Source of the DNA: Phytoseiulus persimilis
Taxonomy: Eukaryota; Arthropoda; Arachnida; Mesostigmata; Phytoseiidae
Reading direction: 5' to 3'
Length of the DNA: 64,000 bases
Assembly: GCA_037576195.1 (NCBI GenBank)
Contig: CM075103.1
Span: 7,068,001-7,132,000 of the forward strand
Shown: in pieces, positions 1-64,000 of the stretch
Layout: the number at the start of each line of letters is the position of its first letter
How positions within the stretch are numbered: position 1 is the first letter of the stretch
Notes under the pieces: generated by a model
Told to the model about the DNA's origin: nothing
The model's database searches: none
The model's input: the letters and a program-made list of their open reading frames with translations, nothing else
Translations under genes and position numbers: made by a program

Positions 1-1141
<1,141 letters not shown>

Positions 1142-1911
1142 ACCATCGCAGTGCTTACAACTGTCTTGTCGGCGTCCACCGTCGGTCTCGCAGTCATCTG
1201 TCGGAATCGTGATAGAAATCCGCTGCACATCAATAGCGCCGGGATCAGTCAGTTGGAATGGATAGACATCCCGCGTTGGAATGCTCACCGAACGCTTCGA
1301 TTGAACGCTTGGATTTCTAGCGGTGCTTAGTTCCGGTCAATGTTTCAGTGTGTATCGTTCCATCTCCCAAAGAATTCTCCGGGCCGGGTCCCTGGTATGT
1401 AGCTTTATGGAGCGACCTATCCTCCGCCGGGGTATCACATTTGTAAAACAATCACAAGAAGGAATATAGCGAGCTTTTTTCCCCGGGCGCGTGATCCTCA
1501 ACGTGTCCAGAGCTTGGACCCGGCTCGCGACGGGCTCCTCCCACAGCACCCATTTAATCTCGATCCGACGGCCACCCCGCCCGGTCTCGATACTGGAGCG
1601 GAACCTCATGACAAGCGTCAAATCCCACTGTAAATGTGAACAGCCATACGCCCGTATTCTTCCCAGAAAGAACTCGGAGAGAGATCTGCGAATCGTTTGG
1701 GACATTATTTAATTTCCCATCGGTTGCAGCCGGTTCTGGCTTCCAATCCAGTTAGAATCTGTCACGCTTTCCCGCTCGTAAAGACCCACGGATACGCCGT
1801 TGCGTCTTATACGACGCTCACTTGACGGGAATCGCACCAAAAGATCATTGTTCATTGTCACAGGCTGCCGTCTCACCGACGGAAAGTTTGCTAAGGAAAT
1901 TATTAAAGCAA
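1142..1911. other. Intergenic stretch, no gene seen
   Basis: About 770 bases between the RSPRY1 stop and the possible secreted peptide gene. Open frames here are short, overlap on both strands and show no recognisable domain. The RSPRY1 3' UTR must lie at its start, but I see no clear AATAAA close to the stop. Confidence 0.4.
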
Positions 1912-2166
1912 ATGGGGTGGAAAATCGCACAGTCTGGCCTTTTTTTGCTTTTATTGGGTCTCGCATTCACAGTCACGCCACAATCGATTTCCGATGGGGA
2001 ATATTGTTACGAGCAGGAAGAGTGGGTTCCGGCTTTCGGTAAGGAAGGCACAGGTATCTGATTCTCGGTAAGGTGCTTATCCTCCACTTATTTAATTACA
2101 GCATATGAGGCCACCGAACATTCGACGGACGCTGCATCGATGAAGTTGCTCGATCCGTCTAGGTAA
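1912..2166 (+). CDS. Possible small secreted peptide gene
   Basis: Not a recognised family. An ATG at 1912 opens a frame starting MGWKIAQSGLFLLLLGLAF, a typical signal peptide with a Leu-rich core and likely cleavage before residue 30. The frame runs to a good donor (G|GTAAGG after 2038). A 63-bp intron then ends in a pyrimidine-rich acceptor (TTTAATTACAG at 2101). Exon two, 2102-2166, keeps the frame and ends at TAA, giving about 63 residues with an acidic mature part (DGEYCYEQEEWVPAF). The last codons read AGG TAA TG, which could also be a splice donor, so the protein could be longer. It lies tail to tail with UBE3C, 150 bp from that gene's stop. The call rests only on signal peptide and splice-site quality. 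Confidence 0.42.
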
Positions 2167-2317
2167 TGTACAATGCGACTGCAGCGGTCTCCTCTTCTCA
2201 GCTCTGCTCGGCCCCAGTTTGAGATCCCCAGCCATGTACTCGGAGAAAGGACCCGACTCGATTCCGAGAGTCCCGTGGCTCCAGACGGGCGTAAATTTCG
2301 AAAGGAGCCGATTCGAC

Positions 2318-5300
2318 TTAGCTCAATTCGAAACCTGAGTTCGACTGTATAGCATATAGGAGTTTCTCTTTCAAAACATCGAACTCCTCGATTGCCGGCA
2401 GCTTCAGAAGATTGACGCAAGTTGCAGCGGTCGGCAGCCTGTCCGTGGAATCCACTCGGTTGATGCCGAACAGCGGTTGGAGCTCCTGTAAGACAGAACA
2501 ATGGAAACAGCTCGTACTTAATCTAGACTTCGACATTCCCTGGAGCGAGAGCTCCTCCAGCTTCGGGACGAGATGTTCGGCAAGGATTTCCCCTGAACTC
2601 CTCATCAACGGAAAATCTCCCCAAGTGTTGCAGTTAAAACTCGTTCCTTCGATTTGTACCTTGAAGCCGAGGAGCGGCGGTCTCGAGCAACTCGTCACGA
2701 ATTTCAGGAGTTGGCGCTGCTGAGTGACATCGAAGCTCCCGACCACTTCCCAGAAGCATTCGATGACTGGATGCTCATCGAAGTATCCGTTTGCATACAC
2801 CGTATTGCTCCTCCAATCTTTGAGATTCATCGCAGACGTGGCGCCCGAAATAAGTTTCTGAAGCTCTTTCGGATCGAAAAGTCGAAGCCAATGAGGATCC
2901 ACGATTTCCGCGATACCGGACTTGAAGGCAGCGGTCTGCTGCCTGATTTGCTTGTTGAGCTTGTAATCGGCCATCAGGTGAACGTACTCTATACGATTGG
3001 CGTTCGTCACCGCTATCTGTGAGCCGTTCGGTTTCAGCTCGATGGTCTGCTGTTCTCCGAGGTCGTTCATCACGACCGTGAAGTTCAGGTCCAGGTCTTC
3101 AACGTTCCCGCGATATGATTTCGTGAACAGCAAGTTTCTGGAATTGATCGGAGCATTCAGATTCATGTCAGATGGAACCGAGAGTTGAGCTGAGGCGTAG
3201 CCGGGAGGATAACAGATATGAGAGAATAGGGAGGCGGAAGGTAAGACTTCCTCGGGGGACAGGGCGGGAAGAGAAATGAAGAGAGAGGAATGGGGAGGCA
3301 GCGGAGGAGAGGGACACGAAAGAGATCCGTTGAACGGGACGAAAAGGTTCCCAAGTTTTCCGAGTTTTTTTCCCGGTCGAACAGCTCACAACAGGAAGAC
3401 CATCCGATTCACAGAAAGAGCTGCGAGTGCGAAAAAAAGGAAAATGATGATGGGAGAAGATAGAAGTTGCTCACTTGTATAGCACAGGATCTAACGATGC
3501 GAGATGATGGATGTCGAGTTCTGAATTAGCGAGCATCTTCGACAGGAAGAACTCCGCCAGCGGTAGTTCAACAAGCATGAAGTCGTATATAGCTTTGCCA
3601 AGCATCCTTCCAATGAAGTAGTAATGCTCGAGGTATTTCGGGACGATCAGATGAACTGACGGGTTGGGATAGAAGAGGTTGTCCGCCGTTGCTTTGAAGA
3701 AACCACGGTTCACGTCGAACGCTGTCTTCAGTAGCTCACTGAGGAATTCACGTGTGATGCCCCCTCCGTCGAGTCCAGCTTCCTCCACGCCGACCGAGTT
3801 GACCAATTGAACCTGGAGTTCGAATAAATCTCCGATAAGTCCCGGTGAGCAGCGTTGGCGTGAGGATGAAACTGCCCAATCCTTTCGATCTAGACCGGGT
3901 CAAGAAGGTAGCATTCCCGCTGCCCTTGACGTGCTATGGCGTCGATATCTCGTCACACCTATCCTCACCTTTAGATGATGTCTAATATTGATGCCGCTGT
4001 CCATGCCGAATCTGGCGAAGGCATCTTCATAGAGGAAATTCCGTCGAATATGAACGTGCTCTGCGAAGATCATCCGATTTTGGTCGTTCATCATGTGCTC
4101 CATCTCGAGGAGGTGCTTGAAAATTTTAACTCGCGTATGGAACGGGACCACGAAAGGCACTTCTTGAAGAATTGTTGCTGTGCGGACTTCAACTGAAAGG
4201 TACAGCGAAATCGTGGTCAGTCCCACAACTCATAGATTGCAATCGAGAAGAAACTTTGAGCGTTCAGAAAACGAAGATACTTACGGACGTTCATGCGGGA
4301 CGACTCGTCAACCACACTATCTTTGATCCGGTGAGGGGCGTTCTGGAAGGGTTTGCGTTTGATGTAGGGCGTTTTCAAGTTGCCATCATTGATTTGTTCA
4401 GGGACCACGGGGAAGTCCACGATCCAAGTATCACAGAATTTTCTTCGGCAATCGCGAGCATACAGCTGATGAAGCAGTCGGACCACACTTTGGAAGAGCG
4501 TTAACCAAAGTTCCACGTTGACCTCGGCATGAGCCTGCTCCCTCGCGTTGGAGATCGTGGGATGGACCTCAGGGAAAGCTAATTCAACGAGCCCCAAGGC
4601 AAGGTTTCGAAGGCAAATGGCGATCGAAGCCAGCTCGCTGAGGCTGAAGGGCATCATGTTGCATTTGGCACCGCCCTCGTCCTCTAGTTCGGCAGTGGCT
4701 TCGTGGTAGAACTCGGCTTCATACACTGTCGGCAAGAGGCCCGCGAAAGATGAACAGAAAAAAATTAACAGGGGTAGAAATGATGTTGTCTGTTCTGTGG
4801 AAGGGCGTTTGCCTCGCGAAATCAGCTTGAGGAGAGGAATGTTGTCTTCGGTCTCGAAGGCGGTGGCAGCATTCCACAGCATCCGGAGAAAAGAAGGACG
4901 AAACGCGATCCTGAAGAGGAGGGGGGACTTGTGCGGAGCTTGTTTCATGCGGATCTGCATGTGATAACTCAAGCAGCTGACAGAAACGAAAGCCTCGGTA
5001 GATTGTATAGATTCCACGGAGTCGACGACTTTCTGGATGAAACTGTCCTCGTTGAGCAAACTCCATAACGATTCCATAGCGGCTCGTTTCAAGACATTTT
5101 GTTCGATCTCGATGTCCATTCCTTCTTCTTCGTCATCTGTATCCGAGTCGGAGTCCGCTCCCATGTCCGAGGAATTCGCGTGAACTGGTGGTGTGGTGAG
5201 CACATCCAGCATCTGGTTCTTCAGTGAGGTGAGGTACTCTATCGTCTCCGTTGGAGAGAGTGTTGTTATCCGTCGACTCATTATTGTCACGAAAGCGTGC

Positions 5301-6793
5301 ATCTTCCACACAGAGTTCTTGCCCCCCACATTGTTGCTCTCGATGAGAACTTTCGCTGAAAATAATTTGACATCGCAGTTGGCCAACATCGGCAAGAGTA
5401 CGTAGTAGGTCCGACAATCGATCGACTGCTGGTCATCGTCCACGAAGAACGCTTGTAGCAGCTCGTGCAATACTACCGCCCTGGAATTAGGAACAAACTT
5501 AGGAATGGTCGGGCATAACCTGCTCCCATGATGGGGGGATTGGTGGGGGGAAATTCCTGAGCCGACGAAGACAGCAGGTGTTGAATTAGTCCTCCTTACT
5601 CACCTCTCCGCATCCTCCGAGCAGCTCTCCAGCGGTTTGCGAAGAAGCGACAGCAACGAATCTACCAGGGGTGTAGGTGGTCTCGAGCACTCTTCGTCCA
5701 CTTCCGGACATCGTGTCTCGAGCAAGCGTTTGATAATTTTGAAATATTGGAGCTTGATCAGGTACAGCCACAGCGATGAGCTGGACGAAGCGTAGATCTC
5801 GACAAGACGTAGCGGCAGGACAAGAGAAGTGCCATTCTTGTGAAGGAGCCTCAGGTTCGCTATGAGGACGTCAGAGAGGAGTCTGCTCCAAGCCTCAGAC
5901 TCACTCTTCGAAACCATCTCCAGCACCTCTTTATGCCGGCTGAGCAGTGTGTGACTCAGTTTGGACAGCCTCTCGTCGTCTTTGGGAGTCTCGTAAAACA
6001 GGAACAAACGGGTGATCAGAGGACCGAGTTTCGGAATCGAGACGCCGCCAGCAATCTGTTCGTCGAACGTATCACGCAGCAAACGGTTCTGGAAACAGCG
6101 ACGTGAACCAGTGTGGGAAAGTTCACCATACATTTCTGGATGACCAGGAAGTGTCTCAGAACGACCAAAACGGGTAGACTTACGAATCTTCGTCGCGCGA
6201 GGAAACCTCGGACCAGAGCTTGGATTTTCAAGACACTCGTTTCCTTCTTCTTCTCGTATTCTCGGAGCTTCCGCTTCTCCTGTTTCTGACGGAGCAGGTC
6301 ATCGCGACTCTGTGGATTCCGAGTGCCCGAAATTAGGATAACAGCTCAAGACATGTAGGAGACTTCCAGTGAGACTCAGCTGTGATAGCTGCATTAGATA
6401 GGAATGATCGGCTCTCGCGTTTCGGGTCTGTTCGGCAATGTACCCTCCCTGAACAATAACAACAGTTTTCACGAAATGCTGAGGCCATGTGATTCCCCTT
6501 CCAAGCCATAATAATGAGGCCTGCGAGCCGGTTGAGCCCCAGATCCTCGGAATGAGCCCCGGGAATCGCTCGGGTCGGAATAGCTTAGTTTCGAGAGACA
6601 GGCAACCGGCTTACAACCGCGATGCACACAGATTCACATTTGTTCTCAGCGAACCAAACGAGAGTTGCAACGGCACGGTTTCGTGTTGTCAACGATAAGT
6701 AAACTTCAGATGACTTACAGGGTCATTGTGTCGACTGGCTCCACCGAGAGCCTGCGTTGGCCTTCTGCGAAATTGTCCTTCAAAGCTGAACAT
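2318..6793 (-). CDS. UBE3C: UBE3C-type HECT E3 ubiquitin ligase, complete
   Basis: Eight exons on the minus strand, 5' to 3': 6793-6719, 6309-6184, 6088-5604, 5480-4285, 4192-3969, 3812-3475, 3137-2660 and 2485-2318. All junctions are GT-AG and in phase, giving 1029 residues (human UBE3C is near 1080). The start MFSFEGQFRRRPTQALGGAS is diagnostic. An IQ-like motif (IQALVRGFLARRRF) sits at about 54-67, an acidic Asp/Ser/Glu stretch mid-protein, and the HECT domain at about 680-1029. The catalytic Cys is near 997 in LPTAATC and the protein ends in GFELS. UBE3C binds the proteasome and extends ubiquitin chains (family knowledge). The last intron happens to be open in frame, so an unspliced reading would insert residues after LLGFK. 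The gene diverges from NUP62 across about 620 bp. Confidence 0.95.
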
Positions 6794-7414
6794 ACCAACA
6801 GCTGATCTCCCAACTCGAACGTAAGATATTTCGGCAACTCAGTTGTCTCCCGCACCAATGCTAGCTAAGCAGTCATCGGGGAACACTGCGAATGGGGAGA
6901 ACTATGCCTAACTAGGATGGAGAACTGAGCTCTCAACGAATCAAGATATCACTGATCATCCGCGAGTTCCCGAGCGGCTGAGCTCTAACCACGGCAATTT
7001 TCACGACTCTTCCAAGAAAGAAGGAGAGGAAAGTGGACCCGCCAAATTTAGCGGGCAATCTTCACATGTTGCAAGCTCATCATACCGCTCATAACGTTCT
7101 GAGGATGGTATCCGATTCCCGAGTCTCGCTGTTCTCCTGTGTTCGGATGGTGTGATCATTTTCCATCCGAGGCCCAGTCCCAGCCTTCCGGAACATCGAG
7201 GCGAGCTCGAGTTCGGCCGAAAGCTGAGACCGAACTTCGCGCTAAAATCGTTGTTTACTAAAAAGGCGCCGGTACATCTGACTGAAATCCGACCGACAAT
7301 CCTGGATTAAAGAATCTCGGGAAACAACGTTCGCTAGGACCCTGAATCCTGTGCTCGACTTGCTTCGGGGGAACTCGAGACTCAATTCCTTACCCTGAGT
7401 TCTGAAGCCGAACT
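6794..7414. promoter_or_regulatory. Shared upstream region of UBE3C and NUP62
   Basis: 621 bases separate the two divergent start codons, so both promoters and 5' UTRs should lie here. I see no TATA box at a convincing distance from either start. The usual arrangement for such housekeeping pairs is a TATA-less bidirectional promoter; that is inference from position only. Confidence 0.45.
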
Positions 7415-8919
7415 ATGGCTTTCAGCTTCGGAACGAATCCCACCTCTAGCGCAGGAGGCACCGGTGAGTCTTGCGACTGTATTCGTGAAGTTTTCTCCGA
7501 GATTTCTTTCGAGATTTCCTGACTTGCGAGAGATTCGATCCCGCTCATTATCGGGCCGGATTAAATGTTCGATCAAACATCAGCGTTGTGTACATTGGAA
7601 TCCACATCTGGCTCAGGCTTTGAGATTCGCATGAAGAGCTCTCACTCAAACCCAGAGCCATTGATTACATGGTGCAGCGGGCGAATCCGTCACTCCCCGA
7701 ATCGATCCGAAATACAGTGATAAACTCAATAACTCGACTCTCCCCAGGATTGACTTTCGGAACTCCGGCAACTACTTCAGCTTTCGGAGCCCCTTCTGCA
7801 GCTCCCGCGTTCGGAATGGGCACCTCAACAGCACCTTCGGCCTTCGGAATCGGCACTTCAACGGCACCTACTGCCTTCGGAATCGGCACTTCTACAGCAC
7901 CTACTGCCTTCGGAATCGGCACCTCAACAGCACCTACTGCCTTCGGGATCGGCACTTCAACGGCACCTACTGCCTTCGGAATCAACACTTCGACGGCACC
8001 TACTGCCTTCGGAAGCGGCTTCGGAACTTCCTTCGGAACATCAACAAATGCGGCACCGTCTCTGAACCTGTCAACCACCGGTACTGGTTTCGGAGTCGCG
8101 CAGGCTGCGACACCTGCACCAGCGCTAGGAAGCTTTTCTTTCAGCTCCGCACCTGGTGCAGGGTCAACTTCATTCGCGAACCCGAAGCCCGCGACCACAG
8201 CCGCTGGAATCGCGCCGACATCGACAACCAGCGCTTTCGGCTCGACAGCACTCGGAGGATCCGTCTCCTCTACCGGGGGTTTCGGATTCCCCCCAGCGAA
8301 CCCTAGTGGAGCGCCCACCGGGGCTCCCGCGGCCGGTTGTGTGGCTTCAGCGACGCAAGGCTCGATGACGTTTGAAGAGCTGGAAAAGAAATGCAACGAG
8401 TGGAAGAAGGAGTTGGAGTTCCAAGAAGAAGCTTTCTTGAAGCGAGCGACGCAGATCAATGCCTGGGATCGGTTGATCACCGCCAACGCGGAAAAAATAA
8501 CCGAACTCCACGAATACATGAAGAAGGTCAAGAGTGATCAAGACCGCATGGATCGCGAGGTCGACTTTGTGGTTGCTCAACAGAAAGAGCTCGAGGAGAT
8601 GCTCGGGCCTCTGGAGCAGGAAGCCCTCGCCCTAGAACCGACCTCGATCCAGCACCACACCGACTTCGAGAGACAAACCACCTACAACTCGGCGACCACT
8701 GTGAACGCCCAACTCAGAGGCATGGCCGAGCGTATCAAGGAAATCATCGAACACATCAACGCAAACAACAAATCGGGCAACGATTCGTCGTCGATCAGTC
8801 AAATCACCAAAATTCTCAATGCTCATGTAGATGTGCTGCAGTTCATCCAGAACGGAATCGACACCCTCCAGCAGAAAACTGAAGACGTCAACAAACTCAT
8901 GGCGTCTGGCCGAATATGA
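7415..8919 (+). CDS. NUP62: Nucleoporin p62 (NUP62)
   Basis: Two exons, 7415-7463 and 7748-8919, joined G|GT..AG|GA in frame, giving 406 residues. ATG 7415 starts MAFSFGTNPTSS, which begins the FG-repeat domain. Residues 1 to about 222 are rich in FG, Ser, Thr, Ala and Pro, and include six near-identical 11-residue units (GTSTAPTAFGI). From about residue 223 (MTFEELEKKCNEWKKELEFQ) to the end is the Nsp1_C-type coiled coil that binds NUP58 and NUP54 in the central channel of the nuclear pore. Human NUP62 is about 520 residues, so the FG part is short here. A retained-intron reading would give a different, unlikely N-terminus. An AATAAA follows 72 bp after the stop. Confidence 0.95.
7813..8010 (+). 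repeat. 33-bp tandem repeat inside NUP62
   Basis: Six in-frame copies of a 33-base unit encoding GTSTAPxAFGx. The copies differ mainly at third positions and at the residue before the next Gly. Local homogenisation of FG repeats is expected in this family. Confidence 0.85.
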
Positions 8920-8990
8920 GACAGTTTGGAGAGTATTGACGTTGCCTTTCCGTAGTCACTGGCTAGCGATTTTATGCTGTTACTTCATAA

Positions 8991-8996
8991 AATAAA
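8991..8996 (+). terminator. Poly(A) signal of NUP62
   Basis: AATAAA, 72 bp after the NUP62 stop codon, in an AT-rich context. Confidence 0.75.
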
Positions 8997-9298
8997 ATCT
9001 CTCTCTGAGGATGTGTCATCGTTCGGAACGTGTTTCGCTCCTGTATCTCTTATCTCCCTCTTAGATGTGTGCAGGTTTCGATCTCGCCCACTGAATTTGC
9101 AAAGGATTCACGATGGAAGAATCCAATCTGCTCACTGAGTCGAACTGGAAACCCGAGCTTTCCACTCTTCGAGGGTCCAAATCCTAACGATTCCTCCCTC
9201 GCGATCAAACCCTCCCAGCTGGATCGGTGAAAACTCACTTGCGAGGAGACGAATACTTCTTCTAGAAGCATCTAGAAGCATTATTCGTACCTCTACCA
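8997..9298. other. Gap between converging genes
   Basis: About 300 bases between the poly(A) signals of NUP62 (+) and TBCC (-). No gene is seen. A short direct repeat TCTAGAAGCAT occurs twice near 9261-9281. Confidence 0.5.
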
Positions 9299-9304
9299 TT
9301 TATT
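9299..9304 (-). terminator. Poly(A) signal of TBCC
   Basis: TTTATT on the plus strand (AATAAA on the minus), 27 bp past the TBCC stop. It would serve TBCC, and CEBPZOS too if the two are cotranscribed. Confidence 0.7.
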
Positions 9305-9330
9305 CTGAGAAGGAGCAATAAATCGGAAAT

Positions 9331-10258
9331 TCAATCCAAGAGCTTCCAGTTCGGCGATGGTTCCTGCACGTTGAGCCAGTTGAAGTCGTCGATTAAATTG
9401 TAGTTGTTCTTAGTTTTCGCGAGTCCGGCGGCTTCCCAGGCTCCATCCGACGCGGGGTAATCGTCTGGTAGACTACCAAAGGCGACGTTCTTGCAGTCCT
9501 CGATGATTGATCTGGGAAAAATCAAAGTTCGGAAGAAGGTTCCAGCTTTCGTTAGGACGTGAAGCAATACCGAAGCCCGAAATGCTCGTCAGCGCACCAT
9601 GATTCCGTAGGAAATTTGAAATCAATGGTAAGACTCACCGTGAGCTGATGTGGAGACGAAAAGTTGCACTTTCTGCCTGATGAACCCTGAGTTGCTGGCA
9701 GGCGACTTGGAGCTCGCTTCCTTTGAAACCCACGATCAGCACCGAGCTCGCAACCGGATCACATATGACTTTGCAGTCGTGGACCTCGCTGATGTACAAC
9801 GTGGCCGGATTGCCGCAGATTCTAACTCGACAGCCTCTCAGATTTCGGAGCTCGACTTCACCATGGACATCAAATAGCTGCAGATCCTCATCGGTACAGT
9901 TCTCGCGTGAGAACGCAGCTTTGGTCTCTTGGACCTGTGCTGCCTCCGGAATGACTGCGATCGGCTTCTCGGAGCGGACTTTCACTTCATGGTCGTCTTT
10001 AGTGGTTCTGCTGAATCCGAATCTTTTCTTTGGCTCTTTGATTTTGTCTAGAATCTTCTTGAATTCCTCGATACGTTCTTTGTACACCTGGAGGTCCCTC
10101 GGAGGGAGGACAGAGGAGTGCGCACTGACCAGGGCCTGGCTCTCTCGGATCAGCGACCGACATTGCTCAACATTCTTGGAAGCAACACCTTCATCGAACA
10201 GCGACGCCTTCGCCGAAAACAGTGCGAAGAATTTACTCGACTCCGTAGCTGATACCAT
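9331..10258 (-). CDS. TBCC: Tubulin-binding cofactor C
   Basis: Two exons, 10258-9639 and 9511-9331, in phase, 266 residues. The N-terminal ~100 residues are a charged helical region (spectrin-like in TBCC), with the KKRFGFSR motif after it. The C-terminal ~145 residues form the C-CAP/cofactor C beta-helix domain. The stretch LHISSR|SIIEDC carries the conserved arginine that acts as GTPase-activating finger toward beta-tubulin, here about residue 207 and split by the intron. The end NNYNLIDDFNWL..PSPNW matches the family. The protein acts in the last step of tubulin dimer folding. I chose ATG 10258; the open frame extends a little upstream only from non-ATG codons. The ATG is preceded by a possible acceptor (AATCCAG|T), so an upstream 5' UTR intron is possible. 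Confidence 0.92.
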
Positions 10259-10298
10259 ACTGGATTGTTTCCGCAACAATGCAACAACTCTTGCGGAT

Positions 10299-10559
10299 CT
10301 ACTGTTTGGGCTTCTGCCAGGCGATCCTGTCTGCTTCTCTTGTGTTCAGAGCGCCGAATCTCTCACCAATTTGATAATACCCGTCGAGAACCGGATGGCA
10401 GTTCTCTGACATCCAACGTCGGAAATTGATGTTCGAATTCAACTGGTGGTACACGGCGTAACAACCGAAAAATAATCCCAGTTCCCCGATGATGAGGACT
10501 TTGAAGCTCTGTTTGAACTGGCCAAAGATACTGCCCCGTTGTGGAACTTTCTTCAACAT
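10299..10559 (-). CDS. CEBPZOS: CEBPZOS-like small mitochondrial membrane protein
   Basis: 86 codons from ATG 10559 to TAG. The product has one predicted membrane segment at about residues 21-39 (VLIIGELGLFFGCYAVYHQL). It is followed by the family core FRRWMSENCHPVLDGYYQ and ends in READRIAWQ. Length and pattern match human CEBPZOS (about 80 residues), a mitochondrial protein of uncertain role. A good acceptor (TTTTTACAG|CAA ATG) lies just before the ATG, so a 5' UTR intron is likely. The stop is only 40 bp before the TBCC start on the same strand, and no poly(A) signal separates them. An upstream open extension exists but looks like repeat-derived noise. Confidence 0.85.
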   Translation of the reverse strand: MLKKVPQRGSIFGQFKQSFKVLIIGELGLFFGCYAVYHQLNSNINFRRWMSENCHPVLDGYYQIGERFGALNTREADRIAWQKPKQ

Positions 10560-11831
10560 TTGCTGTAAAAATGAAGGAATCGAGTTAGTCAGGTTCGCGG
10601 ATCGCTCCAGATCCTGTAGCATTCGTTGACAATCATAGCTTCGGCAAGAACTCTCAGAAGCCGAAAGCCAGATTGAGATCAGGGACGGGTCGATGAGCGT
10701 CAAAACGGCTATGGCGACCCAAGCCTGTCGGGCCCAGATATTTCGGCTTGGTCTCTTCGGCCCAAGAAATTTTGGCTCTGGGACTTCTCGGCCCCAAGAC
10801 TTCCTGGGCATGAGTGGCGCATCATTCGCACGATTGCGAATGATACCAACAATCTTGAGAAAAATTCACGAGGGGCATCGCCTGCAGATTTTTTCTTCGA
10901 AAATATGATTCCCGCGATTTCCGGAAAACACCGAGGATTCTGGCTTGTAGCTTCATCTCGGGTGATTGTGGAACCCTATTTTTCGTACAGAGTAAACCAT
11001 AGAAAACATATCTTAGGTTAAACATTGTGCATCACCGCATTTGAGTGTCATCAAGAGTTTTTCCAAATCCGTTCGAAAAAGGGGGTGATACCCCCTCTCT
11101 GAGCACACTAATCAGAGAGAATAGGGTTATTCCGAGTATAGTTCAGAAACACAATCGTAGCCAGCTCAAGACAGCTGTAAAGGACTCGTAGACACTTAGA
11201 AAGAGGGATGCGATGAGCCGATGCGAAATCCCGTTTTCGGATGGAAATGAAAGGGGCCGAGAATGTGAGGCCGGAAAGTTTCAGGGACGAAAAGTCTCGA
11301 AGCGGCAGTGTCGCGGGGCCGAAATGTCTCGGGGTCGAGAAATGTCTGAGGTCGAAACACCCACATGATGCTGACAGTGGTTCCGGAGGACCCAGTGCCC
11401 TTCTCCATGGAGGGCATGAAAGATCTATCGTCCAGCGCCAGACTCGAGTATTCTACACTGCTGGTCAGAATAGTCCACCATAAAGTCTCCATCGACCGAC
11501 GTGAGAAATGCGATGTTTTTGGGCTGAGTGGAGTCGGTCAGAGTCGAGATGACTGTCCGGTCTCTTGAATTAATTATAGTTCTAGGCACGAACCGATATA
11601 TGTTGTTTTGCAGACCTCTCCAGAACAACCGGCTGATAGAGAGTCTTCCGTATCACATGTTGTCAAGGCAGTGATCCTCCTCCGGGTTTTGAGAGGATCG
11701 TCTGCTCTATTTACAAATAACAATGGCCCCTATGGTGTATCTTATGTTTCTCCCGTAATTGGGCTCTCTGAGGCAGAGAACTCAAACTGTTCGAACGATA
11801 GTGGCCCGACGTTCTGAAAGAACTCTGAATA
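10560..11831. other. Intergenic stretch with degenerate repeats
   Basis: No gene seen. It contains two patches of imperfect short repeats (near 10730-10800 and 11250-11360). The 5' ends of CEBPZOS (-) and FAM32A (+) diverge across it. Confidence 0.4.
11250..11360. repeat. Degenerate short tandem repeat
   Basis: About five imperfect units of 18-27 bases around a GGGGCCGAAATGTCTC-like core. A related motif in the opposite sense occurs near 10735-10800 (CTTCTCGGCCCCAAGACTTC). This is probably one minisatellite family. Confidence 0.5.
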
Positions 11832-12444
11832 ATGTCCGACGAATATTTTGTTGCCGAGGGCTCGTTGAATCTCAAGGGAGGCTCACACAAGAAGTAAGTT
11901 AAGCGCTGAACAGTAATTGGGGGAGATTGCTTCATGAATCCATGCTCATCAGATGACGATCGGTCGAATCCTGCGTTTGACTCCATTGGAGAACAACACA
12001 GCAACATTGAGCATGAACTCCGCTCGTTTTAGGAAGAAGAAGAAGTCCAAGGAACGTAAACTGAAAATGGAGGCACACACTTCACGTGCGGGAGATGAAG
12101 GTGCTGTGGATGAAAAAGAGCAAGAACATCGCCCTGATCGTTTGGTGAAGGTTGAGATGACGAAGGCGGAGAAAGCTTTCAAGAAAATGCAGGAAAAGAA
12201 GAGACTCGAAAGGGTAATATCCTCAGCCGGGGACGGTGCTGGGCGTTTGATGACGCAGTAGATTGATTAAAGGCTTTGCTGAGATCGTATTGCCGGTATG
12301 ATTGTCTCGACTCCGTTCACTCCATTCTTCCAGATCATGGAGAAAGCTTCGAAGAGCCATCGTCAACGAGTAGAAGACTTCAACGCAAAACTCGATAATC
12401 TCAGCGAGCATTACGATATCCCAAAAGTATCTTGGACGAAATGA
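11832..12444 (+). CDS. FAM32A: FAM32A homologue
   Basis: Three exons, 11832-11893, 12033-12213 and 12334-12444, in phase, 117 residues (human 112). It starts [17 protein letters not shown], has the Lys-rich block ([12 protein letters not shown]), the conserved [13 protein letters not shown] and the C-terminal [14 protein letters not shown] followed by [17 protein letters not shown]32A is a nuclear factor seen at the active site of the human post-catalytic spliceosome, where it favours exon ligation. The best-conserved part here is the C-terminal tail that reaches the active site. Intron two begins G|GTAATA after the codon for Arg. No clean AATAAA follows; AATAAG occurs about 45 bp downstream. 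Confidence 0.93.
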
Positions 12445-14550
12445 TACTCCTGCATCTTGTATATTTGTAAATCAATGAATGATACAATAAGACTACGACT
12501 CGTGTACTCAGAGAGGAATCGGAGTCATGCTGTGAGGAACCGGATCAGACGCGGTCTTTACTGTCGAGAAGAGAAGCAGAGGGCTACCTCTGAGGATTCT
12601 TCCTTCATGGAGAGCTCTTCTTCCACTCGAAGCTCTCCTTCTGAATCACCGGAAAGAGGAGTTTTCTCTATGAATCTTCAGATCAGCCCCATTCGTACTA
12701 TCGGTAGTGCCGAACGTCTCAAGTGTTCCGATCCAGTCCAGTGTTTGATCCCTCTCAGGAAATGCTTTGCACTTTTCCGAACTCGTCTTGGAATACACGC
12801 CGGGGGAGAAGGTGGCAAGAAGGCCCCGTGATGAGATGGTGGCTGTTCGCCGAACTACATCGTCAACGTGATGCTCGTATCCGAGGACCGGTACGTGTGC
12901 AGTGGTGAACAATGTCCTGGGCCTAGGACATACTTGAAGTTCATGCATCGGTGAAAACCGCCACCGCCCCATCAGAATTTGAATCGCAGCAGATCGAAAC
13001 AGGAATCAGTCGATCGACTCCGGAAACTTCCCCTCTCAGCGACGCTCATAGAAATGGAGACAACTATGGAGCCATATTGGGAAGCACAATCTCCAACCGT
13101 TTGCATCATAGAGAAAACCACACCGATATTGGGAGGTATATGACACACATAAAGAGCATACCGTCCTCATTTCACACAGAACTTCAGCGGCGTCTGTGCT
13201 ATTCATCATGGCTGACATGCACGCCACCAAATTTGAGCCGTAAGCTTGTTCTCGATTGCACTATCTCCTTGACTGCGGAATAGGAATTGGGCTGGCGTTC
13301 CCCATCCTTCAAACAATGGTTCCCTGCTCGTTCTCCGCCGATCACCCCAAGTAGGTTCCCCGCAGGTCTTGCGTCAGCATCGTTAAGAAACGTTGTCTCC
13401 TACACAGTCAAGGATACCTCGGCCTAAATTCACTTCGCCCGTCAGGATTCGGTTTTTCGGACGAGTTCGGACTTATTCCCTGAGTTTCATCGTTGAATCG
13501 AATCCCAAACAGATAACCCGACGCTGTTCCGTGTTGGAGGCTTGATAAACCAGTTCCCATCATAGTTTCGGAGGAAATCTCGATCTGAAACGAGAAGTCA
13601 CATTTGAGCCGTGTTCTCGCGAGCCCCTTTCGGAGCGCAGCGTTTATGGCTTGAAACCTCTTCCCAGAGCTCCAGGTACCTACCATCCCCCCACCTCCCA
13701 GGTATATGAGCAAAAATGACGCTCCAGATAGGATGTTCTCCGTCAAGGGCCCTGGGACGAAGGAGACCAGAATGACTCCGCCTGATCTCCCCATCCGGCT
13801 GCCGTCCGGTTGCTGGTTGCACCCTTGATTCGGGTAATCTCGCTCTGAACCACTTCCCAGAGACCTGTGCGATGCTGCGCGTCGAGACAGTCCCATCCCC
13901 CACGAGAGGAAGTGGAGCTAAGCTGACGGGTCACGCCGGCCTCAGAACGGGGCAATCCAGAAATGGACGAGCATAACGTTTTTGTCTCGAGCAAGATCAT
14001 CTACGTAACCATATTCGAGCGTTCATCATGCTCCACGCGACGAGTTCTCCACGTGAAGGTTCCCCCGGGCATCTTCCGGCTTAAGGAACGCCGCGACACC
14101 TTCTGACCCATAGTCAAGGATTCCGCGGTACCTCTTGGGACCCTGACCGAAAGTTCGATGAAATCTCGAATGGCTGGGTCGTATAGGGGCAGAAACCGCG
14201 GCGAGTGACTCATGAGATATTCAGGGGAGAATCTGACTGACCAATGCGAGCATCTATTCATGCTAGTATCGCGCGACGATTGCGGAGACTCGTTCAGCCG
14301 ACTTCTCTATCGGTCGTCAAGACGCTGCCTCCCCCAAATGCAACTTGCAGTCGATATGGAAGCCGCTCCAAGCGCACCTCGCCATCGATCTCTTCAACAG
14401 AACGATCGAGGTGGCGAGCGGCGACGCGGTTTTCCAGACCGGATCCTGTGCTAAAATATGGAACTCAGAGAAGACAGTATTTATTTTCGATACAACATCG
14501 TTCAGCTCAGTCCTGATGCCCAGACGTCTCTTCGCAGCTTTTGAGTTCGC
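12445..14550. other. Long intergenic stretch, no recognisable gene
   Basis: 2.1 kb. Open frames up to about 160 codons exist on both strands (for example minus 13408-13896) but overlap each other, have odd composition, no splice context and no domain I know. I do not call a gene. Possible unrecognised exons cannot be excluded. Confidence 0.35.
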
Positions 14551-15430
14551 TCACTTCTTCTTCAGGAATGAGAGGCTGTGCTTGAATAGTTCAATCACGC
14601 TCGTGTAGATGAGGAACGCGGCGTATATATGTTCATCGGGCTCTACGTTGTACTCACTGCCTCCCATAATCAACTGAATCTCCGGCGCGAATATAATCAT
14701 AGTACAGAGGGCACCGAATCCGGCGCCGAAATCGCTTCGCCGCATCGAGGGCCGTTTGACCGCAAGGAAGCCGGTTATTGAGAGGACAGTCACCGTCACT
14801 AGGACGATATACCAACACCCTGTGAGATCGAGGCTCGTGTTGGCCGCCCAGATGGCCACTATCGTGGCACAAAAAGCACAGATCCCAAGAGCCATGAACA
14901 CAGTGTTTTTATCCAATTTCGATGAGTAGAAAGCCAAAAAGACTGAGGAGGAGAGCGTGAATAAGCCAAGAAGGATCACGTTGCAGGGGAATTCGCGCCG
15001 GCAGCGACCGCAGCAGAGCAGGCTTCAGTACGAGACGCCAAGTCCGAGACTGGAATATTATCGAGTATACACTTTGAACAAGCTGTCAGAAGACCACCCC
15101 TCCATGCGAGAGCGAATCGTGACAGAATGGGAGAATAGTTGGCTCGCGGAGCACGTCAGACAAGCCGGGATGCCAGCTCTCGCTGATTGCACGATCTTCC
15201 TTTATTCTCGTTGGGACTGCCTACGGTCTTAGCGCGACGAACCAACAGCTCGCGCGGAATCACTCACATAATCGCAAGGGCTACTGCACGGTTCGGCACG
15301 ATTTCCTTCAACGCAGGTGGTTCCTTTGGAAGTCCGATAACGATAAGTGCCGTTACCATGAACTGTGCGGCGACAATCGTCATAACCTTAGACAGGAATC
15401 TTCTCCGCACTTCGGGCGAGCTGAACCCGC
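14551..15430 (-). pseudogene. Lifeguard/TMBIM-family gene with in-frame stop
   Basis: Two exons on the minus strand, 15430-15268 and 15049-14551, with good splice sites (CCAG|GC, AT|GTGAG, TTCCAG|T). They encode a seven-helix lifeguard (TMBIM, Bax-inhibitor-like) protein. The start VRRRFLSKVMTIVAAQFMVT is TM1, CRREFPCNVILLGLFTL is TM3 and EIQLIMGG is the end of TM6. The end EPDEHIYAAFLIYTSVIELF is TM7. In the joined frame a TGA lies in TM2, after GLGVSY and before SLLCC. Two aspartates typical of the family are missing: the Asp of DTQLI is changed (PEIQLI) and the Asp of YLDI is Ser. The first exon with the initiator Met was not found. It is either a decaying paralogue or a gene using a 27-bp shifted acceptor (GAAG|C) that skips the stop. 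Confidence 0.72.
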
Positions 15431-15979
15431 CTGGATTCGGAAGGTCCTATTAGCGAAGTTTCTTTCGGGTGCCTGATCCTTAACGAAATCGTCTCCAATT
15501 TGACAGCCTCATCACAGCACGCGAAGACGATCAGCGACTGCTCAGAACGATGGCATGGCAGCAAGACATCCGTACGAAGAATTACTCCAGGACCCACCCA
15601 TGACAGTTCTTCAGTGTGTACGATCTTTTGGTGGATGGTTTCGTTGTCTGACGGAGCTCATCGAACAATGACTGAATCGTCACGCCGGGGGAAAGCATGG
15701 TGAACAAATCAGGTAACTGGATATATGAAGCCTGTCCCTCGGAAGCTGAGATCTAGCCATGCATTTTGATAACCTCACCCTGGAACTGACTGGAACGCAG
15801 TTGGCCGTTCGCGATTCCCGGAGATAATCGTTCCTGATAATGGCGGAAGAGCTCCGTTCTCGGAAGGTGGCTCGATCTCATTGGCCGCATTCGTAGTTCG
15901 GGTTCTGAGTGATTCTCAAGTGTGGCGATTCTTGGGCGTCGGATTTGAAGATGAAGTCTAATTTCCTCGTTCCAAATGT
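15431..15979. other. Gap upstream of the lifeguard-like gene
   Basis: About 550 bases; the missing first exon of the lifeguard-like gene should lie here. An ATG on the minus strand near 15700 opens a short frame, but its donor phase does not fit exon 15430-15268. Nothing else is seen. Confidence 0.35.
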
Positions 15980-16666
15980 GGGGTAAAAGTACCAGTCATG
16001 GGCCACTTACCAGTTATGGGACACCTACTACTTTTGGGCCAAATACTGACGTGAGGGGCCATCGACGGGTTTCAAAGTACTGCTCTAACCTAAGGCTTTT
16101 CGTGAGGAGGGAGCGCCTCTCCTTCTAAACGAGGTGAATCGTGGAACGATCAAATGATTTCCTCCCGCCCGTCTCCCCAAATAAAAAAAAAGCGCTCGAT
16201 TTCTTGATGATCCATTGGAAGCATTCAAACTGGAAACCTCACCCGCGGCAAATTGGAGGTACGAGTCGAGATCTGCTACAGAAACGAACCAGAGACACAG
16301 CTCGCGATTGTAATGTCTCACAAATGATTTGAGCACTCACTTTCGGGAGACTCTTGCCCCGCCAAGTCATTCCAATGTCCACATCGGACGGAACACTCAA
16401 TTGTCTAACAAACTATATGGCGATGTATCTAATTTGACTCTGCTCCCCAGTCTGCCTTCTTTCTCCGGGACCAAGATGAAGCTTCCACAGACATCACTGA
16501 GGGTAAAAGGGCTTCATATCGTTCTCGTTGACTCTGAAGTAGACAAGAGGCGGTCCCCTTGTGGAAAAGTTCACCGCACTTAAGGCCCATAACTGGTCAG
16601 TACTTGACCTATAACTGGTTGGTGGCCCAAAACTGGTAAGTGGCCCATAACTTGTACTTTCACCCT
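15980..16666. mobile_element. Non-autonomous terminal-inverted-repeat element
   Basis: Terminal inverted repeats of about 71 bp (15980-16050 and 16596-16666, roughly three quarters identical) bracket about 545 bp. The arms start GGGT(A/G)AAAGTAC and carry repeated ATGGGCCACTTACCAGTT words, as in many MITEs with sub-repeats. The interior holds only short frames and no transposase. I could not find a clear target-site duplication, so the superfamily is open. Confidence 0.75.
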
Positions 16667-17634
16667 AGCTCTGTTAGTCTCAACCAGGCTCCACAAGAGG
16701 GCGCAGTGAAACACCTCGCCATTCAACTCGAGCTCGGAGCGACTCGCGCTGAAAGTGATGAATCAATGTACACATTAGACTGTCGCTCAACATATTATAA
16801 TGATACGATCCTCATCCATTGCTGTTTTTCTCCGGAACTCGACCGATACTAGAGATGCTTCGCTGCCGTGGAAGTTTTCCACTCTTGTGCGAGAATCCCG
16901 GAGATGAGAAAGTTTCCTCCTGCTGAGAAGGGTTAATAGTTTCCGCGCGAGGTGAAAACTGACTTCGCAGAAACTAGAGGGCCTTGGCGGGAATAGCCTG
17001 TAAATCCGTGTCACAGCCTGACAAACAATTAGGCTGGGTTCAATCGAAACATGGGACCCATCTGGGGAACGGTCTCACTCCCCGCGAGTCTTGAAGGACT
17101 CTCCCACTCGTCTGTTCCACTTCCTTCCCTCGATCCATACGTTGTTTCGATCCATACGTCATCATTGTTTGGCCGAAGAAGGGAATTGAGTCCTAGAGGC
17201 TCCCGTGCAAGGCTAATCGTGGTACGCTGGGTGAGGTCAAAGAAGCGTTTTTCAGTCTTTGTCATCGTCATTATATCCCGCTTGAGTCAGTGAAGATTTT
17301 CAAAAACTGAATTCCAGCGCCAAAATCCGGAAGGTATCCTGTGACCCAGGACCGGGGAGCTCGGCCATATTGGATACCCCGGAACGAATTTGATGCAGCA
17401 AAGTAATATCAATATTCTCGGGGGTGGGGGGGGGCTCGGACGAATCATCCCTGCGTATGGAGGAGATCCGCGCTAGGGAACGTTCCATCCTCTAAAGGCC
17501 TCCCGCCTATCAGCAGTAAATAAACCGCGAGAGTGGAGAGGGAAAGGAGCACATGGGACTCCTCTAGTTCCACCTGACATCGAACTCGCTCTTCTCTGTG
17601 GTCGCACAAAGATATCTGTAAATCCTCGAACCTC
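16667..17634. other. Upstream region of METTL2, no gene seen
   Basis: About 970 bases with no recognisable frame. It holds a G-rich tract near 17420-17435. The promoter and 5' UTR of METTL2 should lie at its right end. Confidence 0.4.
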
Positions 17635-20600
17635 ATGGCAGAAGAGAAACGATCACAGTTTGGGAACCGCCTGCTCACCGAAACCGATGATGTCTTCGCG
17701 CATAACGCATGGTGAGAGTGCGATGTTCAACTTTACGCCGGATAATGCGAAAGCCTCTAAGCTATCAAACCTATTTGAACGCTCCGTTTTCATGGCACGA
17801 AACCTCATCGATGAGTGCCAATAAGCCAAAGGTTGATAATCTATCGGAGGAACATAACCAGTTGGAATTCATGCAGGGATAACGTAGAGTGGACAGAAGA
17901 ACAGCTGGCAGCCGCTCGCTCTAAAGTTTCTGAAGCTACGGAGCACAAAGTCGATGACTGTAGAAAACGTGAGTCTGCTCGACTGATCAGCAGCAGCGAT
18001 TCCCTTCCTGACTTCCAATGATGAGAGTCGTTCCTGCAAGCCCAAAAATGTCTCCGCGTGAGCTACGGCAGAGCTACCACAGAGATTGATCTTCCAGAGC
18101 ATTACGAAGAGGAGGCGGCGAACTACTGGGACAAATTTTACGATGTACACACGAATCGGTTCTTCAAGGACCGTCATTGGCTCTTCACAGAGTTCCCAGA
18201 GTTACTGCCACAGAATCCTGATCCAGACTCAGAAGGAGTGAGTGGTCAAGAGGAGAACGTGTTGGGAGCCGACGAGACGTATCCCGGCGAGAGAGCGAAT
18301 TTCCGGTACAAGCCGATTCCCGATTGCCATCATGGAGCTATCAGATCTACGAAGTTCCAATTCATGAATATCTCAGGGTATCACTCCTTCGGTTTCCAGA
18401 GTTTTCGAAATGGGCTGTGGCGTAGGGAACACGATATTCCCTCTACTGCTCATCAACAAAAGCCGTGATCTCCACGTCTATTGCGCTGATTTTTCCCCGA
18501 AAGCGATCGAGGTGCTCTCGTCCCACAAGGATCTAGACCGCGTACGATGCACTCCTTTCGTTTGCGACGCCACAGCCGACAACTGGGAAACCCCTTTTCC
18601 AGAAGAATCGCTGGATATCATGCTTTATATATTCGTCCTGAGCACCATATCTCCAGAAAAGTACGAAGCTCTTCATTCATGATCAGACGATTCCTACTCT
18701 TCAACGGAACGAGGTTCCGGTATTCGATGAAATCAAGAAGAATTCACTCCAATCATCGTGTCATTTTCGTTTCAGGTTCGAGCACGTCGCGAAGCAGAGT
18801 TTCAGATACTTGAAGCCGGGCGGGCTTCTTTTGTTCAGAGACTACGGCCGTTACGATCTCGCACAGTTGAGGTTCAAGAAGGGCAAGTGTCTCGAGGAAA
18901 ACTTCTACGTCAGGGGAGACGGCACCAGATCCTACTTCTTCTCCCAAGGTACAGAGAGAACCAACCATTTTTCGCAGAGCAGTTGATGCTCGCTCCGCCC
19001 CGACAGCTCAATAGTTCCTCGTTTTTAGACGAAACGTCGAATTTATTCACACCCAAAGGGTCTCCTCCCGCAGTTCTCGAGATACCGTTTCCCAGCGGGC
19101 TTATCTTGAATCCGTCAATTCATCTGACTAGAGTCTTCGCAAATACGAACGATGTGTTTTCCGGGTATCATGGCTAGGCCAAGGTAACGGGCGTCAACGA
19201 CTTGATGCATCTCGTCTTCGCTCAGATATTCGTTGCAATTCCCGATGATTAGGTTGATGTCTCGGTCGACGCAAACGAAAATGCCCACCAGTATGCGGCC
19301 ATCACTTATTGTCACTTTCAAAGACTTGTTCAGCCATCTAGAGAGCTTGGAGTGCGCTTCGGAGGCTTCAGTGACCGCGTTCGAGGACATCTGGAACAAG
19401 AGAAACCTTGAGAACTCGTTTCGGGAGATTGGGAACGAGACGCAGGAGAACTTTTTAGGAATACTGGAGGAATACACGACGCGCGGTGCGTTCCATTGAA
19501 GACGAAAACACGCTCTGTCTTGAGGATCATGGGTTTATTGATTCCTTGAATTCGAACAACAGAGCTGAACATTCGAGCAACCCGCGCTCAGCGAACTACT
19601 CTCCTATATCTCTTGAACCACATGAACGTCAACGCGGCGCCAAGTGTGAACCAAGTCACCACGTAGGAGGCGTGCTCGTTCCGCAACTCGATATTTGTCT
19701 GACCTCCTACGGGTCCACCTGGAACCGAACACTTCGTGGCCGCGTCGATGAACACAGGCGCGGTCCCCAATATTTGTGCTAACATCTCGATGTCACGTAT
19801 CGCGAACATCGCCCCGCTCCGGGTTTCTCTAGAGCCGACGGGTTTTTTCTCGGATGCGCGAACGACGCCTTCGATTTCCACGAGTCCTGAAACCTGGCCT
19901 TCGAGTCTGGTGGCCGGATTCGTTTTATCTCGCGGAACCCAACCTCTGTTCACCAGGATGGAGTAGTTCCGGTCTTCGAGCTTAAGTGGCGTGATGACGT
20001 GGTATCCGCTCTGCCCGTTCTCCCTGTTCCCTCGAGGACCGATGTAGACTTCCTCGTCGTGGTCGAAAGCTCCCCGGACGCGGACGGTGCGGTACTCCAT
20101 GTCTTCAACCTCACGCAGATCCCGCGGAAGCTCGGTTGGAGGAGCTTCGGTGCGGGTACGCAGATCTTCTATGAGCTCGACCTTCCATGATCGACGCTGG
20201 ATTTGCCAACAGCCGAGACCGAAGGCGATCGCGGGACAGACGAGTAAGGCGTATTGGGGGCCTCTTCGTTCGTAGCTGAATTCTCCAGCGTTGTGACAAT
20301 TTCTCGCCACGGCCCGCTTGTCAAATCGAGCAAGCAAACGACCTAACGTTCGAAACATCGTACCGTCAGCTCAGCAAGCAGTCCTGCAAACAAAAAGCGG
20401 AATCGCAGCAACTTGCTGAGTGGTGGCGACGCTACCGAACTCCCACGAACCTACAGCTCTCGCTGGGGCTGTCGCTGCTTCGATCTTCAGATGAGCTCAA
20501 AATCTTCTAAGGAAGTTCTTGCTCAAAATTCGAGACTAATTAGTGGATTCTCACTATTGCAGAGGAGCTATCAACATTGTTCAAAACCGCTGGCTTTGTT

Positions 20601-20708
20601 GAAGAACAGAACTACCAGGACAGACGATTGCAAGTCAACCGCGGCAGGCGATTAGAGATGTACAGAGTTTGGATTCAATGTAAATATCGTAAACCCGAAA
20701 TACGATGA
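17635..20708 (+). CDS. METTL2: METTL2-type tRNA m3C methyltransferase
   Basis: Six exons: 17635-17711, 17877-17968, 18098-18305, 18400-18660, 18776-18948 and 20563-20708, all in phase, 318 residues. It starts [19 protein letters not shown] and then [20 protein letters not shown], which is specific to METTL2. The core has [19 protein letters not shown], the SAM-binding motif [14 protein letters not shown] (about 128-140), [10 protein letters not shown] and [20 protein letters not shown]. The last exon encodes [20 protein letters not shown] and the end. METTL2 makes 3-methylcytidine at position 32 of certain tRNAs. The last intron is about 1.6 kb, far longer than the others, and contains NAA38 and SURF1 on the opposite strand. 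Confidence 0.95.
19042..19047 (-). terminator. Poly(A) signal of NAA38
   Basis: AATAAA on the minus strand, about 68 bp after the NAA38 stop, inside the METTL2 intron. Confidence 0.7.
19115..19390 (-). CDS. NAA38: NAA38 (LSMD1), NatC auxiliary subunit
   Basis: 91 codons from ATG 19390. It encodes an LSm fold: [20 protein letters not shown], then [17 protein letters not shown], then [16 protein letters not shown]. The C-terminal LGLAM(I/V)PG is typical of NAA38, an auxiliary subunit of the NatC N-terminal acetyltransferase with NAA30 and NAA35. An acceptor-like TTCCAG directly precedes the ATG, so a 5' UTR intron is likely; further in-frame codons upstream are then non-coding. The gene lies wholly in the last intron of METTL2, antisense, 144 bp upstream of its own poly(A)-side neighbour SURF1 in the same orientation order (SURF1 first, NAA38 second). 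Confidence 0.9.
   Translation of the reverse strand: MSSNAVTEASEAHSKLSRWLNKSLKVTISDGRILVGIFVCVDRDINLIIGNCNEYLSEDEMHQVVDARYLGLAMIPGKHIVRICEDSSQMN
19534..19539 (-). terminator. Poly(A) signal of SURF1
   Basis: AATAAA on the minus strand, about 49 bp after the SURF1 stop codon. Confidence 0.75.
19588..20358 (-). CDS. SURF1: SURF1, cytochrome c oxidase assembly factor
   Basis: One uninterrupted frame of 256 residues. The N-terminus [20 protein letters not shown] looks like a mitochondrial presequence. Two membrane helices follow in the family places: about 36-52 ([19 protein letters not shown], the SURF1 signature GxWQxxR) and about 230-247 ([19 protein letters not shown]). Between them are [26 protein letters not shown] and [10 protein letters not shown], all SURF1 hallmarks. 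SURF1 sits in the mitochondrial inner membrane and helps form the haem a sites of COX1. It has no intron here. It lies antisense in the last METTL2 intron, with its ATG about 200 bp from the last METTL2 exon. Confidence 0.96.
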   Translation of the reverse strand: MFRTLGRLLARFDKRAVARNCHNAGEFSYERRGPQYALLVCPAIAFGLGCWQIQRRSWKVELIEDLRTRTEAPPTELPRDLREVEDMEYRTVRVRGAFDHDEEVYIGPRGNRENGQSGYHVITPLKLEDRNYSILVNRGWVPRDKTNPATRLEGQVSGLVEIEGVVRASEKKPVGSRETRSGAMFAIRDIEMLAQILGTAPVFIDAATKCSVPGGPVGGQTNIELRNEHASYVVTWFTLGAALTFMWFKRYRRVVR

Positions 20709-22270
20709 AATGGTAATCATGAAACTAGTTCGCACTACTTCGAGGGAGTGCTCTTCGTAGTCTCAGAAGCCGCTGAAATGGCTGCGGAAAACCTTTGACG
20801 AACAACGTGAAGGGATTGTTAGCACGACTTAGAACTGCGGCGAGGAACATTCGGGCAGCAAGAAAGAACCAGAACGTCCTCAGCCGGGCGCATAGGAGCA
20901 CCAAGAGTTAGGTGACTTGACTTCCCTTGGAACGGCGAGGACACTGAAGGGATCCGAAGCGACACTAATTACAGAAACACCTGAGCTCTGACTCATCGTG
21001 TCTGGTAGCGCGAAGGAGTGATTCCTCCCGGAACGACACAATGCGGAAGTTGAGGAAGTGGCGCCAGGTCTATCGGATCACTTGTTCCTCCAGGGTGCAG
21101 TTCATGATAAGAGCGGAGCGGTTTCTCTCAGGAACAGAAGGAAACCGAACACTAAGGCTCCTGAGAACTCTCCGGCACCGAGATCGCATGCTTAACCCAC
21201 GAAAAGAGGGAAACCCACCTGCAACCCTGGAATTATTTTCTATCGAAGCCTTCAGGATTCCATGAATAAGTTCTGACAGCACAGTGTTCGAGCCTAGCGG
21301 TTTCTCCGCAAGTTTCAGAGAAAACTTAGAGATTCCCGCACTGTTCTCCTTGTACCGCGCAGTAGTTTCGGTTTGTTGTTTACTCGCCAGTGGCGAGTAC
21401 ACCAAACTGGTGTCGTTCGCCCCGTGCGACTGACGTTCGGATGAGCGGTGAACTCTTCGGACGGTTTGTTGTTTTTGACGTAGAAATCGTAGGAAAGGTG
21501 TTGCACAAGAGTCTCTTTGCCTGGAGGAGTTTGTTTCAGCCTTGGCGTCCTGGAGCTCAGGTCTTGGATCCAGCACCAGGTAAGTAAGAAACAGGATTCG
21601 AGTCGTAAGGCTCGAGAGCGTTATCTCCTGGCCGGCACGTGGATTGACGGAACTGCAGCCCGGGAATTGCGGAGCACCGGTCTGTCCTCTAAGTTCGCTT
21701 GAGCATGAAGGGTGGATGAAGGATCCACGTTGAATTCCATCGCCGTTTCTGACCAAGCGGTGACCCGATCGTGAGCTTTGAGGCGGAGTCCGGTCATCGA
21801 GAGATCCAAAATGCGGGGTGCTCCATGCCTCACCCCTGGCCACATCACAGAGCGACTGAATTCGAGTTCTATCAGCGAACTGTCCGAGTCTTTCCTGGAG
21901 TCTTCGAGATCGGATATTCCGAAGATTTGATAAGCCTGAATCGTCCTCGAATCCCTAGGTAGAGAGGCAGACGAGGATTTACATAAATTAGCGTTGGTGC
22001 TGTTCGGTAACAGTTTCCGGAATGATTCCCCTCGAGTACCAATACGGAACACTTCTTCACGGAACACGGTGCTCCAACTGGAATCTTCGAACTTGAACGA
22101 AAATCGTTCAAAGCTGAATGAGACCACTTCCGCAAGGTGGAGACGTATCGTGTCACCCATGTCGACGATCAGATGTGTATCCGAGACCCGAACATTGGAA
22201 GTTTGGTCACGGAAATCATCCGTAGTTGCGGCGTGTGATGAGAATGGCGAACCGCTCGCAGGAGCGGACT
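20709..22270. other. Unassigned stretch with two long overlapping open frames
   Basis: About 1.56 kb after METTL2. On the minus strand two long open frames (21070-21843 and 21621-22328, about 257 and 235 codons) overlap in different phases. Their compositions are Ser/Arg-rich and low in hydrophobic core, and I recognise no domain. The second runs into the hAT element, which argues against it being a host gene. METTL2 has no clear AATAAA here. Confidence 0.35.
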
Positions 22271-22278
22271 GCCCAGAG

Positions 22279-22699
22279 CAGGGGTGGGCAACTTGATGCG
22301 GCCCGCGGGCCGCAGTGCAGAGCACCACCGCGGCCGTGCAAACCTATGGACCGCCACAGAAAACGTATCTCAGTGAGCTCGAAGTATTCCTGATCCATTA
22401 GACATGTCTCCAGAGAGCGACATCCTCGAAGATGAGGTTTCAATCTCAGGAATCGTTCCCTTGGGGTGCATGAGAAACCTTGGCTCCAGAAAAATCACAA
22501 CACCTCGATGTGCCTATCGAAGAGTGAACACTCGACTCACTCGCCCACCAAGTTGAGGAGACTCACTCAGGTTGGGCAGGATCGTAGGAAATGTTGAATC
22601 TTTTTTCCATGGAAGCGTTCCGGCGATTTACAGCGCTTGTTGCGCAGGGCCCTGCTCGAACACAATGGTCCACTCTGGGCCGCGTTTTGCCCACCCCTG
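22279..22699. mobile_element. hAT-type MITE with 8-bp target duplication
   Basis: 421 bp. The ends are perfect 13-bp inverted repeats, CAGGGGTGGGCAA and TTGCCCACCCCTG, a known hAT terminus. The left inner part has the usual CGGCCCGCGGGCCGC palindrome. The flanks 22271-22278 (GCCCAGAG) and 22700-22707 (GCCTAGAG) match at 7 of 8 bases, as expected of an aged hAT target duplication. There is no transposase frame. Confidence 0.88.
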
Positions 22700-22707
22700 G
22701 CCTAGAG

Positions 22708-24088
22708 TCTCAGAGCGATGACCGGTTCTGTGTCCGAAGTCTAATCAGGCCAGATGTGATTCAGGGAGGCGGCAGAGATGTTTGGTGTCCCGAAATCCAC
22801 GCTTAAGCGGTATGTCAGAAGTCCTCTTGACTGTGAGGAATAGGCAAAAGTATGGGATGGGAGCCTGCTATTAGTGACTGTAACGAACAATATCCAGCTC
22901 GGTACGTGATCGATCTGAACAGCCGTTATCTCGGTCTGCGAAGGAGCGACCTGAGATGTCTGGCTGCCCAATATCCCATTCTGAGTTCAGAGATCTTCCC
23001 GGTCGTGAGATACGAATTGTTAAGGTTACCCATATTTGTCACATAAGTATCCAATATTGGGAACGTTTTTCTGTTCCGCCATCTTCCCGAAAATCCGAAC
23101 ATGAACCGCTCCCTCTCAGAGAATAAGGAGCGCATCGGAATGCCGCAGGTACCAATTTGCTTCTCGGGGAACGAAGATTCGAAACGCCGTCTCTACGTGC
23201 GTTCCCAGTACCGGTTGAGGAAGGAAGTATACATACAGTATCAGGGCACTCTTGCCTACGTTGGTGACCCACGGGTGCAGTCCAGCTGCAGTACCTCAAC
23301 GCATCGCTCTATAGCTTAAATCATATTCCCAAGACTGCGGTGCCATGCCCCTCGCGCGGTGAGATCGCTCCTCACAACGGTGAAGTTTAATGGCCTCGCA
23401 ATGTGCGCAACCATCTTCCCGAATGCGAGGGATATGGTTACGAAGTGTACATGGCCCGAGGGAACTGGATAAGGAACCTCCGAGCGGGTCCCACCCAGGC
23501 CCCTTCGTCAGCAGACCTTGATGAACGACGGGGGTGAGCGAATTTCCGCGTCAACGCCGGTGATCTGGATCATAGAGACTATCGTCTAGAATTTGTGCGC
23601 CGATCGCTGGAGATCTCAAAAGAATCCTTCCAGCCTCAATATCGATATGGCGGTCCAATCCGTTCCGATCGCACACGTCAGAACCGCCTGAAGGCAGGCA
23701 GCTTTCAGTGGGCCACCGAGAGTCGGAAACCTGGAAGACCTGCATAACAAGACTAACAGCATGAACATCACGGGGTACACGATGCTCACAGACGGGGCGG
23801 CGTTATTGAGCTTCAGATGCTCGAATCACGAAAGCATTGTGCTAGCATCTCGACGCCAACTCCAGCTCCTTACCTTCCGCAAACGTCCTCCAGGGCGATG
23901 CAACGAACAAGACCAGCCCGAAGAAGCTGTTCAAACAGATCTTCACAATATGTGGGAACTGGAATGGGCGTGTGAGCAATTAAGCGACCTTTCTCCGCCA
24001 AGATGCCGCAAGATTGCATCCGTTCACGAATGCCCGCGGTTAGAGGAGCGGTTGAAATCGAAGAAGAACCTTACTAAGTAAATCTCAG
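22708..24088. other. Unassigned stretch
   Basis: About 1.4 kb. A plus-strand frame near 23540-23745 reads as Arg/Gln/Ser-rich peptide with no domain I know, and 23761-24081 is another open frame. Neither has supporting splice context that I trust. Confidence 0.3.
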
Positions 24089-24244
24089 GATGTTCGCTCC
24101 AAACTTGGTCTATTTTTTCCCAAGACTGACATCGTTACATGTGCGCTGATGGGAGCGAAGAGCTCCAAGGCATACCGGGAAGTCCTGCAGGCCATCAATC
24201 GTGAGCTGCCTCAGCTAACTGTGACGAACTACTGTGTAACCTGA
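24089..24244 (+). mobile_element. Possible MULE transposase fragment
   Basis: A 51-codon frame ending in TGA, preceded by an acceptor-like CTCAG. The peptide has KTDIVTCALMGAKSSKAYRE followed by VLQAINRELPQL. This is the pattern of the MULE transposase core, where a Leu-Met-x-x-Lys stretch is followed by an aromatic-x-x-Val-Leu helix before the second catalytic Asp. The next motif (acidic DFE) is missing, so it is a relic if the reading is right. The similarity is short. Confidence 0.35.
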
Positions 24245-24559
24245 AGTAGGGTCCACCTGTATGGGGGGTCCGCCTGATGTATCGGTCCAGCTTCTTTGGG
24301 TACCGATTTTGAAGTGACCTGCGTAGTGGGTCCGATTCTCCGGCCTCCAGAGTAGGAAGACTTTGCGATTCTCTCCGCACTATTCTTTCTAGAGATTCAG
24401 AGACCAGGAATAGGGTTGAGGGATGGGAGCATCATTTACATCAGTATGTGAATCGGGCGGCTCGTTGACGTTCGGATATCGGGCTGCGCATAATCTTCGT
24501 TCGAGCTGAATCGCACCGCTCTCGGCCGAAAACGGGGCTGAGAAACGCAAAGGAATCTC

Positions 24560-24760
24560 GCTCCAGACTCCGGTATCAGCAAAGAGCAAGTGTAGAGGAT
24601 CCTGAGACATCGAAAGAGTGTGGGATGGTAGGTTGAAGGGAAGGCTTGAGAGGCAAGGGCATTCCAAAGGCGAGGTGTGCGAGGGAAGAAGGTAGAGTTG
24701 AACTGAGCAGAGCGATGAACCATGATTGTGAATAATTGGACGAAATATGGGTGTTGTTTG
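24560..24760 (-). mobile_element. LINE ORF2 C-terminal tail relic
   Basis: The minus-strand frame contains FNSTFFPRTPRLWNALAS, which follows the SFFPRT(I/V)xxWNxLP pattern found at the end of many Jockey/CR1-like LINE reverse transcriptase polyproteins. Surrounding frames are interrupted. This is a short relic. Confidence 0.4.
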
Positions 24761-25009
24761 GCACTACGCCTGGGCACACGGACGGGGACCGAGAGGGGAG
24801 GAACGAACATCTTCCATGGAAGTATCAGTAGAATAGACAGAGGTCGTCGACCTTGCGTCGGAAAGACAAGGTTTCGAAGGAGTAGGACAGGGTCTCATCG
24901 CCAATGAAGCGAACAGCACGCTTTCGTAAGGAGGGGTATGAAGGGACGATGTGATAGTGCCATATTCGGGAGGAGAGAGACACCTCACATTGAGACAGCT
25001 GACGAGGGA

Positions 25010-25645
25010 GTCAATTTGTTGTTGTCGAAAGAAATGTCGAGAGATGTGGGACGGGTTTCCTTCGAGAAATCGAGTCATGATTGGTTCCGAAAAGTGACCG
25101 CGAAACACATCCCGGTAAGTGGGAGGATGATCCAGGAAAAAGCGAGATCTTTTGCGGGAGGAAATGGAGCTCAAGGTTCCTCAGGGAGCAATGGCTGGCT
25201 GGAGAGCTCTCGCAAGATACACAACATTGTTCACAAGCCCTCTGCGGTGAAACGGAAGACGTGGACGGAAACGTCGTCAGCGACTGGATCACGAGATTGC
25301 CTGATGTGATCGGAGAGTATGATACGAGAGACATATTCGACGTGGATGAGACTGGGTTGTTCTTCAGACCGCTTCCCAACAAATCGGTCGTTCAGAGAGT
25401 CTATGAATGTCGTGGCGGGAAATCGGCTGAGGACCGGCTCTCTATAGCTTTCTGTTGTAGTGCGACGGGCGAGAAATTCCAGACCTCGGCGATTCGGAAA
25501 TCGCTGACTCCCCGCTGCTTGAAGGGCTGGGACGTGAAGCTCATCGGGGTGTACTAGGAAGCCAAAGCGCAGGCTTAGACGACGACCTCCATCTTTGAAC
25601 GCTGGCTCAATAAGTTCAGCGAGCAGTTGCTGAATCGACCGAATG
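25010..25645 (+). mobile_element. Tigger/pogo transposase relic
   Basis: The peptide spans two frames with at least one shift near 25250. The upstream part has a CENP-B-type DNA-binding tail (DWFRKVTAKHIPVSGRMIQ, then SNGWLE..RKIHNI). The downstream part has the DDE_1 catalytic core: IFDVDETGLFF with the first catalytic Asp, then ECRGGKSAEDRLSIAFCC. After a stop the frame resumes TSIFERWLNKFSEQLLN, the stretch before the second catalytic Asp. Frameshift and stops make it inactive. I found no terminal repeats. Confidence 0.8.
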
Positions 25646-25650
25646 GCTGA

Positions 25651-27230
25651 CGGATATCAAGTTGGCTAGGAAAGCCGTGAAGTGGTCATGGGATTTCGCG
25701 GAAGGAGTGCTGTTGGGTCCGTTCGAATTCCGCGCTCTGGAAGCGCTTCTGGAACGTTGTGCATTTTCATAATAGACACAGTCGGCCATGGTGCGCGAGA
25801 ACGGACGAACCGGTGCATTCAACGCTCTCCAGGGCCACAGTCAACAATTCTGTTGACGAAGATGCGTATTGAAACTATGTGGGCGTGCCTGTGACCACTG
25901 ATTCAAGCTCTGTGACGCCGAAATTTACAGCTCCGGTGACTTCAGTTCAATTTCAAAGCACGATGCCACACTCTGCGTTGACCCTAAACCCAATTCTCGC
26001 GAGGGTCGCGGCATTCTCGGAATCAAGGCCGAGCACGAACGATGGTCACTTTCGGTTCCAAGGATCGAGTTTCGGAAAACACGTCAGCACGCTGGTGAAA
26101 CACTGGCGAAAGCCGTCCACGAAGCCTTGGTGAGGGTGGAGCTGGAAACTAATAAAACTGAACAGTGCATCTCAGGACCCGAGGATCCTTCCGTACGTCA
26201 ATCGATCCTGACGAAAACGACGATATTCAGGGATTTGGCAGAAGCCTTCTGTCTGGCGCAACACCTTTTCGTCCTGTTCCATCACTTGAACTCATTGAAT
26301 CTGATTTTACTGGACTTTTAAGTCGAGAATCATCGTGTTTCATGAGGTTCGGAGAATTTCGTCGAATGCTTCCAGATCACCCCATTCACCCGAACGACTT
26401 TCAGCCAAGTACCGCTACTGGGCCGAATTTTCAGCCCGCTTCGTACGCTGAAATGAATGATGCGCTCGTATCCCACGAACGGGGCAGAAAGAAACTTCGA
26501 TTGAACCTGATAGGTCAGCAGTCGATTCCAGTGTCCATCGGCAAACGCTGGGTAAGCACATTGCCGAAGGGCTGGACTTCTCAACTTCCATCGTATCTTC
26601 AGAATAAAGGTCAGAACATCGGAGTCTCGTCATACGAAGTATCCTAGTCTGAGCAAACCAGGAATCTGTTGGACTTCTTAGACGAGAATCAAATCATTCA
26701 AAAGGTCAAAGTTGCGGACTGGGTCCACCTTATGGTCCTGGCTCCCCGAGCTCAAGCCTGAAAAGTGCGGGTTGGCGGCAATTTTGAGCCCGGAATCAAC
26801 AGGTTCATCAAAATTGACAAATATCCGTTGAGAAACATTCGTCACGCCTCAGACATCATGGAAAACGGTCGTACCTTCACGAAGCACAAGAGGAATACCG
26901 CCAAGGAAGTTGTCATTCCAATCCTCTCAGCTTGTGACGTTGTACATGGCCTTCACCCCAGACCGGCTGAAGCTAGATCCCGTATTTGACTACAGTCGAC
27001 AAACGCGAGGGGCAACTGATGGACTCGGGGATGGGACCGAACGATTGTCCGAAGTTGAAATTTTCCGATCGCGTTATGAACGAGCGCCAGGCTTTCCGTA
27101 ACGAGCGATCGGCTGCTCTAAACTATATAGAGTGGCAACGGCGTTAAAAAATCGGAGAGGGATGACGGTCTGGCATGCCTCTGAGCGACTGTTGCTGAGG
27201 TACACACGGAAAATGCGGAACTCTAAGAGG
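25651..27230. other. Transposon-rich stretch, no recognised gene
   Basis: About 1.6 kb after the Tigger core. The plus-strand frame 26165-26647 (160 codons) is open but has no domain I recognise. Remaining parts of the DNA transposon or of the following LINE are the likeliest content. Confidence 0.3.
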
Positions 27231-28350
27231 AGTTGAAGCGGGCCATCGGTATAAATCCTGTACTGCATAGAACGCCACCGCCCAAAGAGGTCTACCCGGG
27301 ACCGATTTTCATGGTGGTTGAAGATCGGCAATGTGCCGATCTGATACCGGCGGAAATGAGCTCATACAGGATGCTCAACCGACACAATGGGCTGAACTCG
27401 CGGGTGTTCCCAGTGACCTCCATTGCAAAACTTTGCAAGAAGGCGAAGGTAGAGCTGGAGAAACCTGGGATCACCTGTGCGGCTACAGTCATGGTGTGGG
27501 GTGGGCAGGGGGTATTCAGAGAGGCCTCCTACGACAGGAGAGAAGCCGTATCGGAGGCACAGCGAGCATTATCCGACCCGAGTAAACACCCGAAGGTCAA
27601 CAAACTGATCTACACTTCATTTTACGTAGATCCAAAAATCTATGTCCACTCGGTGTTCATAGACGAGTTGTTGACCGCGCTGGAGAATGAGATCGAGACG
27701 ATCGATCTCAGATATATCTCCGAACGCCACCCCATCAATGACAGAGGGGGGTCGGACTAAGACTGGGGCGATCGAGGCTACGTTGAGGATACGCCGTCGA
27801 ATAGGCGAGGGTCTCAACCTAGCCCCGGTGGAGATCGATAAGATCTTATCCGAGAGCGGAACAAGGTTGGCGAAGGGAAAGCCGGAACCGACGGAAGACA
27901 AGATCGAGGAGGAGGTCCCTTCGACCTCGTCAGAAACTCGACGGAACGTACTTCCTCCAGCGAGACCCGGACCCTCCAGAGAGTCGCCGGGCCCCTCAAA
28001 CAACCTTGGGCCCCGGGAAGCTTCAGAGAACCCCGAAGGAACGCCAACCTCAAACCCCCCCCCGCCCTCAGGGAGCGGGGAAAAAGAGAAATGTTGGTCA
28101 CTTCTCTCTCGAAGGGGCCTGCAGCAACCGGAAAAAGGTTAAGCCACAGGGACCAAAAAGGGGAGAACCGAAAACCGACCGAAGCGACGTGGAAGGAGTG
28201 TAAAGCTCAACCGCCAACTTCCACGGCCAAGAGGAAGGCAAGCAAGGACGAGGACAGCACCGAGCTATCCAAAGCCCTTGAACAATTCTCTGGACAACCG
28301 CCATCCTAACCAAAGCGCCCCCCTAGAGGCCACCACCGAAAGTGGGCAAA
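27231..28350 (+). mobile_element. LINE ORF1-like region, broken
   Basis: Several plus-strand frames in succession (27233-27760, 27687-28142, 28006-28309) carry Pro/Ser/Lys/Glu-rich, low-complexity protein with frameshifts between them. They lie directly before a LINE endonuclease domain in the same orientation. Position and composition fit ORF1 of a non-LTR retrotransposon; there is no sequence signature that proves it. Confidence 0.4.
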
Positions 28351-28374
28351 ATAAATGAATTCTCTCACTCGACA

Positions 28375-28870
28375 ATTGGTGTTTTCAATGTGCAGGGGGT
28401 AAGAACGAAGGGAAATGGGAGAGTCTACGCAGAGAGCTCCTAGAAGAGAAGGATGATGAAATGTCGAACCGATATGACATTCTAATATTATCCGAAACCC
28501 ATCTAATGAACATAGAAGAACCACCTCATATAGAGGAGTTCTCATTCTATGGAAGCAACAGAAAAGGACCCTCTGGTAATAAATCACCCGGCGGAACGGG
28601 TGTCCTCATGCGATCCGCCGTGGGTGACGTACACTGGACCCAGAAAGGGGAAGCTTTCGTTGCTATAGGCACGATTCGTACGATCATTCGAGATAGGGTA
28701 TCGGACGAAAACAAGTTGCTGATTGCGGGGGACATGAATGCCCACATACAACAACTTGACGGGCGAACAGACGGTCGAGGGGAACTCCTAGCAGAGCTAG
28801 CAGAAAAGTACGATCTCACGATCCTGAATCTCTCGGGGAAATGTAGAGGAGAGACCACTCGAAGACAGGG
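28375..28870 (+). mobile_element. LINE endonuclease domain relic
   Basis: The plus-strand frame (one shift early) starts IGVFNVQGVRTKG and continues DILILSETHL, GGTGVLM and KLLIAGDMNAHI, then LAELAEKYDLTILNL. These are the usual APE-type endonuclease motifs of non-LTR retrotransposons (catalytic Glu in SETHL, Asp/Asn in GDMNAH). The C-terminal Ser-Asp-His motif and the reverse transcriptase are missing here: the frame degenerates and a 45-bp repeat array follows. Confidence 0.75.
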
Positions 28871-29008
28871 GGTATCTCATCTACACTCGATTAGGTTATA
28901 CTACCAGCCGGCCTCTGCCCGACTAGTGTCGGCCGCTTTGGGCGGTTGGACGGCGTTCCCTGGCATTGTGGCAGTTTTCTCTCTCTCTCATCACCGGGTC
29001 AGCATCAT

Positions 29009-29253
29009 GGTTTTGGAAAGTACGGTCAGATAGGTCCCGGAATAACCCCTCTCGATTCGAAGAAGTATGGTAAGCCTGGTCGCGAAACCCCGCCCCCCTC
29101 CAGGTTTTAAAAAGTATGGTCAAATTGGTCTCGGAATCAGCCCTTCAGACTTGGAAAAGTAATCGGATCGGTCCCGGAATCACCCCTCCAGATTTGGAAG
29201 AGTATGCTCAGATTGGGCCCAGAATCACACCTCCAGATTTGGAAGAGTATGGT
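29009..29253. repeat. 45-bp tandem repeat, array A
   Basis: About five and a half imperfect units of a 45-base repeat whose core reads TTGGTCCCGGAATCACCCC, followed by TCCAGATTTGGAAAAGTATG. The same repeat recurs at 33196-33265 and 34637-34763. Forty-five bases is fifteen codons, and the better copies stay open in frame on both strands. Confidence 0.85.
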
Positions 29254-29307
29254 AATTCTTCCTCTTCCGTACGGGAGCGTGTCTGAGGGGGCAAAAAGGG
29301 CCGGAAA

Positions 29308-29728
29308 ATCATTCGCCCTAGTGCGATGGTCCGGAAAGTGGTTCTCCGTTAGGAGAGACACTGCGGAGGGATTCCACACCGATCCCGTTGCTCCGGATTT
29401 TCTTGGCGAGTGTATCGCTAGCAAGTGGAGGGGTCGAGTACAAAGAGCCGTCTGACTGTCTCTGTCTACATTGGAACTCGACTCCTAGAGTAAAGGCACT
29501 CGGCAGTCCGGGGTCAGTCGGTGGAGGGCAGTCCGCATCATTGGACTGGGGCGAATGAGTTTCCGGACTGGGCTGTCCGACTCGATCCGATTCGTCTCGC
29601 AATCGGCAGTGCGCAGCTGGATATCTCAGCGGAGGGGGTCCGGATCAGCGGAATCGGTTTGGAATCACTAAGCGGGGTCTTACCTCACGGAAAATAACTT
29701 GCCGGACCATCGGACTAGGGCAAATGAT
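29308..29728. repeat. Inverted repeat with 90-bp arms
   Basis: The arms 29308-29397 and 29638-29728 are inverted copies, with ends ATCATT(C/T)GCCCTAGT and ACTAGGGCAAATGAT. The 240-bp centre carries a third, partial copy (near 29525-29565). It could be a small TIR element, but I saw no target duplication. Confidence 0.65.
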
Positions 29729-29913
29729 CGATGGAACGAATCGGAAGAAAAACAGACTGTGAAGCTCGTGAATCACAGGAAGTTTCGCCGCAGTCCCACA
29801 GTGCGTGATCCAGGTCATCACTCGGATGATAAGAACTCCAAAGGAGACTTAAGCGTCAAGGAGAACCACATGGAGAGAGTTCAAGAAAGACGAAGGAATG
29901 ACTCGGTCGATGA

Positions 29914-29926
29914 GGGGGGGGGGGGG
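29914..29926 (+). repeat. Poly(G) run
   Basis: Thirteen consecutive G. A slippage-prone site; its length may be an assembly estimate. Confidence 0.8.
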
Positions 29927-30074
29927 CGGTAAGCCCCAGGTGAGGTGCCATGGAAATCGCGTCTGTTGCGAGAGTGATTCAGCTCTCCCTGGAATACCGA
30001 GATTCATATGGATTTCATAACCCTGAACCGATGTGAAAAGATTTCTCATAAATGTGCTAGCGATCACAGGAACA

Positions 30075-30080
30075 TTTATT
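30075..30080 (-). terminator. Poly(A) signal of PAM2 gene copy 1
   Basis: AATAAA on the minus strand, 35 bp past the stop codon of the gene at 30115-30588. Confidence 0.75.
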
Positions 30081-30114
30081 TTTCTTGATTTCAAACATAT
30101 ACAACAAGGGGTTT

Positions 30115-30588
30115 TCAGTAACAGTACATCCATACTGTCAGCCCGACCTCGTATGTGAAAGCGACTGGTTCCGGGTACGTCGGGACCGAAGCCTGAACGA
30201 GCTGGCGTAGTCTAGGAGCATGAGCGCGGAATTCTGCAACCGCCGCGTCATACTCGTCGACCACGCGCAAAATTTCATCCGGGCTCCCACCATTGACGAA
30301 ATAGAGACCGAGTCTTTCTTGCAGGGACGGGGACTCGGTCTCGAAACTGTCGGGTGACAGCGTCACGTTTGTAATGAAAATTTTGAGCTCAATGAGCATG
30401 TCTTCGGTCCAGGTTTCCAGGTTCTCCCCGCTGTCACAACTTTCTGAGCCCTCTGCTTCGTAGCCCTCCTCCTCCTGGCAAGCATCCGAGGAGCTTGGTG
30501 AGAATTCGCTGGGGATGAACTCCTCAGCGAATGGCGACAGCGAAGAACGGTCGCTGCCGCAGTCCGAGGCGTTTCGAGAACAGTCCAT
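30115..30588 (-). CDS. PAM2-motif protein, PAIP1-like, copy 1
   Basis: One intact exon of 157 codons. Residues 15-26 read SSLSPFAEEFIP, which fits the PAM2 consensus (S-x-L-N/S-P-x-A-x-E-F-x-P) that binds the MLLE domain of poly(A)-binding protein. An acidic Ser/Glu linker follows. From about residue 65 on, LIELKIFITNVTLSPDSFET and then LQERL..VVDEYDAAVAEF resemble the first helices of the PAIP1 MIF4G domain (for comparison, PAIP1 has SFETEIEQFAETL). The protein stops long before a full MIF4G, ending VWMYCY. A TATA box lies 66 bp upstream and AATAAA 35 bp downstream, so it looks like a working gene. A second copy with 26 co-linear N-terminal positions lies at 33912-34376. Function is inferred: a PABP-binding translation modulator or decoy. 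Confidence 0.72.
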   Translation of the reverse strand: MDCSRNASDCGSDRSSLSPFAEEFIPSEFSPSSSDACQEEEGYEAEGSESCDSGENLETWTEDMLIELKIFITNVTLSPDSFETESPSLQERLGLYFVNGGSPDEILRVVDEYDAAVAEFRAHAPRLRQLVQASVPTYPEPVAFTYEVGLTVWMYCY

Positions 30589-30653
30589 TTCTAGAAAGTA
30601 TTGAAGGTTGTCGAATCGATGCTCGAAGATTCAAATCTGAGCCCCAGCAGCCC

Positions 30654-30662
30654 TTTATATAA
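30654..30662 (-). promoter_or_regulatory. TATA box of PAM2 gene copy 1
   Basis: TTATATAAA on the minus strand, 66 bp before the ATG at 30588. This leaves room for a start site about 30 bp downstream and a short leader. Confidence 0.65.
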
Positions 30663-30829
30663 GAGCTTCTCGGTTCTTGTTCTTCTCTCTCCCGTCAGCC
30701 AGCCCCTCCGCCCTCTCTGCCGAGGGGTTCGCTGAGCATCCCGCAATCTCTGGCGATCAACGAAGATACCGGTAAGGTGCACCCCCCGTTTCCGAGAGAC
30801 CCCCAGTCAACCAACCCTATGTACCAGAT

Positions 30830-31064
30830 CAGTGGTTCTCAAAGTGGTCGATATCGACCCTTGGGGGTCGACGGTCGACCGCCAGGGGGTCGATGGCCGA
30901 TCTCCGGTTTACAGAGGTGATGCCGGGGTAGATTCGACCATACTTCTCGGCGTCCACGTAAGTGGATAAAGGGGTCGACGATCGCCCCTTGGGGGACGGC
31001 AGTCCATAAAGTTCAACGAAGTCGCCTAGGGGGTCGATGGTTCAGTGGAGTTTGAGAACCACTG
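30830..31064. mobile_element. hAT-type MITE, 235 bp
   Basis: Perfect 14-bp terminal inverted repeats CAGTGGTTCTCAAA and TTTGAGAACCACTG, a well-known hAT (Charlie/Tip100-like) terminus. The interior has repeated GGGGGTCGA words and no coding frame. The flanking octamers (TACCAGAT and TACTATTA) agree only partly, so the target duplication is eroded or one end is displaced. Confidence 0.82.
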
Positions 31065-31659
31065 TACTATTATAGATTCTTTCAACTATCATCAAACATA
31101 TTATTCTCCAGACGAGCGCAGTTTTCTGTATTCCGATGGTTTCCGAAAACCGTTCTGAGCGACTTTCGTCTTCATTGGGAATATTAAGGAACCTGAGTCG
31201 GAAAGGCTCGACTCAACTCCCGTCGGAGCCGATTTGATTACGATGCCCACCCGGACGAGAATCAATCTGGAAAGTTCATTCTAACAGAATATTCGCTGAT
31301 CGCGGCGGGCGAGACACGGGGCCGCAGGATTCCACCCTCATGCCGGCGAGCTGCGGTTTCCGAAGTCAGAAATCTCGGGTGATAACCCACCGAGAGATTC
31401 CGAGTGCAGATCGATGTTCGGTCAAGGGCGAGGAAAGCCAAGTGAAATTGAACAAAATCAAATCAAAGCGGCGGGTGAAATCCGCCTCGATGGGTACGGC
31501 TTCCGGAAAGCATGAACTCATTTGAGGGAGAGAGGGAGGAATGGCCCCAGACAGAAGTGATTTCCGCGAAGAATTCAGCCGCTCGCCCCCCGACTCTGCG
31601 AGCAACTCAATGTTCGGAGAATCAAAGTCAAATGAGGGGAGGTCAGCATTTTCCGGCCG
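31065..31659. other. Unassigned spacer before LINE fragment
   Basis: About 600 bases without a recognisable gene, between the hAT MITE and the reverse transcriptase relic. Confidence 0.35.
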
Positions 31660-32117
31660 ATAACTGTATTTCCATGTTGTTCACCACCTTTAAGAAGGTC
31701 CTGGTCTCTAGAACCGAGGACTGGATCGAGGAAGGAGAAGCTCTCAGTGAAGTGCAGAATAGTTTCACACCAAGGCGCCGAGGATACGCTGGCTCATTTA
31801 TTTTGACCTCGGCCATCGTATCATTCGGGAGGGAATCAGGAGAGCTGATGTGTTCCTGTTTGTATCGCAAAATAACGGCCTGTCGAATTGAGAGGGAACA
31901 TTTTCAGGAGAAGCTTGAACCTCTTGCAATGAATCCAACATGGATCAATTTACTCAGATTCATGGGCGCACGGAGTTACGTTGTCACACAACTCGATGAA
32001 TCCTCATCAGAAAGATTATGCACACAGAGTGGTCCAAGTCAGGGATGTTCCCCGCCGCCTATTCCCCTCGCGTCATATATCGTTGACATGCTGAGACAAG
32101 ACTCGGCTTCGTGGTAA
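31660..32117 (+). mobile_element. LINE reverse transcriptase relic
   Basis: The plus-strand frame holds FKKVLVSRTEDWIEEGEALS, then EVQNSF (cf. xxQxGF), and near the end LEPLAMNPTWINLLRFMGAR followed by SGPSQGC (cf. SGxxQG). These are motifs 2 to 4 of a LINE reverse transcriptase in the right order. The FADD catalytic motif is not intact; a damaged equivalent (FSDD) occurs at about 32580 in another frame. Same orientation as the endonuclease relic 2.8 kb upstream, so both may come from one element split by later insertions. Confidence 0.7.
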
Positions 32118-33195
32118 AATCTGCACGCGATGTCTCTGTGCGCGATACTCTCCAAACCAAGAGTGGGGGGAAAGAGGTTTGACCCCACAACGAACGAATC
32201 CACGTCGATCAACTGCACGCCCCTGCGCTCAGCCCAAGAGCAATCGAACGATGATCAGAGAGAACAGCGGATGTGGTGTTGCGATATTGGAGGTTTAGTG
32301 TCAGTCATGCGAAGAGAAACTACACAACTAGGGAGCCGAGCTGACAGATCGTCAAAAGCGCAAGAACCTGATCGATGTGAGCAACCGAATCCTTTGTTGT
32401 ACTCTGATGCGTCACTCCAAGGATCTGTCGGAGCAAAGGCAAACACTCAGACGAAGTTTGACGGTAGAAGAGGACAAACAATTCAGGAAAATGCAAGTCG
32501 AGGCTCTGTTTACGACGAAGCACTAGGAAACGGGCTCGTTAGTGGATGTCGTGGGAAGTAGAATTGGACACTGTGATCTTCAGCGATGACAGGGCGTTCG
32601 ACTCAGATGGTTCTAACGGCTTCAAGAATTACTGCCACGATATCTTGGAGAACCTTGATTTTTCTCGGGAAGGCAGTCAGGGGGCGGAGCTGTCATGGTG
32701 TGGGAAGCCGTTATCCGTCGCGTCACCCTTGACCCCTCTTCATCGTCACCTTAATGGAGGGAGGAGATAATTCCTTCAGCCCCGCACTGTATGAGAAGGC
32801 GGTACGTTCTCCGACTGACCTGTCACCGACCGACAGACGACGTCATGTCACTCGTTCTCAGCGTACACGCGGTGCACCATGATCGCCCAAAGGTTCGCAG
32901 TGGATTCCGGTCAGGAGAACAAGCGAGCAAATTAAAACCATTGGAGAATTGATGTGAGAGTGTGCTTTTGATCTTGTCCGCATTTACTTCAGCCGAGTAT
33001 GGGAACCGTGAAGGCTGAAGGAGGCCGTCTCAGAGCGTAGCGGAGACTCACCGAAAACTGCAAGCGACTCTCGCCAACTGACCGGGGCGTAATTCTTAGT
33101 ATATCTAGAGCTGTTCTGATCTGTTCTGTAAGTGTCCCTCAAATTTCACTCGCGGGACACTCTTGTTTCAGCGGTTTGGCTCTGTCGACGATCGT
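32118..33195. other. Decayed LINE and unassigned sequence
   Basis: About 1.1 kb. The first 600 bases probably continue the reverse transcriptase in broken frames; the rest shows nothing I recognise. Confidence 0.3.
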
Positions 33196-33265
33196 ATCAT
33201 GGTAAGATTGGTCCTGAAATCACCCCTCCAGACCTGTGACGCAATGGTCAGATTGGTCTCGGAAT
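33196..33265. repeat. 45-bp repeat, array B
   Basis: About one and a half units of the same repeat as array A (GATTGGTCCTGAAATCACCC, then TCCAGACC, then GATTGGTCTCGGAAT). Confidence 0.75.
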
Positions 33266-33529
33266 GCGACGCAGCGTTTCCCTTCGGAATCGGGAATGTT
33301 TTCGAGCCGACACGAATTTGAGTCTCAATTATCGATTGGTTGCCGTTTCCCCGGGTCCCACTTAAGGTTTCTGATAGGTCATAGGGAACGATTTCGCTCC
33401 ACGAATCGCTGTGTCGTTCCTTCGCGTTGATATTTTGGGATCTTTCGACATTTCTTCGAATACGGACAGCCCGGGGCTCATGTTTCCGGTACAAAAGTTT
33501 CCGATGACACTATCATCGGACCGTACCGG

Positions 33530-33616
33530 CCCAGTACAGCGATTCAATTTCCGTACTTCCTGGTACGGAAATTCATTTTCGCCGCCCCGGTACGGAAAAT
33601 GAATCGCCGTACTGGG
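33530..33616. repeat. Long hairpin
   Basis: Arms 33530-33556 (CCCAGTACAGCGATTCAATT, then TCCGTAC) and 33590-33616 are 27-base inverted copies with two mismatches, separated by 33 bases. The loop itself repeats GTACGGAAATTCATTTTC, related to the arms. This could fold as RNA or cruciform, or be a relic of a palindromic element. Confidence 0.7.
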
Positions 33617-33911
33617 GTTGCTTACTCCGTACTACGGAATATGATGTCTAGATGTCAGCGTCACATTCTTGATGAAGACCCTGAGTCCATGATCACCTTT
33701 CCATTCCTACAGAAGTCCATCATAACGGTATACTCGAAAGTTGCTAGAGATCGCGGAATGCTGGGTGAAGCCTCGGTAGAGGGGGCAGAGCCCATGCTCA
33801 GTGAGGGAGAGAGAGACGCGAAAGAAGCGGAGTTCGCCTTAAGAAGGGGCTGCACAGGCTTATGCATGAGTCACAAGAGGTACACCTCACAAGGTTCACC
33901 ACTCTTCAAAC

Positions 33912-34376
33912 ATGCAGCATTCTCAAGAGACCTCAGACTGCGCGAGCGACTCTTCTTCACTTTCGCCCTTTGCCGAAGAATTCGTTCCCGGCGGATCATC
34001 ACGCTCCTCTCCGGATGTGTTCTCGGGGGAATTCGCGGAAGGAAGCTCGGAGACCTCCGAAACTGTGGACCTGGAGGTCTGGACCGAAGAGGTCCTCACG
34101 GACCTCAGGATTTCCATAACGAACGTCACACTGTCGCCAGAAACGCTCGAAATTGAATCCCTGTCGTTGCAAGAAACGCTCGGTCTGTTTTTCTCCAACG
34201 GTGGCAGCCCAGAGGATGTTCTCAATGTAATCGACGAGTATGAGGCGGCGGTCGCTGGATTCCGCACTCATGCCCCGAAATTTCGCCAGATCGTCGATTC
34301 CTCGGTTCCAAATCATCCAGAACCTTCCATTTTGATACTCCCGCAAGAGCTCAGCCTGTGGATATATTATTACTGA
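33912..34376 (+). CDS. PAM2-motif protein, PAIP1-like, copy 2
   Basis: One intact exon of 154 codons, paralogue of the gene at 30115-30588. The PAM2-like motif SSLSPFAEEFVP sits at exactly the same residues, 15-26. A shorter acidic Ser/Glu linker follows, then LTDLRISITNVTLSPETLEI, LQETLGLFFSNGGSPEDVLN and VIDEYEAAVAGFRTHAPKF, closely parallel to copy 1. Both proteins end in an aromatic tail (here LWIYYY). Many differences between the copies are conservative, which suggests constraint, but I did not compute dN/dS. AATAAA follows 14 bp after the stop. Unlike copy 1 I see no TATA box upstream. It is flanked on both sides by 45-bp repeat arrays. Confidence 0.7.
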   Translation: MQHSQETSDCASDSSSLSPFAEEFVPGGSSRSSPDVFSGEFAEGSSETSETVDLEVWTEEVLTDLRISITNVTLSPETLEIESLSLQETLGLFFSNGGSPEDVLNVIDEYEAAVAGFRTHAPKFRQIVDSSVPNHPEPSILILPQELSLWIYYY

Positions 34377-34389
34377 GAACTCTCCTGTG

Positions 34390-34395
34390 AATAAA
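34390..34395 (+). terminator. Poly(A) signal of PAM2 gene copy 2
   Basis: AATAAA, 14 bp after the stop of the gene at 33912-34376. Confidence 0.65.
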
Positions 34396-34636
34396 TTCCA
34401 GATTTAAGCCAACATGAACGTTTTTATGATTGCGATCGCATTCCTGCGAAGTCCTCCTGCACCTGTCTATCATTCATAGCGTCATTGGCCCGTATCACTC
34501 CCAGGAAGAAGTCGAAGAAGTTATATCCTTTTCGTATCAGGGGCGTTGTTCGCAGTAGACCATTCGAGCTCCCTCCCTCCATTGCTGAAGTAGTTGCTTC
34601 GTTCTTCTCGAACTTTCAGGTGCTACGAGCTGTCGT

Positions 34637-34763
34637 GATTGGTTCCGGAATCACCCCTCCAGATTTGGAAAAGTATGGTCAGATTGGTCCCGGAGTCACA
34701 CCTCCAGACTCGGGAGTGTATGTTCAGATTGGTCCCGGAACCACTCCGAAACACTTGAAATCG
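34637..34763. repeat. 45-bp tandem repeat, array C
   Basis: Nearly three units of the repeat also seen in arrays A and B. On the plus strand they are open and would read GSGITPPDLEKYGQIGPG with 15-residue periodicity. Confidence 0.85.
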
Positions 34764-34775
34764 TAGTCTCTGGAA

Positions 34776-35849
34776 GTTGAGTCCATCCGACATGGTCTCA
34801 GGCAGAGCTCTGTTTGCTGCGAGAAGATATCGTAGCGTTGGGAGTTCGAGAAGCTCTGAAACATCGCCTGTCGACCACTGTTGGTGAGGTACTCAGCCCA
34901 GTTTCGGGTCATTCGTTACGCGACCGCTTCTGTGGCTGAGTGTGGGGAAGGCTCCTCTTCGCAGACATCGCACCTTCGCACCTTACGATCTTGGGTCGGA
35001 CCCCCTTCGAGCAGGAGCGAAACAGAGAGGCGCTGATACTGTTTGCGAAGGCGCAAACCATGGGAGCACCTCGAGACAACGCACGGCGGCTCCATTCTCT
35101 CATAGAACGCGGCCGAACCTAGGGAGCTCTGATACGGACGCTCGAGCTCAAGGAGACAATGTGGACCTTGAGAGCTCGGATGGCTCCCAATGAGGATTTT
35201 GATCTTTTGAATGTGGAACTGAACGGAGTGGGAATGGCGACTACCGCCTCGTATCTCTTGGTGAACTGATGTCTGTCCCCCTGTATGAACAGTGTACATG
35301 ACTGTAACGATTGGAATATGCGGAGAGAATGCATCCGAAGCTGGATGATACCAAGCAGCAGTCCTTGATTTGGAAATCAGACAAACGGTACACGACGCCC
35401 TGGAGGTGACTTCGGCAGCTTTTGGATGGAATCCGAGATGCACTGAATAGCGTCATGACACTACTCGGGAAGATCTGATTGCTGTCGGGACATCCCAGAC
35501 ACAACCAAAAGTGCTCGGAGCAGAGCTGCGTTTCGAATCGGAAGTCGTCCCGGACTGGCAAAGCCTTGAGCCGGACTCTACACGCCTTGAAAAACACGAA
35601 GAGAACCGAATTTTACTTGAAACATGTGAGTTGATAGTTCGATGCTGAGGAGCCGGGTATCACAACATTTTCTCAAGTATCCCGGAAAGTTTCCCTCCTT
35701 CCATCCTGAGCACTCCTGACCCATCGGTGAGGTCCTCACAGGGAACCCGATAGTCACAGCTTACGGTTGGTTGTGACATCTGAATCATCCTGGATACCCC
35801 CGTGTCATTCCAGGCTTGCGTGCGTTGCTTGGAACCAAGAACAATACGC
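34776..35849. other. Unassigned stretch
   Basis: About 1.07 kb. Frames on both strands are open for up to 175 codons but mutually overlapping, with no domain recognised. Confidence 0.3.
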
Positions 35850-36120
35850 AGAAGCCATCTTCGGACTTGACTCTTGTAAAGTTTGTTGATAGAATTCCGA
35901 CGATTCTCGGATTCATTATCTCGAAGATCCTCGAACTAGACTCCTGTGAACCCTGTGGATAGAAATCCGACACCTTCCGAGTGTCCTATACCGAAGATCC
36001 TCGAACTTGACTCTAGGGAACTCTGTGGAAAGAACTCCGACGATTCTCGGGTTCTCTATCCCGATGACCTCCGGATTCGTATCCTGTAAGGGCTCTGTGG
36101 AGAAAACTCCGAAAATTCTC
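35850..36120. repeat. Degenerate ~72-bp tandem repeat
   Basis: Nearly four imperfect units of about 70-72 bases, each with TCCGAC(G/A)ATTCTCGG, then CGAAGATCCTCGAACTTGAC. The minus strand is open over most units and gives a 24-residue periodic peptide with NPRIVGVLSTEFPRVKFED. Confidence 0.75.
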
Positions 36121-36721
36121 GGAGTAACGAAAACCGCGCCGCGCTGGCTGGCACCACCCTTTCCCAAAATGGCCGCCATCCCTGCTTAAGCCGCCCGACC
36201 CGTCCGGCGGAATTGGCAGGATTCCGTTGTCCACTGCTCCGGAGCTCCTGACCGATTACCGGCTGCGACTAAATCAGACAGACAGGATAATGAGTCGCCA
36301 CCCTGACTGTCTGTACGGTGGGGAGGGCACGCAGAAGAAGAAGGTTGCCGCGTCAGAGCAATAACAACAACAAAGGCTGTTCCTTCCCTCGTCCCTCCGG
36401 GAACACCTTCGGTCGAACCATTTCCATGGAGAACTCCTCCTGGGAGATTTCAATGCGCTACACCGGCCGTCCTGCCAAGACAGGTTCTGGTATATCCGAC
36501 TTTGAACTTGCTGCAGTTCAGCCCAAGCACTGCCCAAGAGGTGAGGTCCCGCGAAGAATTTCCCTCACCTGCTCATCCTGGTGACATGACTCGGCTTCTC
36601 TGAAGGGCTCCGGCTGTTATTGTGCGATTATTGGCCTGCAAATGGCCAGTTATAGGATGAGCTCGTCGAATTGGATGCCTCGCATTCTGTGGACATCTAC
36701 GACTGCGCCGCGGATGGAGAA
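36121..36721. other. Unassigned stretch before tRNA-Trp
   Basis: About 600 bases, nothing recognised. The tRNA needs no upstream promoter beyond its internal boxes. Confidence 0.35.
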
Positions 36722-36793
36722 GACTCGGTGGCGCAACGGTAGCGCGTCTGACTCCAGATCAGAAGGTTGCGTGTTCAAATCACGTCCGGGTCA
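36722..36793 (+). tRNA. tRNA-Trp: tRNA-Trp (CCA)
   Basis: 72 nt, intronless. The acceptor stem GACTCGG pairs with CCGGGTC (one G-U). The D arm GGCGCAACGGTAGCGC, the anticodon arm TCTGACTCCAGATCAGA with CCA at 36754-36756, and the T arm with GTTCAAATC are all present, and box A and B fit. A run of T (36797 on) terminates Pol III. The sequence is nearly that of other animal nuclear tRNA-Trp genes. Confidence 0.97.
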
Positions 36794-39700
36794 TAGTTTT
36801 TATTTTCTGGAGACAGCTCTCCCTCGAGCAATCGTGATTAGGAGTGAGGGAATTTCGGGGAAGCTTTGGAGTCGGGTATTGTAGAAGGTTGTTCAGGAGG
36901 AATTTCTCTCAGGCTAAAAAGTGAACAGTGATATCACACGTTCGTCGCCGGAGTACTATTCGCTGATTGGAGAAATTGATTCTGAACGAGGAAATCACAT
37001 TCTCTACTTGCAATCTCTAATGATTTTCAGGTCTGAGGCTCACTCCTCGTTGAGCGTCGATATCGAGTGACGAAACTACCCTGTTCCGACTTTTACCTCA
37101 GCAAAGTTCTTCAGCATTGAGCTGGATTGGCTGGATGAAGAAGCAGGATGAGCGTCTGGATCCCGAGCGCGGTTTGGAATAGACCTTGGATGGCACCCGA
37201 TCCTCGGATATGCTGATTCGAGAAATCACATTCCCACCGCGTCAATGCATAGATCCAACTATGCTCTGGTTGACAATCTGAGATGACTCATCTGAAATCG
37301 ACAGACGCTTTTGAGCGAAGATGACCTGAATGATGAAATTCAGAAAATCTACGTAACTGATGGATGCAATGATGTAGTTTGCGCGTTCCGGAGCTCGTTT
37401 CGATTGATTCCGCAGAGTTCTGGAGCCGGGCGCTCCGGATTCCACGATTTCTGATCACGGCACCTAATCATCTTCCGGTAGGAGCGATCGACTTCCATTA
37501 GGACTCAAAACCCCTTTCCTTAGCCGGGATCGGGGTGTTCTCCTCCAGCGTTATCGTCTTCCTCCCACCTGAACCGGCTGAACGACGACGAACACGGCAA
37601 GCTTGAATCATTGGAGGCACGGGTACCGCTTCTCGGGAAACAAACAGACGGATATCGAAGAAAAATCATCGTACTCCAGAGCGGCTGTTTGCTGTTCTGC
37701 TCGTTGGCTATCTACGCGGCTGGAATGCAGAGTTCCTTTGACCTGATGGCCGGAGAAACTTCTATCTGACGCCAATCCGAGGCTCCCGAGAATCGTCAGT
37801 ATCATACTGCCGTAAACATTCGAGTAACACGGCTGGGGCCGATATGGCTTCAAAAGAGAAGCGATTATGTCGAGATTGAATCACCTAGGGTTTCTTACGA
37901 TCGTTTCCCCTCGACGACAGAACTCCATCGATCCCCTGGAAAACTCTCACTGCGCTCGATGAACTCATCTCGTTTCGCCGCCGCATCTGAACTATCACTC
38001 TGCTTTTCCTTCGCCGAAAACCGACCTGAAATGGAATGTGTTCGAGCGAACACGACACCTTGCTTCTCGCTTCTAAACATTACCATGCATCATGAATCTT
38101 GGGGGAGCTCCATGATTCGAAGCTCGGTTCACGCAAGCGAAGTTAACAGAGGGGTGGGGGGGCTTCGGTCACGATCGGAGCCGAGCATGCTTCGAGAGTC
38201 GGTCAGGACCTTTTATTGCACGCATCGTTCGTTCCAGCACCAATGAGTCTTTATCATTTGTAGGATGCCCCCATCTTCTACGAATACATTGAATAAATAT
38301 CGAACCGCAGGACGGCAACGGCAGAATGCTCATTATGGCACAAACAACCGCTTGCAAGCGTGCCCGTTCCGATCATGAAGTGTGCACCGGGATCGCTGCG
38401 GACCGTGACTTGCTTCCTCGTTCCTTTCCGCGACGTTCGCGCTCTCCGAATGTTTGGAAGCAGATCCGAGGCTCCGATGCCGTCAACTTTTGATTCGGCG
38501 TCAGCGAAAATAGTCGAAGGAACGAGGAAACCGTCACGACGTGCATCTTCGTCGAGGGATCCGTATGGACCCAAGCAGATACTCAATGATATGAGAACGA
38601 TGAACTCGGAAACGATTCTCGCGCGGAGCAGTTTCTCTCACTGCCGCGGTCATGAACGTCACGGCCATTTTTTTTTCAATCCAGCCATGATCAGAGTTTT
38701 TTTCTGGGACTGGATAATAGTTGAGAAGTCGACATCCGAACTGAAATGAAGACACAACCGAACCGTGCAGGTGATGTTACCTCTCTGAAAATCGCTCGTT
38801 TGAGCAGATTGTTCTCCCGATACAACAGAAAATAATGTGCAGGACGTTTGAAGCTTCCTGCGGAGTGCAAGCAATTCCCTGGTTGCCGTCGGTCAAGATC
38901 GCCGAGTGAGCGCGGAGAATGAGGGAGAACGGGGGAATGAGATGCGAACGTTCAAGCTGGCGGGCCCTAAGACACATGATCTGGCTGGCTTCGGACGCTG
39001 AACAAAGTCTGCTGGCTCGTGCTTGACTCGCCGAAGAGCGAATGACGACGCGCCGCCGCTTGGCTGCAGACGATTCCAGAAAATGAGCCGACGCTCAACT
39101 TTCGGGCTAAGTTGACTCATGAGACTGCCGATCGAGGGATTGGAACAGCTTCCCGGAGATTCCTCGGGCTTGCCAAAGGTGCAGTCAAGTGCAGAGCCCA
39201 ACCTCGTGTGCATCACAGCCCGCTGGCCGCAGAACGAGTGTGCGGGCGACCGATCGGCCAACCTTACGGCCGGCCGATTGCCTTGGAGTGGTCGCAGCTC
39301 AGCTGGAGGTCTATGCTAGGCCCTATCTGTGGAAAGGGCCCTGCGCGCGCAGCCCTTCGAGGAAGGGTCTCTGAAGTCAGAGACTGACAACAGAGCGACT
39401 GCAACAAACCGGTGCTCCACCGTTCTACCTTCAAACTCAGAGAGCAAAGCGGAACGTTTATTTCGTAGTTCGTTTGGTGTGTTTGTGCGTTGCTTTCGTA
39501 CTCTCGTGTCTGTGTCCCTGTGCCAGTGTCTAGGAGCATGCTGTGAATACCCTGGAAAATGCTCCCCGAGCTGTGAGTACTGAACCGTAGATTCGACCGT
39601 GGTGCACCCGTTTGAGGACAGTCGGTGAATTACGAGTTCTTCTGCGCGGGGCTCACTTGTCAAACGTGATGCGGAAACTCTCGTGAATCCGATCGGAGGA

Positions 39701-41331
39701 ATCACGCGAACCAGAAGGGCGAATGCCTCGCGAGCGCCTCCAGTCCTTGCACTCGATATCCGACTCTGAATGGTTCACCTGATCCCGAGTCAGCGGATCG
39801 GAACTCGGATCATGGGGATGATCGTCAGCTGCGATCGGAGACCATGGGGCCCGACGAGCACGAAGTCGGCAAGAGCCACCTCCGTGCGAGAAATTCAAAT
39901 TTGACATTTGACTCCGCAGAGGAGTGTCAAGTGAATTGCAGCGCCGAAAACCGCAGCTCATTCGATGCGAGATTCTCTGAGGCTATTTTGGTTTTCGACT
40001 GTCAGGAGGGCTCGTGAAATTTTCGAAAAGATTGAACGAGACACAAAGAACCGCTGCAGAGTCCGGCAGACAGCGCCGGAGTGGTCGGGCTGCGCTCTGG
40101 TGCCAAGTGATCATCAGCTGACTCTGACATTTGTCCGAAGATGCCGATCGGCCGCGGTTCTTTGGGACACGTCCAATCCAGGGTTCTGGCCGCCGACCGT
40201 GCTTAATTGAGGAGCCCCCTGTGGGCCCCTGCGTCTTCTGTACATCCAGCGAAGTGTGGGGAATCTCCTGCCACCGACTTGCCCTCGATCGAGTCCGAGC
40301 GTCCGAGTTCGTCCGAACCGAGCTCAACCGTTCAGGCTGCTTCTCACTTTCCTCGAAAGCAGCTTCCCGATTTTGCCAGGGATCACGCTACACAGGCCCT
40401 CACCGGGAGAACCAGCTCCGACGCGGGTAACGGAGAACAGGAAAACGGTGCGGGAGAGCCTCCGGTCCTTGGCATCGCGGAATGGATCGAACGGTAACCG
40501 GCATCTGATTCCTGCGTTCTTCCTGCGCGAAACAATGAACGAGAACAAAGGCTTCTCTCGTGACTCTCGGTCTCATTGGACTGGTATGCGCGCGACATCG
40601 GACTCGCGTGAGAGTCATCGATGCTGTTGGCAGCATATTCAACGGCTAAGAATCTCGAACGGACGCAACGGACTCCGCGGCGGTCTCGCATGTCTGGGTG
40701 TTTTTGTATAAATTCTATGGTCGGAATGTTCGCACTGGGTGTAGCCATCCCACCTCATGGATGGTGTCGGGGCGTTCAATTCCAAGGCGGCGATGGATGA
40801 CGAGCCGTCTGCCGAGCGCAACAAGCCGAATCACGCCTACCGCTCTTCCTCGCCTGGAAGGAAACATATGCGGTGAGCAGAATCGCTGTATGTTAGTTCA
40901 TCCGCTTGCTAAAGCGCCCTGACCCCACATTTGACACAACCATTAGCCGAGTCGTACGGCCGTACGGGACGCAGAATTTCGTCGTCGGGATCAGGACTTC
41001 CAAATTGTTCGGGAGTTCCGGCCCCGGCAAACATGGAAACGCACTTCGTGCAGTGCATGCGAGCAGCCGCGCTCAGTCAGGGAGCCCAAGCACTCTCGTC
41101 GTCGATTTTATTCCTTTCTAGAGAGATCATTCGCTCTGACCTGTTCCGGTCCCCCGCTCTGTATAATTTCGTCACCGACCCACGCGGCTCAGTTCAGGTT
41201 GACGGCTCTCTCCTCATTCTTGGCAGCTTCAGTGTCACCATCTTCAAGAGATCATCCACCTAATCGACGACACCGCCAGACTCCACGACGGAAGGGGCCA
41301 GAGACTTTCCATGGCTGAGACGCCGTCTTGC
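36794..41331. other. Long unassigned stretch
   Basis: 4.5 kb. Open frames reach 120-150 codons (for example plus 40256-40711, minus 39316-39705), but they overlap on both strands, are Arg/Ser-rich and match no family I know. I see no tRNA, no terminal-repeat element and no spliced gene. Confidence 0.3.
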
Positions 41332-41619
41332 TCAGCCGAGATCCAGAGAATCCGAGTTATGATTTTCCGAATCAGCTCTTTCAGGGAAGTCCTTTCGATT
41401 GATTTGCTCGGAGCGATTCTTGTCGATTGCAACTTCCGACCCAGGCTCCTCGGGAGTCCGTCGAGTCAGCTCCTCGAGAAAAAATCCAAGGCGTCTGGAC
41501 GAGGCGTCTGTCCACTCCTCAAATGTTTCATCATCAGCTCCTCCGGGTCGCGGTCCTCGCGGGGGAGGTGACCCTTCCTCGATTTCTCCCGAGTGAAACA
41601 AACCTTTTCTTCGAGCCAT
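41332..41619 (-). CDS. Hypothetical protein, 95 codons
   Basis: Not recognised. ATG 41619 opens MARRKGLFHSGEIEEGSPPP, followed by a hydrophilic acidic protein (ADDETFEEWTDASSRRLGFF) ending DSLDLG. The real ATG and an acidic, helix-prone composition set it apart from neighbouring shadow frames. There is no domain, no visible splice partner and no poly(A) signal that I can place. It may be part of a spliced gene or chance. Confidence 0.22.
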   Translation of the reverse strand: MARRKGLFHSGEIEEGSPPPRGPRPGGADDETFEEWTDASSRRLGFFLEELTRRTPEEPGSEVAIDKNRSEQINRKDFPERADSENHNSDSLDLG

Positions 41620-41810
41620 GAGCAGAATACAGGATTTAGAAAGAAAACGTGTCGCGAATTCAATTGAGGTCACTTTGTCGCAAACACAGACTCAAGGCTT
41701 CTTTCGATTCTCGACTGGACTCCTCCGTTGTGTTAAATCCGCAGTTCTCACGTTTCCGCATCCGAGCGCAGAGATTGAGAATGATTAAGAAGATGACAGT
41801 ACTGTTTTAG

Positions 41811-41989
41811 ATCCATTAAGGAATTGGAATCCGCGCACTTGACGAGGAACATGCTCTCGCTCCAGACGCTGGTTGTTGAGGAAAACGCGGCTCGTGATTC
41901 CCTGACCAGGAAACTGGAAATAGCTGCGAGACAGGAAGCGGAGAGCTCCCTCTCGCGGAATCTCATAAAAGCTCCGACCACATAACTCA
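41811..41989 (+). CDS. Possible last exon of a coiled-coil protein
   Basis: A strong acceptor (CAGTACTGTTTTAG at 41810) precedes a frame that starts SIKELESAHLTRNMLSLQTL and continues as heptad-like Leu/Ala/Glu-rich sequence (VVEENAARDSLTRKLEIAAR) to a TAA. Composition fits the end of a coiled coil. No upstream exon was identified, and the opposite strand is also open, so the evidence is weak. Confidence 0.28.
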
Positions 41990-43347
41990 ACCAGAGACGG
42001 AAGTCGTGAACGAATGGTTACGACGGAAAGTTAATGAACGGTCGCTCAGGAACGAAATCCACGACGCTTCTTTCTTTTTCAAATGACACTCCTCGGTATC
42101 ACCGGAGGATCCGAAATGGGAGGCAGGAGAAGGAAGATTCTTCCGCAGGAGCCGGTCACGGAGCCGTTTCGCACCGAGTCCTCACAAGATTCCTCTCCTA
42201 AATCTGAATCTGAAACAGCGACTGGTGATCATCATCATCATCCTCGTATGAATCGGTGACGAACCGTTCGTCGAACACCCGGGTCATTCTCAGATAAATC
42301 CAAATCGCACCGACGAGGGTCACACCGAACTATTGCTCCGAATCAGGCCGCCCGCGGAAACACGCTTCTTGATGCCGGGCCGTCGACCAGGAGAAATCCT
42401 CAGGATCCGGGTGAACCTGACGGAAACCGGGAGAGAGCCGCGAGGAAGCATGCGACCATCCTTGAAAGAGTGTGATTGGAGGTGAATACGCCGCGATGGG
42501 ATATCGCGCTTCCTCAGGGAAAACTTTGCCAAAAATTGGCCCGACGGCTCTGAATGACACTTGGCCTGAAACGAATTACTGGGGAGCTGCATTGATTCGC
42601 GAGGAATGTCCTGAAAATCCTGCCCGGAAGCAGGGACACGAACGAACGCGAAGCTGCGACGTTCAGGTCCAGAGCCTTGCAAGGACTCTTGATGCGCGAG
42701 GACGTGTCGCAGGAGCAGGATTCTGCTGTCAAACTCTAGCTGGATGGTTGAGCTTTGGAGTGACTCTGAATGAGCTCGCTGGCGTCCTCGAAGCGTGCGC
42801 GGCGCCCCCACAAAGGTCGTCCGAGACATTCCTGAACTTCTGGACCCTATATTCCGAATCATGAGCCGAGTCTCCTCCTGAATCCTCGGAGCCATAATCC
42901 GCGTCCAGCACGCGACGCTGTGGGAAGCCGGCGAGTTACTCGCAATGGTGCGGCTGTTCTCCGATGTTCGCAACTTTTCGCAAATAGTGACCAGACGCGG
43001 TCCTTGCGAATGCTGTTCATATTTTTTCCCAATAGGGATGGATGCTCCCATGACGGGAATACCTCCGACGGAGCGCCCCTCGAGATGGTGCACTCTCTGC
43101 TACTCGCGTAATAACACAACGATTCAGTCGAAGCTCGTTGTGATGCTGTTTCAAGGCCAGCAAACTACCACAGCGGCCGCCGTCGCAAACTCTCAGACAA
43201 CCACCGAACAGATATGACGACGGACAGACGATCGGACGAATAGACCGACAGAGAGAGAGAGAGAGATAGAACGAGAGAGCTCTGCGCTATTTCGAGATCG
43301 AGCGAGCTCTCGCAGCAGAACCTCGCCGACCGCCACGGTTTTCGACA
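41990..43347. other. Unassigned stretch with a long open frame
   Basis: About 1.36 kb. The minus strand is open for 257 codons (42320-43093) but the product is Arg/Ser-rich with no domain, and two other frames are open over the same bases. (GA)n and GACAGA simple repeats lie at 43249-43278. Confidence 0.3.
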
Positions 43348-43608
43348 TCAATCGTCCCGGGAAGCCGCTTTTCCTCCACTGAATGGAGAGGTTTCTGAAC
43401 GAGTCCAATCGCGCCTGCTCCTCCGATGCAAAACGTTGCTGAGTCGCACGCTCTCTCGGACATTTCGAGCGCCTTTTCGGCTCACTCTCGTGGCTAGCCG
43501 CGCGATCTCTAGGAGTTGCTTCTCATCGTTGAAGCTGACCGTGCTGAGCGAAAGTGTTTCGAGAGGAGTTCGCATCGCCTGCACGTTGTCCCGATTCGCT
43601 TCGTGCAT
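43348..43608 (-). CDS. Hypothetical helical protein, 86 codons
   Basis: Not recognised. ATG 43608 opens MHEANRDNVQAMRTPLETLS, followed by LSTVSFNDEKQLLEIARLAT, which is amphipathic and helix-prone, and then a basic tail to TGA. The plus strand is also open here. It could be an exon of an unrecognised gene. No splice partner was found. Confidence 0.22.
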   Translation of the reverse strand: MHEANRDNVQAMRTPLETLSLSTVSFNDEKQLLEIARLATRVSRKGARNVRESVRLSNVLHRRSRRDWTRSETSPFSGGKAASRDD

Positions 43609-44754
43609 TGCGGGCCGACAACGGATGATGAAATGTTGACGAGGAACAAGACGATTATTTCGTAACCGTGCGAAACTTGCCCGAGCTGGTCACAATGTTT
43701 CCAAGCCGCTGCTCGTTTCAGGTTTTTGTGGATCAGAATCGCTTCGCCTTTCAAATGGGGCGCTTCAAGAGACTCGGGGGATGAGGAGCATCATGTTGGT
43801 TCCGACGAGCTCCTAGCGCTGGGAACCACGACGAAGTTTCGGAACGACGGCCGAAAACGAAACGTGGGGTTCTTCCTCAACATGAGACTCGGGGAGCGAG
43901 TGGAAAGCCGTCCGAGTAGGCGGAAACTTCTGGAGGAGTTTGCTCAACGAGTTCTGAATGCACGTGCTCGGCTGCCTGCTAATATTTCACTAAGTGCCCA
44001 CTAATGAGACTCCTTGATGCCGTGCGGGCGTTCAAAGAGATCTCGTCGCACTCGCCCGCTGGAAGCTACACGTGTTCATGGATGATTTGTTGGAAACTTG
44101 ACTGAATGAGTTCGCGGAACGTTTGTCAATTGGTCTGTCAGTCCTCGACTGGACTTAGCCATCGATCATTCTCGCAACCATCGATTGTTTCAGCGTCGGC
44201 CGGGACTGAACACACGGTCTTGTCCAATATTTTGTGAACTCTTAGGAGAGTTGCCGACGAAAGCCGCAGTGAAAATTGCTGTACTTGACGTGAACTTCCC
44301 GCCCTCCTCATGGTTTGCAGCACGCTCGGCGATCACCGTTGCGCGGAGATTACTCCCCATGCGCCACTCTGAGCAGAGCTTCGATCCCGCGCAGTGGCTC
44401 TCGCATTCATTGCCCGAGCACTGGCCTATTCCTAGCTTGGTTCGGTGATCCGACGACCCGACATCTTGAGTGGCATCCTTGCCAGTTATTGGTTTTCACC
44501 GCAATCTCCCGAGCCTCCGGATTTAGGGAATTTCAGCGATCCCCGAAGCTTCTCAGTCACGTATTCGACTATTATGGTCAGTAATTCTCGGAGCGATCTC
44601 GACTGCGGGTGCGAGAGAGACTCCTGCTCTCGGAATACAGCACTCCCAGTCGATGAAATCCGTTGATATTCGCTAGCAGCCAATCCGCAATCGTATTGGG
44701 TATGGGTATTCATCGATCCTGAGAGTAATTTCGCTCGACAATAACATCTTGATC
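43609..44754. other. Unassigned stretch
   Basis: About 1.15 kb, no recognisable gene or element. Confidence 0.3.
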
Positions 44755-45096
44755 TCACTTTTCTGGAGTTAGTTTTGCTGTGTTCACCAGAGATGGATAT
44801 TTTATTTCTTCGTGGAGTCCAAGTTTGGGGAGGATATCATCTTTTGTGGAGAAGGCGGCACAGCTTTCGACGATCACGTGTTCCCCGCTTTCTTCGCACA
44901 CCCCGCACCTTCGGCAGATTCTGTTATGCTGCCGATCGGAATACATGGAATCGGCTCTAAGCAGCATGCCTTCTCTCGCTAGAGCTAAAAGAGCATTCCC
45001 TCTGCGGTTTTCGTCGTAGTGAGAGCTTGTCCAAAAAAACTCTTGTTGTTCCTTGGTACGTCCTTCGGCGGTGGTCGTAACCCAGGAGCCCGGCAA
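44755..45096 (-). mobile_element. LINE 3' coding relic with zinc-binding motif
   Basis: The minus-strand frame reads ENRRGNALLALAREGMLLRA, then ICRRCGVCEESGEHVIVESC, then the end. The C-x2-C, His, Cys pattern with EHVIVESC is the usual C-terminal zinc-binding tail of non-LTR retrotransposon polyproteins (CxxCx..EtxxHxxxxC). No other part of the element is seen upstream of it on that strand. Confidence 0.65.
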
Positions 45097-47569
45097 CCTG
45101 AAACTACTCTCCCGGGATCGAAGCGCTCGAGGCCCTGCTAGCGCTGCGAATGCCGAGGCTTTTCCGTGAAGCGATGAGACCTCATTCGAACTGTGCTCAC
45201 TTTGGAACTATCATCCGTTTACGCCTTAATCATTGTACTCATTGTGACTATCAATTAGCGCAAGACAGGCTTTTTCGAGAATTATCGTTTGGGCTCCTCC
45301 GAGGGGCCTTATCGCTGAATTTGGAAGGTCTCGAAGCCCTGGCCCTAATGAGAATGAAAGAAAGCGCGATAGAGCTAGATGTAGAACCCATTTAGAAAGC
45401 TCCCCGCGTTTCTATGGTCGTGAAAGATATTTTCGGGCTCCTGTGTTTCGGGCTATCGGGTTTCAAGCAGCGACGTCACGCAACCCAAGACGGCGCGCTC
45501 AGGATACCGCTGAGATTGTTTCGGAACAGTTGAGCTGAAGGACGCACCGTAAGTCTGTCGCTCGGAGCTGCCGACGTTCCGACACTCCTATGAACATCGC
45601 TGTTTACGGCGCGGATTGCCGCCTGGACAAGGCTTGAAAGCGGAAAGAGAGAGATCAGTAATGGAACAAAACGAATCCTCTGGAAGCATCTTCGGGTCCC
45701 GCATCATGCTCCTTGCGTTAGCCGAACTCCGTTCCCAGGTCATTTCCTCCGAGCCAGCCGTGACCCGGTATCCCCTTTCGACGCTCACCGCGAAGAAGAA
45801 TTCTCGTGAAGTCGTCCCTTGGTGCTCTCCATCCTGAGGTTCGGCTGTTCCCGAGTTCGGAAACGCTCCATGGAAGTTATGGAAGCGCGGATTTCCCGGA
45901 ACGAGGGGTCACACTCGTGCATGCTAATAACAGTCCCCAAAGAGCGAACTCTAGAGATAATCAAAGTGCACGCTGCCGACTGAATTACCTGCGCGAATAC
46001 TTTCCGGCCGATCGCCCGCGTGCTGAATCAAGCTCAACGGCTGAACGAACGTCAGCGATGCACGCAGGGAAATGAGACCGCGAATGGAACTTATTTCTCC
46101 GGCTGATTCGAACGCAAGAGCGCAGGAAACCAAGAGAGCTATCACACTGTTGGCCGGATCCGAGGGATCAGAACTGTTCTCGTAGAGACCTCACGTCAGA
46201 AACTACAAACGCAAACGGAGAGCTTCGTTCCCCTCACCTGGGCTTGACTTCCAGCCGATGTACGTGCCGGACCCCTCCTACTCCGAGGGAGCGGGGGCCC
46301 GTGGTTTCATTCACGGCTGGGGAACCGCACGCTTCGATTCCGAAGAGGTGCAATTTTTCTCGAGGCTGCGGCATTTGCCCGAGAGAGAATTGAGGATCGC
46401 AACCGGATCAGGAGGGTTCAAATCTCCAATCCAGGGCAGTGGTGTTCTGACCGAGGCTCGAACCCTTGGTTCCAATGAAGGGAATGGGTTCCAGAAAAAG
46501 TCACGGTAGCTGGTTGCAGCTCTGAACCCGGGTGAGAAATCCCTCGGGCGCAGCGGTAGGAAACGTCGAAGTTCCGTCACGCCTTGACCGTGTTCGGTTT
46601 GGGAAACGATAGGCGCTGACGTGCCACAGTGTGACGATGCTCCTCTTGCCGCTGCTATGTCTTCGTCGCCTCCACCATCGGCGTTGTTGTCGTCAACAGC
46701 CGGAGTTGTATAACCAGCGAAGTTGTTTGGTTCGAAGTCATAGCACGCTCCGTCGACGGGCCACCGAAGCAACAATGGTTATCATCGGTTAGCGTTATTC
46801 TTCGGTGGAGTCAAACTCTGGCGTTATGTCATCCACTGTCAATTCGAGCAAGAGGAATTACAGACATCAGCCAGTCAGTCACTCAGTCAGCCGGCACACC
46901 TCTTTCTGTTCGGAGCGAGAATGGAACAGTTTGCACCCGGTATCGTTGCGCAGGTCGGCGCGAGTGTTTTGATTTGCAAATCTCTTAAGCGATTGACGCA
47001 TTGAATGGAGTAGAAAGGCATTGTTGGCGACGCTTGCTCGGGATCTCGGGTGAGGTAACGGGAACTTATCAAGCCTTTGCAATCAGTGTAGGAACGAAAA
47101 TAGAGTCGAAAAAGTGTCGCAACGGCCGGCCGTCCCTTGTTGGGTGGCCGGATCTTTGAGCCAATAGGGATTCTGTCGCTCTCAGTTGGATGATACCGAC
47201 GCATATGCTGAAGGGCACCTCGGAACACTACGGAAATTGGAGAAACACGGAGGAATGTCAACAAAGCTCAACGAGCTCAAAGAAACCTCGAGGGAACGCT
47301 CGATGAGCTCCGGATCGGACCGGGAAACGCCGAAAAGGAATTGCCTTCTCCTGAACGCTGAGTTAGACGGGGGGGGGGGTTGTATTCACAGCAGAAAAAT
47401 ATACATCCAACGATCGTGATACAAATTTACACGAGTTTACACAGCAGAGCTCTGAGCGATGCCTTCCGTTCGTTCGTAGCCGACATATGTTTTCCATACG
47501 ATTCTCATAGCCTAAGATGAGGATTCCCCGAGTTGATGAAGGGGTTCGATTTATGCTTCGAGGAAGCCT
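45097..47569. other. Long unassigned stretch
   Basis: About 2.5 kb. The minus-strand frame 46311-46775 (154 codons) is open but unrecognised. There is a run of 11 G at 47369-47379. No gene is supported. Confidence 0.3.
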
Positions 47570-48214
47570 CTATGCTTTGAAACCGTGCCCGTGGAATCCA
47601 TGGTGTCCGTGGAATCCATGGTGCCCGTGGAATTCGTGGTGATGGTGCTTCTTGATGTAAACAGGCACTGGAACCTCAACGGGTTTCTTCACAATGATCT
47701 CCCTGAACACTGGGACCTTAACGGGAACGGTGACGGGGTGTGGCACTGGGATAATCTTGTGCACTGGGACCGGCACGTATTTCGGTACCTTGACGTGCAC
47801 AGGGACATGCTTCAGGACGGGCACGGGTACGTGTTTGTACACGGGATAGGGAGCGTCCTTGTACACAGGGACATGAACGGGAACGGGAACGTGGTGTGGG
47901 ACTGGGTAGGGTTTGTGCACCGGGTACACCTTGGGTACGTGCACGACTCTGGGTATTTTCTTCACCACTGTGTACGGTTTAGGCACCGGATATGGGCGCG
48001 GAACATGCACTGTGTGAGGTACGGGGATGATTTTGTGCACTGGGTAGGGTTTGGGCACGGGCACCGGATGGGGTACCGGGACCACTTTGTTCACGACCTT
48101 GACAACCTCGTGATGATGATACTGGTGTCCTCCATGCCAACCTCCGTGGAAATCGGTAGCGCGGGCGAACGAAGCTAGCGCCAAACTGAGGATCGCACAC
48201 TGTAAAGCACGCAT
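47570..48214 (-). CDS. Secreted Val/Pro/His-rich repeat protein, cuticular type
   Basis: 214 codons from ATG 48214. MRALQCAILSLALASFARA is a signal peptide. The mature protein starts with a His/Gly stretch (HGGWHGGHQYHHH). It continues with many VPVP, KPYPV, HKIIPVPH and HVPV units over about 140 residues, and ends in a His/Gly/Phe-rich tail of HGFHGHH units. Such low-complexity secreted proteins are common among arthropod cuticle, silk-gland or salivary proteins; no chitin-binding RR domain is present. Further in-frame codons upstream lack an ATG. No clear TATA or AATAAA was placed. On the plus strand the same bases are also open, a by-product of the repeat. Confidence 0.78.
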   Translation of the reverse strand: MRALQCAILSLALASFARATDFHGGWHGGHQYHHHEVVKVVNKVVPVPHPVPVPKPYPVHKIIPVPHTVHVPRPYPVPKPYTVVKKIPRVVHVPKVYPVHKPYPVPHHVPVPVHVPVYKDAPYPVYKHVPVPVLKHVPVHVKVPKYVPVPVHKIIPVPHPVTVPVKVPVFREIIVKKPVEVPVPVYIKKHHHHEFHGHHGFHGHHGFHGHGFKA

Positions 48215-50944
48215 GTTGATAACTGTGCTGTTGCTGCTGCTGCGATCAGACACTTTACGGATGCCCCTACAGTTTTAAGGGGGTGGCCCCCTCACCCTCC
48301 GCGGGGGAGAGTCGACGGCTCCTCAACTCTCCTCGGGGCAAAGTGACCTTCAGCCCGCCGGCCGGATGGGCAACCGAGCGGCTGCCGGCTGAGTAGCGGC
48401 TCGCCGTCGGCTCTGAGCAAACGCTCTCTCAACAGCTGAAGCCGCCGCCTCAGCCCAAGTGGTTCCTTGGAGCAAGCGGGCAGCCCGAAATAGTCGGACA
48501 CACGGACCGACGACGGAATCGACTGCTCGTCCTTCCATTCACTCATGAAATCCTCGTTCGAATTCCGCTGTCCCGTTCCATTTTGGCTTCGGTTCTGCAC
48601 GGAATCGCGAGCAGACCTCGAGAACCTCAGAAAATTTTCCGAAAATGGATCTCCGGTGGCGTTCATCGCCTTGCCGCCAGAAATCAGCGATTCCGAATGT
48701 CACGCACCGCAGAGCCCACCCCTCGATTTCAAGTCCGGAAGATCAGTTATTGTCGGTTCGCGTTTTTCTCTCCTAACCGGTTGCTGTTGAGCATACTTCA
48801 AGATGTTTGCTCGTTTCATCGGCGCTGCACGCGATCTCACAAAGCTAACTGTCCTAGGCCCGCAGCGCTTTAGCATATCTCAGCCTCAATCAATTTGTGA
48901 TGAAATTAGCAACATCTAGCTCTCACGCTCTGCCCGCCACGGCTCAGATTGACTATATTCTACGCGGGCTCTGCTTGTTTGGTTGATGCTCGGGAAGTCG
49001 TCTCGACAACGATGGGATAAAATTGGGGTGTCGACGCGGCTCTGAGCTCATCCCTTCGAGATCCAACTCAAGGTCGTTGGAGTCAGGGAGAATTCAGAGG
49101 AGATCTCGAGTTTTCTTGCTAACCGGGCCTTGGAATGAGTCCCTCGGGAAATCTGCTCCCAAAGGTCCGCGACCTCATCTGAACTCTGATGCGAAGCTAC
49201 AGTTTCTCGATGGTCGGAGCAGCGGAACACCAGGGAGACTTTGACAGCGAACGCGGGCTGGCCTGTCTACTTGCGGAGTCAGAAGCTGTCCGATGCTGTG
49301 ACAAGTGGCGTTCTCATTGATATTCATTGAACTCGTGTTTCTTCGTCATTGTCCTCCGACAAAATGCTGGATGCGGTCAGTTCCCCAGAACAACCTCAGG
49401 AGGACTGAATCGAGCGAAGGTATCGCCTCGGGATTATTCCGTCTGAATCGCTCTCAAGCCGAAATCGAGCAGTCTGCCAGGGTCCGAACGCGGGCAGACC
49501 GGAAAATTGCTCAATTTTCGCCCCATGAACTACACCGGTCCACTCGGGGCGAAAAACAGATACAAACAAACAGAAATCAGATGCAGGTAGATAGAAGCTG
49601 AAAGATCGGCCGCCGCGTTGTCTTTTTTCGAAACTACAAACCAAGCGGTTTCTGCCAACGGAATATTCCTTACAAGTTTGTCAAGACCCGAGCTCACGCG
49701 AGGGTCCCGTGCCCAGCGGAGCGACAAACTGGCATCGGTTTGCGAAAGTTCGGTTCGAGCACATCCTCGTCGCTTAGCGTCGAGCGCGGAACTTCGTGCG
49801 CCGGTGTCTTCTTGTGTTTGGAAGCCCGCAAGAGACAGAACGTAAGTGTCTGAGGAACATCGCGGAACTTCAATATGCCGTACGGAATCGACTCCAGAGA
49901 CAAACTGTAGGTGAATCAACCACGAGGACTCTTCCCTGAAGTGAGCCGAGGGCGCTCCTCGAGAATGCGAACAGCCTCGACTCATCCGAATTTCATATGA
50001 GAATAATGCTTATCCATAATTCAGCCACAATGGCCAAAGCAACGGGATTCGACGGATGCGCTCGTAAACGGCGACGCTGCTGGATGTATCACTCTAATTG
50101 GAATAACCAGGCCCATTCGTATTCGTAGTGTTTGCCGGAAATCCGATTCGTCTTTCTGGCCACAGCAGAGGAATTGTCAATCAGAAAGAAGGTCCAGAAA
50201 GCGATACCGACCCGAGTCCCGGATGGCTCGAGAGAATTTCCGCTCCTGTTCATCTTGGAAAGTCTCGGCCGACATCGCGGCTGTGCCTGCTGTGGCGACA
50301 TCCCGCACACTATCACTCAGCTGGCATTGCCTCAAGCCGAGCGAATTTCTCCCACATCGACGAATCTCATATTCACGAGCTGTTGGGATTTCGATCGCTC
50401 TGAACTGACATCCTCCCGCCCGTCAGAACGATTCGGAACTGTGAGCTCGACTGAGTCCGATTTTTGAGATGAGCTCGTTACCCGCCAAATTCAGAACGCG
50501 ATACTTATTCTGCCGGGGCAATCAAAGTTGAAACTACAAAGAATAATGGAATCGCGTCCCCGTCGCCTGTTTTCCTGCGTTTCGGTTTTGCCAACACCCG
50601 TTTGTTTCAACAGCTATTGCAAATTTATCGGGGTCCTGCAGCCACCCACTCGGCGCGGTCCCCTCGCGTTCTATCCGAGACTTTGGAGTTAAAAACTTCG
50701 GAATGACGATAATTTGATGGCTCACATTTTGATTACGGCTCGCCAGTCGCAACGAAGTGTTGAAGATTTGGACTTGTTGTTCGGCCTTCTGATTAGATAG
50801 TCGGATTCAAGTGTTTTTACTCGGGCCTCCAACCAAATCCCCTAAAATGTACCCTTCGACTTTGCAGGTAACGACGGTGGCTGCTGGTTAGCCGGTCGCT
50901 CCTGGTGACAGTGCGCGAGACTAGCTTCTCGTTGCGCCCTTGAG
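48215..50944. other. Intergenic stretch upstream of ABCA and VPV genes
   Basis: 2.7 kb between two divergent genes, so both promoters lie here. It includes a GC-rich patch at 48290-48480. No gene is recognised. Confidence 0.35.
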
Positions 50945-53900
50945 ATGATGAAGTTCTGGTTCCAACTAAGGTTGCTCCTATGGAAGAATTGCCTGAGTCA
51001 TTCGCGGCAGAAGCTGCGGGTCGTCATCGAGCTCATCTGGCCGTTATTGCTGTTCCTGATCCTCATGTGGGTGCGGACACGAGGTTTGAAGCTCTACATC
51101 CACGAATGTGAGCCCTGTCTTCATCCCGACTACGATGAATGCATACTTTCTCTTTCTCCCTCTCACAATAGAACAGAAAGAAAACTGACAATGAGGAGAA
51201 GATAAAGGAGAACCATGAGAAGGGAGATGTATCTACGCGCAACCCAAACAAGTCGCAAATCCAACTAAAGTATGGGGCTCATATTCATCTCGGCCTAAGA
51301 AAAAGACTCATAGGAGCGTCATCTGGAAGATTCGCGCGTATATTAGTTCAAAAAGTTTTGGTAATATGCCTTGGGAGGGCGACGGACTTGACCGCAGGAT
51401 GCTGCGTGCGGGGCGAGAGTACCAGTTTTGGGGTCCTGGTTGCTCCATGATTGATACCAGGGACCAGTTTCGAAGTATCAAATGTTTTATGGCCTGGAAT
51501 CACTTGTTTGACATTGCCTTGAGGATTTAAATCGGGCAGTCGTCATCCCAGATTTATTCGACGTCAGGTGCCCTAGTTTACCGTCAACTGAGCATTCGAT
51601 GCTCAAGTAACAGGAGACACTACATAGTGCGTGGAGATCGCGACTAGATCCACACAGCATGTTAGTGGAAATGGTCTTGATGCCGACGAAAGACTACAGC
51701 GGAGTTTGCTTGTTGTACGATATTCTTCACGCCATCTTCAAGACTGTGTACTTGTGGTCGACGGGGTTGGATGGAAATCACTTTGCAGTTTAATATGAAG
51801 CAGAGAAAGAGCTCCCAATAGTTTCCCTTCTCCTCGAGATGCGACTTACGGGACCCAGGAGTTTTTCCCGGAATTCGTGATCGTTGAGAAATAGAGGCAC
51901 CCTCACCCTTCCTACACGAAATGTGATGTCCAGCGAACCGAGGACCACGAAACTCCCATGTTTCATACAGACTTCTCCCCTCTATTTGATCCTTAGATAA
52001 CTGACTTGGAAAAAGCGTTATTGACGCCCGGCCTATGGCAAAATCAGGAAACCAATGAGTGAGAGAGGGGTCTCAGAACGGCTCGGGAGAATCGGGAAGA
52101 GCCGATTTCCTATATTGATCGCGAGCCAGACAACATCCAGGAGAATTTTCCTGGAACGCCACGTGCACCGGAGGCAGCTTCAATGAAAGATTCGGTGATG
52201 ATTCAACTTGAGCACTTCCCGGCCGAATGCGTCGACGAACTCCAATGAGTGAAGACTCCGAGGCTTTCGGAATATTTATCGTCCCTAGAGCATGTGGGAT
52301 GATGGAATGTTCACTCCTGGAAGCTCGGTGCTTTGTTCGCCCTCGTCGGACTGACAACAACCGTACCGCGCTCACTCGATACTTTTCAAAGACAATCGAA
52401 CACGACATTCCCTCAGCTGATGCTCGAATGAGTTCGGAACCTTATTTCGGAAAGGAAACCGCTAGATCGAGAATCTATGGAGGGAGTTATAACGGCACGA
52501 GTGTTCCTCCTCCGAATACGGAGGCTGTTCGCCCCGATCGATCCGCTCGAAGAGACGCCTATATTTTCCAGTTACATATTCCCATCGAGCACTGGGGGCG
52601 ATAACCGAGCCGATCGATATGCAACTGACGCCATCATGCTGGAAAACGCCACCACGAAGCTGGATTAGTCATCGGAACAACTAAAATGAACCTCTGTTGC
52701 TTCGATTCCCTGAAACGAGCCGACCTTACTTCGTCTGGCTTGCTATCTAAACTCGATATGCTGATCGAACTCAGGCTACAACACTGGAATGCCGAAACGC
52801 GCTAGAATTCCCCGTGTCATTTTCTTTCAGTTCTAAACTTTCAACTGCTCACAATCATGACTTCGGACAGTGCTGTCCCGGAGAGAACGCTCCATCAGAT
52901 TCACTTCAGTTCATCGATTAAGGAGTCCCGTTGTTCTTCAGGTCATTTCGATCAGAAGGCGATGCCGTCAGCCGGATTGATCCCGTTCGTTCAGAGCACG
53001 GTCTGTACTCTGAACAACACGTGTCATGACAAAATGGCATCGGACAACAGATATACATTCGAATACAACACCTCTCTGTGAGTATCATCTACAAATCCTC
53101 GTTCCATCCTGACGGCTCAAACGCTTTCGGTTACGCCCACTCAAGTTACATTTCCTGTAAAGTTGCTGCTCTTGAGCTGACACAGACCCCCGGGTCGCTT
53201 AAATTCGAATTCCGGAAGACTTAAGGAAGAGGAATATCGGCCAGCGAGCGGGAAAACAACACTCAATCGGAGTTCAAGAGTGTTCGGGCTCGCTGGCTCA
53301 CGAAAGTTCCCGACGAGGGGCTATTATTCCTCTGGGGACGGACCGCGAAACTGCACGGTGCTGGAGAAAGTTTCTGGACCGGAGGCTCTGATCACGGCCG
53401 ACAGACGATCACAAAGACGCGCGGATTCAATGAGCATAGAGATTCTCAGACGAGAATTTAAAAAGTACGCAATTCTCTGACGCTTGCTGTTTCCGATAAT
53501 TCCAGCCTCCTTCAACTCATGGGTGACGTCGACCACATAGTTCGGGAGAAACTTCACGGGGAAACCCTCAACTCGATACGAAAGCTCTCTTTCGACCTAC
53601 AGGAGCTGTCTGCTTTTGTTAAAAAAGTCACCAATCCCGAAGTTCCGCTGCAAGGTTTGGAGCAATTTGAATGGAGTTCGGAAACCCGAGATGAAATGAA
53701 GTCATGTCAGTCGATCCATTCCACCAGTTCACGATCGAATTAGGGAACTCACTTATCATCATCAGCGTTTTCTTGGGCTCTGATTATTCTGCTTGATTCA
53801 CCTGAGTCCGATCACGAACCGATCGAGGCTAGAAGCCAGGCATTTCTCAAAATGCTTCGTCCGAGTCCAACAAAGGAAAAGTGCGGAGCGTTGTGTGCTC

Positions 53901-56832
53901 TGAGTAAAACTCGCATTCTTCATCAGACTCTCCACTCTGCTAGATGAGATATTGAATTCACGAGGTCTAGCTGAATAACTTCTGCATCGTCTCGCTCGCA
54001 GGAAAAATATGGGTGAAAAATATTCTACGGGTGAAATCTGCGAAGGAATTCGTCGAAACGTTCAAGGAAGTGAACATAACGATACCCGATTCCGTAGCGG
54101 AGAAATTCTATTATTCATCTTTGAGCGTCAGCGGATTGCAACAGGTAACTAAGCTTCTCATGAGCCAGTCTCCATCAGCGACCATCTGCGTGCGCTGTGC
54201 CACCTGGTCGAAACATGATGGCGGGCAGTAGCCCTGGCCGCTGGTTCGATTTGACAGAAGAATCGACGCAGCTCAAGACTCGAGAACCCACGCCGAGTTT
54301 TCGATAAATCCGACACCCGTCACCCAAAAGGTCGCTTGAGCTTCGATGAGACACCTCTGTAGTTCGCCAAGCGTCGGTGGTTCAGTGGTAGAATACTCGC
54401 CTGCCACGCGGGTGGCCCGGGTTCGATTCCCGGCCGACGCAATGTTTTCCTCTGCGAGAGAAAATCAAGCTTTCTCTCCTCTCGCCCCACAGATTTTCGA
54501 CCGCGGTCGGCGGGACATCTACTCGCATTTGTGCAGCACTGACGCCCTTCAGAAGCTGCTGAATATTAACAACAACAACGCAAACTCGTTGCCGCAGCAG
54601 TTATGCAACTTGACCGAACCCGTGGCGTTTCTATTCACCTCGAACGTGATCCGGAACCTGAACTGGAACGCTATCCTGACCGAGATGGCAGGCATCACGA
54701 AGAAGAGCGGTTACGACATCGGCCAGGAGGACTGGCGAAAGGCGCTCTTCACCGCGCAGCAGGTCCGTAAGGAAGTAGCCGAGCTCAGTAGTCTGCGCGA
54801 AATGCTCGACAGTCTCTTCAAAAAGGTGAGATTCATTCCTGCGTAAAGACAGCCTTCATCCGTATTTGTGGTCTGCGTGACCTTCCGAGTCAACAGAAGC
54901 CCGGAGCCTTCTGAAACTCTTCTGCTGCAATTCAGGTTTCCGAAATGAACAAGCTGATGGACCTGAGTGACACAAATTCTACGATACGGTTCGTGCAAGC
55001 CGTAGTTTGTGGTCGAAACTCCACGACTTTACTGGACACTGAGCACGGACCTGCTCAGAGGATCGAAGAGTTCAGAGAGCAGATCAACTCCAATTTACAG
55101 CAAAGCTCTCAGAACTCGGACAAGAAAAATGACGATAAATACGTGTATGACAACGCAACCTGTGAGTACTATGTCTTCGACTCAAATCTCGGCTGGACGC
55201 CCATGGCGGGTCGGACACCCGAAATCTGATTTACCTCGGAGGGTGTCCGAGTTGCGGGCCTGAAGTCCCGACGAATATCATACGATCCGAGCGGGAACTC
55301 GTATTTGAACAGCTGTGACATTCAACCAACGATCCGCAGCGCAACGTTGCAACGCCGTCTTCAAAACTCTTGAGGAGAACCAAATCACGCTGTTCCTCTG
55401 GAAGCAGTTGAAGCCCTACGTGAGAGGCAAGATTCTTTATTCTCCGAGGAACGTCGCAACTTTCAAGATAATCGAGCGCGTGAATAAAACATTCGAGCCT
55501 CTCCTGGCGATCCGAGATATGGCCCACGCGTGGTCCACCATTGTCGAGCCGAAGATACAAGACTGGATGAAGAACCACTCAGAAGCTGTGGAACAAATAA
55601 AGGTCGGTGAACATTCTCGCCGGGGCATTTCCTAGGTAGTTTTAATTGCAATTCGAGGGATGTCTGCCAACTCGAGATAACATCCTGAAACTCCGCTGAG
55701 ATCAACTTCAACTGACTCAAGGATTCGAACCTTGACTCTAGGGTACAGTGGCATCCTCTGAGAAAAAATCTGAGTCTCCCATATTACCATTCCAGAAATT
55801 ATCGACGACAGGGAGTCTCCCTTTTTTGATAATGATGGAAGAGCACGTGAACAACGTTAGTACCACAGGGGAGGATGTGAACACAACGGGCGTAACCGAA
55901 ACTTTGGGATGGCTCGCGAATGTTCCCGAGTTTATTCAAGGCGCAAACAAAATCGCCCACGAAATCGAAAACGCGCTCGACGTAAGTCCAACTTTTTCGG
56001 AAGGAGAATTCGTTCGTTTCCCGAAAGTAAACTTCTTTCTTCGTGTGTATAGGAGAACAGCCTCGCGAAAATAGTCACAAGAAATGATCACGAAAAAACG
56101 CAACGTGCATCGTTTTCGATGTGACGTTAGGTATGGCGGATTGAGTTTCTTCACGTGTCCCGTTTTTCATGTGTCAAAATGGCGAACCGACCGGCGGTTC
56201 AACCTCTCATTGAACGAGCCGATTTCTTCCTCTAGATTCGGATTTTGGAAATGTTCGAGAGAAATTCGAAACCGATTCGATTATTAGTCCAAGGGTCAGA
56301 AGTAGCATGGATCCTGTTGACATTTGAGAAATATGATAGTTCATGGTGTCTGGCCGCGCTGCGAGGTTTCTGAAATCGAGATTCGCATGAAATGAGGCTG
56401 GAAAGCACATTTCGTCGATCTGTGTTGGCTCGGACCCGGCGGATCCGTTTGTGGGCGAGTCGGGCTCTCTCGTTGATTGCTTCGTTGGACTCTCGAGCGC
56501 TCGGTTCGCATCAGAAAGTGATTTCAAACTCCTCGCTGACCTCGGACGTCCCTGGAATTTTCGTCATAGCCTTGCCTCAGTTGCATTCGGTGCATATTCT
56601 GCGATGGCAGTATCCTATTTCAGTGTGTCGAGATGAACCGCTTCGAGGGCTACGATCGGGAGGAGGAGCTGATGAAGAATGGTTTGAAGCTCATGGCTGA
56701 GAACAAGCTCTGGGCGGCACTGGTCTTCATGAACACGGGCGGGCCCAACAGCACAGCGATCCCGAAGTTTATTCGCTACAAAATCAGGATGGACGCACAG
56801 AAGGTCGATTCGACCAAGAGGATCGAGGACAG
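50945..56832 (+). CDS. ABCA-type transporter, N-terminal half
   Basis: Nine exons: 50945-51107, 52942-53077, 53506 to about 53726, 54002-54144, 54493-54825, 54936-55161, 55313-55602, 55796-55981 and 56624-56832, about 635 codons. The start MMKFWFQLRLLLWKN, with a first membrane helix (IELIWPLLLFLILMWVR), is that of the ABCA1/4/7 group, and exon 2 gives HECHFDQKAMPSAG across the splice. The rest is the first extracellular domain, including LKPYVRGKILYSPRN, VNKTFEPLLAIRDMAHAW and IPKFIRYKIRMD. ABCA1-type proteins export lipids. The exon 3 donor is uncertain. The last exon ends in a GC donor (AG|GCAAGT). The expected next exon, the remaining helices and both ATPase domains were not found up to 64000. 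So the gene either continues beyond the window through a very long intron or is truncated. Confidence 0.85.
51108..52941 (+). other. First intron of the ABCA gene
   Basis: 1.83 kb between the exons that join inside the Cys codon of HECHF. No nested gene or repeat was recognised in it. Confidence 0.55.
54371..54441 (+). tRNA. tRNA-Gly: tRNA-Gly (GCC)
   Basis: 71 nt, intronless. The acceptor stem GCGTCGG pairs perfectly with CCGACGC. The D arm TGGTTCAGTGGTAGAA, the anticodon arm with GCC at 54403-54405 and the T arm GGGTTCGATTCCC are canonical. A TTTT terminator follows at 54444. The gene lies in an intron of the ABCA gene (54145-54492), on the same strand. Confidence 0.98.
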
Positions 56833-57550
56833 GCAAGTCGTCTATTGTGTTCTCCTCAATTTTCTGTTTCTTTAGGTGTCTCTACGTCGGGGCTCACAGA
56901 GAGATCCGGGGCGAAACGCTCTCCCTCTGGTGTTCCTTTGCTGAAGTCCTCGGAACTCCTCGGAGCCCGCATGAAAATACCTTACATCGTTAATGACATC
57001 CCCCCTCCCCTCTCGGCCGTGCAACGCCGACGACGGAGACGACTCATCACAATATATAAGATAGATTTAGAGCTGAGAACAGTTGTGGCCTTATCTCGAG
57101 GGGCTTATGTGTTCAGCACAAGCTTGCTTGACATATCACGCCTGGATGTCCGCCCGCCTGACCTGTTATGCTGCCCATGCGATCCGGCCGATCCGCCGGT
57201 GACCAACGGCCCGATTTGCTCTCCTTGAGCGGTCGCCGACGTACCCGCGCGATGGTGGGAGCACTCTGGGCATCNAAGTATCGTCCAGTGTCTTTGCCAC
57301 GACATCATCTGGACTTCGAGTAGGATTCACATCGAGCTAAAACGGCACGGAATAGATGCACGAAATATTTCGCCGGAGTCGTTCGATCCGCTGTCAGACT
57401 CCTCTTCAAGAACATCGCTGTTCCCGGCAGATGAAGAGATCGGAGAATCGACATTACAATAACAGGGCTTGGATGACTTCTCGACAAGACTTCCGCCTGA
57501 TGGCCGAGTTCCGGGACCTTATTGAGAATTCCGGTTGCTATAACAAACAC
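56833..57550. other. Stretch after the last ABCA exon, with one ambiguous base
   Basis: About 720 bases without a recognised exon. An N stands at 57275. A plus-strand frame continues after the acceptor-like TTTCTTTAG at 56874, but its peptide does not resemble ABCA. Confidence 0.4.
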
Positions 57551-57556
57551 TTTATT
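57551..57556 (-). terminator. Poly(A) signal of COA7
   Basis: AATAAA on the minus strand, 70 bp after the COA7 stop. Confidence 0.7.
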
Positions 57557-57625
57557 CTCTAAATGAGGGTGACCGTTGCGTCGACGGGCTACGATAACGT
57601 CAATCACAATCAAGTTGGGAAGTTA

Positions 57626-58309
57626 TTAGGATGATTCAGCACCTGTGCCTTGCTCCATTTCGAAGCCTCGTTTCTTCTGAGCTTGCTGCTGGAGATCTAG
57701 AGCTCTAGCCTTGAATTCTGTTGACTTCTCCAAATCTTTATCGGCTCCCAGACCGTTTTTATACATAAAGGAAACGTTCGCACAAGACCGCATGTGACCT
57801 AACTCGCACGCACGAATTCCGTACTCGAGAGATTTCTGCAGGTCTTTGGCGATTCCGTCACCCTGGTAGAGAGTTGAGGAAGCGTTCGCACACCCGTCTT
57901 CGGCGTTTAAATCACAAGCTCGTATGAAATATTCGGTGGCTGCGGCTCCGTTTCTGAGGGGACCTTTCATATTATACTGTAAGCCCGCAGCGAGACATCC
58001 TTCTTTCCAGCCAAGATCACAAGCCTTTTTCTGGTATCCCAACGCTTTCTCGAGATCGCGTTCCACACCTCTTCCTCTGAACAAGTCACCTCCATACTTG
58101 AAACAGGCTCTCGCAGAGTCGTGCTCGTCGCAACCTTTTCTGAAAGCCGCCGAAGCTTTTGGATAATTTCTTCTCACAGTTTGCATGAATTCTCCTAGTA
58201 AACAGCAGCCTGTTCCACTATTCTCTTTGTAACAGCTGAACGTATATTCGATTTCGAGGTTCTCCAGGAACTGCCGAACTTCTTCCTCATTTCTCATGTT
58301 GAATCCCAT
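57626..58309 (-). CDS. COA7: COA7, Sel1-repeat cytochrome c oxidase assembly factor
   Basis: 227 codons in one exon (human COA7 has 231). The start MGFNMRNEEEVRQFLENLEI matches the family. Cys-rich Sel1-like repeats follow: ACFKYGGDLFRGRGVERDLE, ALGYQKKACDLGWKEGCLAA, EYFIRACDLNAEDGCANASS, SLEYGIRACELGHMRSCANV. The paired cysteines per repeat are kept, as expected of a disulfide-bonded protein of the mitochondrial intermembrane space. COA7 supports complex IV assembly. ATG 58309 is in a strong context (TCACCATGG); upstream in-frame codons lack ATG, and a possible acceptor (CCATCCAG) lies 10 bp before it. If the ABCA gene continues past 64 kb, COA7 is nested antisense in its intron. Confidence 0.94.
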   Translation of the reverse strand: MGFNMRNEEEVRQFLENLEIEYTFSCYKENSGTGCCLLGEFMQTVRRNYPKASAAFRKGCDEHDSARACFKYGGDLFRGRGVERDLEKALGYQKKACDLGWKEGCLAAGLQYNMKGPLRNGAAATEYFIRACDLNAEDGCANASSTLYQGDGIAKDLQKSLEYGIRACELGHMRSCANVSFMYKNGLGADKDLEKSTEFKARALDLQQQAQKKRGFEMEQGTGAESS

Positions 58310-58930
58310 GGTGACTGCCTGGATGGTATAATGTTTTCGAGAGTTCAATACTACGCAGCACTCGATTCAACGAGATACTCCCGAATATTCTCAAGGCACA
58401 GAACTCTGTTCTCAGGACATCGCGAAGGCACTGCACACTTGCACTGACCGGCCTATATTATGTAAACAAATTTTTACCGTCCACCTAAGCAGCGGACAAC
58501 AGCTTGGATACGGAAGCTGAGCGCTCCCAAAGAATTTTATTCGCGGAGTCTGGAAGCGGCAGACCCCTGTGGTGAATTTCCTGAACTTTCGTGAGGTTCC
58601 AGCGACGAAAGCGAAGGGATATAGTGAAGTTTCGAACGGCGGCAGCATCTCACCCCAGACACGCTCAATGCAGTGATCGTGTCTAAGGAGAGCGGTTCTC
58701 CGGTCCGGAACCGAAAATGTAAGATTGAGGGGACTCTGTGAGTTTATTCCGACCCTCGCGATGATGTTCAACTTATACATGACCAGCTCCTCTATGGAGC
58801 GCTGACAAACCGGACGCGCGCAGCAGGACAAGCTCTGAAACAGCGAGAACTTGAGCAGAATCAAGACCCACAAAGAAGCCAGCGAGCGCGGTCTGAGAGC
58901 TCCTAGACTCGAGACGCCGTGGAAGAAATC
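58310..58930. promoter_or_regulatory. Region between COA7 and U1 starts
   Basis: 621 bases holding the COA7 promoter (-) and the U1 snRNA promoter (+). A proximal sequence element should lie about 55-65 bp before 58931, but I cannot define it without related U genes for comparison. Confidence 0.4.
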
Positions 58931-59093
58931 ATACTTACCTGGTGCCGGGACCTCCATGATCATCAAGGTGGAGACCCCAGGAGGAGGCCTTGCCATTGCA
59001 CTTCGGCGGGGTTGAGACCTGCCACTCTCCCAAACTGGGAAAGATGGGGCATGTAATTTTTGGTAGTGGGGGGTCTGCGTTCGCGCAACCCCC
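58931..59093 (+). ncRNA. U1: U1 spliceosomal snRNA
   Basis: About 163 nt, the usual length. It begins ATACTTACCTGG, which pairs with 5' splice sites. Stem-loop 1 has CCATGATCATCAAGGTGG (U1-70K loop) and stem-loop 2 has CCATTGCACTTCGG (U1A-binding type). Stem-loop 3 and the Sm site AATTTTTGG (about 59055-59063) follow, then the last stem-loop GGGGTCTGCGTTCGCGCAAC. All parts are in order with conserved loops, so it is probably a functional gene. The long open frame on the opposite strand is a shadow. Loop differences from the vertebrate sequence (GATCATCAAG for GATCACGAAG) keep the stems. Confidence 0.96.
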
Positions 59094-61189
59094 TCTCATT
59101 TAATGTCTAAAAATATGGTGACGTTGTTGGGAATACCATGTGTTCCACTACTCGTCGTGGGGCGTCAATGCGCAGCAATAAATTCGCCGCCTTTGCTTAG
59201 GGACCGAAAATCTCGGCGAGAGTTGCGAGAAGAAGACCTGAGTTGAACATAAATTTAATATGGATTCATTCGGGCAGTTGATGGTAAATCCTCAAATGCA
59301 CGATCCAAGACTCAGCTGCAATTCCTAATCGATCTCTTTAGGATCGGAGTTTGGAATCGATTTCAGCGCTTCGGCGTTTCCACTCAGAGAACCCCTCGTG
59401 AACTTTACTAGGCTTTCCTCGTCATCCATCCGAATTCTAGCTAAGGGTAGAGCATGGATCAACCGAATCGATCTTATTCAGCACTGGTCAAAGGCTCAGC
59501 CCAACTGATTGACCAGCAACAGCGCCTAACCTGGTCGCCGACTAAAACTCCCTTGCCCTCACAAGCCCTCCCCACGGCGGACCTAGACTGTATGAGCTGT
59601 AATAGCTGCCGCCACAGCCGTTCGAAGGGTCGCTTGCCCTGTTCGCAGTGGCGAGTTACCATGAGCTGAGCCGACAGATGAGAGTGATACAAATAGATGT
59701 TCAAGTAACCAATCGTCGTGACGGATAATTCGTACCCGCTTGTGAGCGTTCGAGGAATCTCTCGTGGAAGAAAGTCCGGTGAGTGCCGCATCAACTTGTT
59801 ATCCCGAAATCATGTGATTGTTCCGCAAACCACGTCAGAAATCGTCGGTTCAGTGTTGCGTCGAGCATATGATATCGGAACGCGCCAAATACATTCATCG
59901 CCAGCGACGATCAGAGATTGTTTCTGTGTCTCTTGAAATTCACAGAATTTTCGCGGCGCACCAAGAACTTCTAATCACGCGGCTCAATTCGAGGAAATGC
60001 ATAGTTCAGGAAAATTTTACTGCAAAGCGAGACTCATGAGCGAGAGCATTTCTTTCCGAGTGAACAGTGATGAGTAAACATGGAGAGAGCGCCTATTCCG
60101 GGACACGGCATCCAGTCGAAAGCACACAAATGAAAGTTAGAAGCGCATGCCAGAAATTTTGTTGTTGTTGCCCTCTCCCACACCGTCTCTTGCAACTCTG
60201 ACGAGCGATCGAAAATACCATACAGCGTAGCTCACGGCATTTCGACACTGCTCCATATTATCAGCTCGGTCTTGAACTCAGTACATGTCGTTGCTCACGA
60301 AGAGCGCTCCACTGGAATGATCATTTCAAGAAACTCGGGTGTCTGAGGAAGCTCAAGAAGGAGTACTTCTAGATGATGCGGTGGAATAGTCACCGACGTG
60401 AAGCATCGTTGCCGCAGAGGAGCACGCCAGCTGCTGATGATTCCATATAGTGGCATCTATGTCATTTCATCGACGCAAAACTGCCACTTTACGGATTCGT
60501 CCATATGAATCGGAACAATCCAAGTATCGGCTCCTCTCGGAATCAGTCGCGATTCAGAGGACTGATTCGGCAAAGTCTCGCGTGCTTCTGATCTTCAATT
60601 CGTGTCATGGATCATCGTTGTCAACGCCGCCCTCGCTTGGCTCACCTTGAGGCGAAGGACTTGACGGGATTATGATTCCCGAATTACACGGGCTCTTGTC
60701 CGACAACTATAGGCCCCCTGTAACCGCACCCTGCGAGCTTGTAGTGCGTCTTCTGAGGATTCTCAAGTGATCACTCGAATACGATCGGAATCGCTCTCCT
60801 TGATCCTCGTCGGGTTTTACATAGCCATGAAAGTCCACGTCTCTCTGTTCCCTTCGAGGCATCCGATGAGATGACTGTAGGCGATAAGGAGAAAAGCCTA
60901 GTGGGAAATGGGAGAATAGCAACGAAATGAATCGCGATCGTGTTTCTGATTCTGGATCGCTCGCCGGTAGAGTGGCGGCCTACCACCGAGAGATTTCTGA
61001 CGTTGAACAGCATTCGTACGCCAAGAGTATCGAGAATGCCTCATGACTGTGCAGCGAAACCGAAGATTAGATTATAAGAAATGGTTCCAAAGAGGGATGG
61101 TTCTACTCTTTTCAACAGGCTATCGTCAGGATATCGTCTCGCGCCAAGGCGTTCGGATGGCCGCATACGGAGTCTTGAACTGATGCGGT
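59094..61189. other. Long unassigned stretch
   Basis: 2.1 kb without a recognised gene. Short frames only. Confidence 0.35.
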
Positions 61190-61205
61190 GTGTCTCATTT
61201 GAGCC

Positions 61206-61325
61206 TTTTTTTTTTCTCAATCATCTGGAGTTGGAGCAAATCCCTTCGGACCCCGGGGATAGAACCCATTAATCCATCGACCCGGGAGTGTGGTGTCACC
61301 ACTAAAACCTCCCTTCTCCACGCCG
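61206..61325 (-). mobile_element. Short retroposon (SINE-like) with 16-bp target duplication
   Basis: A 120-bp insert on the minus strand ending in A10 (T10 at 61206-61215 on the plus). It is bounded by perfect copies of GTGTCTCATTTGAGCC at 61190-61205 and 61326-61341. A terminal A-run next to one copy of a direct repeat is the mark of LINE-driven retroposition. The body has a B-box-like GGTTCTATCCC and GGTCGATGGATTAATGGG, so a tRNA-related SINE or the truncated 3' end of a LINE are both possible. Confidence 0.82.
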
Positions 61326-61341
61326 GTGTCTCATTTGAGCC

Positions 61342-62063
61342 CCTCTGGTCGGGAAGCTCAAGCATAGCAATCGAAGCTCTCCTCCGTTCCAAGCGTGACT
61401 TTGAAAGCATCCAAGAAGTAGAGGCTCTCGTCCTGGAAATCACTCGACAGCGCTCGGACTCAGTTCGTCTTCAACGCTTGGAAATCGGGATAAGGAAAAA
61501 TTGACGAGCTTGACAGCTTGAGATAGCGAATCTCTTTCAGTCGACCCGGATGTGCGCCGAAATACGACTGGGGAGAGGCTGTTGTTGACGTCTTCTCGGC
61601 ATCAAACCCACGGGCAACGCGCACTGAAACTTCAACAGCTCTAAAATGCGGCTGAATGAAATGGTGCGCTGCTATGCATCATGATGACATTCATTGCGGC
61701 ATGGAGACGCTGTCGGTCTGTGACAAGCTGTTGTTTATCTTAGTTTGGCCAAGTAACTCTCCGACATGAGAACAAGCAGTCAGACAGGCAAGAAACCAAG
61801 CCACCGAGCGAGCAATCAAGCAACCCGCCGTACTTCCATCAGGCTCTTGACATTAAGATCCAACAAAAACGTCCATGCTGATCACTCCGGTTGGCGAACG
61901 GTCTCGCCGACTCACTGTGAACTCCTGAAGCCAGCTTTTGCGAGGGCTCGCTTGTTGCATCCAACATGATCGACTAGCCGTCCATCAATCCGCAGGGTGG
62001 AATACTGGAGATGTCAGGTACCGATTGATAATAAATCTGAATGAATTGAAATAAATATTTGTA
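61342..62063. other. Unassigned stretch
   Basis: About 720 bases, nothing recognised. Two AATAAA hexamers occur on the plus strand at about 62029 and 62050, with no gene to assign them to. Confidence 0.35.
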
Positions 62064-62324
62064 TCAATGAAGCAACAACTCTACATAATTCCTTTGAAAG
62101 CATATCGAATTACGGCTGAGATCCATAGCTCCATCTGTGGTACACGGCGCTCGGTATCGCCTCCAACCTTGGATTGTGGTCGCTGGGCACGAATTCTTTG
62201 ATTTCATACCAATCCATGGTTGTCCCGGCCACCCGGCTACAATGATGTTGCTTTGGGATATAATTTCCTGAACCTTTCTCCTTGTTGCTGACGAGTTTTC
62301 CCATTGGCCAAAAGGACGTTTCAT
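62064..62324 (-). pseudogene. Possible TXNDC17-like fragment, frameshifted
   Basis: Read in two minus-strand frames, the segment gives KVQEIISQSNIIVAG, then DWYEIKEFVPSDHNPRLEAI and PSAVYHRWSYG, then CFQRNYVELLLH at the end. The order and spacing recall the second half of TXNDC17 (a thioredoxin-fold reductase), where a VG..W stretch is followed by the conserved PT/PS loop and a C-terminal NLVE(M/L)L helix. The catalytic WCPDC part was not found. At least two frameshifts are needed, so if the reading is right it is broken. The similarity is weak and needs a profile search. Confidence 0.25.
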
Positions 62325-64000
62325 TCTATTTCCGGGCGGTCAAGGTCCGTCTGGGGTGGGGCATCGCTATGACCGAAATCGACTTGACAACCTCACCTCG
62401 CCCAGTCTCGAAAACAGCGGTTTTCTGACAACGACGGACTATTTTGATTTGATTAAAACCAGAAGCCTCCACGTGTGTAGAGGTTCCATGTGTGTGTATG
62501 AAAGTGCGCCGGCTTCTAATGACCCGCGGAGATCTGTCGTGTTTGGGTGGCGTCCGAAGCAGGAAGCAAAATTAGGAAAATGGTCAGCCAGGGCGGAGGG
62601 CGTAGTGGCGGGCGATGGCTGTCCGTCCCGACAGCATCTTTGCGAAACTTACCGAGCATAACGAATTTTCGGTGAAGCGTGGACAGCGGTCGAAGGGATC
62701 GAGTCCGGCGTCCGAGGGGATCTGCTCATGGAACCGCCTGCGGGAATGAGTGGAAAGCTGGAACACAGGGAACAGAGTCCCGGGTTCTGTGAGGAGGGCG
62801 ATGAACCATATTTCCAAGAGCGAGGCTCCCAGTGAGATGGACCAGAGCATCCGGAAGATTCAGTATGTGCTCCTTGTTCGAGAGTAAGTTCCCTGGAAAA
62901 ACGGCGGCGGCGCTAGAATTTATTCGAGTTGCTGTCAGTGGATGGAAGCAGTACCAGCGTTATCAACAAGCGCGAAGGAAAGCCGAGCATTTCCCTAAAC
63001 AGCACAAGGATAAACACACAGGCTTGGCTGGACCACTGGCGGCACACAATGTAGAGGCTTTGCGGAGTCCCGCGCACGCTGACCCGGGAACCAGCCACCC
63101 AGGGATCGTTAGAGCAGCCAGATCTCGAGAAGGCAATAAACTCCCAGAACAGATTTGAAAGTAAACTGAGAAAGAGTAGCATTCATTAACTGGTTTCGAT
63201 CGGTTTTACTGTGAGCATCGGGTCATGTACAAGGATGGAATGTTCCTTCGAGCGAGCGATAGCGGATTCGGCGGTCTCAAGAGATTCTTACAGATTAGCG
63301 GCGTTGCAGATCGAATTCCGAGGTTCGTTCTTTGACTGGAGAGTGATTCCCACCTAGGACCCTGAGGCTAGAGACGAAGTTCTCAAACTGTACGGAGCTG
63401 TCAAAACTCCAAACGGCTCTCGGAACTCAGATCCTCGAACTGGTAACTCCAAAGATAATGTTTCCTGGCAGTTCGGGTATGAAACATTTCTTCCGCGATT
63501 CGGTATTACCAGTAGATCAATTGATCCCGAAAACCGTTTGTCCGTTGATTGATTGATGATGTTCAACGAGTTACGCCCGAGCTCAAAGGCTGTACCCGTT
63601 GAGAGTTCTTTCATGCACTGACCGCCCGGCTTCGAGCTCGAGTGTTCGACGCAACCCAGGACTAGTATCGGGTTCACCCGACCTTAGGGCTCTGTGTTTG
63701 TGAGACCCATGCGACTTTCGGTCACTTGACTGCGCTTCCCGAGCGCTGGGTGTCGCCGTGCGCGATCCGGCGGCACAACTGGCTAGAAATGCACAGTCAT
63801 CATGTCATGACAAGTGAGCCGGCACTTGACATCCTCATGCTACTATGTGAGCATTCATGGCTGCTGGAATGACACGTTACAAGTTATTAGCTTCCGGCTT
63901 GGAGAAGAATGCATTGGTTGCTGTGACAAGATTATGACGCGCTCGCGATACTCGGTGTGAAGAACGGTCACTTTGCTCTGATCGCGGCACCGATGATGCG
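62325..64000. other. Unassigned end of window
   Basis: About 1.7 kb. A minus-strand frame from ATG 62850 begins with a hydrophobic, signal-like stretch (MLWSISLGASLLEIWFIALL) and reaches a GTAAGT donor near 62660, so it could be a first exon, but nothing else supports it. The expected ABCA exons were looked for on the plus strand and not seen. Confidence 0.3.

Follow-up and report, generated by a model that had tools for sequence, protein, structure and literature searches.

What are two short single-exon genes with a putative motif for binding poly(A)-binding protein (PABP), found in a 64,000-nucleotide stretch of the Phytoseiulus persimilis genome (the window), and where did they come from? 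PABP sits at the centre of the translation and decay of mRNA, and most of its partners are encoded by ancient genes present in few copies. The original prediction described two intact single-exon reading frames of about 155 residues, and both are intact, encoding proteins of 157 and 154 aa that are 55% identical across 157 aligned positions. Their features, with those of a decayed relative between them, are as follows.

30115..30588, minus strand: mini-PAIP1 gene 1, 157 aa, single exon
30511..30546, minus strand: gene 1 PAM2-like motif SSLSPFAEEFIP, residues 15-26
30418..30510, minus strand: gene 1 linker, acidic and rich in serine, with little constraint, residues 27-57
30184..30417, minus strand: gene 1 segment like the start of PAIP1 MIF4G, residues 58-135; likeness firm for the first helix only
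30589..30738, minus strand: gene 1 promoter-proximal 150 bp, resembling 3/3 other subfamily representatives compared
30654..30661, minus strand: gene 1 TATATAAA box, 73 bp upstream of the ATG
30075..30080, minus strand: gene 1 poly(A) signal AATAAA, 3´ of the stop
33912..34376, plus strand: mini-PAIP1 gene 2, 154 aa, single exon
33954..33989, plus strand: gene 2 PAM2-like motif SSLSPFAEEFVP, residues 15-26
34074..34307, plus strand: gene 2 segment like the start of PAIP1 MIF4G, residues 55-132; likeness firm for the first helix only
33762..33911, plus strand: gene 2 promoter-proximal 150 bp, resembling 2/3 subfamily representatives (score reached by 0, 1 and 31 of 500 shuffles)
34390..34395, plus strand: gene 2 poly(A) signal AATAAA, 3´ of the stop
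33653..33691, minus strand: further family member, decayed to a short relic (GLRVFIKNVTLTS)

The net charges of the two proteins are -23 and -22, and their linker is acidic, as described earlier. A LINE-type endonuclease fragment and a 45-bp satellite adjoin the genes.

In both proteins residues 15-26 read SSLSPFAEEF(I/V)P, which fits the PAM2 consensus except for serine in place of asparagine, and the same serine variant is found in the PAIP1 of the host (LSPNAQEFIP). The pattern L[NS]xxAxEFxP occurs three times in the six-frame translation of the window, where 200 mononucleotide shuffles averaged 0.015 occurrences; the third match (5545-5574, minus strand) is unrelated. The Pfam PAM2 profile matched 13 of 14 family members at E <= 1 (best 0.005), with scores of 11.8 and 16.6 bits for the window proteins, under the cut-off of 20, and three of the 12 matches listed genome-wide are minis at 18.6 bits, just below that cut-off. 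The motif predicted at identical positions in two proteins is present, as SSLSP[FY]AEEF[IV]P, in all 21 full-length open copies found in the genome, and the PAM2 of the presumed parent supports its identity. As for what it may bind, the genome has an MLLE in two adjacent matches, one of them inside a 606-aa open frame that is likely PABPC, and a second MLLE locus at C2:51079389. From motif, parentage and selection, the minis are most likely MLLE ligands of cytoplasmic PABP through PAM2.

The family is larger than the pair from which its existence was first proposed. Genome searches gave 42 matches to one window protein at E <= 0.001 and 50 to a member from contig C4 at E <= 0.1. The 21 full-length copies, which were selected for being open, are clustered on three large contigs, and there are decayed relics besides, with stops or truncations. 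Twenty of the 21 are 154-164 aa long, the C-terminal tail is aromatic in the family alignment, and the array on C4 is young.

A likely parent is present in the same genome. Host PAIP1 has five exons and encodes 411 aa; its PAM2 scores 20.9 bits, its only two matches to solved structures at E <= 1 are both PAIP1 (1.4e-7 and 2.6e-7), and when the genome was searched with it, a single complete PAIP1 came up. The minis share with it the order of PAM2 followed by the first MIF4G helix, which in host PAIP1 reads FITDVTLSPELF. A family HMM built from nine members scored 21.1 bits against host PAIP1, compared with 7.9 for the best of 4000 shuffles (2000 of whole PAIP1 and 2000 of PAIP1 from residue 101 onward), and still 15.0 bits once the PAM2 part of PAIP1 was removed. 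In one single hhalign comparison, the family matched host PAIP1 with E 1.7e-5 and a probability of 78.5; for the gene 2 protein by itself, the alignment score with PAIP1 was reached by 9 of 500 shuffles. These matches bear out the suggested resemblance to a cut-down PAIP1 and support an origin from PAIP1, and the five-exon PAIP1 of the host is very probably the parent.

The likeness had been extended to the first helices of PAIP1 MIF4G. The first helix is firm and the later ones are weak: past the first helix the match to PAIP1 is not significant by itself, solved PAIP1 ranking 9th-10th (E about 0.9) behind NELF-C/D at 0.01. None of 14 family members matches Pfam MIF4G, and the proteins end after the part matching the start of the domain. 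A structure model was uninformative (mean pLDDT 42.6) and too poor for a fold search. Common descent with PAIP1 is supported by PAM2 and the first helix, and weakly beyond them. The PAIP1 intron between these two elements is absent from the minis, and a second intron falls where the match is weak. The missing intron could alternatively reflect plain intron loss.

Other relatives and parents were considered and set aside. NELF-C/D, as part of a chimera, was the top match of the family profile among solved structures (E 0.01), but the corresponding piece of host NELF-C/D scored 6.0 bits as against 21.1 for host PAIP1, so this match was treated as chance, as were those to lysosome membrane protein (E 0.3 and above). 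Matches to designed WD-repeat proteins, with a whole-sequence E as low as 1.1e-6 but no single stretch passing, were set aside as sums over repeats, and a C4 member found no solved structure at E <= 10. A MIF4G gene at C3:7019724, 48 kb before the window and presumably CTIF-like, was dropped as a parent on that impression and because none of the PAM2 matches listed lies there, rather than on a score. Finally, four pieces at C2:42.3 Mb match PAIP1 residues 297-360, and the two that were examined resemble decayed remnants of the last exon rather than minis.

Are the copies functional? A dN/dS near 1 had been named beforehand as evidence against the original prediction; the codon analysis gave an omega of 0.321, with lnL -3345.2 as against -3420.5 at omega fixed to 1 (twice the difference, 150.5). 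Purifying selection is strongest in PAM2, with pN/pS of 0.03 there (pN 0.025, pS 0.73), 0.33 in the HEAT-like segment, 0.62 in the tail, 0.69 in the linker and 1.14 in the N-terminus; no region is clearly over 1, the N-terminal value being a point estimate. When the 150 bp upstream of the ATG were compared between subfamilies, the score was beyond all 500 shuffles in four of six pairs and was reached by 1 and 31 of 500 in the remaining two. Further upstream, shuffles attained the score in every subfamily pair, and the 3´ flanks are similar in only a minority of pairs. Of the 21 copies, 18 have a poly(A) signal after the stop and one gave a strict TATA match. Judged from sequence, the minis look like functional genes in which the predicted PABP-ligand motif is the best-kept feature, and they are probably working genes that tune mRNA use.

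The explanation that we favour, at somewhat better than even confidence, is that the minis are truncated PAIP1 proteins, probably derived from a retrogene, that bind the MLLE domain of PABP while lacking a complete MIF4G, and that they rival or modulate PAIP1 and the other proteins with a PAM2. The route was probably retrocopying of a spliced PAIP1 message; the copy would have lost most of MIF4G, gained a short C-terminal tail and then multiplied, promoter included, through DNA duplication into the clusters on three large contigs. With no more than the start of MIF4G, the minis would occupy PABP through PAM2 but bring no full PAIP1 scaffold to it, and would thereby act as competitors or modulators, with a net effect on translation or deadenylation. 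According to a review (PMC9753129), the PAM1 of PAIP2a has an affinity hundreds of times that of its PAM2 and accounts for most of the displacement of PABPC1 from poly(A), so a protein with PAM2 only may be a weak competitor. Our confidence is limited by this and by there being a single intron that falls firmly inside the matched stretch. One tentative extension is that the approximately 20 lineage-specific MLLE ligands, as dosage-amplified cuts of PAIP1, form a dedicated decoy layer, through which mRNA stability or translation dependent on the poly(A) tail would be reset in a single tissue or stage, e.g., the germ line or early embryo.

Alternatively, though we find it doubtful, the minis may be positive adaptors that, like PAIP1, stimulate translation, recruiting eIF3 or other initiation factors to PABP in certain cells. 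The constraint on the HEAT-like segment (pN/pS 0.33) would fit such a role, and PAIP1 binds eIF3 with PAM2 involved in the contact, according to PMC8167360; however, the same paper gives the PAIP1 domain ten helices, and the minis keep at most its start (Pfam MIF4G 0/14). It is unlikely that they are a host-defence or selfish system, in which amplified PABP binders hold viruses or transposons in check or bias transmission. Copy number, clustering and the young C4 array are compatible with this, and Paip2 has been termed an innate restriction factor for cytomegalovirus (a title in a reference list), but one scan confirmed no relative on a viral contig and no region clearly exceeds a pN/pS of 1. 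Three Gypsy-like sequences taken from the C4 unit as queries matched beside the C4 minis and weakly near relics on C118 and at C4:11.6 Mb, and none, among the matches listed, at the C2 and C3 loci, so that carriage as retrotransposon cargo is not supported for the copies there. The selfish or antiviral role first suggested is therefore unsupported. Less likely again is that PAM2 addresses the minis to a UBR5/EDD-type ligase in protein turnover: a passage of PMC9753129 names EDD as the only MLLE protein besides PABPC1, and the second locus at C2:51079389 would be a candidate, but its identity as UBR5/EDD is presumptive and PABP is the target of PAIP1, the presumed parent. That the minis are non-functional processed pseudogenes spread with repeats, as the relics and the LINE-type fragment and satellite beside the window genes might suggest, is very improbable given the low omega, the near absence of nonsynonymous change in PAM2 and the 21 open copies, although these were picked for openness.

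The minis can be compared with known systems. They have the serine-variant PAM2 and first MIF4G helix of host PAIP1, but are far shorter than its 411 aa, intronless and present in many copies as against one complete PAIP1, and lack both most of its MIF4G and its proline/glutamine-rich N-terminus. PAIP2, described in a passage of PMC9753129 as having only PAM1 and PAM2, is likewise a small acidic PAM2 protein with a similar predicted mode, in which PABP is occupied without a full scaffold; the minis differ in having PAM2 near the N-terminus and a constrained segment matching the first MIF4G helix of PAIP1. The primate ELOA3 array, as described in PMC10664989, also consists of arrayed retrogenes of a gene-expression factor that are kept functional, although parent and process differ and the minis are truncated and clustered on three large contigs. 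Amplified and strongly selected PAM2 proteins made from a PABP partner would be a natural experiment in the rewiring of a hub, and would offer a direct way to learn how a PAM2 ligand stripped of the remainder of PAIP1 acts in an animal and for what reason its dosage rose.

The two intact, divergent open reading frames of the original prediction are borne out, with start codons 3.3 kb apart and proteins that are 55% identical. They are members of a family of single-exon, PAM2-bearing genes (minis), and the paralogous expansion foreseen was recovered when the 154-aa protein was searched against six frames of the Phytoseiulus persimilis genome (181 Mb in 127 contigs; C1 to C4 measure 54.7, 52.0, 38.9 and 28.1 Mb), with at least 42 matches at E <= 0.001. 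A member from C4 as query gave at least 50 at E <= 0.1. The fetched loci hold 21 full-length open reading frames, eight on C3 (two within the window, C3:7068001-7132000), five on C2 and eight on C4, one of the latter with a shifted C-terminus. This set was selected for an open frame, excluding stop-containing, truncated and relic copies, some of which have an altered PAM2. The predicted PAM2-like motif, SSLSP[FY]AEEF[IV]P, is present in all 21, and the F/Y and I/V exchanges are the sole variation at its twelve positions.

Features of the window (window coordinates)
28359-29030: LINE-type endonuclease fragment
29012-29251 and 34637-34744: 45-bp satellite
30115-30588, minus strand: mini, 157 aa (gene at 30588)
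33653-33691, minus strand: relic of another member of the family (GLRVFIKNVTLTS), directed away from the gene at 33912
33912-34376, plus strand: mini, 154 aa (gene at 33912)
36722-36793: tRNA-Trp
54371-54441: tRNA-Gly
58931-59095, plus strand: U1 spliceosomal RNA gene (Rfam, 136.9 bits)

The C3 clusters have flanking DNA and the 45-bp satellite in common, and the satellite also fills stretches of four fetched loci (L012, L013, L026 and L053), close to other family copies or relics. A longer relic of the same kind as that in the window adjoins a related C3 copy (L010, 1937-2191, plus strand), and 509-bp-spaced repeats on C2 (L026, C2:43858402-43860123) bear decayed mini pieces corresponding to the first MIF4G helix. 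In the C4 array, a 3.9-kb tandem unit, whole at L021 1364-5252, consists of a mini and a Gypsy-like gag/protease/reverse-transcriptase fragment; other C4 loci match it at 94-99% identity. Gypsy-like queries gave weak matches near the relics on C118 and at C4:11.6 Mb, and none in the fetched C2 and C3 loci among the matches listed. No viral-contig relatives of the minis were confirmed in one scan with two peptide patterns (83 pattern matches).

The presumed parent is a gene at C2:31357208-31358954, to which a genome search with Pfam PAM2 pointed (12 matches at E <= 1) and which is not among the seven matches of the genome-wide Pfam MIF4G search. Its five exons encode 411 aa in a model with start and splice sites chosen by hand, where four candidate sites for the fourth acceptor preserve the frame. 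The protein scores 20.9 bits for PAM2 (cut-off 20) and 24.5 bits for MIF4G, below the cut-off of 30.8, and its only matches among solved structures at E <= 1 are to PAIP1 (6yxj, 1.4e-7; 3rk6, 2.6e-7). On these sequence matches we take it as the host PAIP1. As a genome query it gave nine listed matches at E <= 0.1, five to its own exons and four to pieces at C2:42.3 Mb that match the last exon; the two pieces inspected are both decayed. At 4.4 kb downstream of this PAIP1 (L049, from C2:31361837) is a diverged gene whose beginning resembles PAM2 (MTLNPSAQVFVP); it may be a second PAIP1 paralogue. Two near-alike MIF4G genes on C1 (L032 and L035), one with an interrupted frame, are presumably NOM1-like.

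The predicted likeness of the minis to the first helices of PAIP1 MIF4G held for the first helix, by hhalign and HMM, and is weakly supported beyond it. An HMM of nine of the 21 minis scored 21.1 bits on the host PAIP1 (E 2.3e-4 for 20,000 sequences; best of 4000 shuffled sequences, 7.9) and 15.0 bits when residues 1-100, and hence PAM2, were removed. An HMM of the C-terminal part of the minis alone scored 14.8 bits without these residues and 14.4 with them (best shuffle, 9.5). Between 14 minis and PAIP1, hhalign gave a single match (E 1.7e-5 for one comparison, probability 78.5), which pairs FITNVTLSPDSF and FITDVTLSPELF in the first helix. When five single minis were aligned to PAIP1, the score was reached by 0, 9, 0, 1 and 0 of 500 shuffles, the nine belonging to the gene at 33912. 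In a profile search of solved structures, NELF-C/D (E 0.01) came ahead of PAIP1, which ranked 9th and 10th with equal spans of 68 residues (E about 0.9), and none of 14 minis matched Pfam MIF4G. With a mean pLDDT of 42.6, the structure predicted from two sequences was not informative.

The PAIP1 intron between exons 1 and 2 sits between PAM2 and the first helix, inside the matched stretch, and is missing from the minis, which makes an origin as a PAIP1 retrocopy likely but not certain; the next intron falls where the match is weak. The 150 bp 5´ of the ATG are largely shared between subfamilies, with a score unreached by 500 shuffles in four of six pairs and reached by 1 and 31 in the others. 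From -300 to -151 and from -450 to -301, shuffles reach the score in all pairs (at least 35 of 500). The first 150 bp of the 3´ flank score beyond shuffles in one of six pairs and the next 150 bp in none. This shared proximal promoter fits DNA duplication that started from a gene already equipped with a promoter. The strict pattern TATA[AT]A is matched no more than 200 bp from the ATG in one of 21 copies, the gene at 30588, and a 12-copy alignment has T/A-rich variants near its position in others. In 18 of the 21 copies, AATAAA or ATTAAA starts at most 75 bases past the first base of the stop codon.

The dN/dS of the family is not near 1. For 20 copies (the frame-shifted one excluded; kappa reported as 1), a codon model gave omega 0.321 with lnL -3345.2, against -3420.5 for the same tree when omega was set to 1. 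Mean Nei-Gojobori estimates for these copies were 0.17-0.35 between subfamilies (mean dS 0.95-1.62) and 0.30-0.44 within them, where copy C3_4468 is counted with the C3b group though it falls outside it in the tree. Among the single pairs listed, one close pair stands at 0.97, from 6.5 synonymous and 20.5 replacement differences. By region (one representative for each of four subfamilies, six pairs), pN/pS is 1.14 in the N-terminal 14 residues, 0.03 in PAM2 (pS 0.727, pN 0.025), 0.69 in the linker, 0.33 in the HEAT-like segment and 0.62 in the tail. PAM2 is thus the best conserved part of the minis, and the HEAT-like segment the second.

We rate the minis as a putative PABP-interacting protein in truncated and amplified form. 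An expanded PAIP1-derived family is not reported among the best matches in the open-access literature, and orthologues may exist, annotated; the closest precedent in form is the ELOA3 retrogene array (PMC10664989). MLLE is bound by PAM2 with the consensus LNxxAxEFxP, in which phenylalanine weighs heavily (PMC7356810); the mini motif, LSPFAEEF(I/V)P, has serine in place of asparagine, as does the host PAIP1. The genome has one MLLE covered by two adjacent matches, one of them inside a 606-aa open frame that is likely PABPC, and a second MLLE locus that is possibly UBR5/EDD.

PAIP1 combines PAM2 with PAM1 and a HEAT domain of 10 helices, and contacts eIF4A and eIF3 (PMC8167360). PAIP2, described as having PAM1 and PAM2 only, is an inhibitor of translation that competes for PABPC1 with PAIP1 and eIF4G (PMC9753129). 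The analogy to PAIP2 is weakened because PAM1 of PAIP2a reportedly binds far tighter than PAM2 and accounts for most of its action (PMC9753129). PAM2 can act by itself, since short peptides of PAM2, when tethered, bring in PABPC1 and suppress nonsense-mediated decay (PMC5118804). By analogy with this literature, the minis, having PAM2 and the start of MIF4G only, would most likely compete with or modulate full PAIP1, and the net effect could be repression, protection or stimulation.
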